Source of the DNA: a virus
IMG/VR virus record: IMGVR_UViG_3300032893_000103
Span: 1-44,347 of that record
Reading direction: 5' to 3' (one strand)
Length of the DNA: 44,347 nucleotides
Part shown: positions 1 through 44,347 of the stretch, piece after piece
How positions within the stretch are numbered: position 1 is the first letter of the stretch
Layout: each line of letters starts with the position of its first letter
Position numbers and translations under genes: made by a program
Notes under the pieces: generated by a model
Seen by the model: the letters and a program-made list of their open reading frames with translations, nothing else
The model's database searches: none
Told to the model about the DNA's origin: nothing

Positions 1-527
1 CATTTATTCCGCACATTTTGATTCCTTGGATCGCGTGCCCACCAACAGTCGTAGCACATCTTGTAGTGCGCCGCCTCTACAGGCTTTGGACAGTGTTGGC
101 ACTTTGGTAAATTTTTCTTCTCAAATGCAGCTTTCTTGCCGCACCCACAATTATCACAGTATGGCTTCTTGTCAGCTTCGGCGTTAGCGCATCCAGCCGA
201 CTCTTCGCTCTGAGTGACTATCTCTTTGGGATGGAAATTCCCGAGTTCGTAGATCCCGAGAGCTTTGCCGTTGGAAGTCTTATAGCCCGTTCCTTTGAGC
301 TTCTTTTTGTCCAGAGCGGCCTCGACTTCGACATCCACTTCCGCGAACATCTCAATCATGACTTTGGCTACGCCAGCAGCTTTGACTTCAAATTTGAAGA
401 AGCTGACTCCTCGTAGCGGCTGTCCGTCAAGCGTGACTTCCATTGTTGCGCCAGTCGAAAGTTTTCCCTCTCTGTCTGGCTTATTCTTGATCCTCAGTTT
501 GTGAACTTTCATCTTCTGGTCTGCCAT
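1..527 (-). CDS. Partial gene: zinc-binding hypothetical protein (C-terminus beyond window)
   Basis: The frame is open from an ATG at 527-525 to the window edge, giving 175 codons. The start is chosen because AAAGGAG lies 6 bases upstream. Residues 1-80 are Lys/Glu-rich and include VTLDGQPLRGV and FKFEVKAAGVAKV, a beta-rich pattern I have seen in phage proteins of unknown function. The C-terminal part has three CxxC knuckles (C124/C127, C143/C146, C158/C161) plus C113 and C129, consistent with one or two structural zinc sites. The gene overlaps the end of the upstream gene (481-690) by 47 bases in another frame. Function is unknown. The reading frame is certain; the zinc sites are inferred from cysteine spacing. 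Confidence 0.75.
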   Translation of the reverse strand, partial: MADQKMKVHKLRIKNKPDREGKLSTGATMEVTLDGQPLRGVSFFKFEVKAAGVAKVMIEMFAEVDVEVEAALDKKKLKGTGYKTSNGKALGIYELGNFHPKEIVTQSEESAGCANAEADKKPYCDNCGCGKKAAFEKKNLPKCQHCPKPVEAAHYKMCYDCWWARDPRNQNVRNK

Positions 528-690
528 CTGGCTCTCCTTTAGAAAGTTTGATATGGGTTTTTGTTTCTAACGTTAATCGGTTCATCCCGTTCTCGTCATG
601 GCAATAGCCACAGCTTCTGCATTTTCGCCAGCCCGGAAGAGAGTCATGCTGGAGCATGTACGACATGCACACCGGGCAGACTACTTTCAC
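481..690 (-). CDS. Small zinc-ribbon protein, 69 aa
   Basis: Starts at GTG 690-688, overlapping the TGA of the preceding gene (GTGA), which suggests translational coupling. C5xxC8 and C24xxC27xxC30 with a Trp between them form a zinc-ribbon pattern. The C-terminal half is acidic and probably disordered (EDESSQTEDQE). It resembles small phage zinc-ribbon proteins of unknown role; a nucleic-acid or protein-binding adaptor is possible. It ends inside the coding sequence of the next gene. Confidence 0.65.
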   Translation of the reverse strand: MKVVCPVCMSYMLQHDSLPGWRKCRSCGYCHDENGMNRLTLETKTHIKLSKGEPDGRPEDESSQTEDQE

Positions 691-1493
691 TTGAAGTGCT
701 CGTTAATTTCTTGGTAGATGACTTCAAGTTTGGGGCCTGGATTCACGCCACGGAAGTATGCGTTCATGCACGCCTGCGCGGGATTGTCAGCATTCCCAGC
801 GTTTGCCGGAAACGGACGAAACTTGTAAATCCATTTGGCCAGTTTACTGACAAGCGTTGGCATTGTCAATTCGGCTTGATAGAGACAAAGGACGTGGTTG
901 AGATCGTCGTTGTTGGTGGGATCTTTTCCGTAATAAAACACTTTGATGAGAGAATTTACAACGAGATCCCAGTCGGACAGCCACAAGAATGGGTAGAGTG
1001 GCCAGAACTTGAACGAACGGATGTAGAGGCCGTGAAATGACGCGAACGTCAGATCGGGGAGCTTCCACGCGGAATCTTCGGGCGCCGCGTTGGCTTTGGT
1101 GTTATCCATGAAGAGAAGAAGGCTGTACTTAAGATGGCGCCAGAAGAAGGCTTTGAGCCGGTCTGGGTGCATCGCCATGGCGATTACATTGGGAATAGCT
1201 TGATCGCGGGAAAAACGGTCGGAAAGGCCAGTCCAAATACGTGCATCAGGAAAGCGACGGAGAAACCCATCATGGTTAGGATCGTTAAGAAGAGCAAGAA
1301 CATGAGCATATCTGTCAGCCACGAAGAAAAGTTCTTCATCGTCCATTTTCCCGAGATCGTTAAGTATAAGAGCAGCAAAGGCAAACATACCTTCACGCTG
1401 AGCGGTATCGCCGGTATCATAGCCAGGAGGCGGCTGAGCGATGAGCTTGTATTGTGGTTCGAGCCAAGGCTCCAAAATGCTGAAGTATTTCAT
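687..1493 (-). CDS. Hypothetical protein, 268 aa, at the end of the fibre block
   Basis: ATG at 1493-1491. No Shine-Dalgarno is visible: the region where one should lie is filled by two 17-bp inverted repeats (see 1494-1531), the nearer ending one base before the ATG. The protein has conserved-looking acidic and aromatic motifs (PPPGYDTGDTAQREGMFAF near residues 21-39, SDRFSRDQAIPNVIAMAM near 91-108) and Trp/Phe-rich segments such as FKFWPLYPFLWLSDWD. There is no signal peptide. The SRDQ pattern recalls phage proteins of unknown function encoded near fibres, possibly with an all-helical glycan-acting fold, but I cannot assign a family. The downstream gene starts on its stop codon. Confidence 0.7.
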   Translation of the reverse strand: MKYFSILEPWLEPQYKLIAQPPPGYDTGDTAQREGMFAFAALILNDLGKMDDEELFFVADRYAHVLALLNDPNHDGFLRRFPDARIWTGLSDRFSRDQAIPNVIAMAMHPDRLKAFFWRHLKYSLLLFMDNTKANAAPEDSAWKLPDLTFASFHGLYIRSFKFWPLYPFLWLSDWDLVVNSLIKVFYYGKDPTNNDDLNHVLCLYQAELTMPTLVSKLAKWIYKFRPFPANAGNADNPAQACMNAYFRGVNPGPKLEVIYQEINEHFK

Positions 1494-1531
1494 GTACCAT
1501 TTTCTGGTAAATATGTACCATTTTTTGGTAA
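1494..1531. repeat. Tandem pair of 17-bp inverted repeats, 21-bp period
   Basis: GTACCATTTTCTGGTAA (1494-1510) and GTACCATTTTTTGGTAA (1515-1531). Each is TACCA-N5-TGGTA. The 21-bp units (1494-1514, 1515-1535) match at 19 of 21 bases. They fill the whole gap between the stop of the gene at 1532-2305 and the ATG at 1493. In mRNA each forms a 5-bp hairpin, and the second lies where the ribosome binds. As DNA, the 21-bp spacing is two helical turns, as in a double operator. Seen directly; function inferred. Confidence 0.85.
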
Positions 1532-2305
1532 TTATCGGTCGATGAGTTGAACGTTTGTCCAGCCAGAGATCGGACCACGGAAGAAACAGCAGAAGCCGTT
1601 ACCAGTCGCAGCGAGAACGTTCACGTTGGAAATATTACCTGCCGGGCTGGAACCTGATTGCTCCGCGTGGAAACCTGAAAGGTTGGAAGTCTGAGTTACG
1701 AGAGCGCCCGCGACGTTTGAGGAGCCGAAGCCTTGACCAGAATATGTGTACCATTCGCCGATTGGAACGTAGTTGTTGCCGCCTTCAAGTCTCGCACCGT
1801 CAAAGGTCAATCCAGACGGAAGCGTAATCGAAGCGCCGGATGCACCAACAGTTCCGTTGACGTGGTAATAAGTGCCGTGAATATCACCGCCAACCATTCT
1901 CATGAAGAACTGCTGACCTGAAGTCGTGCCCCATCCAGCCGCATTGGGCGAACAAGTGGGATTAGAGAACCAGTCAGTGCAGGGAGATCCTGTGATGTTG
2001 ATGAAAGCGCCAAAAGCGTTTGATCCGTTCGAGAGGTATGCGGCGACAAGGCGATAAGTTCCGCCAGGTCCGACAGAAGGAGCGTTCGTACTTTGAACCA
2101 AGATCACGCTTGAGCCAGAAAGCTGTGCGTAGACGTAATAAACGGTGTTGTTGGTGACCGAGCCGACAGTCAGAGTCAGGACGCCGCCAGTATCATAGAG
2201 GTTGTTGCCCAAATTGATCGTCGATCTAGCAAGAGAAATGACACCAGCACCGTATGTCGCTGCTCCGATCTTTTCAATTTGTGCGCCGAAGTTTGTTTGT
2301 GGCAT
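1532..2305 (-). CDS. Tail fibre-like virion protein, 257 aa
   Basis: A Gly/Ser/Asn/Thr-rich beta protein with no signal peptide or membrane segment. The N-terminal half has short beta-strand-like repeats (TGGVLTLTVGSVTNNTVYYV, TYRLVAAYLSNGS) that resemble the segments preceding phage fibre tips. The C-terminal half is rich in Gly and Trp/Tyr, as in a receptor-binding domain (GEWYTYSGQGF). It lies in a run of fibre genes and ends just before the inverted-repeat pair. Probably an accessory fibre or tip protein; its exact position in the virion is unknown. Confidence 0.65.
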   Translation of the reverse strand: MPQTNFGAQIEKIGAATYGAGVISLARSTINLGNNLYDTGGVLTLTVGSVTNNTVYYVYAQLSGSSVILVQSTNAPSVGPGGTYRLVAAYLSNGSNAFGAFINITGSPCTDWFSNPTCSPNAAGWGTTSGQQFFMRMVGGDIHGTYYHVNGTVGASGASITLPSGLTFDGARLEGGNNYVPIGEWYTYSGQGFGSSNVAGALVTQTSNLSGFHAEQSGSSPAGNISNVNVLAATGNGFCCFFRGPISGWTNVQLIDR

Positions 2306-2307
2306 GT

Positions 2308-2646
2308 TTATTTCCTTAAAGCCGCAATTTCGTCCTCAGTAAGTCCGAGGGCTTTGAGCTTGCCGACCGCAGAAGCCTTGATGTCATCAGCCGCTTTTTT
2401 TGCTTCAGCGTCACGATCTGCTCTTGATTTGTAATTTTTGTACTCTTTCGAGCGTTTGTTGAGGCCGTCCCAGTATTCCTGAATCGACTCACGAATATCG
2501 TCGCCCGGTTCATCGCTGAAGTGTACGGTCAGCTTATAATCGGACGAGCATCCGGCATATTTTGGACCGGCATTTTTGGACATCCACGCCATGACGGAGT
2601 TTACGTCAACGTTGAAATCTTTCCAATCAAGTTCAATGTTTATCAT
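2308..2646 (-). CDS. Hypothetical protein, 112 aa, possible fibre assembly factor
   Basis: A soluble, highly charged protein. Residues 1-65 are mixed alpha/beta with several Trp and Tyr. Residues 65-112 are Lys/Ala/Asp-rich helix ending in GLTEDEIAALRK, the type of short C-terminal helix common in small phage proteins next to fibres. It starts 9 bases after the 909-aa fibre gene and ends 2 bases before the next start. The location suggests a fibre chaperone or attachment protein, but no family is recognised. Confidence 0.6.
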   Translation of the reverse strand: MINIELDWKDFNVDVNSVMAWMSKNAGPKYAGCSSDYKLTVHFSDEPGDDIRESIQEYWDGLNKRSKEYKNYKSRADRDAEAKKAADDIKASAVGKLKALGLTEDEIAALRK

Positions 2647-2655
2647 AAAATCCTC

Positions 2656-5385
2656 TTAGAGTTCCACCGCGAACATATTGCGGTTGATGGAAGTGGCTGA
2701 AGCTGTCGAACTTGTGACGAACCAATAGACCGAAACGCGATGCACGCCAGCCGCAACAGGAACGACCATGATGTCGTTAGAAGTTAAAACAACGGCACCG
2801 TAACCAGAGCTTGTTCCGGAAAATTCAGTCTCTTTCGCATAACTGACCTGAACGCCGTCAACGTACATGACAAAACCATATGTTTGTTGTACGCCGCCTG
2901 TCAATACGTTGTAGCCGATCAAGAGCGGTCCACCATTAGTCTTGACTTCGCAAGACATATCTGGCATCGGAACTGGTGAAGTTGCCGATGTTGTAGGTCC
3001 GCTAATGACACCGTATGCGGTAGCAAAGCCTTTGGTTGACGAAAGAGCTTCTTTGATAGCGGAAGTCTTGCGCTCGTCAGAAATACCTTGCGAACCGATT
3101 TCCAGTGCGCTCTGAATGTTCAATTGACTCACGCTTTTCGGCGAATGAATCGGAGTGATTATGTCAAAACATGCGGGGAAGATTGCCGCACCAGAAGACC
3201 ACAAGACTTTGATCGTATGAAGGCCAAGAGTCAAGCCAGAAATGGAAAGCGTATTGAATGCGCTGGCAGCAGGAGATCCTGTCACGACACCAGTCGTATT
3301 GGTGAAGCTCAGACCGGCAGTTGCGCTCAAGTTCGTGGTAGCCGTAGCCCATCCGACGCCGCCAGTGGGTGAACTGTTGGCAACGCTGAAGTTTGATGCA
3401 CCGTCAACCGACACCGTGAATGATTGAGCGCCAGCGTTGTTGGCAAAAACGTAGACGCATCCAGTTCCGAAGAACGAATACTGAACGTAGCTACCGGCAG
3501 TGCTTGTGCTTGGATTGTAACCGCTTGGGTAACCGCTGCTGTTGTTGTTGGTCCAAGTTCCGAAGTAGTACATCTCGCGCATGTTCATCTTGCGCATAGT
3601 GCCGGGCGAAATCACCGCTCCGTTGCTGGCTTGGCCAGTGGCGGTCGCACCTTGAGAGAACGAACCAAAAGTGTTGTATGTTCCGAGCAACGTAGCGCCC
3701 GAGGGAATACTTGGAGTTTTCGGACGATATACGATGAATTTGTAGAATCCGATGCCGGTATTGACAGCCGCAGTCCGTTCTATCTGAACGCAGTGCGATC
3801 CGTATGACAAACCGGAAGCGATTGTGACAATTTTGTCTGTGGCCGATCCAGTCAAGGTTGTGGACTGCGAAACGCCATCGACGAATACGGTATGGTTGTC
3901 GAATGCTGATCCGACGCCAACGATCTGAATGTCGAGGCCAGTGCCGATGAAGTTGATGGTAAAATATGCACCGTTGGCATTCAAAGCCATGTATTCGATG
4001 CCGTTTGCTCCAGTGTTGGTAACGGTAGTACCGCCGCCGATAACCATTGTCGTGAGGCCGTCATCAACAGTACCGGCGACAGCAGTCGTACTATTGAAAT
4101 ATGCCAAGTCGTTGCCAGTTCCGTATCCAAACTCGCGGAAGTGGTATGCGCGCACGACTTCTTCGTTTGAGTGGTTGGCTGAACCCATGTAACTTGGAGA
4201 AGCTGCGTTTTGAGTAAACGCTTCACCAATCGCGCCAGCAGAAGTTTGATAAACTGCAACTCGACCGCCAGTCGTTCCAGTTACGGGAGAATTGTAAGCG
4301 AAAGTCGCTTGAGCAGAAGTGAGGATCTTTTGTCCGTTTCCGTACATGATGCCAGGATTCACGTTGATGAGGCTTGATCCAGTAGACGGCTGACACAGAA
4401 CTTCATATCCATAAAGGTCAAGATCGGCGCCAGAGCTAAGGCTCACGGTGACCGTGTGGACTCCCAAAGAAAGTCCGTTGACCATATTGCCAATGATGTT
4501 GGCGTTTTGGTTTCTGGAAGTAATCATGGTGCTGCTGGATGCAGAGTAAGTGACGGAAGGCTGAGCTACTCCATCAACCGACACGTTGAAAGTACGAGCA
4601 GAGTTCGTTAAATAGAGCAGGAGATTGAGGCCAGTTCCGTAGAAAGTGATCTCAACGGAGTCGCCAACAACGTTTGTGTAAACACCAGATCCGTTCGCGC
4701 TTGCGCCAGGAACAGAGCCGAAAGGAGTCCAGCCGCCGCCGATGAGGCGAACGCGGTTTTGGGTGTCGTTTGTTACGCGAAAAACAGGTTGACCGCTAGA
4801 GCCAAACTCCCCTGTGATCGCTTCGCAATACGGAGTCATGACACGATCAAGTCCGAAACGAGGTTTCAGGTCTTGGCTCAAGTCAGTGATGCTTGCGCGC
4901 TTGGTGATAGACGAGTAAAAAGTTCCAGCCGCAGGAGTTCCTGTCGTAGTCGTGGGAGTAAGCGTGTAGTCGGTTTGGCTGACGAACGATTGGAAACCCG
5001 AAGTCAGTGCCGCATAGAGAGCGACGAACCGATTGTCGGTCTGGAATTCCGATTCTTTCTTGAGTCCGAGCTTGAAAGCCTGGATGTTCAAGTTGGCCGT
5101 AATGCTGAAGTTCAATGTGACTTGCGACGAAGTATTGTCCGATTGAACGTTCGTGAACGTGTAGTCGTTCGATGAGCCGAGAGTCATCAACTTACCGTCG
5201 ATATAGAGCGTGAACTGATCGGTCAAAGATTGGTCAACGCTGAAGGATAGATTGATGACCGTTTGGTTCAGAGTCGAAACAGTCGTGTAATGGGCAATGA
5301 CCGGCTGAATAGGCGAGAACGGCATATCGTTGCTTGACGATCTGCGGACTGTGCCTTTAGGATTTAGAATTTGTGATGTTCCCAT
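2656..5385 (-). CDS. Large tail fibre/adhesin with four VDG...H-V-V beta modules, 909 aa
   Basis: ATG at 5385 with AAGGA 6 bases upstream. At least four modules share the pattern (V/F/M)xVDGxx ... G(V/L)H(T/R)(V/I)xV: around residues 268, 502, 662 and 843 (NVSVDGVAQPS, VFVDGVSQST, VSVDGASNF, MYVDGVQVSY). Such modules look like jelly-roll, carbohydrate-binding-type beta-sandwiches. The N-terminal 200 residues contain FTLYIDGKLMTLG and probably join the fibre shaft. No enzyme motif was seen. Likely a virion-surface adhesin that binds host glycans. Confidence 0.75.
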   Translation of the reverse strand: MGTSQILNPKGTVRRSSSNDMPFSPIQPVIAHYTTVSTLNQTVINLSFSVDQSLTDQFTLYIDGKLMTLGSSNDYTFTNVQSDNTSSQVTLNFSITANLNIQAFKLGLKKESEFQTDNRFVALYAALTSGFQSFVSQTDYTLTPTTTTGTPAAGTFYSSITKRASITDLSQDLKPRFGLDRVMTPYCEAITGEFGSSGQPVFRVTNDTQNRVRLIGGGWTPFGSVPGASANGSGVYTNVVGDSVEITFYGTGLNLLLYLTNSARTFNVSVDGVAQPSVTYSASSSTMITSRNQNANIIGNMVNGLSLGVHTVTVSLSSGADLDLYGYEVLCQPSTGSSLINVNPGIMYGNGQKILTSAQATFAYNSPVTGTTGGRVAVYQTSAGAIGEAFTQNAASPSYMGSANHSNEEVVRAYHFREFGYGTGNDLAYFNSTTAVAGTVDDGLTTMVIGGGTTVTNTGANGIEYMALNANGAYFTINFIGTGLDIQIVGVGSAFDNHTVFVDGVSQSTTLTGSATDKIVTIASGLSYGSHCVQIERTAAVNTGIGFYKFIVYRPKTPSIPSGATLLGTYNTFGSFSQGATATGQASNGAVISPGTMRKMNMREMYYFGTWTNNNSSGYPSGYNPSTSTAGSYVQYSFFGTGCVYVFANNAGAQSFTVSVDGASNFSVANSSPTGGVGWATATTNLSATAGLSFTNTTGVVTGSPAASAFNTLSISGLTLGLHTIKVLWSSGAAIFPACFDIITPIHSPKSVSQLNIQSALEIGSQGISDERKTSAIKEALSSTKGFATAYGVISGPTTSATSPVPMPDMSCEVKTNGGPLLIGYNVLTGGVQQTYGFVMYVDGVQVSYAKETEFSGTSSGYGAVVLTSNDIMVVPVAAGVHRVSVYWFVTSSTASATSINRNMFAVEL

Positions 5386-5395
5386 TGTTTATCCT

Positions 5396-6508
5396 TTATA
5401 ATCCAGCTTCAGCGGTTCCGTGAAAGCCCACTTGTTGGTTAGCGACCGCAGATCCGCAGTGCAGTAATGCTCCATTTAAGCCGCCAGCGATCAAAGCGGC
5501 AGAAACATCAGTCGTAGGAGCAGCGGCGGTAGTTGAGGAATATGAAACGACGTTTGGAGTGTTAGCGTTAACTGTCGAATAGGGCGTAATAGAAGAAGGT
5601 GCCGCCCTCTTAGTTACTTTATATACCCACGTCACGCCTGGCTGTGAGTTACCAGAATACGGGCCAGCCATCACGCCTATCATTCCAGTAGAAGTAGCGG
5701 TTCCTACGGCAGTGCCAATGTCGTATGTTTTTTCGTAGTACCGTTGGCAAAGTGCAAGCTCTTGCTGAATAGATCGTCCGTTTCGCGCAAAACCAGTTGA
5801 CGAAAATCCAAGAGGTCCTTCGACAATTGAGAATTGTGTTAATTGCAACGTTGCTCCAGAAGTTGCCGCCCAGTTTGTTGCAGTATTGGCGCAACTAAAA
5901 GAACCTGCCTGCCACGCATTCAGCGTAGAAGTGGTAGCAGTTGAACCACATACGTTACCAATATTAACGGACAGTCCTATAGAATTGTCGAATGCCCAAG
6001 TGCCAGACGTATCCATCTGAACAGTAATTGTAATGAACTGCCATCCGGTGACAGCGGAAAATGTTGTGACATACGAGCGATTAAAACTACCATTTCGTAG
6101 AGCAAATGAATAAGTTCCTGCTACGGTGGTATTAAACCAAAATCCAAAGGTGGCCTGTTTAGCGTGAATCTTCGCGTAGTCCAAACCTTCCATACGATAA
6201 TCGTAAGCAATTATAACATCACTGGCAGCGGGTGAAGAAACAACAGTATTATTCACAACTTGCATACTGTACGTGCTTTGAAATCCAGACTGAGCCTGCG
6301 TGGGAACACTAGTGTTTCTAGTAACACTCAAGCTCTTGGTTGTAGAACCGGCTGACGCAGCAGAAAACATATCGGCACAAGTTTGATTGGTAGTGCTCGT
6401 GGAAATCGAGATTGTTCCACCTTCAAAGCGTTGAAAGAAATCCATCCCGCCATTGATCGCGAGATTCTTTAATTCTGCTGGAATGTGTAATCCTGAAATT
6501 TTTGCCAT
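5396..6508 (-). CDS. Tail fibre protein with carbohydrate-binding-type tip, 370 aa
   Basis: Contains the phage fibre signature NLAINGGMDFFQR (residues 15-27), followed by a beta-sandwich and ELALCQRYYEKTYDIG. This NGGMDxxQR ... E-CQRYYEKS arrangement is typical of receptor-binding fibre tips. The same module forms the C-terminus of the neighbouring 860-aa gene (NGAMDLWQR ... ELAMCQRFYEKSF), so the two are paralogous tips. Here almost the whole protein is the module, with only about 15 residues before it. Probably a separate receptor-binding protein that trimerises on a shared shaft. Confidence 0.8.
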   Translation of the reverse strand: MAKISGLHIPAELKNLAINGGMDFFQRFEGGTISISTSTTNQTCADMFSAASAGSTTKSLSVTRNTSVPTQAQSGFQSTYSMQVVNNTVVSSPAASDVIIAYDYRMEGLDYAKIHAKQATFGFWFNTTVAGTYSFALRNGSFNRSYVTTFSAVTGWQFITITVQMDTSGTWAFDNSIGLSVNIGNVCGSTATTSTLNAWQAGSFSCANTATNWAATSGATLQLTQFSIVEGPLGFSSTGFARNGRSIQQELALCQRYYEKTYDIGTAVGTATSTGMIGVMAGPYSGNSQPGVTWVYKVTKRAAPSSITPYSTVNANTPNVVSYSSTTAAAPTTDVSAALIAGGLNGALLHCGSAVANQQVGFHGTAEAGL

Positions 6509-6514
6509 ATTTAC

Positions 6515-6757
6515 CTACGAGTTTGCCACTACGGACCAGTTGCCGTCGCCGTCTTGTTGACCTTTGATGGCGGACAAATTGATTGGAATAGCTCCTGGAA
6601 TCAAAGAAATAGAAGTCGCCAAATCATCTGGGATAGAAACGTGAACAGTCTGATCGGGCCATCCCCAAGGGCCGCCAAACTTTGATTGATTCGGAGATTC
6701 ATCTTGATAAATATTCAAGCAACTTCCATCCGCTAAGTTGATTATTGCTATGTTCAT
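6515..6757 (-). CDS. Small protein between two fibre genes, 80 aa
   Basis: A longer frame extends upstream, but the start used here is ATG 6757-6755, because GGAG sits 8 bases in front and the next gene's stop (6762-6760) lies just upstream. The product is acidic, beta-type, with MNIAIINLADGSC at the N-terminus, a Trp/Gly-rich centre (FGGPWGWPDQ) and VSIPDDLATSISLIPGAI. There is no membrane segment. It sits between paralogous fibre genes, so it may be a fibre chaperone or a small tip protein. No family assigned. Confidence 0.65.
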   Translation of the reverse strand: MNIAIINLADGSCLNIYQDESPNQSKFGGPWGWPDQTVHVSIPDDLATSISLIPGAIPINLSAIKGQQDGDGNWSVVANS

Positions 6758-6759
6758 AG

Positions 6760-9342
6760 TTAAATCTCCGCGTCCGCAGTCCAATGAATTCCATTGGTAG
6801 AAGTGGCGACCAAAGTAGCGGCTATAGAGTTTCCTGTTTGGCCAGCACCAGTAACACCAATTTGCGATCTTGAAGTGCTGTTTGTGTAATCCCACCAATT
6901 GTTGTTTGTGGCGCGTGGATTGTATGTGGTAACGGAAGGATCTGTGCGTTTGGTAACTTTATATGGATTTGTCGCACTCCAGTTACCCGCAGCACCTACG
7001 CTTAAATTCAACGCTCCAGCATCCGATCCAGTGTTTTGGGCTGGAGATACTGAAAGTTCAAAACTTTTTTCATAAAATCTCTGACACATTGCAAGTTCTT
7101 CAGCGAAATTCTTACCTGCACGGCCAAAAGCCATTGCGGTAGCGCCAAGATTCACGCACGCTTGCTCAACCACGAATCCGTTATTGAGGGCATACAAGTT
7201 TCCGCTCGAAACGCCAGTAATCCGAATTCTGACACCAATTACTCCTGAAGTTGTCGGAGTATTGCCGCTATTTTGGTTCACGAGTTGTCCGAGCGCAAAT
7301 CCAGACGTGTTCACGGTCACTAATTGTTCAGTTCCGAAGAAAAGAGTTGGCTTCACTTCAGATGTCGCGTAACAAAATTGCAATCCAACCTGATTCACGT
7401 TTCCGAGAGCTTTCACATATGCACTGAACGAGATGGGATTATTGATTAAATCAATCGACATCGGATTTTCAATCACCTGATAAAGCTCAGTTCCGTTGGC
7501 TTGTGCAGCGGTAGGAGCAGTCGTGATCTGAACCTGATTGCCATACTTGGAACCGCTGAGTACGCCAGTCACCTGTGAATTCGTAATCACACCATTAGTT
7601 CCGAGAGAGTTCTTTACATACCATCGGTCAGCGGTGTAAGTCGAAACTCCGTTTGCGATAGTTTGAGAAGTCTGACGTTGCCAGAGATCCATAGCGCCAT
7701 TGAGCAAATAGTTTCTCAGTTGGTTGACGTTCAAAACCGCGATGTTTGACGAGTTCTGCGTCGAGGTGTCGATCACTTGCACGCGAGAGATGACCATGAA
7801 GTCAAGCGCCAAGCTGCTGTAATCTTTATCAAGCTGGATGATCGTCGGGCTGATTTCAGTGTAATAACCGTCGCCAGTCGGAACTGATCCGCTCACGAAG
7901 CGCGGCAGAATTTGACCATTCACATAAACGTCAAGAACGCCGTATGCTTGGTTTGTATTCACGCCAACCGCGTACTGATTACCTCCAGTAAATGCGATCT
8001 GAGTCTTCCCGCCGACAACCGACAATGTGCAGTTGATGGCGCTTGTGCTGCTGTTTGTCGTACCGTAGGCAGACCACAAGATGTTCCCCGAAGAAGCGCC
8101 CGTGAATTTCTGCATGAACGCTTCATAAGATATAAGATTTACAGTGCCGTTGCCAGATGATTTGTTCGCAAAAAAGCGCAAGTAGAGGCTCGTTCCAGCG
8201 GTCGGGCAAATGTCAGACTGCATGGTGTCAGTTTCGTTGGTCGAACGAAGCTGGAGCGTCATCCAGTTTGAGTTGTCAGTCGAACCGACATACGCGACGA
8301 ACGGAGTCGTGTTCGGAGTCCACAAGTTGCTTCCCGAAGTTCCATTGTCTTCGTAGTCAACCATGATTTCAGAGAAGGTAGCTCCGCTGAAAGCTGCGGA
8401 CAAGGCAGCAGCAGCGCCGTTGTAGTTGTAATTGTAGATGTCCTTCGTATGGACGCACTGGGACACGCAAACGGCTTGAGCGACCAAGTTCGAGGTAAAT
8501 GCAGATTCAATTGTCCATGACGTTTGAGTTGTAACGACCGTGATTTTTTTGACTTCACCAGTTGCAAGGTTTATAACAACGTCACCGACAGCGACCGTGA
8601 AAGCCGGAGTTCCGGACAGAGTTGCAGAAGTTCCAGTCGTAGTCAGAGTCTTAGACGCATCATAATTGATGGCGTACATGGACTTGGCAGCGTTGTAAGT
8701 CGCGTTCGTGAAGTTGGTCGTTTGGACAGCCGAAACCGAGCTAGTCGGTCCTTCTGTAAATGCTTCAATGAATTGAGCGCGGAAGAGCAGAGTCGGAAGG
8801 TCCGAACCTGATCCGTTACCGCCGCCAGCCGACGATTGGCCCAAACGAAGTGTTTGACCAGCGTTCATCGACGTACCATTGCGCCAGTACAAGCGTTGAG
8901 TTCCGTCACCAGCGTCGATGCGTTTAGCGACCAAGAACACTTCTTGGTTGGCAGAACTTACAGCCGCGAGAGCCGATCCGTTCGTGACGATAGACAAAGT
9001 GCCGGTGCCAGCCGTGCGGTTGATGACCGCAATGAGCATGTCGCCAGAGTTCGTGAAGTTTTGATTTGATGATCCAAGGCTGATGATTTGCGGGACTGCG
9101 CCAGAAATCTTCTGATTGAGAACGATGTTCAAGTTCTCGGTGAACTGAAGCTGAGAGCCGGTGAAGGTGATGAGTCCGCCATCGGTCAAGAAAATATTAC
9201 GATCCTCGAACAGCTTGGCTATTTCGGGATCGACAGCTTCCAGAATGGTATCAAGTCCAGCACCCGAAGACGTGCCCGCCATATTGAGGGCTTGCTTCAG
9301 GATCGCCTGTCTTGCGTCTATTTTATTTGGATTTCCAGACAT
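6760..9342 (-). CDS. Long tail fibre, 860 aa, with carbohydrate-binding-type C-terminal tip
   Basis: Residues 1-80 look like an attachment region (RQAILKQALNMAG, FLTDGGLITFTGSQLQF). The middle is Ser/Thr/Asn-rich beta sheet. The C-terminal third begins with NYLLNGAMDLWQR and TADRWYVKNSLG and ends with ELAMCQRFYEKSF, the same tip module as the 370-aa gene. The start overlaps the stop of the 99-aa gene (TAATG). A DGYY/YVNGQILPRF segment mid-protein resembles fibre shaft domains. Probably a primary long fibre subunit. Confidence 0.8.
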   Translation of the reverse strand: MSGNPNKIDARQAILKQALNMAGTSSGAGLDTILEAVDPEIAKLFEDRNIFLTDGGLITFTGSQLQFTENLNIVLNQKISGAVPQIISLGSSNQNFTNSGDMLIAVINRTAGTGTLSIVTNGSALAAVSSANQEVFLVAKRIDAGDGTQRLYWRNGTSMNAGQTLRLGQSSAGGGNGSGSDLPTLLFRAQFIEAFTEGPTSSVSAVQTTNFTNATYNAAKSMYAINYDASKTLTTTGTSATLSGTPAFTVAVGDVVINLATGEVKKITVVTTQTSWTIESAFTSNLVAQAVCVSQCVHTKDIYNYNYNGAAAALSAAFSGATFSEIMVDYEDNGTSGSNLWTPNTTPFVAYVGSTDNSNWMTLQLRSTNETDTMQSDICPTAGTSLYLRFFANKSSGNGTVNLISYEAFMQKFTGASSGNILWSAYGTTNSSTSAINCTLSVVGGKTQIAFTGGNQYAVGVNTNQAYGVLDVYVNGQILPRFVSGSVPTGDGYYTEISPTIIQLDKDYSSLALDFMVISRVQVIDTSTQNSSNIAVLNVNQLRNYLLNGAMDLWQRQTSQTIANGVSTYTADRWYVKNSLGTNGVITNSQVTGVLSGSKYGNQVQITTAPTAAQANGTELYQVIENPMSIDLINNPISFSAYVKALGNVNQVGLQFCYATSEVKPTLFFGTEQLVTVNTSGFALGQLVNQNSGNTPTTSGVIGVRIRITGVSSGNLYALNNGFVVEQACVNLGATAMAFGRAGKNFAEELAMCQRFYEKSFELSVSPAQNTGSDAGALNLSVGAAGNWSATNPYKVTKRTDPSVTTYNPRATNNNWWDYTNSTSRSQIGVTGAGQTGNSIAATLVATSTNGIHWTADAEI

Positions 9343-9641
9343 TACGGGCCTCTATCCACTCTAAATCGGACTTGTTCAGTGTTAAGCAAATCATAGGTGA
9401 AAGTTATTTGGGTTCTTGTTCCGCTGCCGACGTAGTTGTAATCGTCAGTAACGTGTACGCGCTGACCATTCAGCCATACTTCAAGTTCGTCGGCTTGGTA
9501 CGTTCCGCCAGAAGGCAGAGTGATAGCAGTGCCAGCGGTCAACGTTCCGCTAACTTGATAAACCTGATCGTAAATCGTCGGTGATGCCGATTCCGAAAAC
9601 GATCTGGGAACGCCTGCTACAAGCCTAAGAAAATTTCCCAA
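9342..9641 (-). CDS. Small fibre-associated virion protein, 99 aa (LNGQR module)
   Basis: Starts at TTG 9641-9639, directly after the TAA (9644-9642) of the 860-aa gene upstream. The module ELEVWLNGQRVHVTDDYNY is a common phage virion beta-domain. A related copy is embedded in the 1024-aa gene (LELYLNGQRLTQNTYGSG). The N-terminus GNFLRLVAGVPRSFSES is basic. Probably a fibre connector or collar piece. Start codon choice: no ATG lies near, and the TTG keeps the gene abutting its neighbour. Confidence 0.7.
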   Translation of the reverse strand: MGNFLRLVAGVPRSFSESASPTIYDQVYQVSGTLTAGTAITLPSGGTYQADELEVWLNGQRVHVTDDYNYVGSGTRTQITFTYDLLNTEQVRFRVDRGP

Positions 9642-12224
9642 TTAAGCAATACCTCTCAGTTGTTTGAAGTCAATCCACAACTTGCCCGTATCTTCGATTA
9701 CGCCGATACAGAAAGCTGCTTCGTTTGCACTTCCGGCAAGGTCTTGACCACGAATAATCGCGCCAGACGAGCCAACAAAAATCTCTTTTCCAATGTCACC
9801 ACTAGCCCAAGCGGTATCGCTCGAACCCATGTTGTAATCGCCCCACAACCAAACGGGAATGTTTCCACCAGCGTTTACGGTCGTAGTCGAAAGAGCAATA
9901 CCGATGCACGCATACTGATTGTAAGTCGTAGCATCCTTGTCAGCGGCGTAAATCTGTCCAGTCGTTTCACCCTTCGCATTGATGGCTTTGCGCACCGCAT
10001 ACGAAGTGTTGGCCGTGAAGGTTTGGCCAGCGACCATGACTTTGTAACCTTGCGGAGCATTCGCAACGCTGGCTACAGTTCCTGAACCGCCGACGATGCT
10101 GACTTGATCGTATGCACCTGACTTGACACGGATATGGTTCGAGCTAATCTCAGTTGACGTGTTGTCGGTCTGAACCTTGACTTTCGTGCCTGATCCACCA
10201 ACGATTGCGCCAGCGGGATCGTATGTGGTGGAAACGATCTTGTTCTCGTCCACCGAGTTGGAAGTCATGTCGCTCAGTTGGATGCTGTTGTTCAGATTCA
10301 ACTTGCTGTAAGCGATTGCAGCGGTCGCGCTGATGTCACTATTGATGATACTGTTTGCCAACGACAATTTGCTGTAAGCGATGGCGGCTGAAGGCGAAAT
10401 ATCGCTGTTGACGATACTTGCAGTCAGAGCCAATTTGCTGTAGGCAATTGCGGCAGATGCAGAAATCTGGGTGTTCGAGATTCCGCCGTTTTTGACTTGA
10501 AGCTGATTTCCGCTCAAGCCAATCGTAACGTTGTCGTACTGAACGTTAAGTGTATTTCCTACATACAACAATGCAGCGCCAGGGATGACTTTGCTTGGAC
10601 CGGCGAAGTTGATCCAGTTCGTTTGCGTCGAGGAATAAGTGAACGAGTCGTTGTAGTGTTGCGAACCGGGAGTGATGTCGCTGATCGCCCAGTTGTTGGC
10701 CGGAGTGGCGAACGTGTAGGCAAAAGAGCCGGGAGTATTTGACGTGACAGTCGCAACTTTGTGATTCTGTCCAGCCAATCCGCCGCCAACCTGTTCGGTG
10801 TGCGCGCTGAAGGCAATTGTTGCGTCGCCAGTTCCGCTTACGAGTGTCAGTGTACCGCTGGCAGCAGCAGGAAATCCAAGGCTTGTGGCCAAGAGAGTTG
10901 TTCCGCCAGTGATCGTCGATTGAACCTGGAAGTTATAGCCGTTCGTGGTATAAACTGCACCGGCAGTCGCGTTGGCCGCAGTAACGGTGAACGTGAAAAG
11001 CTGCGCAGTTGCAGAAGCGACTAAGAAGCGATCACCATTCTGAACAGCCGTACCTTGACCGGAAGCGGCCAAATTGCCAGTAGACAAGTCGATCCACTGA
11101 GTTCCATCCCACCAAACAGCGTGACCATCTAAGCCTGACCATGCGCCAGTGCCGGAAGCTCCAACTATGTAGAGCAAACTGTAAACGGGCGAGCCAGGAG
11201 GAGTCGAGAGACTGTCATCAACCAAGTCTGGATCGTTGACCGGATTTTGCCAGACAAGACCAGTGCTGAGAGAAGTCAATTGGCTGTAATTGACCGCATC
11301 ATTCGGGTTTGAACCCGCAGCGACGTTGATGATTTTGTTGCTGTTGAGATTTAGAGCCGAGCCGCTCCATCCAGCGATTGTCGATCCGCTAGAATTGAGC
11401 AAGTTTCTGTTTTGCCAATCAACTGAGCTTACACCGCTAGAATCTTTCGTGACGCGGTTGTTGTAGTCGAGAGACGAGTTCGCGGACGAATCTTTGAGTA
11501 AACGGTTCGTCCAATCCATCGACGCAAGGCCGCTGGTATCGTACAAAACGAGAGTTGCCCAGTTAGCGACGATTGTTCCGCCAGACGTTTTCAGTTCACG
11601 GTTACCCCAATCGACAGAAACGTTCGATCCGGAGTCCGAAGCCGTCATTGCCTGCCAATCTAAAGTGGTAGACGATGACGTATTTTGGAGTCTGCGGTTC
11701 AGAAGATCAATTTGAGTTTGGCCAGAAGCGTCTTTGAGAGACAAGATCCAAGCTGCGGCCCAACGTTTTGCTGCGGAACCGAGGTTGATCGAGTTGTCAG
11801 TACCGGCGAGGAGCGACGTGTTGATCGCAACGCTGGCCAAGTTGCTAAGAGCGGTGTTTGCGAATCCAGCGATAGAGCCGAGAGCCGTGTCAATTCCTTG
11901 GAACGCGCCTTTGACCGTGGCAGCGGTAGGCGTGAAGTTCGAGTAGGAGTTGTTGTCACCGATGAGCGTCGAACCGGCTGATCCAGAAGTGCTGGAATTG
12001 AGTGCCGATTTACGATAATAGATCGTGTCATGCGTGTGATACGACGTATCAACGTCGGAACCGTTTTGCAAGCTGACCAAACGATCAAGAATTGCCTTGG
12101 TGAGTTCCGTGTTAGAAACGCCGCCGCCGACTTTGATGGACAAAGTGACGAGCGTGTTCGATGAAATGTCAACGTTTCTTTCTTGCCCCTGAGCAAGCCT
12201 AGAAAGTATTGTAATATCTGCCAT
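9642..12224 (-). CDS. Tail fibre shaft protein with DW-NR and AIAYSKL repeats, 860 aa
   Basis: ATG 12224 with AGGA 4 bases upstream; the putative phage promoter lies at 12284-12299. Residues ~1-170 contain DTSYHTHDTIYYRKSAL and INLGSAAKRWAAAW, typical of fibre attachment and shaft domains. Residues ~175-295 carry tandem repeats of the form S-DW-NR-L-(D/N)SSG (SVDWGNRELKTSG, SMDWTNRLLKDSS, SVDWQNRNLLNSSG). Residues ~580-650 carry three copies of (I/S)AAIAYSKL(x)L(x)NSI, predicted triple-stranded shaft. The C-terminal domain may be chaperone-like or a connector. Likely a trimeric long-fibre shaft. Confidence 0.8.
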   Translation of the reverse strand: MADITILSRLAQGQERNVDISSNTLVTLSIKVGGGVSNTELTKAILDRLVSLQNGSDVDTSYHTHDTIYYRKSALNSSTSGSAGSTLIGDNNSYSNFTPTAATVKGAFQGIDTALGSIAGFANTALSNLASVAINTSLLAGTDNSINLGSAAKRWAAAWILSLKDASGQTQIDLLNRRLQNTSSSTTLDWQAMTASDSGSNVSVDWGNRELKTSGGTIVANWATLVLYDTSGLASMDWTNRLLKDSSANSSLDYNNRVTKDSSGVSSVDWQNRNLLNSSGSTIAGWSGSALNLNSNKIINVAAGSNPNDAVNYSQLTSLSTGLVWQNPVNDPDLVDDSLSTPPGSPVYSLLYIVGASGTGAWSGLDGHAVWWDGTQWIDLSTGNLAASGQGTAVQNGDRFLVASATAQLFTFTVTAANATAGAVYTTNGYNFQVQSTITGGTTLLATSLGFPAAASGTLTLVSGTGDATIAFSAHTEQVGGGLAGQNHKVATVTSNTPGSFAYTFATPANNWAISDITPGSQHYNDSFTYSSTQTNWINFAGPSKVIPGAALLYVGNTLNVQYDNVTIGLSGNQLQVKNGGISNTQISASAAIAYSKLALTASIVNSDISPSAAIAYSKLSLANSIINSDISATAAIAYSKLNLNNSIQLSDMTSNSVDENKIVSTTYDPAGAIVGGSGTKVKVQTDNTSTEISSNHIRVKSGAYDQVSIVGGSGTVASVANAPQGYKVMVAGQTFTANTSYAVRKAINAKGETTGQIYAADKDATTYNQYACIGIALSTTTVNAGGNIPVWLWGDYNMGSSDTAWASGDIGKEIFVGSSGAIIRGQDLAGSANEAAFCIGVIEDTGKLWIDFKQLRGIA

Positions 12225-12283
12225 AGATTCCTACTTCTATCCTTAGAATGACTGGGGAATTCGTCCTGAAGCGGCCCGTGCTC

Positions 12284-12299
12284 TCATTATTAAGATTTC
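12284..12299 (-). promoter_or_regulatory. Putative phage promoter motif, copy 1
   Basis: GAAATCTTAATAATGA, identical to the copies at 16649 and 26312. It lies 60 bases upstream of the 860-aa shaft gene and overlaps the last codons and stop (K-S-TAA) of the 78-aa gene. Confidence 0.65.
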
Positions 12300-12526
12300 T
12301 GTCCAACTGCTTGGTTTTCCTGATCTTTTGGTAATTCGCAAAAGTGCAGGTCCATGCGCATGGTGTATCCGTAAGGAGCCAGGAGCTTCCGGGTTTTCTC
12401 CAGAGCCTTATTCATTTCGTTCGCGGCCTTCTTGCCGAGATCGTTGGCAATCGCAACACGTTGAGAAACGGGAAGCGCATACCAGTCAAACTTTTCGCCT
12501 TCTTTTGGTTTTGGTAATCTTTTCAT
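12290..12526 (-). CDS. Small basic hypothetical protein, 78 aa
   Basis: The ATG overlaps the stop of the 144-aa gene (TAATG). The protein is Lys/Glu-rich and helical: KRLPKPKEGEKFDWYALPVS, then NDLGKKAANEMNKALEKTRK (about residues 29-48), likely amphipathic helices. No signal or membrane segment. Its stop codon lies inside the promoter-like motif, so 3' coding sequence and promoter are shared. Function unknown; a small assembly factor is possible. Confidence 0.6.
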   Translation of the reverse strand: MKRLPKPKEGEKFDWYALPVSQRVAIANDLGKKAANEMNKALEKTRKLLAPYGYTMRMDLHFCELPKDQENQAVGQKS

Positions 12527-12960
12527 TAGAGTTGCCCTTTCACTTCAATAAAGACAATTACGTCGATGAGTAACGGGCTTGAATCATTCAAAAGCGTCAC
12601 GCCTAATTTCACTACCCAGTCACCAGACACGAAACCGCCAACTCCAATGTCGGGTTTCACGTTGGTCACTCCTCCAGATTTTGAAAGCCACAATGCTGTT
12701 CCGGCAGGATACGAGAGGCCGGTGTTTTGGATGAGTCCTGAGCTTACAATAAAACCATTCGATCCGTTTGTGATCGCAGATGCGGTCACTCCGGCGAAAG
12801 CGTCAATATCAGCTTCAACCGATGGATTCACCGTCTGGATGCCAGTCGCTGTAATCTTTACCGGCATGAAGATCGGAATAGTCGAACCCGTGTTGTTCGC
12901 GGCGCTCTTGGCCGTTGACATGGCCACTGATGGATTTCCGGCTGTAGGATCGTAGCTCAT
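12526..12960 (-). CDS. Virion protein, beta-rich, 144 aa
   Basis: Starts directly after the TAA of the 1024-aa gene. The protein has the alternating hydrophobic/Gly pattern of phage beta-barrel proteins: IPIFMPVKITATGIQTVNPS, AGVTASAITNGSNGFIVSSG, LSYPAGTALWLSKSGG, VVKLGVTLLN. This order resembles small decoration-type virion proteins and also segments of fibre proteins, such as the one at 43599-44347. It probably caps or links fibres; identity uncertain. Confidence 0.65.
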   Translation of the reverse strand: MSYDPTAGNPSVAMSTAKSAANNTGSTIPIFMPVKITATGIQTVNPSVEADIDAFAGVTASAITNGSNGFIVSSGLIQNTGLSYPAGTALWLSKSGGVTNVKPDIGVGGFVSGDWVVKLGVTLLNDSSPLLIDVIVFIEVKGQL

Positions 12961-15900
12961 TTAGATAATCCACCAATTTACCCCGTCACTGAAGACAGAA
13001 CGGGACTGATACTGAGTAGTCAAAGTGATCGTATTAGAACCGTCAATGGTTTCGATGCCGTTAGCCTGAATCGTGACTGAATTGCCGGTCGCGTCAATCT
13101 TCTTGATGTCGAACGTTTTTCCTTGCGCAGATGCAGCAGCGGGCAAGAACAGAGTCAGTGGTCCGCCAGCAGCGTTCATCAAGATCACATCATCGAGCGT
13201 CGTACTCGCTGTGTGGTTCGCGGCGTAAGTGTTGCCCTGCTTGAGATTCGAGACACCGGCCAAAAAGTTGGCGCGAGTCTGTTTTCTGTAAGCCGAAGCA
13301 TCCGCATCCCAGATCAAAACCTCATTCGAGGAGTTCGTACTGGTTGAGAACGAGAGCTTATTGTGGAAGTCATCGTCGGGCGCGCCGCTGCCAGTTGAAG
13401 GTCCGCCAGTTCCGGTCAAACGGAACGAGAGAACGTCATCAACGACAAGGTTTTGTAAAATTTGTATCTGAGTCGAGTTCAAGCCGACAGTGCCGTATTC
13501 CAGCCATCCGTTGCCAATCGTCGTTGCTGATACGCCATCGAGTTCAAACGCCGGAGTATTGTTGAGTTCCGATGCCCAGCTTGATCCGTTGTTGCCCGCG
13601 ACTGCGTTCGGCTGACCGCTTCCGGTCTGTTGATACCAAATAACATATGGAGAAGGCGAACCTTGATATGTCGCGTCAGTTTCAATCGTGAACCAATATG
13701 CGGTGCCAGAAGTCAGAGCAACAGAGCTTGAGAACGCAAACGTGATGACAGATGCGGAAGTCGAAAGCGTCGAAACGGCCACAGCATTTGAAACGCCATA
13801 GACAGTTGCGCCGGGCACGCCGCCAGAGTTGTTTCTGACTTTGCAATACAGATTTCCAGTTCCACCAGCGATTGACTTCGCCAGCATGGCTTTCATCTGC
13901 GTGAAGTTTTGATTCGCGCCCGGTGTATATTCTACAGCCGCACCGCCAACCAATGAACCGTTGAGTGCGAGATCGCTTGACCACGGGCCGCTCATTCCAT
14001 ACGAATAGAACGAAGAGACTGCGCCGGAGCCGTATGTGTTTTGCGTCAGACGTTGACCATTGAGGTAGAGTTCAAGTCCGCCGCGACCGACCACGTAATT
14101 CTGGGCCGAGCCGCTCATGCGCGAGTTGTCTGGAAGAGTCAGCAATGAGCCTGAAGTAATTGGGCCGGTGACTTCGTTCGAGCTTGCGGGAGCGCCGCTC
14201 ACTACGACGAGAGGTTCGTCATATGCCGGAGCATTCAGTGATGTAAAAATGTCATTGACGTTGCCGGTGATTTCAGAGATCGCCCGCGTGAGATTGTATG
14301 TGCGGTCAAACGTGTGAGTCGAGTACGCATTGGGCAAAATGCTATATGGCGGATTGACTTGCGTCTCGTCCTCCATCCCAATGAATTCCATGATGTTGAA
14401 CGATGTTTCATCGTCAATCTGGATAGACTCGCCCTGTTCGAGTTCGCCGACGCCGCCCGACATGCGCATGTAAATTTTGGGAACAGACGAAACCGTTCCG
14501 TTACCCGCGCTGCCCGCAGAAACATCGCTGCCGCCGTTGTAGAACGTGACTGACGTTGCGCTTGGGACTGACTGGACTGTAAAAAATCCATCGAAGCTAG
14601 GATCGGAAGCTCCCGAAATGGCAAATGATTGGCCGACAACGAGTCCATGATTTGTCGTGGTAATGAGCGTCGAAACGTCAGAAGCACGAGTCAGACCATT
14701 TGAGCCTGGAGATTGAATTGTAAGACTTGCAAAAGCGTTGTCATCGCGCTTGGCAATCCAGTAAGTGCTTTGAGATACCGGCACGTTGTTTGGCGATGCG
14801 GTCTGCATCGTGTATGTGCCTTGCGTGCGAAGAGCTTTGCCTGTGTAGGTTCCGCCTGGATATGCGTTCGCCAGTGTGATGACGGTGCCGCCGACAGATT
14901 GAACTTTTGTCCATGCCGTGAGGTTGTCAGCTTCGTATTTGATGAAGTCGCCAGCCGATATGCCAGTGACGTTGATCGCCGCGTTTACGGTTGTCGAGCC
15001 ATTTGTGAAGGAGAACGTGTTGGCCGATTGGAAGTCTTGATTGCGAACGAGATTCAGGTACGCAACGTCGCCATCGCTAAGAGTGACAGAGCCTTGCGTT
15101 ACGGTCAGACTCATCGTTCCGAAGATCGAGCGCATATTGACATCGGATGTCCAAGTCAGCATACCGGGCGTTACGGACGAGTGCTGCCACGCGCCTTTGC
15201 CGGTGATCTTCGATCCAGCCAAATCCCAGAACAGGTCTGAAATATTTGCATTAGGAACAAGCGTGTTCGTGCCGTACCAGAACGTGGAGTTCTGGAGGAT
15301 CTTGAACTGCGTCATTACCGCATCGGCCCAGTTCTTAAAGTTCTGGAGTTCCCAGTCGCCGCCCGTAAAAGGATCGGGTGAAGCGTTCGATGTGGCTAGA
15401 AGATTATTTTCAGGATCAACTGCATATGACCAGACGTTGGAGATGTTGGGGTTTGCGCCGCCAGTTCCAAGCCTAAATAAGCCTTGCTTGCAGTTCTTAA
15501 TCGACGTGACATTTGATCCACTGACGTTAACAATTGCGACCGGCGCATTATTACCAAACGTACTTCCGTCGATGACAATTTCATAATTCATCACCAGCCC
15601 ACGAGGAGCGGTTTCAGTGAATTCTGTTTGCGAGTCAACGTCCCACACGCTCACCAAGTCATTGGTGGACGGATCTGTCGCACGGTTGAAGCGGATGGAC
15701 ACGAAGTTTGCGCCGGGGCTGAATGAGCCTACAACCTTCGTATTAGACGGTGAAAGAATTTCATTCGGAGTTCCAGACTCAACGCGCAGGAACGAACCGT
15801 TCTGATCGTCGGGGAGCCAAACAACAGCAGAGTCAACGACTAATTGCAGTGACGTGGCAGGACCGCTGATCCCGGTGACAGGAATAGTAAAGCCGCGCAA

Positions 15901-16035
15901 AATGTACGGCGTGTCGCCGACGAAACACTGGATTAGAGATTTGAAGTCAAATATGATGCCTGATTCAATTGCGCGTAAGTCGGGAATATCGACGCGCTGT
16001 TGACCGAGCCAATTGACTAGCTGCTTGATTGCCAT
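12961..16035 (-). CDS. Large baseplate/fibre protein, 1024 aa
   Basis: The start overlaps the stop of the preceding gene (TAATG). Residues 1-60 (MAIKQLVNWLGQQRVDIPDL) look like a baseplate-attachment segment. Residues ~445-505 form an HGL..GQ beta module (TNHGLVVGQSFAISGASDPS) also found in the two J-like wedge proteins. Around 690-710 is the LNGQR module shared with the 99-aa gene. The last ~90 residues (TLDDVILMNAAGGPLTLFLP ... SVFSDGVNWWII) match the compact C-terminal domain typical of phage fibres. A mosaic virion protein, probably linking baseplate to fibres. Confidence 0.75.
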   Translation of the reverse strand: MAIKQLVNWLGQQRVDIPDLRAIESGIIFDFKSLIQCFVGDTPYILRGFTIPVTGISGPATSLQLVVDSAVVWLPDDQNGSFLRVESGTPNEILSPSNTKVVGSFSPGANFVSIRFNRATDPSTNDLVSVWDVDSQTEFTETAPRGLVMNYEIVIDGSTFGNNAPVAIVNVSGSNVTSIKNCKQGLFRLGTGGANPNISNVWSYAVDPENNLLATSNASPDPFTGGDWELQNFKNWADAVMTQFKILQNSTFWYGTNTLVPNANISDLFWDLAGSKITGKGAWQHSSVTPGMLTWTSDVNMRSIFGTMSLTVTQGSVTLSDGDVAYLNLVRNQDFQSANTFSFTNGSTTVNAAINVTGISAGDFIKYEADNLTAWTKVQSVGGTVITLANAYPGGTYTGKALRTQGTYTMQTASPNNVPVSQSTYWIAKRDDNAFASLTIQSPGSNGLTRASDVSTLITTTNHGLVVGQSFAISGASDPSFDGFFTVQSVPSATSVTFYNGGSDVSAGSAGNGTVSSVPKIYMRMSGGVGELEQGESIQIDDETSFNIMEFIGMEDETQVNPPYSILPNAYSTHTFDRTYNLTRAISEITGNVNDIFTSLNAPAYDEPLVVVSGAPASSNEVTGPITSGSLLTLPDNSRMSGSAQNYVVGRGGLELYLNGQRLTQNTYGSGAVSSFYSYGMSGPWSSDLALNGSLVGGAAVEYTPGANQNFTQMKAMLAKSIAGGTGNLYCKVRNNSGGVPGATVYGVSNAVAVSTLSTSASVITFAFSSSVALTSGTAYWFTIETDATYQGSPSPYVIWYQQTGSGQPNAVAGNNGSSWASELNNTPAFELDGVSATTIGNGWLEYGTVGLNSTQIQILQNLVVDDVLSFRLTGTGGPSTGSGAPDDDFHNKLSFSTSTNSSNEVLIWDADASAYRKQTRANFLAGVSNLKQGNTYAANHTASTTLDDVILMNAAGGPLTLFLPAAASAQGKTFDIKKIDATGNSVTIQANGIETIDGSNTITLTTQYQSRSVFSDGVNWWII

Positions 16036-16433
16036 TATTCAGCCTTAGACTTGTTCCAAATAAGAGAGACGTTGCGTGCGCCAATGCCCATTTCGTCCAG
16101 CTTTTTGTTTACGGTTTGCGTCAGTGCAATTGATTCAGCGGCGCGTGATTCAGCCAGCAATGCGTTGTTACCCAAATTAGGTAATTCATTACCCATTTTA
16201 GGTGATTCGTTTGTCTGGCAGGTGACGATGTACGGTGGAGTGAGTGGATTATATGGACCGAGAGGCTGGATCGTTGGGCCTACTTGAAGCGGGGCCGGAG
16301 CGGGATAGGGCACTAGGATTGGTGCCGGAGCGAATTTCATCGCTTGAATCAAGTCATCCTTGGCTTTGACCAGATCCTTCAGGAGTTCAATCTCCCTTCG
16401 GAGTGCGGCCATCAATTCCTTTGTCTCTTCCAT
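16035..16433 (-). CDS. Coiled-coil hypothetical protein, 132 aa
   Basis: A longer frame begins at 16478, but ATG 16433-16431 is preferred: it follows the stop of a newly recognised 57-aa gene by 2 bases (TAATCATG) and has GAGGT upstream. Residues 1-32 form a charged coiled coil (MEETKELMAALRREIELLKD), then a Pro-rich linker (PAPILVPYPAPAPL), then a 7-residue repeat PKMGNEL/PNLGNNA near residues 75-90. The repeat arises from a 21-bp tandem duplication carrying inverted repeats (16168-16209). Function unknown; a trimeric connector is plausible. Confidence 0.6.
   Translation of the reverse strand: MEETKELMAALRREIELLKDLVKAKDDLIQAMKFAPAPILVPYPAPAPLQVGPTIQPLGPYNPLTPPYIVTCQTNESPKMGNELPNLGNNALLAESRAAESIALTQTVNKKLDEMGIGARNVSLIWNKSKAE
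16168..16209. repeat. 21-bp tandem repeat with inverted repeats, inside a CDS
   Basis: Units TTACCCAAATTAGGTAA+TTCA (16168-16188) and TTACCCATTTTAGGTGA+TTCG (16189-16209) match at 17 of 21 positions. Each has arms TTACC/GGTAA (second GGTGA) around 7 bases. Length and period equal those of the pair at 1494-1531. The period is 7 codons, so the reading frame is kept. Confidence 0.8.
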
Positions 16434-16435
16434 GA

Positions 16436-16609
16436 TTACCTCGACATAAAATCGCGTAAATTGAATTTCTGAATCCACTCCACATGGAGTTTGCCATTCA
16501 GTTTGTATTTGACAGGCTCAAAGCCGTCACGTTCGGTGTCTTTTAGCGGACGCTTCAAAATTCTTTCCAGGCGTCTGACCTGGAAGGGATCACAGATCAT
16601 TGATTTCAT
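16436..16609 (-). CDS. Short gene, 57 aa, basic hypothetical protein
   Basis: ATG 16609-16607 with AAGGA 6 bases upstream; stop TAA at 16438-16436, 2 bases before the next start. The predicted protein begins MKSMICDPFQVRRLERILKR and ends in WIQKFNLRDFMSR. It is rich in Arg/Lys and likely helical. It is the first gene after the promoter motif at 16649-16664, so it leads a transcription unit. The clean ribosome site and tight spacing on both sides support it despite its length. Function unknown. Confidence 0.65.
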   Translation of the reverse strand: MKSMICDPFQVRRLERILKRPLKDTERDGFEPVKYKLNGKLHVEWIQKFNLRDFMSR

Positions 16610-16648
16610 AGGATTCCTTGGGAATTTCGAGGCGGGAAATGGGATGAT

Positions 16649-16664
16649 TCATTATTAAGATTTC
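16649..16664 (-). promoter_or_regulatory. Putative phage promoter motif, copy 2
   Basis: GAAATCTTAATAATGA on the minus strand, 40 bases upstream of the 57-aa gene. Downstream, TCCCGCCTC is shared with the copy at 37990-38005. Confidence 0.7.
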
Positions 16665-16681
16665 GCTATAAGTTGCTGATT

Positions 16682-17029
16682 TCATTTGCGATCTCGATAG
16701 AATTCAGGAAGCTCCGGCAGCGGAACGGTCTTGCCCGAGAGTTCGTGCGTGCAGTCCGGACAGAACATCAGCATTCCACCGTGCAAATGATAGTGGCAAA
16801 TCTCTTTTATTGTATTCCCCGCTGAGTCCCGAACCCATTCGCCCAGCCATTTGCCATTTGAATCTTTTACAGTCTGCAAGCCTTCGTGCTTGAAACTTGG
16901 ATTGAACGTCGGCTTCTCAATATTACCGTCGAATTGCCAAGTGTTCGGGAGTGGGTGCATTTCTTTACATCCTGGACACCAGTGGCTGAATCCGTCTTCA
17001 GTTTTCCTCATGCACGCGCTGACTTGCAT
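16682..17029 (-). CDS. DUF6527-like zinc-site protein, 115 aa
   Basis: The pattern matches the widespread phage DUF6527-type protein: HWCPGC near residues 16-21, FDGNIEKPTFNPSF near 33-46, CHYHLHGG near 78-85, then MFCPDCTHELSGKTVPLPEL. C18, C21, C90, C93 and nearby His probably bind a metal. In databases such proteins are sometimes mislabelled as enzymes; the role is unknown. The ATG overlaps the stop of the tail-tube-like gene (TAATG). Its last base lies 18 bases before the promoter motif of the next unit. Confidence 0.75.
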   Translation of the reverse strand: MQVSACMRKTEDGFSHWCPGCKEMHPLPNTWQFDGNIEKPTFNPSFKHEGLQTVKDSNGKWLGEWVRDSAGNTIKEICHYHLHGGMLMFCPDCTHELSGKTVPLPELPEFYRDRK

Positions 17030-17457
17030 TAGCTACCCGACTTCTCGTTCGTGACGAAGATGCCCTTAAAGCTGGCGTTGAAGCTGATCGGTGCGCGAGC
17101 GTTGATGGTCCAACTGTCAGAGTCAAAAACGGCCTTCTGAACCGTTGCGATTGTTTCGTTTGAGGCTTTGTCCACAATTTCGATGGTCGCGTACTTGAAG
17201 CTGAAATAGCTCTGAATGCTGGACACATCCATGATTCCGTATCCGTCCAGCCCTCCTTGGCCGCGAATGCGAATCCCTGTGAGAGTTCCGCGAACGGAGT
17301 AGGTCGTTGGAAAAATTTCCTGTGGGAGTGGATTGTCAATGACGTAGAGTTCTTTGGTGTTGGTCGAGCGTGTATAAGCGAATCCAGTTGCAAATCCTAC
17401 AACGCTGCCATTGATGACGAGCCGGACGCCCGCGCCGGTCTGGATTACCTGTTGCAT
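17029..17457 (-). CDS. Tail-tube-like protein, 142 aa
   Basis: A compact all-beta protein: GAGVRLVINGSVVGFATGFA at residues 8-27, DNPLPQEIFPTTYSVRGTLT at 41-60, FSFKYATIEIVDKASNE at ~85-101 and WTINARAPISFNASFKGIFV near the C-terminus. This strand order resembles XkdM-type or gp19-type tail tube subunits, here shorter than usual. It is odd that it sits downstream of the baseplate genes and not before the chaperone pair, so a baseplate-tube or completion protein is possible. GAGGA lies 10 bases before the ATG. It follows the hairpin array at 17458-17817. Confidence 0.5.
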   Translation of the reverse strand: MQQVIQTGAGVRLVINGSVVGFATGFAYTRSTNTKELYVIDNPLPQEIFPTTYSVRGTLTGIRIRGQGGLDGYGIMDVSSIQSYFSFKYATIEIVDKASNETIATVQKAVFDSDSWTINARAPISFNASFKGIFVTNEKSGS

Positions 17458-17817
17458 GTCGTAATTGTCCTCGAAAAGTCAGTTAAGTCGCAATTCCTGT
17501 CGCAATTGTCTTCTTTAAGCGTATTGCGACAAGCATCTTTTATATGCGTAAGCGTATAATCACGAAATATACGCATGAGAGTATATTTGATCGCATGTAG
17601 CTGATCCCGCTCAGGAACAAAGTGGCCGAAAAACACCTGATCGCGTGAGATTGTACCCGAGCGGGTACAAAATTCCCGGTTTAGCGGTAAATTACACCCT
17701 AACGGGTGCATTTTCGTTACCAATCGGTAAGATTTGCACGAAATTCCCGCCATAGCAGTAAAAATCCGAGTGATCGGTAAGATATTCCTCAAAGAGAATA
17801 TTTCGATTTTATTCCTT
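17458..17817. repeat. Intergenic array of at least seven short, different inverted repeats
   Basis: I see no gene here. Inverted repeats: TGTCGCAAT/ATTGCGACA (17498-17506/17523-17531); TATGCG/CGTATA (17543-17558, one G-T pair); ATATAC/GTATAT (17567-17586); TTGTACCC-GAGC-GGGTACAA (17651-17670, 8 bp); CACCC-TAAC-GGGTG (17695-17708); TTACC-AATC-GGTAA (17717-17730); CCGA-GTGA-TCGG (17766-17777); ATATTC/GAATAT (17782-17801). Weaker ones lie at 17676-17687 and 17744-17761. Centres are mostly 19-30 bases apart. Arms differ, yet pairing is kept. A minus-strand open frame crosses it but has no ribosome site. Confidence 0.8.
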
Positions 17818-18015
17818 TTAAGCAATATCATTCTCTTCCAACCATTTGAGCCACAAGTGCTCAGGCTTGACAACCAATCGACCGCGCCGCTGAATCATTT
17901 TCCGGAGTGCGCGATGCACGACCTTGCGTGCCCTGATCCGGTATTTGAAGTCGCCATCCAGCAGACGCTTCATGGATTTCATAGTTACGAGCGTTTCATA
18001 ATTTATGAAAATCAC
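17818..18015 (-). CDS. Small basic hypothetical protein, 65 aa
   Basis: GTG 18015-18013 overlaps the TGA of the preceding wedge gene (GTGA). An in-frame ATG at 17982 (MKSMKRLLDGDF) is an alternative start; neither has a Shine-Dalgarno. The product is very basic and helical (RIRARKVVHRALRKMIQRRG), ending HLWLKWLEENDIA. Possibly nucleic-acid binding, but no known fold is recognised. The inverted-repeat array begins right after its stop. Confidence 0.5.
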   Translation of the reverse strand: MIFINYETLVTMKSMKRLLDGDFKYRIRARKVVHRALRKMIQRRGRLVVKPEHLWLKWLEENDIA

Positions 18016-20063
18016 AGGAAGTCACCGGCATAGATGTAACCCGGAACGTCGTGGAGTCCTGGCCCTTTCGGGTACACGATGATGACGTTTAGGAAAATGC
18101 CAGCGGCTTTCAAACTTTCAATCAAATCTTGGGCTTGCACGCGACCATTGATGGTGCCGGTCAGGTATGTGGCAAGATCGGTTCCATCGGGCTTCGGCGT
18201 GTAAGGTTTACGATCCTTGAGCAGAATTACAGAAGTTCCGGAAGCGTGTGTTTTCTGGAATTTGTACGACGGATCGAGGAGTAGCGAGCCGGATGATGGG
18301 CGGCCAAGATATTTCACCGGGCCTTCCTGATTGCTAGTTCCCCAGTCGAACACGAGATAGCCGGACTCGTCTGGGAATTGCGACGTGTCAACGCCAAAGA
18401 GAACCGTTTCCAAACTGCCCGCGAAGATGCCCTGAGTCAGAGTCGTGCGCGTCTTGCTGATTGGGAATCCGGATTTCGGATCAAATGTGTAGGCCGACAG
18501 GAAGTTCTTGTCAGCCGCTGAGTTGTGAACGTGCCACGAGCCGCGAAGAAGCCGCTTGACGATCTTTGTTGTTGCGGGCAAGAATACCACAATTTCGTAT
18601 GGATTGACTTCATACACAGATGCGTAGCGCGTGAGCTTTTGAATGACTTGGCGCTGCGGCGTGAAAAAGGTTAGATCGTTTGATCCGTCCTGCGTATATG
18701 TGAACGTATTGGAGCCTGCGCTGGTGATCGTGTATGTTCCGTCGAATGAAGAATCGCGCACGCCTTCGACAGCAACTGATTGGCCAGCGACTAAGTTGTG
18801 GTTCGTGGTCAGAGTGATTGTCGTGACTCCGCTCGAACGCGACGTGCCATCAAGAGTTTGAATTTCATAGACAACAGCCGCTGATCCGCCGCCCGATGTC
18901 GCATTGACGCCGAGTTGTGAGTATTGAAAAGAATTCAACGCTGGAGTCGCGGTGATGATGAAAGATCCGTTGAACGACGTGTTGTCAACGCCCGCGATTG
19001 TGACTGTCTGGCCGGTCGAGAATCCATGATTGGCCTGTGTGTTGACCGTTACCACATTTGAGGTACGAGAAACGCCAGTCGGTGATGGCTGAATGAACGC
19101 GGTTGACGTGACAGTTCCGCCGCCCGATGCTCCTGGGACCTGAGTCAGTGTCACTGGTGATTGCGGGACGAATGCAGGATTGATGATTTCAAAGAACGCC
19201 GATCCGACCGGACCATCTTGCACGTTCTCGACTGTGAATGTTCCGCGATTGACTTCGAGATAGCCATTGCCGTAAATGTTGACGTAATCGCCGGGATTCA
19301 CAAAAGCCAGCGCGGGCGATGGGCCTGCTGTCCAGGTAAACCTTACATATGGACCATCGAACGATGTTGTGAATTGCGTACCGACTTTCGGGATCGCCTG
19401 CGTTGCCAGCGGAAATTGCAGGACGTTCTGGGCCGATCCTCCAAGCACGGTAACCGATGATTTTGGACCTTTGGTGCCGGACATCAATTGGACGAAATTC
19501 AAGCCGGTATTCGCATCGAGAAATACGTTCGCGGCCAGCGTGTAGCCGGAATTGAACGACGTGCGCGAGATTACGTTGGCAATCTCAGTCGCCGATGCGT
19601 CTGCTATGTCCGTGAAATCTGTTACGCGAAAGGTGACAATCAGGGGAGTAGGGCTGTTGTCAACCTGGAGGAGCAGCGTCATGCCGTCCTGCATCGCGTA
19701 ACCTTCGGGCCGTCCTGATAAAACGTTGGCCCTGGTCGCGTCCGATCCATAGAAGATTTCGAGGACATCGAGGAAAATGTTGGTGACGAGTTTGTTGCTA
19801 GTTTGCTGCACGCCGATCTGCCGGAATAGATCGTCAGAGATACCGACGCCGGGCGGACGGTTCACGCCAATTCCAGCCATCAATCGGTCGAGGTATTGGC
19901 CTTGCGCAGTCCAGATGAACATATTGGGCTTGGCCGAGAGCAAAAGGGTAGAGTTCGCATCGTCGCCGTCAGCGAGAGCCGCGATCATGGCGTCCGTGAA
20001 CTTCCCTTTGATGGAAGGATTCAGGAAGCGTCTCAGTCTTTTGATGGTGTCAACCAGTGCCAT
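18012..20063 (-). CDS. Second baseplate J-like wedge protein, 683 aa
   Basis: Residues 50-85 contain TAQGQYLDRLMAGIGVNRPP ... DDLFRQIG, like the YLDRLa..GV.R..G.sD..fR core of phage baseplate J/gp6-type wedge proteins. Two tandem beta modules follow (residues ~329-391 and ~406-465: NHGFSTGQTVTIAGVDNTSF, NHNLVAGQSVAVEGVRDSSF). The C-terminus (DLIESLKAAGIFLNVIIVYP) resembles the terminal domain of J-like proteins. It follows the giant J protein, so it may be the second partner of the wedge. No ribosome site is visible; the ATG lies right after the hairpin array at 20064-20468. Confidence 0.6.
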   Translation of the reverse strand: MALVDTIKRLRRFLNPSIKGKFTDAMIAALADGDDANSTLLLSAKPNMFIWTAQGQYLDRLMAGIGVNRPPGVGISDDLFRQIGVQQTSNKLVTNIFLDVLEIFYGSDATRANVLSGRPEGYAMQDGMTLLLQVDNSPTPLIVTFRVTDFTDIADASATEIANVISRTSFNSGYTLAANVFLDANTGLNFVQLMSGTKGPKSSVTVLGGSAQNVLQFPLATQAIPKVGTQFTTSFDGPYVRFTWTAGPSPALAFVNPGDYVNIYGNGYLEVNRGTFTVENVQDGPVGSAFFEIINPAFVPQSPVTLTQVPGASGGGTVTSTAFIQPSPTGVSRTSNVVTVNTQANHGFSTGQTVTIAGVDNTSFNGSFIITATPALNSFQYSQLGVNATSGGGSAAVVYEIQTLDGTSRSSGVTTITLTTNHNLVAGQSVAVEGVRDSSFDGTYTITSAGSNTFTYTQDGSNDLTFFTPQRQVIQKLTRYASVYEVNPYEIVVFLPATTKIVKRLLRGSWHVHNSAADKNFLSAYTFDPKSGFPISKTRTTLTQGIFAGSLETVLFGVDTSQFPDESGYLVFDWGTSNQEGPVKYLGRPSSGSLLLDPSYKFQKTHASGTSVILLKDRKPYTPKPDGTDLATYLTGTINGRVQAQDLIESLKAAGIFLNVIIVYPKGPGLHDVPGYIYAGDFL

Positions 20064-20468
20064 AAGTGAAAATAGTATTTCCGTTAAGCGGTTTTTTGGT
20101 AAAAATAATTGCCGTTGAGGGAATTTTGGTCAAAATTCTTCTCACTACAGGGAGAATTGGTAAAAATAATGAGCTTTGAGCGAATTTTTCTCATTGCGGT
20201 GAGAATACCCCGCGCAAAGGGTAAACACGAAATACCCCTCATGTGGGGTAGACCATTATAGTAGCCTGAATTCGGGTTTCGGTCGGGTTTCAGACCATTA
20301 AAGTAGCCTACCAACGGATTGCAAAAAATGTCGCAAAAAAGCGACAATTGGCTATTATAATGGACATTATGGGGCTTAATGAGCATTATAATGGACATTC
20401 TTTCCAGAAAACTAGAAAATATAGCAGTTTGTTGATATTTTTCCGAATTCTTTCTAGTTTTCAAGGAA
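20064..20468. repeat. Intergenic array of inverted and direct repeats, 405 bp
   Basis: No supported gene. Hairpins: CCG-TTAAG-CGG (20081-20091); GAATTTTG-GT-CAAAATTC (20121-20138); TTCTC/GAGAA (20139-20156); TTCTCA-TTGCGG-TGAGAA (20188-20205); TACCC/GGGTA (20206-20223); TACCCC-TCATGT-GGGGTA (20233-20250); TGTCGC-AAAAAA-GCGACA (20329-20346); GAAAACTAGAAA/TTTCTAGTTTTC (20407-20418/20451-20462). Direct repeats: AGACCATTA(T/A)AGTAGCCT at 20250 and 20292; ATTATAATGGACATT at 20354 and 20385, which is partly the inverse of the previous pair. GGTAAAAATAAT occurs at 20098 and 20158. Confidence 0.85.
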
Positions 20469-23400
20469 TTATACCGCCTGAGAGACGATCACATCGGTCG
20501 TGATGTTCTGCACAACCGGCTTCTCGTTGAACTGCGAAATGATCTGGTCGTTCGTGGAGTTGTAAGTCGGTGACGAGATGCTGACCGCTTGTATGCCATT
20601 GATTTCTTGCACGGTACTGACAATTTCAGAGAACACGACGGGTTCGCCAACGCCCAAGCTGTTGATGTAAGCCGCGACGGCGTTTTGCACGCGAGACTTG
20701 ATCGTATTGAAGGAAACGCCTGTGCGATCCCGAACGACGATTGCGACTTGGATGCGCTTCGGAAGTGGTGAAGAAATTTCAATGAATGAGCCAGCAGCGC
20801 CGACGCCGGGATATGTCGTAGGATCTGTCGCTTGACCACGAATCACTTTGCCGACTTCGTGAATCAGCCCCATCCAATGCTTGTACGAGTCTTCGCCAAT
20901 TTGAACGGTAGTCGTGAATCCGAGTTTGCTCACTGCGCTCATGCCGGTTCCAGCCGAAATGTTCAGCTTGTCAGGCAGAATTGCGTTGTCTGTAATAATT
21001 GCAAAGCCGTTGATATTTGCGGGATCGGGCGTGATGTTGAGCAATTGACGATAAGCGAAGAACGGAGCTTTCTCAAGAATCGTGACGTTCGCAACGCTAG
21101 GTCCGAGAACCGTTGACGATTGGTTGGTCGCAAACGATGGAGTCACGGCGATTGCTGTCGCGGTAGGGAATGGAGAAGACGCAACGACATACGTTCCTTT
21201 ATTGAGCGCGCCCAAGATGGTGTCGCCAAGGATGAGTTCATCGCCAGGCATTACAGAGTCATATGCGTAGAAGCTGAGATCGGAATTGCCTGCCATCGTG
21301 ACTTCTTCTTCAAGGCCGGTAACGTTTACAACATAGAACGAGTCATTGTACATGCGCTCGACTTTGTAAATGCCTTGGTTGACGGCGTTGAAATTGCCGC
21401 TGACCTTAACCCAGTCGCCTTCCTGCACGCCGCCGCCCGCGAAATTGGGAGCAGTGCCTGTGCCAGTCCACGAGAATACGATGAATTGCGCCTGCTTTTC
21501 GACCTTAATTTGAGTTGTCGAGTTGGCAGACGTGGTGCGCGCAGTTTGGAATGTTCCAGGGCCGGACGTGATGTTCAGCGTGTTGAAGCCGGTGATCGAC
21601 ATTTGAGTCGTTTGACCAATTTGAATGTCTTTGGCCTGCGTGGCTGTATTTGCGAATTTGATCCATTGCCCAGCTTGGAATCCAGCTTGGTTTGCAACTC
21701 CAATCGAAGTGCGCACGAACGGACGAAGAACCTCGCCAGTTCCAGATGCCACGTTGATGATCGAGCCGCCAGAAGAACTGGAGTTAACGCCCAATTGGTT
21801 GAACGTAAACGAAGTGCCGACGGAAGTGCTCACGACTTTGAACGTGCCATCATATGAAGTGTCAGTAACGCCTGTAAGAGTTACATAGTCGCCAATCGCC
21901 AATTGATGCGGGGTAGATGTAACTACCGTGACCACATTGCTTGAGCGCGTGACAGATGTGATGTTCAGCGTCGGTTGAGCCTGAGCAATCGTGAACGTGC
22001 GTGCGGTCGTAGCGGTGATCGGGAACGTTCCGATAAATGTTGGGTTTGCAGGATTGGATATTGTTATAGAATCACCAACGAAAAGCCCATGTCTGTCCTT
22101 CGTTGCAACAATTACATTTGATCCAGAGCGAACGAGTCCATGAGGCTGATCTTCAATATCGCCCTGGACAACGAGTGCGCCGGTTGTGAGGAGTGCGCCG
22201 GTCGCTGAGTTCGCAGATCCACCAGACACCAACACAGATCCAGAAGATCCGAACAGGCTCGAATAGATTTGAACTTTGCCAGCGTCAGACGATACGCCGA
22301 TATTTCCCAGCGACGAGAGTCCAGTCACCGCGAAGATATTGAGGAAGCGTTGGATTTGGTCAGACGTTGCGGGAATCAAATAGAAGTCTTGGCCGACCAG
22401 CGTGTAATTGGGCGATGATTGCGGGATCTGAAGCGGAACTTTCAATTGGAATTGATTCACAGGAGAAAAGGTCGTGCCGATATTGCTGAGCGATACGGCA
22501 TTGAATCCGTCCACCAGTTGCACGAATTCGCTTGATCCTGCTTGGTCATCAAACGTCGATGTAGTAATTACACCAGCGCCAGATTCCAATTGAGAGATCG
22601 TGAAATATGACGAAAGGTTCGATGCCACATACTGCGCGAGAAGCGTTGCCGTGTTGTTTGTACCATTTAATGGGTACATTCGTAGGTCACTTGTAGCATT
22701 TAATTGGATGTTGTTCTCTACGACGCCATAGAACTGGGTGATTTCAAAATAGGTGTTAGTCACCGCAGAAATCTGATAGACGCCTGTGTTGTCGGGGCTG
22801 AAATTGGAAGTGATGTCAATATTTACAATGTCACCGACAGCGACCGTGGCCGACGAAACGAAATTGGGAGATGTTCCAACTCCATTCCAGGTGTAACGCC
22901 AGGTATTGCCAGCGGGATTGGTCACGTCGAATTGCGTGGTGGAATCCCATGCGCCGCCGAGTCTCTCAGAGCCGGATGACAAATAGAGTTTGATTTTGGT
23001 GTGGCGGTCAACGGACACGAAGCTCGTAATGGGTGAGCCGGGCTGAGTGGGATATGCAATCCCGATCATCAATTGTTCGCCGGTCGGTCCATACTTGGCA
23101 GACGAGAAAAGCATTTCATTGTTGGGGCCATTAGGATTTACAATCTGGCGAGCCTTGAGATAAATGAAGAAGTCTTTGAAATCGAAGTTGTTGCCAAATT
23201 GGTTGGCGTAATTGGCTGTCGGTCCGGCGTCCGTATCGTATGCGGTAAACTGATTCTGCGTGGGAGCCGTAGCACCATTAACAGTCCCGTGGCGCGCCAT
23301 TTTGATGTTGAGCGATTTGTTCACCGAATCATCATCGAGAATCACAACCAAATTGTCATTGGCTTCAAAGTTGAAAGGATTCGCTACGAAATAGCGATCA

Positions 23401-26219
23401 CCGCTCAATACGTCACGCAGTCTGTCTTGCGGACGCAAAGTCAATGAAGTTCCGGAGATTGCCGCCGACATAGCATAAATGCTTTTGTTGCTGGAAATCT
23501 TTCCATATGGATTCAGGAATGAAATCCAGTCATTCACAAATTGGGCGACAGATGTATTTGTTACAAGATTGATTGGCGGGACAGCCGAAGTGCCAGAAGC
23601 GATTGAGTCGTGTACGAACGTGGGAATCGTGACTTCAGAATTGCCAGACTCAGCGAACGCCGTATGTGTGACAGTGCTTGAGTCATATGCGCCCACTACG
23701 AATCCGAGAGGAGCCGGGGCATTAGTGGAACCCGCCAGCATGATGAAGCCGTTGAGGGCATATGTGTCGGTCGTTAAGCGTAAAACTTTCCCATTGACTG
23801 ACGAAGCGAATCCACCTTGAAGTTGCGTATTGATGTTGTTCGCAATCGCGGTGAGAGTCTGAAGGCCGGTCAAGAGATTCAATTGTTGGATCGAGCCATA
23901 CGATCTGATGAACGAAAACGAATTGTTGGACACCAAGCCAATTGGGCCGCCAGTCGTTCCAAGAGAATTGGTCAGGCGAATTTCAAAGTAATTGTTCGCC
24001 CTAGCCGATACGCGCCAATATCCAATGAAGTCGTTGTCGAGACTCCAAATAGCATCGTCCGCGATGATTACCCAATCGTTGACTGCCACGTTGGCAAAAG
24101 CGTTTGCCTCGCTTGAAGTAAAGCGCCATACGTTCGTCGATGGATTGGTGATTGTGATTTGCGAGGATGTGTTGGCCGTATTGGAAATGTACTGAGCCGC
24201 TTGATCGAGCGTCACCCAAAGGATTGGAGGCGCCGTATTTACGGTAGCGGGCGGAACAGTGACTGAGCCTGTAGAAATTTCAATAGAATCAACGAATGCC
24301 CGCGTGTTCTTGGAGCCAGCGGTGATTACGTCGCCGGGGCTGAGTGGGACTGCCAATTCAATTTGGCCTGTGGATCTATTGAGAGAATAGTCGCTTGCCT
24401 TACCAATTGATTGCAATTGGCCAGCCGACAATCCAAACATCTTGGACGCGAGAGAGCTTCCAGCAAATGTGAATATCAATTGAGCGAGATTGTTCGCGCC
24501 TTTATTGGACGTGAACTTCAATTGGTTCCCAGAGACTTCAACGGTCACGCCAGCGATCTTGGCATTCATTACGTTTGCCCATGCGCTAAGCGGATTGTTG
24601 TTTGAGAGAACCGAGAATCCAAACGCTACGAAGTCTGAGTCCGTGAACGTATATTGGATTTGCTGAGATTGGTCAGCTTGTATTGTAAGAGTTTCTCCGC
24701 TTGACATCGCGGCCCATTCTGATTGGGGCAGACTGAAAAGCGTAGGCACAACCCCGTCTTTGATGAGTAGAGCATCATTCTTATAGAGACGAAGGGAGTA
24801 TGTGAGATTGCTTGAGAAACCAAGGAATTCATTTGCGTCAACGTCATTTGGTCCAGACGGGGCAACGACTTGAATGTCTTCGTTCTGGAAGTCCTTAGCG
24901 AAGATCATGACCTGAGTCGAGCTATTGAATGCGCGTGCGCTAAACAATAGGGATGTGTCCGCATTGATTGCGTTTACAATTTCAAACGTGTCAGCCGCAT
25001 TCTGTGTTGCGAAATCAGAGTCCTGGAACTGATGCTCAGACAATTCGCCGCCCACTTTAATTGAGAGCTTCATTCCGCCAGTCAAAGCAAATGGAGCAGT
25101 GAACGAGCTAATTACGAGAGCCTTTGTAACATCTTCATTTTGCAATTGGAGGAATTCTTCGCCGCCATTTGCGTCATCAACAACCTGCTCAAAGCCTTGG
25201 CCAGAATAGATCGGCTGATATGCAGTCCCGTCATCAATATATAAGATGGACGGCTCACCGCGATTAGAAGGCTCAGACAATTTGGCCGACGTGCTGGTAC
25301 GGTTATCGTCTGTAGAAGTTACATCAGTGGCGAATGCTTCGACCGCGAGTTTCGTTCCCTTGGTCTTGGTCTGCTCGAAGTTCTTAATCTTCAGGCGGTA
25401 ATCGGCATCCGACATTTTGTCTTTGCCGGTAATGAAGTCAAGCGGATTGGTTACGCCAGCACCAGGGAATGGAGGAGTCGAAGGGAATGACGTAATTGAG
25501 CCAGCCGGTACGTTACCGCGAGTCCCGACTTGTGTGCAAACCACAGGGACATTCTGCAATGAATCTTCGCCATCAGGAATTGTAACGTTTGCGAGGATTT
25601 TGAATTGGACGGCGGGAGATGTTGCATTGCCTTGCGTTTGAACGTTTTGCCCAATTTGGACAGTTCTATTTCCGCCCTGCGCTAATACGACCGACTCATT
25701 TATATTGTGATTCTTGGTCGTTTGCGTGGACAAATTGATTTGGTAGTAATTCCCAATTGGCGTAATTGAGGAATATGCAATTGGACCTTCAATGTTATTT
25801 GATCCACGGCCCAAATAGATGCTGCCCGTCTGGGGAAATAGAGACGCATCCGAAACGTTAATTACGGTCGATCCAATTGGAGGAGCGGCTGTGCCTGCGT
25901 AAATCTTAGTGCTGATCTTTTTGAAATTGAGCGATTGCAATGTGACAACGCCGGTCGAGGGCCGGGCCTGCGGGCGGGGAACGCCTTTGCCATTTCCAAT
26001 ATTGTCCAGGTCCGTATCTTCTGCCCGGTCAATGTCGGTCGAGTTCAATGCAGCGATGATGTCGCCCTGGCTCCGCATATCGGAAAGCGATGCAGCTTCG
26101 AGGAAGCTGTTGACTGAAGATCCGGGGAAAAGGTCGTTGACGCCACTCTTCGTGACGAAAACTTGTCTCATGGACTTCAATATCTGCGAAAAGGGACGCG
26201 GACTTGGTGTGGATGGCAT
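20469..26219 (-). CDS. Giant baseplate J-type wedge protein, 1916 aa
   Basis: Residues 20-90 (GVNDLFPGSSVNSFLEAASL ... TDLDNIGNGKGVPRPQA) and ~225-300 (GTRGNVPAGSI ... DKMSDADYRLKI) are the conserved core of baseplate J/gp47/gp6 proteins. The last ~130 residues (RIQVAIVVRDRTGVSFNTIK, VQNAVAAYINSLGVGEPVVF) are the J C-terminal domain. Between them lie ~1450 extra residues of beta modules, including two HGL/HQL..G modules near 1360-1480. Usual J proteins are 300-700 aa. AAGAGA is 5 bases before the ATG, and the promoter motif is at 26312. It probably forms a very large wedge. Confidence 0.85.
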   Translation of the reverse strand: MPSTPSPRPFSQILKSMRQVFVTKSGVNDLFPGSSVNSFLEAASLSDMRSQGDIIAALNSTDIDRAEDTDLDNIGNGKGVPRPQARPSTGVVTLQSLNFKKISTKIYAGTAAPPIGSTVINVSDASLFPQTGSIYLGRGSNNIEGPIAYSSITPIGNYYQINLSTQTTKNHNINESVVLAQGGNRTVQIGQNVQTQGNATSPAVQFKILANVTIPDGEDSLQNVPVVCTQVGTRGNVPAGSITSFPSTPPFPGAGVTNPLDFITGKDKMSDADYRLKIKNFEQTKTKGTKLAVEAFATDVTSTDDNRTSTSAKLSEPSNRGEPSILYIDDGTAYQPIYSGQGFEQVVDDANGGEEFLQLQNEDVTKALVISSFTAPFALTGGMKLSIKVGGELSEHQFQDSDFATQNAADTFEIVNAINADTSLLFSARAFNSSTQVMIFAKDFQNEDIQVVAPSGPNDVDANEFLGFSSNLTYSLRLYKNDALLIKDGVVPTLFSLPQSEWAAMSSGETLTIQADQSQQIQYTFTDSDFVAFGFSVLSNNNPLSAWANVMNAKIAGVTVEVSGNQLKFTSNKGANNLAQLIFTFAGSSLASKMFGLSAGQLQSIGKASDYSLNRSTGQIELAVPLSPGDVITAGSKNTRAFVDSIEISTGSVTVPPATVNTAPPILWVTLDQAAQYISNTANTSSQITITNPSTNVWRFTSSEANAFANVAVNDWVIIADDAIWSLDNDFIGYWRVSARANNYFEIRLTNSLGTTGGPIGLVSNNSFSFIRSYGSIQQLNLLTGLQTLTAIANNINTQLQGGFASSVNGKVLRLTTDTYALNGFIMLAGSTNAPAPLGFVVGAYDSSTVTHTAFAESGNSEVTIPTFVHDSIASGTSAVPPINLVTNTSVAQFVNDWISFLNPYGKISSNKSIYAMSAAISGTSLTLRPQDRLRDVLSGDRYFVANPFNFEANDNLVVILDDDSVNKSLNIKMARHGTVNGATAPTQNQFTAYDTDAGPTANYANQFGNNFDFKDFFIYLKARQIVNPNGPNNEMLFSSAKYGPTGEQLMIGIAYPTQPGSPITSFVSVDRHTKIKLYLSSGSERLGGAWDSTTQFDVTNPAGNTWRYTWNGVGTSPNFVSSATVAVGDIVNIDITSNFSPDNTGVYQISAVTNTYFEITQFYGVVENNIQLNATSDLRMYPLNGTNNTATLLAQYVASNLSSYFTISQLESGAGVITTSTFDDQAGSSEFVQLVDGFNAVSLSNIGTTFSPVNQFQLKVPLQIPQSSPNYTLVGQDFYLIPATSDQIQRFLNIFAVTGLSSLGNIGVSSDAGKVQIYSSLFGSSGSVLVSGGSANSATGALLTTGALVVQGDIEDQPHGLVRSGSNVIVATKDRHGLFVGDSITISNPANPTFIGTFPITATTARTFTIAQAQPTLNITSVTRSSNVVTVVTSTPHQLAIGDYVTLTGVTDTSYDGTFKVVSTSVGTSFTFNQLGVNSSSSGGSIINVASGTGEVLRPFVRTSIGVANQAGFQAGQWIKFANTATQAKDIQIGQTTQMSITGFNTLNITSGPGTFQTARTTSANSTTQIKVEKQAQFIVFSWTGTGTAPNFAGGGVQEGDWVKVSGNFNAVNQGIYKVERMYNDSFYVVNVTGLEEEVTMAGNSDLSFYAYDSVMPGDELILGDTILGALNKGTYVVASSPFPTATAIAVTPSFATNQSSTVLGPSVANVTILEKAPFFAYRQLLNITPDPANINGFAIITDNAILPDKLNISAGTGMSAVSKLGFTTTVQIGEDSYKHWMGLIHEVGKVIRGQATDPTTYPGVGAAGSFIEISSPLPKRIQVAIVVRDRTGVSFNTIKSRVQNAVAAYINSLGVGEPVVFSEIVSTVQEINGIQAVSISSPTYNSTNDQIISQFNEKPVVQNITTDVIVSQAV

Positions 26220-26311
26220 TAAAATCTCTTAAACTATTAGGATCGTAGCGTTAGTAGGATGATCCTGATAACGCGGGGATCTTACTAACTTGATGGGACG
26301 GTGGGATACGT

Positions 26312-26327
26312 TCATTATTAAGATTTC
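26312..26327 (-). promoter_or_regulatory. Putative phage promoter motif, copy 3
   Basis: GAAATCTTAATAATGA on the minus strand, 92 bases upstream of the giant wedge gene. It is back to back with the plus-strand promoter at 26367-26395. Confidence 0.7.
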
Positions 26328-26366
26328 TCTCTATCATATTGAAATACTTATATTTTTAAGAATGTG

Positions 26367-26395
26367 TTGACGCCACGGCGAGACTCTGGTAATGC
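26367..26395 (+). promoter_or_regulatory. sigma70-like promoter of plus-strand island 1
   Basis: TTGACG (26367-26372), 17-base spacer, TAATGC (26390-26395). The predicted transcript start near 26402 falls on the AAGGAGG ribosome site of the gene starting at 26413, giving a very short leader. Confidence 0.55.
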
Positions 26396-26412
26396 TGGTG
26401 AAGGAGGAATCC

Positions 26413-26805
26413 ATGAGAAAAACAAGCGCCATCGTCTACCAACAGATTAAACAGATGCTCAGCGTCCGTCGCTGGCAGGTTTACGAAATCCTCGAAGAAC
26501 ACGGCCCATTGACTTCTTCGGAGCTTTTCGAGATTTTCAAGGTCAAGCACAACTTCCCGTTTCGGTACAACGCCAACGTTCATTCTCGTTTGAACGAATT
26601 ACAAAAACTTGGCTTGGCACATGAAGTTGGCACCAAAGAATGCTCCGTGTCTGGGAATACAGTGATCCTGTGGGATGTGACCGGAAACCCGCCCAAGACC
26701 ATCACAAAGGAAGAGCAGATTCTTGAGTCGATTTCCAAGTTTGAGAAGAAACTTGAGCGCCTAAACGGCGAGCTTTCAAAGTTGCGTTCAAGTGCATCAC
26801 TTTGA
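26413..26805 (+). CDS. Winged-helix DNA-binding protein, 130 aa
   Basis: ATG 26413 is preferred over the in-frame ATG at 26392 because AAGGAGG (26401-26407) sits 5 bases before it. Residues ~10-75 form a winged-helix pattern: RRWQVYEILEEHGPLTSSEL, then FRYNANVHSRLNELQKLGLA, then a beta wing (SVSGNTVILWDV). Residues ~85-125 are a coiled coil (EEQILESISKFEKKLERLNG), probably for dimerisation. It resembles small MarR/ArsR-type regulators. First gene of a plus-strand island with its own promoter, so it may regulate the island or the flanking minus-strand units. Confidence 0.75.
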   Translation: MRKTSAIVYQQIKQMLSVRRWQVYEILEEHGPLTSSELFEIFKVKHNFPFRYNANVHSRLNELQKLGLAHEVGTKECSVSGNTVILWDVTGNPPKTITKEEQILESISKFEKKLERLNGELSKLRSSASL

Positions 26806-26872
26806 AACAACTAGCAAATTTTTCCTTTTCAAAATAACGTCAGCGCGCTATGCTTATTTGTAAGGCGCCCTG

Positions 26873-26961
26873 GCTCCTGAAACTCGAATCAGTCTGATAG
26901 TAGGGGCTGACGAGGCCGTTGCAAAGGCCGAGGGGATGCAGGTTCGACTCCTGCCTGGAGC
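26873..26961 (+). tRNA. tRNA-like gene, aberrant; type not assigned
   Basis: A canonical T arm (GCAGG TTCGACT CCTGC, 26938-26954) is followed by CTGGAGC, which pairs with GCTCCTG at 26873-26879 (6 of 7 pairs). A GGCC/GGCC hairpin with loop GTTGCAAA follows where an anticodon arm could be (T then GCA or TGC). The piece between acceptor and this hairpin is ~17 bases too long and no normal D arm can be drawn. No CCA is encoded. A T-run follows at 26965. Could be a decayed tRNA, a tRNA with an insertion, or another tRNA-like RNA. Confidence 0.4.
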
Positions 26962-26983
26962 GTCATTTTTTTAGGAGGGAAAA

Positions 26984-27172
26984 ATGGAAACCGTATCTCA
27001 TTCTGGACAAAACCTCAAAAAGTATCTCATTTTGTACAGAACTGCAACTGGCCGAAAACACATCAAAATCATCAAGGCCAAAGATATTTCTGACGCCACG
27101 ATGCAAGGCATCAAGTTCTGCTCCAAATACGGCAGGTCTTTCTATGCCATTGATGGATGCGTGTCATGCTGA
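26984..27172 (+). CDS. Small hypothetical protein, 62 aa, paralogue of the next gene's N-terminus
   Basis: ATG 26984 with AGGAGG 6 bases upstream. The sequence YLILYRTATGRKHIKIIKAK followed by DISDATMQGIKFCSKYGRSF aligns with residues 4-43 of the downstream metallopeptidase (WIVVYKTNGKKYHKPIKAAD ISEAFTIGEAMCRKGRQF). It therefore looks like a stand-alone copy of that beta-beta-alpha domain. Its stop (27170-27172) overlaps the next start. Basic, no signal peptide. Role unknown; perhaps a regulator or partner of the peptidase. Confidence 0.7.
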   Translation: METVSHSGQNLKKYLILYRTATGRKHIKIIKAKDISDATMQGIKFCSKYGRSFYAIDGCVSC

Positions 27173-28239
27173 ACTGGATCGTGGTCTACAAAACCAATGG
27201 TAAAAAATACCACAAGCCTATCAAAGCGGCGGACATCTCCGAGGCGTTCACCATTGGCGAGGCGATGTGCCGGAAGGGCCGCCAGTTCATCACGCTCTTG
27301 GCCGAAACTCCCACCAAGCCTTGGACTGCCATTGATGCTTGGCTTTGCTGCCTGAATCGCCCGTGGATTGACGCAATCCTCGAATTTTTCGATTGGTTGG
27401 GCGTTCAGAACGAACAGTTGGGCAATTTCGTTGTGAGCCTGATTTCCATGTTCTTTCACTTGAGTCCGGCGCTCATCCGCTTGCTGTGGCGCTTTCGAGA
27501 GGTTCCGGCCATCCGCCATCGCTGGAGCTATTTGCAATCTCCTGGATCGTGGAATTATCAGGACGCCAACTCGAAGGCCGATTACATCACCATTGAACTG
27601 TTTCTGCCGCACCGCAAAATCGTGACGATCCTTCTTCATGAGCTTGGGCATCACATGGATTTGCACCGCAAGATTCACAGGCATTATGGCGGCGATTATC
27701 GTATGGAAAAAACCGCATGGACGAACGCGCTGAAGCTGTCCAGGGAATACGGAATCCCGATGGATTACTGCTACGCTTATAACTGCTTGGCGGGCTATCG
27801 AATCAAAACGAAGAGGCCAATCACGCACGCAGGACTCGTCAACCTAATGAACGAGCAGCACGAGCAGAATCAATTATTTCGTAAGCGGAAGGGTTATTGG
27901 AAGAACGCCGTTGTCTTTGGAAATCATTGCTACGATCTGCTCTTGAAGTACGCCAGGGCTGGCATTCAGATTGATCGTCTTGGGCGGCAGAAAGCGCGGA
28001 TCTTCCTTAAATGCCTTGGAGATGCGCTTAGCAAGGCTGTCGAGATTTACGTCCGCAAAGGAACTTCCCACTTCAACCCCGGCGCCAAACTCGGGATGGA
28101 GGATGAGAGATTTGGGTTTGGTGATAAGTTTCATCTTGGCCGCTTGATAGAGATTGGTTTTACCGAAAGCGAGATTCTGGAATCCGTCTTTGGTGATGTC
28201 AAGATCGCCTTGGGGAGTGAGAAGCCAGTCGATCTTTGA
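27166..28239 (+). CDS. HExxH zinc metallopeptidase-like protein, 357 aa, 3' end antisense to wedge gene
   Basis: ATG 27166 is preferred because it overlaps the preceding stop (ATGCTGA); ATG 27157 is also in frame. Residues 1-45 duplicate the small upstream protein. Residues 80-110 are hydrophobic (NFVVSLISMFFHLSPALIRL), perhaps a membrane-contacting helix. The zinc motif is H158-E159-L-G-H162, with E181 (MEKTAW) a likely third ligand, as in gluzincins. Residues ~237-357 are read from DNA antisense to the gp25 domain of the gene at 27874-30414. A conserved function there is doubtful; the ancestral end may be near residue 245. Target unknown. Confidence 0.7.
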   Translation: MLNWIVVYKTNGKKYHKPIKAADISEAFTIGEAMCRKGRQFITLLAETPTKPWTAIDAWLCCLNRPWIDAILEFFDWLGVQNEQLGNFVVSLISMFFHLSPALIRLLWRFREVPAIRHRWSYLQSPGSWNYQDANSKADYITIELFLPHRKIVTILLHELGHHMDLHRKIHRHYGGDYRMEKTAWTNALKLSREYGIPMDYCYAYNCLAGYRIKTKRPITHAGLVNLMNEQHEQNQLFRKRKGYWKNAVVFGNHCYDLLLKYARAGIQIDRLGRQKARIFLKCLGDALSKAVEIYVRKGTSHFNPGAKLGMEDERFGFGDKFHLGRLIEIGFTESEILESVFGDVKIALGSEKPVDL

Positions 28240-30414
28240 AAACTTTATCATGTCGATGTCATCAGTCAAGAACGTGATCGCGGGCGTATCGAGTTCGTCG
28301 GTTGTCGGCTGGCCAGTCGTTGGAATGTAAATTTGACTCATGCTGTTCACAGTGTACGGTAGGAATGCCATGAGTTGGGCATTGTCTTGCGTCGTGAACA
28401 AGTCAAGATTCGCCGGGCCATCCAAAGTGATGAGCCAGTTGGTGTCAGAAACCTGCGCGATTGCCTGGATCTGACGCTTGCTCGAAAGCTGAGTGTTGCT
28501 TGAAAGATATACAGTCTGATTCACATACAGATTCGTGGCGCTTGGAATGTTGATCTGATTGTCAGATCCGTTCCCGATGAAAGCATAGGTGAATCCGTTT
28601 TCATCAACGTAAGGAGCTTGCAATCCATTAAGTGAAACAATTTCCATCCAGCGAGTTGCGTCGCCCAGATAGATGAGTGCGAGTTGCTCGATTGTCGATC
28701 CCAGCGGAAACGGAACCGAGAACTTGGCACTGGGCGTCGTGTAATTGATGTTATTGTCGGTCGTTGTTTGTTGCCAGTACGCAAGCGCGGAAGTGGATAG
28801 AAATGCGTTGCCATCGGCGTTCGCGGCATCATTCGATGAAGTGTCGAGTTGGCCGTTCGCAATCAATCCGTAGAGTTCGGTCTGTGAATCGTTGAGCGAA
28901 TATAGAAGATCCCATTCAGGCTCAAGCGGATCGAGTAAAGTGATCTGAGGTTCCAGCGCAGTAACCAATGATCCGATTTGGTTAATCAAGTTGTTGATGT
29001 CATTGGTTGTAATGCTGTTTGCCGCGTCAATCGCGGCCTGGACTGCAACTTGTTGGGCATTATTCTGCGGAATCTGATCGAGATTCACTTTTTCGGTGAG
29101 ATCGAGACTATCGAGAACGTCTGGCTTGAACATGGATGTGGGCGCCGAAGCTCCACCAGCTTGGTCAGCCGTGGCTCCGAGATATGAACTGCTGCCCGAT
29201 CCTTCTTGGATGATTGATTGGAACTTGCTGTCGAATAAATTTTTCAAATCCTCATTAGTCGCTGACAACGCTTGCCAGTTGGCGGCCACTGAAGTCTGGA
29301 ACGAGTCTCGAAGAGCTTTGGGCAGATCGGCAATCGCAAGCGGCAGACTTAGAACATCCTTCGCCAATAGAATAACTTGATTTAATGGCCCAAAGATGTT
29401 GGATTCCACGTCTGCGCGAACGGCGCTTACGATGTTGCTGAAGCTCTGAACAGTTCTCCGCATTTGCGTGAGAGTATTGAGTGCGCGGTGGAAATCATCA
29501 GGACTTGCATTCAGGAATGAAGCGTCGGCTGAATCCGTATCGCCCTTCCAGTCAGGAACAGTTCCCCACGCGAGCAATTGTACATTGTACATATACTCCA
29601 TAGGGCTTTGGGCAGTCCGGCGCTTTACAAACGTCATCGGAGTGACGATGTATTGCACGTTATCCTTGGCCATATCAAAGACCAAGCGATAGCTTTGCGT
29701 GCCCGGCGACTTCTTCGCTTCAACGTATGTGTGCAAGAACAAATCGAGCATCTGGAACTGGTAGTAGCCAGTGCGGCTTAGTGCCAAAGATTCGGAGTTG
29801 CTTGTGTTTGTGGCTTTGCCGCCAGTAAACTGATTGACCAAGTTGTTGACTTGCTTGATGGACTGCTGGGCAGCTTCGACGGTTCCACTAAAGATCGAAC
29901 CAAGGATGCTCGTGCTTTTCTGTGCGCGTCCACCGTCTGCACGCTCGATCATGATTCCAGTCGAACCGCTGAATTGAATCATCTTTATCGGAACGCCATT
30001 GTGTTCTTCCAAAATACCACGGCTTGTGACCGTCGTTTTGATTGCGAAATTCGATGTGACGCTCAGTTCTTGAGGAGCGATTGGCAATCGGTATTCAGCG
30101 ATAATCGAGTGCTTTCCTTTTGAATCGACACTTGTTACCAAGAAGCGATATGGATAGCTCTTGCTCCACTTAGGGCCTGGAGCCGCAGCGGAGAATCGGT
30201 CAACGGTGAGTCCGCGTCCCATGAGACTGACATCAATGAAGTTCTGTGCAATAGCTGCGATGTTTTGAATCTGCGAGAGTTCAGGGGATAGAGGTTGGCC
30301 GTTCGGCTGGTTGGCCGGATCAAAGAATGTCGAAAATTCCTTATCGACTGACTGGACTTCTGCGTCCAAATCTTCTGGTAATTCTGGCGCTGAGTTTGGA
30401 ATAAAGCCTGACAT
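27874..30414 (-). CDS. Baseplate wedge protein with LysM/gp53-like and gp25-like domains, 846 aa
   Basis: Residues ~85-160 contain APQELSVTSNFAIKTTVTSR and NGVPIKMIQFSGSTG, common in phage baseplate proteins preceding a LysM. Residues ~550-600 (FPLGSTIEQLALIYLGDATR, then WMEIVSLNGLQAPYVDENG) are LysM/gp53-like. The C-terminal ~110 residues (TPQGDLDITKDGF, KSLILHPEFGAGVEVG, LAKRISKAFKEDPRF) match the gpW/gp25 wedge domain. In T4-type phages gp53 and gp25 are separate, so this looks like a fusion. Its last 366 bases overlap the plus-strand peptidase gene tail to tail. Confidence 0.8.
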   Translation of the reverse strand: MSGFIPNSAPELPEDLDAEVQSVDKEFSTFFDPANQPNGQPLSPELSQIQNIAAIAQNFIDVSLMGRGLTVDRFSAAAPGPKWSKSYPYRFLVTSVDSKGKHSIIAEYRLPIAPQELSVTSNFAIKTTVTSRGILEEHNGVPIKMIQFSGSTGIMIERADGGRAQKSTSILGSIFSGTVEAAQQSIKQVNNLVNQFTGGKATNTSNSESLALSRTGYYQFQMLDLFLHTYVEAKKSPGTQSYRLVFDMAKDNVQYIVTPMTFVKRRTAQSPMEYMYNVQLLAWGTVPDWKGDTDSADASFLNASPDDFHRALNTLTQMRRTVQSFSNIVSAVRADVESNIFGPLNQVILLAKDVLSLPLAIADLPKALRDSFQTSVAANWQALSATNEDLKNLFDSKFQSIIQEGSGSSSYLGATADQAGGASAPTSMFKPDVLDSLDLTEKVNLDQIPQNNAQQVAVQAAIDAANSITTNDINNLINQIGSLVTALEPQITLLDPLEPEWDLLYSLNDSQTELYGLIANGQLDTSSNDAANADGNAFLSTSALAYWQQTTTDNNINYTTPSAKFSVPFPLGSTIEQLALIYLGDATRWMEIVSLNGLQAPYVDENGFTYAFIGNGSDNQINIPSATNLYVNQTVYLSSNTQLSSKRQIQAIAQVSDTNWLITLDGPANLDLFTTQDNAQLMAFLPYTVNSMSQIYIPTTGQPTTDELDTPAITFLTDDIDMIKFSKIDWLLTPQGDLDITKDGFQNLAFGKTNLYQAAKMKLITKPKSLILHPEFGAGVEVGSSFADVNLDSLAKRISKAFKEDPRFLPPKTINLNASPGVLQEQIVAMISKDNGVLPITLPLTK

Positions 30415-30423
30415 GATTCCCTC

Positions 30424-31923
30424 TTATTGCAAGCTCTTGAAGAGCCGTGCTTGGTCTGCAACTGTGTAAGTGTTCGGAATGGACGAATCAAGCTGAAGCT
30501 GAGTCGTTCCCATTATTTGAATGATGGCACGCTGGATTTCCGGCTGTGTCTCACTCAAAATCGTAATCGTATCACCATTCGATAGGCCAGTTACGTCCGT
30601 TACGTGAATGATCGGCGTCTGATCTATGAAAGTGATTGCTTTGGTTAAGAAATACGCATTGTAATCGCCTTGGACCGCCGTATTATTGGCCGAAAGCATT
30701 CCGAGGAAGCTCTGACCGCTACTTGCGTCGAAATACCTGCGTGCTGATCCCGTTGCGCGGTTGATGCGATTGTCGAGCCATTTGTATCTCTCATAATATG
30801 GACTGCCAACCACGCCAGAGTACGAGTTGCCGGTTTGCGCGACGCTACCAAGTGCAGTCACAATGTCCGTGATGCGCGAAGTAATTGCCGATGATCGCGT
30901 GGTAATCTCAGAAGAGATTGGCGACAGACTTCCAGAAGTATATCGTCCACTTACGCCGGTATTCGGAAGAGCCAGCCATGTATTCAAGACAGCGATTGCG
31001 GCTGTTGCGTTAGCCGATGCAGTCGTATTCTGTGTGGCTTGCGGCGAACGAGTGTCTTGGTTGGCGGCAAGCTGAGTGACCTGAGTGTTGAGGAATGTTT
31101 TCCAGTTGGTAATCAGCGCGGCGATCTGGTTTGTTTCGTTTGTAAGAATTTCCTGATATGTCACCGCGACGAGCGTTTGTCGTTCCGTTGTTGTGAATGC
31201 CGCCGCTGAGTTCGTGATCGTAGCACCAGTTGCTATTCCAAGTTGAGTATGAACGACACTCGAAACTGTGATGGAAGTGCTTGGAACAATGGCTGAAATT
31301 TTGTAGATTCCGCTTGCGCTGCCTTGCTTGATGTAGACCAGATCGTTGACGCTGAAGCCAGTGGTAACCGTGACGGACAAAACCAATCCGGATTGCACGC
31401 CAGCAGGGATTGCCGTCGTTGTGGTTGTGCTGCCAGATCCCGAAATGCTTGCGCCAAGCTGGGCTATGAGTTGCGACAGGCCATTGAATACTGTGGAATT
31501 CGAGATCGTATTCGATTCGCCGGTTGTTACGCCGGTCGGGTGATTGAACCCATTGATGGCGTCCGTGATGAGCGGGATAAAGTATGCGTATGGAGTCGGA
31601 CTGCTAGGGAAGAATGTTGCGCCGGTAGCGCCTGGAGTTTGAGCGGAAGTCGAAAGATCACCGGCTACGAATGGACTAATAGATCCATCGGTGTATTCGG
31701 CGGCCTGAGTGCCGTTCAATGCCTGACCTTCGAGTTCGTATGCACTTGCTATTGCGCGCTGATAGTTGTAAAAAGTGGCATTTGCGCCGTCAACGCTGAG
31801 TAGCTTCGTGGCTTGATCGGACAAGCTGGCAGACGTATTGGCATATGCGGCATTTTCCGTCGCAATATTCAATTGCCGTCTCGTAATGTCTTTCCGCTGT
31901 TGAGCGGTAAACGTTAAAGCCAT
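30424..31923 (-). CDS. Virion structural protein, baseplate region, 499 aa
   Basis: The start overlaps the hub-side neighbour (gene at 31923-33014). The N-terminus (LTFTAQQRKDITRRQLNIAT) is a polar helix. The centre has a beta module (SVTVTTGFSVNDLVYIKQGS), then a long Ala/Thr/Asn-rich helical stretch (residues ~270-400) and a C-terminal beta module (IIHVTDVTGLSNGDTITILS). The two beta modules have the same LSNGD/FSVNDLV style as segments in the J-like proteins. No enzymatic motif. Position between spike and gp25-type wedge suggests a baseplate inner-ring component. Confidence 0.65.
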   Translation of the reverse strand: MALTFTAQQRKDITRRQLNIATENAAYANTSASLSDQATKLLSVDGANATFYNYQRAIASAYELEGQALNGTQAAEYTDGSISPFVAGDLSTSAQTPGATGATFFPSSPTPYAYFIPLITDAINGFNHPTGVTTGESNTISNSTVFNGLSQLIAQLGASISGSGSTTTTTAIPAGVQSGLVLSVTVTTGFSVNDLVYIKQGSASGIYKISAIVPSTSITVSSVVHTQLGIATGATITNSAAAFTTTERQTLVAVTYQEILTNETNQIAALITNWKTFLNTQVTQLAANQDTRSPQATQNTTASANATAAIAVLNTWLALPNTGVSGRYTSGSLSPISSEITTRSSAITSRITDIVTALGSVAQTGNSYSGVVGSPYYERYKWLDNRINRATGSARRYFDASSGQSFLGMLSANNTAVQGDYNAYFLTKAITFIDQTPIIHVTDVTGLSNGDTITILSETQPEIQRAIIQIMGTTQLQLDSSIPNTYTVADQARLFKSLQ

Positions 31924-33014
31924 TATGTTCCTACCAACACAGTTGAGCTTCCGGTGAGAATCTGACTCACGACAGGAAGGCCAAGATTTCCTACTCCGAG
32001 CACCATGGACACGCCGACAGCCGCGACTGGTACGCTACCAGCGCCAAGCATTGTGATTGCAGCTTGGAGTTGAGCTTGCGCACCGCCTTGAATCATGACG
32101 TTTCCGCCAGCCTGGACTTGCACATCGCCGGTCGCTTTGACTTGCCATGCGGCGCCTGACTTCTGGCTGAAGTTCGACTTCGATTCCAGATTGAGGTTCG
32201 CTCCTGATTTGACTGACGTATCTTGTTGGCTCGAAACATTCAACGCATCCTGACTAGATAGGCTCATGGCTTTTTGAGAGCTTTGCGCCATCTCACCCGA
32301 TGAAGTCATTGTAATCTTTTTGTTGCCTTGGTCAATCACAATCGAGTCTGCGCCATTGGACCAAGTTGCAGTCTTGGCTTCGCGGTCAAGTTGAAAAAAC
32401 TGCCCGAGATTGTCAGACAGCTTGAAACGTCCGTCCTTGTCAATGAAGAGTGAGGTTCCAGCAGCTTTTTCGTTGGCTTTTTTGCCTGATGTGTCGATAT
32501 ACGAGTTGAATTGCAAAAGCCATTCGCCGTCTTTGTTGATCTTTTGTCTGATCCCATTGAACAGGAATTCATAGACTTGGCCGTCAGCTTCTGCATATTT
32601 TGCAACAACTGAATTGAACAGGCCGCCGATGATGATGGCCATGCCTGAGTCAGAGTTTCCTCCCAAGCATTCGAGGACCACGATTGATCCGTTCTTGTAG
32701 CCGCCCTTGCCATCAGTTTCGCCGGGAACAAGAGTAAAAACTTCACTATTGTTTGGAGCGCCAAAACGATCCGAGAGCTTGCAGTTCCGATACGTCGATA
32801 CATTCAAGCCATTATCACGGTCCATGTTAGTGACAGCGACATCATATTCGATCATTTGTTTGGAAATCGAGCGCGAATTTTCTGGGTAAATGACGTTGAT
32901 GACCATTCCGATGTGCAAGACACGGTTCATTGCGACTTGATCTACCGCACTCATCGCCGGGCCTTGTTGGAAATTTGACGGAATGACTGATCCGTCACCG
33001 AGAATGTTATTCAT
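31923..33014 (-). CDS. Baseplate central spike protein (gpV/gp5-like), 363 aa
   Basis: Residues ~30-130 form an OB-fold-like region (LHIGMVINVIYPENSRSISK, YKNGSIVVLECLGGNSDSGM, AIIIGGLFNS), as in gpV/gp5 spikes. Residues ~210-320 are repetitive 8-10-residue strands rich in Ser/Gln/Ala (MSLSSQDALNVSSQQD, VQVQAGGNVMIQGGAQAQLQ), expected for a triple-stranded beta-helix needle. The C-terminus is Gly/Val-rich. It overlaps the hub gene by 8 bases. Acts as the membrane-piercing tip at the tail end. No lysozyme domain is present. Confidence 0.8.
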   Translation of the reverse strand: MNNILGDGSVIPSNFQQGPAMSAVDQVAMNRVLHIGMVINVIYPENSRSISKQMIEYDVAVTNMDRDNGLNVSTYRNCKLSDRFGAPNNSEVFTLVPGETDGKGGYKNGSIVVLECLGGNSDSGMAIIIGGLFNSVVAKYAEADGQVYEFLFNGIRQKINKDGEWLLQFNSYIDTSGKKANEKAAGTSLFIDKDGRFKLSDNLGQFFQLDREAKTATWSNGADSIVIDQGNKKITMTSSGEMAQSSQKAMSLSSQDALNVSSQQDTSVKSGANLNLESKSNFSQKSGAAWQVKATGDVQVQAGGNVMIQGGAQAQLQAAITMLGAGSVPVAAVGVSMVLGVGNLGLPVVSQILTGSSTVLVGT

Positions 33015-34716
33015 CTTGCTTATCCTGCTTTGCGTTTTCTACGCCGACAATCGGTCGGTTGTTGACGTATAATTCTTCGTCCGATACTGCGGGCCAGTAC
33101 GAAGATCCAAACTTCTGACGATCATCGCCAAGAGTATAGAGGTAGTCGCCGGTCGTTGTGACGCCGTGACTGAGGCTGAGAGTCGTAATGAAGGACTTGA
33201 CTGGGCGCGGGCCTGAATCATCGACTGAATATTGGTGTTGTATGCCCTCAATCTGATATACCATCCCTTCGTATTCGAGATTGTCGCCCACGCATATAGG
33301 CTCAGTGATGCCAGTGACGGTGATGGTTCCGTTGGCTTTCAGATGGAGATTCATGTACCAATCGGCGAGTAAATCTTTCCAATCGCTGATCGAACTGAGC
33401 GCAGTTCCGTCAGACAACTGAACGTCGTGATTGCTAGTGAGGATGAAGTTCCGGCTTCCGCTACGGTACGCATCGAGCGTATCGACTGCGTAGTTGCCCG
33501 ACACAATCTGCTCACGCATTGCGGCTTGTGGATCTGGGCGATTGTACATTTGACCGTAGACCTGCAAGAAGTTGCAGCGAACGGCGTTTGTTGTGCCTAG
33601 ATTGTAAGCGGCGAATTGTCGAGTCGGATCAATCTTCCAGCGCGGGACCGTAAGAAATGGCGTAGTCCCGACCGTTCCTTTGTACCGCTTAGAGGTAAAG
33701 GGCTGTTGGCGCGCAACGTAATACGGGAAAATGTTGCCGTTTTCGTCTTGTCTAAGCGTGACGTACATCTCGTTGAGAGTTTGATTCAGGTGAGCTTGAA
33801 GGAGCGACCAAACCGTCACGTTGTTGAAATTGTTCGGAACTGAAATCATTGCGCCAATCAAAGTGTCGAGTCGGCCTGGGAAAAAGCTGTTTGGAGTCGT
33901 GTACTTCTGCACACCGATTAGGACTTTCAGCAAGTCAGTGTACGAAGCGTTTTGCTTTTCCGACTTCCTAACACCCATGATATGCGCGACTTCCTTTGGA
34001 ATGATGAACGCCACATTCGGCGATCTCAAGAGTCCTGGGAATGGCTTGTTGGCCGTTTGTTTGGGGCCTTTGCCAAAGAACAAGTCGATGAAGAACGTAA
34101 GCAGTTTATCGACTGGCGTTGCCCCGTTGGCCGTCCCAAGAATGTTATTCCATTCATCAGACAGCTTGGCAAGGAACTTCAGCGGTTCATCGTCGGCGGC
34201 GGACAGCATTGGATTGTAATATATTTGGCTTTCAAACTCAGTGAAGCCGCGCAGTGATATGGAATAGCGAAGCGTCTTGATGCCGCCCTGAATCACGTTG
34301 ATTTCACGAACTGAGAACACACGGCCAATGAACTTGAGTCCAGACTTCGCATCGTTTGCGGCTGTACCGGCAAGGACTGCGTTGTTTACGCGGTCGAAAT
34401 GCGTGACATCATCGTGCATCCATATGAATGCCCAATCGCCAGGTGAAAGTCTATAGGCGTAATTGATGTCACCAGATGACAAAACGACTTCAGCCGTATT
34501 TTCAACGGCTCCCTTAGAGTTGCTTGTGATGACCGAAATAGGATCTGACACAACCAGAGTCCGGAATGTGCTGATCGCTGAGTTGACGGTTTGGAGTGAC
34601 TTTTTCAGCGTGAAGGTATCGGGATATGTGAACGAGAAAAATCCCACGGATGCCCATGGAGTTACCTGTTGAGAGTCAGCTTGATTCTGTTTGATGAGTT
34701 TTGTTGGAGCAGACAT
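33007..34716 (-). CDS. Baseplate hub protein (gp27/gpD-like), 569 aa
   Basis: Lies between the tape measure and the spike, the usual place of the hub. The N-terminal ~150 residues are strand-rich (LVVSDPISVITSNSKGAVEN, LSPGDWAFIWMHDD, KFIGRVFSVREINVIQGGIK), followed by LRYSISLRGFTEFESQIYYN. Residues ~330-460 contain QDENGNIFPYYVARQQPF and a region of the hub barrel type. The C-terminal domain (ICVGDNLEYEGMVYQIEGIQ) matches the last domain of gpD-like hubs. It would form the trimeric seat of the spike. Confidence 0.75.
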   Translation of the reverse strand: MSAPTKLIKQNQADSQQVTPWASVGFFSFTYPDTFTLKKSLQTVNSAISTFRTLVVSDPISVITSNSKGAVENTAEVVLSSGDINYAYRLSPGDWAFIWMHDDVTHFDRVNNAVLAGTAANDAKSGLKFIGRVFSVREINVIQGGIKTLRYSISLRGFTEFESQIYYNPMLSAADDEPLKFLAKLSDEWNNILGTANGATPVDKLLTFFIDLFFGKGPKQTANKPFPGLLRSPNVAFIIPKEVAHIMGVRKSEKQNASYTDLLKVLIGVQKYTTPNSFFPGRLDTLIGAMISVPNNFNNVTVWSLLQAHLNQTLNEMYVTLRQDENGNIFPYYVARQQPFTSKRYKGTVGTTPFLTVPRWKIDPTRQFAAYNLGTTNAVRCNFLQVYGQMYNRPDPQAAMREQIVSGNYAVDTLDAYRSGSRNFILTSNHDVQLSDGTALSSISDWKDLLADWYMNLHLKANGTITVTGITEPICVGDNLEYEGMVYQIEGIQHQYSVDDSGPRPVKSFITTLSLSHGVTTTGDYLYTLGDDRQKFGSSYWPAVSDEELYVNNRPIVGVENAKQDKQDE

Positions 34717-37118
34717 TATTTTCTAGGTACTCCATACGTTTGGCCAGCCGAAGTGTTGATCTTGCGAGTCAACGCATCGAGAGCCGTCGAGAATCTACCC
34801 ATTGCATCAGCCGCTTGGCTGGCCGCTTGACTTGGATCAACGGTTTCGCCAGCGTTCTTTACTTCCTGATTAGCTTTAGCTTGAGCTTCAGCCAACTGTT
34901 TCACGTTGCCAGGAGTAAAGCGCGCTTTGTCAATCTCTTCCTGAGTTTTTCCTTGAGTGTCAAATTTGCGCTGCTGGAAATAAGCATCGTTCTTCTTGCG
35001 CTCTTCTTCTTTTTGAATCGCTGGATCGGTAATCGCCTTGACTTCTTCTTTGGTTCCAGTTCCGCCAGTTGTCCGCATCGAGGGCGGCAAGAGTTCAGTT
35101 CCGTACTGGCCCTGAATCAACGACAAACCCTTTGCCCTCAGAGCTTCCGGGGTAGAGTTCCTAAGTCCTTCGGCACCTTGATGTCCGCTGACCATGCTGG
35201 CACCCAACGCTTTTGAATATCGGTCAGCTTCTTCCTCAGTCAATGGAACGCCGCTTTTCACTTTCTTATCAAGTTCCTGGAGGATCTTCGATGTGTCACC
35301 ATAAGGAGCGGTGACGGCGCGTTCACGGGACCGAACATAGTCGGCCATCTGAGCCATCTTCGTGGGATCGTCCGCGAACTTGTCGCCAACAATGTCCCGA
35401 TACTTCTGAGATTTGCCTTGAATGTCCTCGATAGTCAAAGATTTCATCAAATCCATAGTCGTGGCAGTAACAGGAGCGCCCATTTTGCGCAATTGATTCA
35501 CTGCGCCAGAAGTCACGATGGCGTCTTCTAGCGGACTTCCTTTTCCTGCGAACATATCTTCTTGGAACTGTTTTGCTCCGGCAGCAGCTTCAATATCTCG
35601 AATACTCGCTTCTTTTCCGCCTGGAAGAAGAGCAGCAACTGAGCGTGCAAGCTGATCTGTGTCAATCGCTCCCGTATATGAGGATGCAATCCCAGCGACA
35701 GCTTTTGTAAATTCTTCCCGCATACCATAGTCATTCAATCCCGCAGCGACTCCACGGCGCATCACGCCTTCAAGAGCTTTCTCTGCTTCTTTCGCACCGC
35801 CAACGCCGACTCTTGTCATGGTCTGGAGTGCAGAAACGGCTGTTCCCTTACTCAGTCCAAAGTTCAAGTTCATTCGACCGGCAGCGACAGCCAATCCACC
35901 AGCGCGATCTGCACCAGCAGTCCCACGAAGCTGTTCGGCCATTGCCATTGTTTCTTCGGGATCGAGCATTCCTTGTTGGAGGCCCTTGATGATGAGTGCC
36001 CGAGTATTCCCTGACGTGTATCCCATCGTTTGACCGAATGCGGCCCGACGAGGAGCTTCTTCTTTGAAAGCCTGATAGAGTTTCGTATCAATGAGCATGT
36101 CAGCGCGGTTTTGCAAAGACTGATTGTACGCTTCAGCGGCTTCACGTTGAGTATCGCCAGTGATTGCGCGCTTGATTCCGTATCCAGTCATTCCAGCGCC
36201 AGCCGAAATACCAGCAACGCCAGCGCCCGCAATACCAAGTGCCAATGGAGTTGCTGCGCCAAAAGATGCAGCTTCGAGTACGCCAGATGCGCCAATTGCA
36301 AGTGCGCCGCCAGCCATTAGGCCAAGGCCGCCAAGAGTGCTTCCAATCGTCTTCCAGGTTCCAGCGCGCTCCGCACGATCACGGTCAGATGCAGCAGCGG
36401 ACACAACACCTTTTTGAGCGAGGAGTGCCATGCTCAAATCGCCGCGATATGCTGCCATTCTCTGCTGGATTGGCTGTTGAGCAACGTATGATTGATTCGA
36501 GAGACGCTCTCTCATCATTTGATCGTAGCTTGATGGCAAATTCACAACGCCTTGTACGCCTTGCTGAACCATTCTGCCAATGGCCATGGGGCCAAAGAAT
36601 TCAAGGAACGGATTTCCAGGAGTAGTCGGCATTGAGCGCGCCTGTCTCGTGAAGGCTTCAGCAGACTCTTCAAAAGCCCCTGTAGCCTGGCCAAGCTCAC
36701 GAGTGTAGCGCGCAGCTTTGCGCTGTTGTTTTTGTACTGATCTACGGCTTGCACCGCGCTCTTCTAGTTGCTGGATGTTCTGTTCGGCTTGACGGAGCTT
36801 GCGCAGCTTGTCTTCGCTTTTGCGGAAAAGATCCTCAGTCTGTCTTTGAAGAACTTTCAAATCCTTAGATGCGACTTCTTGGATTGTCTTTTGGAACTTA
36901 GTGATGTCCTTATTGACGGTCATCCCAAATTTTTGCGATTGTTTGATGTATGTGTCGAGAGTCTTGCTGAGTTGGCTAGGTCCAGATCCGCCCGCGCCGC
37001 CTTGCACAGTCTTTTGCAGAGAAGAAGCCATCTTCTCGACATTTTTCAAATCACGTTCAAGAGGCTTTGAATCGCCACGGAACTTGAGCAGAATTTCCTT
37101 GATGATCTCTTTTGCCAT
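34716..37118 (-). CDS. Tail tape measure protein, 800 aa
   Basis: An N-terminal coiled coil (FRGDSKPLERDLKNVEKMAS; residues ~85-150 Lys/Arg/Gln/Glu-rich) is followed by a Gly/Ala-rich hydrophobic stretch at residues ~256-315 (LGGLGLMAGGALAIGASGVL, LALGIAGAGVAGISAGAGMT), then helices and a charged C-terminus. This order, and the position right after the chaperone-like pair, is diagnostic. At ~1.5 A per residue it predicts a tail near 120 nm (inference). No peptidoglycan hydrolase domain seen. Start and stop overlap neighbours (TAATG). Confidence 0.85.
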   Translation of the reverse strand: MAKEIIKEILLKFRGDSKPLERDLKNVEKMASSLQKTVQGGAGGSGPSQLSKTLDTYIKQSQKFGMTVNKDITKFQKTIQEVASKDLKVLQRQTEDLFRKSEDKLRKLRQAEQNIQQLEERGASRRSVQKQQRKAARYTRELGQATGAFEESAEAFTRQARSMPTTPGNPFLEFFGPMAIGRMVQQGVQGVVNLPSSYDQMMRERLSNQSYVAQQPIQQRMAAYRGDLSMALLAQKGVVSAAASDRDRAERAGTWKTIGSTLGGLGLMAGGALAIGASGVLEAASFGAATPLALGIAGAGVAGISAGAGMTGYGIKRAITGDTQREAAEAYNQSLQNRADMLIDTKLYQAFKEEAPRRAAFGQTMGYTSGNTRALIIKGLQQGMLDPEETMAMAEQLRGTAGADRAGGLAVAAGRMNLNFGLSKGTAVSALQTMTRVGVGGAKEAEKALEGVMRRGVAAGLNDYGMREEFTKAVAGIASSYTGAIDTDQLARSVAALLPGGKEASIRDIEAAAGAKQFQEDMFAGKGSPLEDAIVTSGAVNQLRKMGAPVTATTMDLMKSLTIEDIQGKSQKYRDIVGDKFADDPTKMAQMADYVRSRERAVTAPYGDTSKILQELDKKVKSGVPLTEEEADRYSKALGASMVSGHQGAEGLRNSTPEALRAKGLSLIQGQYGTELLPPSMRTTGGTGTKEEVKAITDPAIQKEEERKKNDAYFQQRKFDTQGKTQEEIDKARFTPGNVKQLAEAQAKANQEVKNAGETVDPSQAASQAADAMGRFSTALDALTRKINTSAGQTYGVPRK

Positions 37119-37582
37119 TACTCTTTCTTCTCTATCTTATCAACTGCTTTGGAAACGCGCTCGAACGATTGCGTAAGCTCTTCGATAGCTTCGTGCGTTT
37201 TCTTTGCAATCTCTTCATTACGCTTTTGCTTCTTCTCTTCTTCAGCCTTTGCTAGAGCTTCTTGCTGTGCAATCCACTCGTCATCGCTGACTTCTTCAAT
37301 GACCATAGCCATTCCAGATTCAAGAACTGGCTTGTCACTGTTGTCGAGCATCGCCTGAACTTTTTCAAGCTGCTCTGGTGTCCAGTCGTGCATTTCATCT
37401 TCCATATAGATGAACGCTACTTCTTCCGGCGTCTTTGTCAGCTTGGCGTGATCCAAGTTGACCGAATACGTCTTCGAGTAATGCCGGTAGCATCGCTCGA
37501 TGTACGACTCAAGATCGTCGGCCAGATAATTTTGGATCGCTAATCGTCTAAGATTCAGCAGATTCTGGTACAAGAACCGCAT
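37118..37582 (-). CDS. Tail assembly chaperone-like protein, distal, 154 aa
   Basis: Sits directly before the tape measure and overlaps the upstream gene by 35 bases in the +1 (or -2) frame, the position of the second product of frameshifted G/GT-type chaperone pairs. The N-terminal half is helical (LNLRRLAIQNYLADDLESYI); the C-terminal half is a highly charged coiled coil (QEALAKAEEEKKQKRNEEIA). It could start independently at ATG 37582, with AAGAAGAG four bases before it. The upstream +1 frame is open well before that point, so a fused product is possible. Confidence 0.6.
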   Translation of the reverse strand: MRFLYQNLLNLRRLAIQNYLADDLESYIERCYRHYSKTYSVNLDHAKLTKTPEEVAFIYMEDEMHDWTPEQLEKVQAMLDNSDKPVLESGMAMVIEEVSDDEWIAQQEALAKAEEEKKQKRNEEIAKKTHEAIEELTQSFERVSKAVDKIEKKE

Positions 37583-37952
37583 TCGACTCTTCTTTCGCCA
37601 AATCAGCGACTTGTTGCGACCACTTCTTCTCTTCCTCGTTGCAGATCATGGCAAGATCAAAAAGGGGCTGGGAGTCAACCATGAGTTGTCCTTGCTTCGA
37701 TCCTTCCCACCAAGCCGGGCCTTCGATGATGCGAACTGAGAGTTCTGCTACAGCGGCGGCTTTCAATCGGATGTCTTCGGCCACTTCCCGGTCACGGGAC
37801 GGCAAAAGCTGGGCGTAGATGCGCTCCAACGCGAAATAATCCGAGTTGGTGAGGATTCTTTTGATCTTGAATTGTCCAATGAACCTGGACTGAGTTTTTT
37901 CGCCTACAGAATCCAGGCTGACCATAGCGGTCGTGTCTGGTAATTTTTTCAT
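37548..37952 (-). CDS. Tail assembly chaperone-like protein, proximal, 134 aa
   Basis: First gene of the tail unit, 38 bases after the promoter motif, with AAGG 6 bases before the ATG. It has a mixed fold: IGQFKIKRILTNSDYFALER, YAQLLPSRDREVAEDIRLKA (helical), VRIIEGPAWWEGSKQGQLMV. The charged C-terminus overlaps the next gene. Position and size fit the first (short) product of a tail chaperone pair that coats the tape measure before the tube forms. No sequence family is recognised. Confidence 0.6.
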   Translation of the reverse strand: MKKLPDTTAMVSLDSVGEKTQSRFIGQFKIKRILTNSDYFALERIYAQLLPSRDREVAEDIRLKAAAVAELSVRIIEGPAWWEGSKQGQLMVDSQPLFDLAMICNEEEKKWSQQVADLAKEESNAVLVPESAES

Positions 37953-37989
37953 AATTTACCTTGATTTTATGAGGCGGGAGATGGTGATT

Positions 37990-38005
37990 TCAATATTAAG
38001 ATTTC
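37990..38005 (-). promoter_or_regulatory. Putative phage promoter motif, copy 4 (variant)
   Basis: GAAATCTTAATATTGA on the minus strand, one base from the consensus, 38 bases upstream of the first tail gene. TCCCGCCTC lies downstream, as at copy 2. Confidence 0.65.
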
Positions 38006-38043
38006 CACCTAAGTTATTAAATCTCTTAATATTTTTGATGCCT

Positions 38044-38072
38044 TTGACTCAGAATGAGACACATGCTATCCT
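38044..38072 (+). promoter_or_regulatory. sigma70-like promoter of plus-strand island 2
   Basis: TTGACT (38044-38049), 17-base spacer, TATCCT (38067-38072). The predicted start of transcription, ~38079, coincides with the GTG of the next gene. Confidence 0.65.
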
Positions 38073-38078
38073 GGCATC

Positions 38079-38534
38079 GTGGACAATATGGAACTTTTGA
38101 GAAAAATCATGGCCAACGTTTCGCGTGTTTTCCAGAACGAAAAATACGTCGATGCTCTTTTGGAGGGCGGCCTAATCGGGAAGGGCGAGGATGGGCTGTA
38201 TTACATCGGCGACAACGGTGCCGACTTCTGCTTCAATGTCTACGCGGAAATGGCGAACGAACTGATTACCAATCACAATGTCCCTGAAGCATTTCGCGCC
38301 CGGCTCATCAAGAACATGGGAAACATTGCTCCGGCAGCATTTGAGAAAATTTACAAGAACTTCAAGGTGATGTTGGACCACAATAAAGCCGCGTGGTGCG
38401 GGCCGCTCATTATGGTGTTGCTTTGCGCCGAGCCGATGAGAGATCCGAACTTAACTCTAAAGCATCTATGTGATTTATTTGAGTTTTTCCATGACTGGAC
38501 CAAACAGCCTCCAACCATGAGGATCATGCACTGA
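38079..38534 (+). CDS. Hypothetical protein, 151 aa, possibly leaderless
   Basis: The GTG at 38079 coincides with the predicted transcription start, so the mRNA may be leaderless. ATG 38088 and 38109 are alternatives, also without a Shine-Dalgarno. The protein is soluble and mostly helical: YVDALLEGGLIGKGEDGLYY near residues 24-43, AEMANELITNHNVPEAFRAR near 56-75, and a Trp-rich C-terminus (FFHDWTKQPPTM). Unknown function. Its stop overlaps the next start (TGATG). Confidence 0.65.
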   Translation: MDNMELLRKIMANVSRVFQNEKYVDALLEGGLIGKGEDGLYYIGDNGADFCFNVYAEMANELITNHNVPEAFRARLIKNMGNIAPAAFEKIYKNFKVMLDHNKAAWCGPLIMVLLCAEPMRDPNLTLKHLCDLFEFFHDWTKQPPTMRIMH

Positions 38535-38815
38535 TGTTTCTCGAACTGATGATTATTAGCGTTTGCGCACAGAATCGCGGCGGATGTACGGAATCTTCAG
38601 AAGCCTATTACAAGGGATCGCCAGAGCTTCAACAGATGGCGAAAAATGGTGAAAAATTTGCCAAGCAGAATATCCCGGCTCCAATCCTGGAATATGTGCT
38701 GCCGGTCGCGGGCGCAGCGGTGGGGAAAAAAGCAAGTATCAAGCTCTCAACGCATTGGGCAATCGAGATTGACAAGTCGGGCGGCGGAAGTGTGATGCTG
38801 AAGTGGACGTTCTGA
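38534..38815 (+). CDS. Small hypothetical protein, 93 aa
   Basis: The ATG overlaps the previous stop. The first 12 residues (MFLELMIISVCA) are hydrophobic but too short for a certain signal peptide. A segment at ~49-65 (APILEYVLPVAGAAVGKK) is hydrophobic and may contact a membrane. The C-terminus is beta-type (HWAIEIDKSGGGSVMLKWTF). No family is recognised. Second and last gene of the plus-strand island; repeats follow its stop. Confidence 0.55.
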   Translation: MFLELMIISVCAQNRGGCTESSEAYYKGSPELQQMAKNGEKFAKQNIPAPILEYVLPVAGAAVGKKASIKLSTHWAIEIDKSGGGSVMLKWTF

Positions 38816-38965
38816 TTGGCGGATCTTTTGGCGGCTATTTTGGCCGCTAATTTCGTATGGTTTTCCTAAGAAGTTCCGTATATTTCGCCTACAAAGTTCC
38901 GATCTAAATTCCGATCTTTTGGCCGATCTTTTGGCAAGTAAATCGAAGGAAAAACTTGCCAAAAA
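38816..38965. repeat. Intergenic repeats after plus-strand island 2
   Basis: No gene. GATCTTTTGGC occurs three times (38822, 38913, 38925). Inverted repeats: GCGGC-N7-GCCGC (38831-38847) and a perfect 10-bp TTTTGGCAAG/CTTGCCAAAA (38929-38938/38955-38964). GTTCCG or ATTCCG recurs at about 38874-38915. The 10-bp hairpin lies directly downstream of the aberrant tRNA on the minus strand and may bound its transcript. Confidence 0.7.
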
Positions 38966-39059
38966 GCGCGGAGGTGGGATTCTCACCCACAACCTGCCCA
39001 GCAATCAAGTTGCTGTTTACCCTACGGGGATGGCGCTCTAAATGTTGAGCTACTCCGCT
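38966..39059 (-). tRNA. Aberrant tRNA-like gene, 94 nt (Gln-like anticodon arm?)
   Basis: Acceptor AGCGGAG/CTCCGCG (6 of 7 pairs), TA, then a clean D stem GCTC/GAGC with loop AACATTTA, which lacks the GG of normal D loops. The T stem GTGGG/CCCAC has loop TGAGAAT instead of TTCRANY. An 18-base insertion separates the D arm from a hairpin CAGCA-ACTTGAT-TGCTG, readable as an anticodon arm with TTG (Gln) but C in place of T33. No CCA. Loss of both D-loop GG and T-loop TTC is consistent with loss of their normal contact. Decayed or specialised tRNA. Confidence 0.5.
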
Positions 39060-39075
39060 ATCCACAGTAATTTAG

Positions 39076-39152
39076 TGGTCGCGGGTGTGGGATTTGAACC
39101 CACGATCTCTGCCTTATGAGGGCAGCGAGATAGACCACTTCTCTAACCCGCA
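39076..39152 (-). tRNA. tRNA-Met(CAT), with encoded CCA
   Basis: 77 nt cloverleaf: acceptor TGCGGGT/ACCCGCG, D arm GAGA-AGTGGTCTA-TCTC, anticodon arm CTGCC-CTCATAA-GGCAG (CAT), T arm GTGGG-TTCAAAT-CCCAC, discriminator A and CCA. Pair 1-72 is U-G, unusual for an elongator and weak as in initiators, but the anticodon stem lacks three consecutive G:C pairs of the initiator type. CAT could also be an Ile2 tRNA. Confidence 0.9.
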
Positions 39153-39462
39153 ATCTTTCCGTGCCTTGCCTAGCCCATTAAAGATGGCCACGTCTCAACA
39201 AGGATGTCGGCTCTGGTCACAATCCGAACACGGTTTTTGATATGTCACACCCCAGACTACTCTCACATTTCGTCCCAGAGCAGGTGTGGTCTGCGAAGCC
39301 AGTGCGCTACTCTGACCGAGGAATTAGTCTACCCATTCGTCCCATGGAACACGGCATTCTCACCTGATTTGCAACTCAGACGATAGTCCTTTGAGCGACC
39401 GCCTCCAAGCACCCTCAATGGGTGCCGCGTTTGCGACTCTTCGCCATTCGCAGGTTTTCAGA
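39153..39462. other. Unresolved non-coding stretch in the tRNA cluster, 310 bp
   Basis: No supported gene. Hairpins on the minus strand: GCACCC-ATTGA-GGGTGC (39409-39425), just after the stop of the membrane protein gene, and CTGA-GTTGCAAA-TCAG (39364-39379), whose loop equals that in the tRNA-like gene at 26873. TTCGTCCCA occurs twice on the plus strand (near 39268 and 39336). ATTCTCACC at 39356 matches the odd T loop of the gene at 38966. Probably further decayed tRNA-like units, but no cloverleaf closes. Confidence 0.4.
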
Positions 39463-39789
39463 TTACTGCGGCTGATCCGGATTGTCAACCGAATTTGTCG
39501 TGTCCACAGAAATTTGTCCTTTGGGATCTTTCTGGAACTTTCGGCCCCAATACAGACCGGCGCAAATCATGAACAAATTCAAGGCTTGTGAAGAGTCGAT
39601 GCTCCCAACAGCGCCCGACCATTTGCTCACCATTGCCGCAATGCAGAAGTTGAAGCTGATGAAAACGAGCGTCAAGCTCACAGAGCCGCGACCAGTCTTC
39701 GGATCTCTGATCGTAGGAACGGGAACGCCCGCCATATTCATCTTGACTACGAATTCTGACCACTTTCGTTTCAGTTCTTTGAAGTCCAT
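39463..39789 (-). CDS. Small membrane protein with two helices, 108 aa
   Basis: AAGGA before ATG 39789. Residues 1-35 are polar (FKELKRKWSEFVVKMNMAGV, PVPTIRDPKTGRGSVS). Two hydrophobic segments follow: LTLVFISFNFCIAAMVS (~39-55) and a second around QALNLFMICAGLYWG (~70-84). The C-terminus is polar and charged. The motif PTIRDPKTGRGSVSLTLV recurs in large-phage small membrane proteins, in my recollection. Holin-like topology, but no evidence it is a holin. Confidence 0.65.
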   Translation of the reverse strand: MDFKELKRKWSEFVVKMNMAGVPVPTIRDPKTGRGSVSLTLVFISFNFCIAAMVSKWSGAVGSIDSSQALNLFMICAGLYWGRKFQKDPKGQISVDTTNSVDNPDQPQ

Positions 39790-39798
39790 ATTTTTCCT

Positions 39799-40311
39799 TT
39801 ACGATAAATTCGGGTTAAGAGTGCAGGGCAATCCCGCCGATCCCAAGATCGAGTCGAGGGCCGAGGGATCGAGGTTGTCTGTCTGTTCTGGCATTTTCAC
39901 GCCTAAAATGTTGCAAACATTGGCGGCGTTTTTGGAGCAAAATTCCGCGCTGAAGCCTCCAGCATACGGATTGTCCTTCAATTTGAAAATTTTCATCCAC
40001 AAGATTCCAAGGTCTTCTTTCAGACTGTACGGAATGCCCAAGTTCTTCTTCACATATGACCATAACGCACCGTTCTGTTCCGGCGTCACATCAATCTCGT
40101 ATTCCTTGAGTGATTGATTGTACTGAGTCCATATGGGAACGGCGTACATATTCACCATTTCCTTCGACGCTTGGAAAATCATCCAGTCGCCGGTCGGCTC
40201 TTGGAAGCGCACGTAGCAATGATCGTAAGGGCGGGCCTCAACCCATTTGATGAGCCACGCAAAAGGCTCGAATGTTCCGATTGGGCAAGAAAATCCAATA
40301 TAAACTTTCAT
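39799..40311 (-). CDS. Permuted NlpC/P60-like papain-fold protein, 170 aa
   Basis: H31 (PYDHCYVRF) precedes C125 (SAEFCSKNA), the order of the circularly permuted (YiiX/LRAT-type) NlpC/P60 families. GIPYSLKEDLG (~92-102) matches their conserved linker region. The N-terminus (KVYIGFSCPIGTFEPFAWLI) forms the first strand and helix. Such enzymes cut peptide or amide bonds, often in cell walls; substrate here unknown. The start overlaps the preceding stop (TAATG). Lies next to a membrane protein, so a lysis or entry role is possible. Confidence 0.65.
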   Translation of the reverse strand: MKVYIGFSCPIGTFEPFAWLIKWVEARPYDHCYVRFQEPTGDWMIFQASKEMVNMYAVPIWTQYNQSLKEYEIDVTPEQNGALWSYVKKNLGIPYSLKEDLGILWMKIFKLKDNPYAGGFSAEFCSKNAANVCNILGVKMPEQTDNLDPSALDSILGSAGLPCTLNPNLS

Positions 40312-40667
40312 TATAGACTCGATATGGTTTGAACTAACTGATTTTTCATCCAGTCAATACGTTCTTTCGTAATGAATGGCGCCATTTCTGGCGTAACTTG
40401 AACTTGATTCAGGGCGTTATACGCTTCCCACAGGGAACCGCTCGTTCCGTAATACATCACTTGCTGCAAAGTTTCGGCGACTAACTTGGTCTTGCCGCTG
40501 GAAGTAATTCCCTTGGCTACGTTTTCGGCAGCAACACAAAATACGAGATGTTGAAATCCTGTATAGGACGGAACTACGCCAGTAGCTTTAACAATCACGG
40601 CATAATATGCCGCCATCACTGGCTGGGGAAGATTGAAAAATGTTGGATAGTAAACTGCTGTGGACAT
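40311..40667 (-). CDS. Hypothetical protein, 118 aa
   Basis: Helical, with moderately hydrophobic N-terminus (MSTAVYYPTFFNLPQPVMAA). The centre, ENVAKGITSSGKTKLVAETL, then QQVMYYGTSGSLWEAYNALN, looks soluble. The C-terminus KERIDWMKNQLVQTISSL is an amphipathic helix. Overlaps both neighbours (TAATG). No family is recognised; located between a fibre gene and the papain-fold protein, so perhaps a virion accessory protein. Confidence 0.6.
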   Translation of the reverse strand: MSTAVYYPTFFNLPQPVMAAYYAVIVKATGVVPSYTGFQHLVFCVAAENVAKGITSSGKTKLVAETLQQVMYYGTSGSLWEAYNALNQVQVTPEMAPFITKERIDWMKNQLVQTISSL

Positions 40668-40849
40668 TATTCAAATTCCAGAAAAAACTTTCCAGTATCG
40701 GCGTTCATAAGAGGCGGTTGGTCTGGACTTGACGATCCCTCATACCAAAACTTTTCAACGCCTGGAGTTGCAGCTTCAAGACGAACGCCGCCAGATGCGC
40801 CTGCATCTACCCAATATGTTTCATTGCCTGCCGGTTCTACTGCTGGCAT
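40667..40849 (-). CDS. Small acidic hypothetical protein, 60 aa
   Basis: AAGGAG 5 bases before ATG 40849. Sequence rich in Gly, Glu and aromatic residues (PAVEPAGNETYWVDAGASGG, VEKFWYEGSSSPDQPPLMNA). Likely a small beta protein. It lies 9 bases after the fibre gene and abuts the next gene. Function unknown; small fibre-associated proteins of this kind are common in large phages. Confidence 0.6.
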   Translation of the reverse strand: MPAVEPAGNETYWVDAGASGGVRLEAATPGVEKFWYEGSSSPDQPPLMNADTGKFFLEFE

Positions 40850-40858
40850 AAATTCTCC

Positions 40859-43333
40859 TTACGAATAAGCCGTGAAATCGTCTACGTTAATCCATCCAGC
40901 AGTTCCGTCACAATCGACGTACCATTGAACGACTCCGTTGTCATTGACTGCTGGAGTCACTCCAGAAACGAATTGCCAAGTTCCACCAGCCGCACTCATG
41001 GTGGCAATGACGGTATCGCTATTGATTCCCAAAGACGGATCTTTTCTCAAAATAATTCTTGGCTGATTACCATTGTATGCGCTTCCGTCGCCCGCAACGC
41101 TCTTTCTGATCCAACATCCAATTGTCGCGGTTTGACCACTTGGGATGGCAGTTCTCTTGTATGTATTGAACATCTTGGCGAAAGCATTGTTCGGAGTCAA
41201 ACGAGTTGATGGTGATGCTTTATTGTAAAGAGTCGTGTCTAAGCTCTGGGTTCCATACTGGCGATAGAGTTTGTGATTCTGCGCTATTCCACCGAGTTTG
41301 GCCATCCCAACAAAGCCGTTAGGAACGATGTTGGCCTGACCGGCAAGTTGAGTAGAAGAATTGAGAGTGCAGTTGCGGAACACAAGACGAGCATAAACGT
41401 TTGGACCTATATTCACATCTCCAGTTGCGTGCGTGGTCGTTCCACCAAATGTAGAATTGTCAACATAAACATCATCACAGTCGCTCGTAAAGCTGATTCC
41501 AATTGGACTGGTGAAAGTGCTTCCGGCATCAATAGTTGCGTTATTGATGAGTACGTTTCCGGTATTGCCAGAAGCTACGATATTCCCAGTTGCATTTCCG
41601 AATGCCGTTATTCCATCCAAAACAATGTTATACACAGATGTAAGCTGGATGCCCGCAGTGGTGTTGTTTCTCCATGACTTTAGAGTGGTTACTGATGGAG
41701 GAACTGTGGCATCAAGGATCGAAGATTCTCCAGTTACACCCGTGAACTGAATGCCTTGAGAAGCGTTTGAGTGGGCTGTCCAACCACTCAATGTTCCAAA
41801 AGTAAAGTTCGTGGCGTCCGTAACAGAAATGCCGATTGCCGAACAACTATTGGCGTTTATGTTGGTAATAGTTCCTGTCAAGCTACTGATATTGTACGCC
41901 TGCGCTCCAGTGCAAGACATAACTATAATGTTGTTGAGAGTCCAGTTTGAGTTCGTGAGAGTCGCTTGATTGACAGCCGTTGCTGCAATTCCATACATCA
42001 CAATGTTGCTGACAGTGAAATTGTTCACTGTACCGGCAGTAAAATTTACTCCAAGAGAACTTGCCGCTGAAAAATCATGAAGAGCGCATCCATTGATTGT
42101 GCAAGATCCTGTAGTTGTGGCAATATCAATGCCGCGCTTGCTTGTAGTGGCAGATCCCATCCAGAAGAGTTCTGTATATTCCAAGTCAACTGTCGCCGTC
42201 GCGTTAATGTTGATGTAAGCCTGGAATGTCGTGCTAGTTCCGGAAATTTGAACGTTTCTGGTCAAGTTGATAAGTTCTGCCTGCGTAGGACTTGTTCCAG
42301 AATGCGCATTGGATAATGCAGAGATTGTGAGAGTAGTTCCGCTTGCGTCAGCAGTCAGAGATTTTGTCTCAGCGTCCGTTCGAGTTCTAGTGGTGGAGGC
42401 AAGCCCGATTGAATCTCCGTTCTTCCATCCGGTAGAAACGTCCGTAGTCAAAGACGTGGCCGCTGCCGATGCGTCTGCTGCCAACATGGCAGAAATAGTT
42501 TTCGTTGCGCCGCCAGTATTGAGAGTAGATCCTGCCCGAGCCTCAATGCCAAACTGGACGTTTGCTGTTTCGACAAATTTTATCTTAAGCGTGCTTGTTG
42601 ATGGGATTGGAGTTCCGCCAGTGCCTCCATTGAATGTACCGCCTATGTTTATGTACAGTGATCCCGCTAAGTTCATGACGTAATTTGTCGATGCGGACGT
42701 ACCAACTGACATAGTTCCATTTTGGCTTACTTCTATTGCTGCCGTGCTGGCCGCCGCTGGACCGAAGTTTGTGGATGCGGTATTGTCCATCGTCACAGTG
42801 TACGAAGAGTTGACGCCAGCAGAGTCCCATTCGCCACACACCAACATCTGATCGCCAGATGCAGGAGCTTGGGTAGTGGTAGTTCTCAGCGCGTAAGTCC
42901 AATCGCTGGCCGTTGCGCTTTTACGGAATGGAGTAACTTGGTTGTTTGTGGAAGATGTGAGTTGAACAGTATAGGTTGTGCCTGACGAGAGAGTGACGTT
43001 GGCCGGGAACTTGAAAAAGATCCAACTGATACCTGCGGGAAGGTCGGCTACGTTGACAGTCACCGTAGTATTGGCAACGGCAACGCCAGCCACGGCCAAT
43101 CTAACACTAAAAGTTCCGGTAGGATTTGCGTTGCGCGTACTGATTTTGACAGCAATTCCATCTAAAGTAGGGGAAATGCCCGTGAACGATGTACTAGACA
43201 CGAAAGACGTGGTTGTGTTTGTGGTTCCAGTTTCTTGCGTAGAGATTGAAGTCGGGAATGTGGTTGATTCTATGAGACTCCACGTCGCCGCTGTGGTAAA
43301 ATTTCCACTGGAATTATTCATTAAGGATGCCAT
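40859..43333 (-). CDS. Tail fibre/spike with parallel beta-helix-like region, 824 aa
   Basis: Residues ~60-190 form a beta-sandwich (FSVRLAVAGVAVANTTVTVN, SSGTTYTVQLTSSTNNQVTP). Residues ~280-690 contain many short Asn/Thr-rich rungs (NIVMYGIAATAVNQATLTNS, VLINNATIDAGSTF, VYVDNSTFGGTT, LVFRNCTLNSST), typical of right-handed parallel beta-helix spikes. The C-terminus is a beta-sandwich (VTPAVNDNGVVQWYVDCDGT). No catalytic residues can be assigned, so depolymerase activity is only a possibility. The start overlaps the upstream stop. Confidence 0.75.
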   Translation of the reverse strand: MASLMNNSSGNFTTAATWSLIESTTFPTSISTQETGTTNTTTSFVSSTSFTGISPTLDGIAVKISTRNANPTGTFSVRLAVAGVAVANTTVTVNVADLPAGISWIFFKFPANVTLSSGTTYTVQLTSSTNNQVTPFRKSATASDWTYALRTTTTQAPASGDQMLVCGEWDSAGVNSSYTVTMDNTASTNFGPAAASTAAIEVSQNGTMSVGTSASTNYVMNLAGSLYINIGGTFNGGTGGTPIPSTSTLKIKFVETANVQFGIEARAGSTLNTGGATKTISAMLAADASAAATSLTTDVSTGWKNGDSIGLASTTRTRTDAETKSLTADASGTTLTISALSNAHSGTSPTQAELINLTRNVQISGTSTTFQAYININATATVDLEYTELFWMGSATTSKRGIDIATTTGSCTINGCALHDFSAASSLGVNFTAGTVNNFTVSNIVMYGIAATAVNQATLTNSNWTLNNIIVMSCTGAQAYNISSLTGTITNINANSCSAIGISVTDATNFTFGTLSGWTAHSNASQGIQFTGVTGESSILDATVPPSVTTLKSWRNNTTAGIQLTSVYNIVLDGITAFGNATGNIVASGNTGNVLINNATIDAGSTFTSPIGISFTSDCDDVYVDNSTFGGTTTHATGDVNIGPNVYARLVFRNCTLNSSTQLAGQANIVPNGFVGMAKLGGIAQNHKLYRQYGTQSLDTTLYNKASPSTRLTPNNAFAKMFNTYKRTAIPSGQTATIGCWIRKSVAGDGSAYNGNQPRIILRKDPSLGINSDTVIATMSAAGGTWQFVSGVTPAVNDNGVVQWYVDCDGTAGWINVDDFTAYS

Positions 43334-43599
43334 TAGCCGCCATCTCCTGAGTCATCAATGACAATCTGCGAAGGATCTTCCGTCTGTAGAGGATTATTCG
43401 CAATCCATTGAACTAGATTTTGTATTTCTACTTGCGCTGCCTTAGCCAGAACATCGTCATCCAATTGATCTTCTGACATATTGAAAGTTTTTTCGAGTCG
43501 CGCAGTTGGCTGAGTAGGATCTTCCAAATCCTCGATAATCAGCGTGTAGCTGATGTATCCAAGCTGAGCAAATCTGTTGATATATCGGTACGAATACAT
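43333..43599 (-). CDS. Small acidic hypothetical protein, 88 aa
   Basis: A longer frame exists, but ATG 43599-43597 overlaps the TAA of the upstream fibre gene (TAATG) and is preferred. Beta-type N-terminus (YSYRYINRFAQLGYISYTLI), then acidic helical region (FNMSEDQLDDDVLAKAAQVE) and acidic tail (DDSGDGG). Possibly a fibre chaperone. Unrecognised. Confidence 0.6.
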   Translation of the reverse strand: MYSYRYINRFAQLGYISYTLIIEDLEDPTQPTARLEKTFNMSEDQLDDDVLAKAAQVEIQNLVQWIANNPLQTEDPSQIVIDDSGDGG

Positions 43600-44347
43600 T
43601 AGAAGCCCTTCGCTACCGCGATTACGTTCCACTTGCCGGTCGATGATTTGTATATACAGCCGATGTAATCGACTTTGTTGGCACCGCTTGATGGAGTGAA
43701 AGACTGTATATCCAATCCAAAATTGAAAGCCGAATCGAACGTCAAACCCCTTCCGCCCGTGCCGTCTTGCGAAATTTCATAAGTGATCTTCTGACCATCA
43801 GTTGGATTGGTAGGAGCCGAAAGGTTCCTATTTCCGCCCAACGTTACGCGGAATACGTTACCCAAAGACGCATCAGTTGCAATGTTGGCAGCATCCGTCA
43901 AAACAACGACTTTCGTTTTGAACGAAGTTGTCATTTGATCGGTCGCCATCTGTGCCGTCGTATCTGGAATCGTGATTGTTCGAGTTCCAGTAGGAGTCCA
44001 TTGCAAAGTTCCCAAATTGGCATTTGCAAACACCAATGCAACGGCCAATGCGCCAGATCCGGGGCCTACTTGGAATGAACTTCTGTATGTTCCACTTGCA
44101 GTATTAAGAGCAGCGCGGATTGTGAGATCAATGCTTCCTGAAACGTTAGAATTCGTCACGGTTCCAATCGCTTGAGAAATATTGGGAGCTAAGGGTTCTG
44201 TTGCAGTCAAGCCGCCAGCGACTGTGGATGACAGGTAAACTGTCGAGCCAGCCGTAAACGCAGAAGTGTCAAAGCCAGAAATTGAGCCGCCTACCTGAAC
44301 GCGCAAATAATTGCCCGTCGCTACGGCATCAATGACCAATCCAACCG
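43599..44347 (-). CDS. Partial tail fibre gene (N-terminus beyond window)
   Basis: The frame is open through the right edge, so the true start is outside. A TTG at 44339 is unlikely to be the start. Contains fibre modules: LRVQVGGSISGFDTSAFTAG, STVYLSSTVAGGLTATEPLA, then TRTITIPDTTAQMATDQ and a C-terminal tip domain (YEISQDGTGGRGLTFDSAFN, VDYIGCIYKSSTGKWNVIAV). Such tips end many phage fibres. First gene of the fibre block in this window by transcription order. Confidence 0.75.
   Translation of the reverse strand, partial: VGLVIDAVATGNYLRVQVGGSISGFDTSAFTAGSTVYLSSTVAGGLTATEPLAPNISQAIGTVTNSNVSGSIDLTIRAALNTASGTYRSSFQVGPGSGALAVALVFANANLGTLQWTPTGTRTITIPDTTAQMATDQMTTSFKTKVVVLTDAANIATDASLGNVFRVTLGGNRNLSAPTNPTDGQKITYEISQDGTGGRGLTFDSAFNFGLDIQSFTPSSGANKVDYIGCIYKSSTGKWNVIAVAKGF

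Follow-up and report, generated by a model that had tools for sequence, protein, structure and literature searches.

What lies at the junction between a baseplate gene and its downstream neighbour in this phage, and what might 405 bases be doing there when the corresponding genes of its relatives almost touch? The stretch of DNA analyzed here (the window) spans an IMG/VR contig in its entirety (44,347 bases); its long genes lie almost all on the minus strand, and tail or baseplate genes are common among them. Its relatives include Myxococcus phage Mx1 (169.6 kb) and uncultured contigs of up to about 171 kb. The gap and its flanking genes are as follows.

20469-26219, minus strand: upstream gene, 1916 aa, Baseplate_J (PF04865, 5.5e-11; phrog_6 baseplate wedge, 4.6e-32)
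20064-20468, minus strand: noncoding AT-rich insert of 405 bases between the Baseplate_J gene and the 683-aa gene, recognized by composition, junction counts and fold
18012-20063, minus strand: downstream gene, 683 aa, conserved in the phage family, without a J domain (phrog_9998, unknown function, 2.3e-12)

The initial annotation placed this gap between two J-type wedge genes, but PF04865 is detected only in the upstream gene. Similarly, the downstream gene had been described as having no ribosome site, whereas its start does possess a weak one (duplex of −3.5 kcal/mol); the ribosome-binding duplex of the J gene is −2.9 kcal/mol and several other window genes are likewise weak. The accompanying proposal that the J and 683-aa products are needed in different amounts found no support.

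In 69 of the 74 measurable junctions of related contigs (a set that includes contigs that are near duplicates of each other) the J gene and the next gene lie 20 nt or less apart, with a median of 1. The J/683-aa junction measures 1 nt in L004-L006, 2 nt in L009-L011 and L013, 5 nt in L007 and 14 nt in phage Mx1. The two genes abut in relatives, and by this sequence comparison the 405-base gap is a lineage-specific noncoding insertion between otherwise contiguous tail genes. The relatives' stop-to-start distances of 1-2 nt suggest translational coupling, with the insert separating the genes in the window. Exceptions among the junctions are L065, L066, L069 and L070, which hold small open frames, and L060, which holds a noncoding gap. 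From the frames in the former four the junction is an accessory-gene hot spot; the frames differ from one another. The L060 gap is AT-rich, 112 nt long and carries a 12-bp hairpin, and L060 is also the nearest relative found for the 683-aa protein (61%). Spacers of this kind, noncoding and with a hairpin, may therefore occur at the junction outside the window as well, although the L060 gap bears no recognizable sequence likeness to that of the window. No near relative emerged when the J protein and an 846-aa protein served as bait, which left no close phages with and without the insert to compare.

The G+C content of the gap is 37.5% (0.375) as against 49% (0.494). RNA of the mRNA sense folds with a z score of −6.04 and antisense RNA with one of −4.35, and in neither case was any of 100 dinucleotide shuffles as stable. 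A regularity absent from the initial annotation concerns hairpin geometry: the sense strand carries eight 18-nt hairpins with a stem of 6 and a loop of 6 (6-6-6 hairpins), about six of them non-overlapping since two overlap others, against a shuffle mean of 0.26 and with none of 500 shuffles reaching this number. There is no excess on this strand at neighbouring loop lengths, and most other loop lengths are near background. The signal is much weaker when all perfect 6-bp stems are counted, whatever their loop length between 3 and 8 (5 against 1.1; 33 of 1000 shuffles). The antisense strand has four 6-6-6 hairpins as opposed to eight, G-U pairs forming only in the sense RNA, and in three couples (20267-20233, 20223-20188 and 20156-20121) the 18-mers adjoin or share one base. 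All of the inverted-repeat stems previously named in this gap are present, as are the two pairs of direct repeats, AGACCATTATAGTAGCCT/AGACCATTAAAGTAGCCT (20250, 20292) and ATTATAATGGACATT (20354, 20385), and repeat analysis bore out the claim that these pairs are partly inverse to each other. Read in the direction of transcription, the parts of the array are these.

20402-20468, minus strand: long stem-loop directly after the J stop codon (12-bp perfect arm pair; −17.0 kcal/mol)
20407-20418 with 20451-20462: inverted repeat formed by the 12-bp arms GAAAACTAGAAA/TTTCTAGTTTTC
20380-20397, plus strand: operator-like 18-bp palindrome, site 4 (divergent), TGAGCATTATAATGGACA, 31 bp from site 3
20349-20366, plus strand: operator-like 18-bp palindrome, site 3, TGGCTATTATAATGGACA, in inverse orientation to sites 1 and 2
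20323-20346, minus strand: terminator-like hairpin TGTCGC-TTTTTT-GCGACA followed by TTTTTT (6-bp stem, 20329-20346; −8.7 kcal/mol)
20292-20309, plus strand: operator-like 18-bp palindrome, site 2, AGACCATTAAAGTAGCCT, a motif also present in the related contigs G005 and G011
20250-20267, plus strand: operator-like 18-bp palindrome, site 1, AGACCATTATAGTAGCCT, 42 bp start to start from site 2
20233-20250, minus strand: 6-6-6 hairpin TACCCC/GGGGTA
20206-20223, minus strand: 6-6-6 hairpin TACCCT/GGGGTA, with one G-U pair
20188-20205, minus strand: 6-6-6 hairpin TTCTCA/TGAGAA, adjoining the TACCCT/GGGGTA hairpin
20139-20156, minus strand: 6-6-6 hairpin TTCTCC/TGAGAA, with one mismatch
20121-20138, minus strand: palindrome GAATTTTG/CAAAATTC, adjoining the TTCTCC/TGAGAA hairpin
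20096-20205, minus strand: diverged tandem duplication, units of about 49 and 61 nt with TTCTC hairpins (79-81% identity)

Sites 3 and 4 (20349 and 20380) are inverted copies that have diverged in sequence. At 20346-20323 a GC-rich stem-loop is followed by a U tract on the coding strand, the arrangement of an intrinsic terminator. The folding, this U-tract hairpin and the breaking of an abutting gene pair all uphold the earlier view of the gap as structured, non-random and able to separate expression. A search of the window's remaining gaps, which the initial annotation had proposed, found no similar array; among other family loci, none of 98 gaps had a fold z score below −3.3. The strong hairpin gaps of the relative G002 proved to be IS200/IS605-like repeats, and loop-6 peaks in G002 and G004 proved to be 12-nt tandem repeats. 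Rfam 15 returned no family above its curated threshold in the gap, the best sub-threshold match (mir-2001, E 0.058) being attributable to chance, and a literature search for comparable arrays found nothing matching.

Part of the array recurs in G005, the 154-kb contig of L008 and L058. Within the same operon of this contig, a noncoding gap of 158 nt (111755-111912), rich in hairpins, is bordered on one side by a small accessory gene and on the other, immediately after it, by the homolog of window gene 17029-17457; a slightly wider stretch (111722-111988) has a fold z score of about −4.5. The G005 gap carries AGACCACTTAAGTAGTCT and AGACCATTAAAGTAGTCT 42 bp apart together with a TGTCGC/GCGACA hairpin, the window equivalents being AGACCATTATAGTAGCCT and AGACCATTAAAGTAGCCT, likewise 42 bp apart, and a hairpin of the same stem. 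The pair common to the two, RGACYAYTWWARTRGYCY, thus has a spacing of exactly 42 bp in both. It is on the plus strand in the window and on the minus strand in G005 and, as both operons run on the minus strand, its orientation is opposite in the two phages.

When 2.9 million viral contigs were scanned with a generalized form of the pair, only G005 and G011 (153.5 kb) matched, both at 42 bp, and a scan of start-to-start spacings from 24 to 54 brought nothing beyond these two. Although the scan used no protein information, G011 encodes a homolog of the 683-aa protein, as does G005; since only a tiny fraction of the collection belongs to this family, we take the coincidence as a sign that the pair is genuine. 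We estimate the probability of a chance match anywhere in the collection at ~10^-3 or less assuming independent bases, a figure that is optimistic because sequence can duplicate locally and form palindromes. The G011 copy of the pair does not sit in a noncoding gap but overlaps the beginning of a lipoprotein-like gene, and this location, unlike those in the window and G005, is the weakest point of the case for a shared element. The reading frame in which the pair falls differs among the three phages, and its conservation extends beyond the arms to the six central bases (YTWWAR). G005 and G011 have one pair per record, and single exact sites have no further occurrence in the 48 family records. 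The pair is missing from 46 of these 48 records, many of which are fragments, and therefore does not serve the family as a general control site; it is also absent from a genome collection of 84,980 species. The exact site GGCTACTWTAATGGTCT has three matches in viral contigs, in coding-like sequence of unrelated phages, which we ascribe to chance, and a match to an Aminobacter plasmid (47 nt, E 0.009) has no shared palindromes around it and was treated in the same way. Genes common only to G005 and G011 include no obvious regulator.

With respect to transcription, the minus-strand motif GAAATCTTAATAWTGA occurs in four exact copies in the window (12283-12299, 16648-16664, 26311-26327 and 37989-38005), all of them in intergenic gaps upstream of minus-strand genes, and the related forms AGATCTTAATCATGA and AGATCTTAATCCTGA stand upstream of J and another late-operon gene in G005. 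This motif is probably a phage late promoter. In both the window and G005, promoter-like motifs ATCTTAATNNTGA are found upstream of two genes, J and one that lies further downstream, and from their positions the arrays apparently lie inside one transcription unit. The promoter-like motif of other gaps is absent from 20064-20468, so that expression of the 683-aa gene would require either transcription reading through from J or some other promoter; a promoter search of the gap produced only weak 9-of-12 consensus matches.

Rather than being a product of chance, the insert is probably a control region able to move, and regulation is its likeliest role. We tentatively favour, while holding it somewhat doubtful, an explanation in which a lineage-specific noncoding control cassette, consisting of paired operator-like sites and a terminator-like hairpin, has been inserted into the tail operon at the junction of two otherwise contiguous genes. 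The core of such a cassette would be the 18-bp palindromes flanking the terminator-like hairpin, with sites 1 and 2 separated by 42 bp (four turns) and sites 3 and 4 by 31 bp (about three), and a dimeric DNA-binding protein might occupy the palindromes on one face of the helix. The sites and hairpins would cut transcription or translation arriving from J, placing the 683-aa gene, along with those that follow it, under separate control. The cassette might also be transferred between phages.

Independence of orientation, fixed helical spacing and differing reading frames point to a site acting at the DNA level. Given, in addition, the four-turn spacing and the retention of central bases along with the arms, a protein-bound double-stranded site appears, with modest confidence, to fit the palindrome pair better than an RNA stem does. 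As in an operator cluster, dyad-symmetric sites of one sequence are repeated (sites 1-4; G005 and G011) and their helical spacing is fixed, at 42 bp in all three phages. Against an operator reading, a single DNA-binding protein would not account for the remaining hairpins, whose stems are unrelated. The DNA and RNA levels may both be relevant, and it is with modest confidence that we put the DNA reading first.

Among the alternatives, an array acting in the RNA, the idea behind the initial annotation, with hairpins that end, pause, process or stabilize the transcript so that J and the downstream products differ in amount, seems to us unlikely but deserves serious weight. It would account for the stronger fold of the sense strand (z −6.0 versus −4.35), for the eight sense-strand 6-6-6 hairpins versus four antisense, a difference that comes via G-U pairs, and for the −17 kcal/mol stem-loop right after the J stop and the U-tract hairpin. 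It sits poorly with G005, where, with respect to the operon, the AGACCA pair lies the other way round, its hairpins have C-A mismatches in the sense RNA and the sense strand shows no loop-6 excess, and with the lack of any Rfam match beyond chance. Slightly less probable is a functionless noncoding element, mobile or hitch-hiking (MITE-like or MPME-like), that came to rest where it does least harm. The foreign composition and exact intergenic placement of the insert agree with this, as do its patchy occurrence and the differing junctions and orientations in the window and G005. However, no terminal inverted repeats or target duplication stand out (the gap ends have only a weak TGAAAA similarity, seen by eye), there is no second copy in the window or any relative and no near-identical copy in phages or plasmids, and the window and G005 arrays have modules rather than full-length sequence in common.

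We consider it improbable that the gap is a DNA-transaction site with iteron-like palindromes, serving recombination, replication start, partition or as a satellite signal. The AT-richness of the gap, the pairing of palindromes on the same face of the helix and the single pair per record in G005 and G011 would suit such a site; the absence of a GC-skew change at the gap, of the pair from most family members and of any replication or recombination gene found nearby speaks against it. Least probable is a small accessory gene, a 126-aa ORF (20084-20464, minus strand) that fills the gap. A frame of this length arose in only 8 of 2000 shuffles, and other relatives have small open frames at the same junction, but its coding score is −0.29 compared with about +0.3 to +0.4 for most neighbours (two other small ORFs in the window are also negative), no homolog was found, and the homologous stretch of G005 does not keep the frame open.

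Moron-type insertions are extra genes between phage structural genes with their own promoter and terminator. The window insert resembles them in being lineage-specific, of foreign composition, placed exactly between conserved genes and furnished with a terminator-like hairpin, but it lacks a convincing gene and consists mostly of palindromes; having neither homologs nor coding-like codon use, the 126-aa frame was rejected as a protein-coding moron. The operator clusters and stoperators of phage repressors, as in cluster A mycobacteriophages (PMC9283540), are likewise short repeated intergenic sites inside a structural operon and suited to stopping transcription, but with stoperators the resemblance goes no further than the notion of having sites within operons. 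Stoperators are asymmetric, numerous and scattered across the genome, whereas the sites described here are 18-bp palindromes that come in pairs of fixed spacing, at a single location in each record. The mycobacteriophage mobile elements MPME1 and MPME2, ultra-small phage inserts of 439 bp (PMC3029335), are similar only in size (439 versus 405 bp), as the window insert has no clear end repeats or multiple near-identical copies; identity with them was dismissed, there being no long match to the gap in the phage collection. In the relative G002 (L037-L042) we observed a noncoding element in four or more copies (20.5-20.8, 35.3-35.6, 111.86-112.15 and 113.3-113.6 kb), ending in hairpins CCCATGACTTTAGTCGTGGG and scattered between phage genes; these repeats are apparently IS200/IS605-associated palindromic elements. 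Like the window array they are hairpin-rich noncoding inserts of a few hundred bases, but the array is single-copy and has no CCCATGACTTTAGTCGTGGG-type end hairpins. The gap is matched to no known element family.

Phage mosaicism is usually described in terms of genes that are exchanged, and here it is noncoding control DNA, set into a tail structural operon, that seems to have been exchanged or inserted, with a spacing rule for the palindrome pair that is kept between distant family members. A broader proposal, which we regard as unlikely, is a class of transplantable cassettes, each with a pair locked at four turns and a structure-rich leader, moving between late-operon junctions of a large-phage family, bound by a phage or host protein and rewiring tail-gene expression. 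If the control cassette that we favour is indeed bound by a regulator, the 18-bp site pair would be a handle for finding that regulator in uncultured large phages. One possible candidate is a 137-aa winged-helix-like ORF at 26392-26805 (plus strand), of which no homolog was found in G005 or G011. This ORF lies on the strand opposite to the operon and has a weak, sub-threshold match to winged-helix HVO_A0114 (E 0.0026).

Other gaps of the window have features of their own. Sequences at about 26860-26955 and 38975-39060 look tRNA-like by eye, were not called by ARAGORN and are possibly degenerate tRNAs. Adjoining tRNA-Met (39076-39152), the stretch 38810-38965 has degenerate 12-nt repeats (GATCTTTTGGCC) and an 11-bp inverted repeat, and it is perhaps what the initial annotation had in mind as a first hairpin array. 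Repeats of 12 nt with other sequences also occur in the relatives G002 (68.0-69.2 kb) and G004 (1-240).
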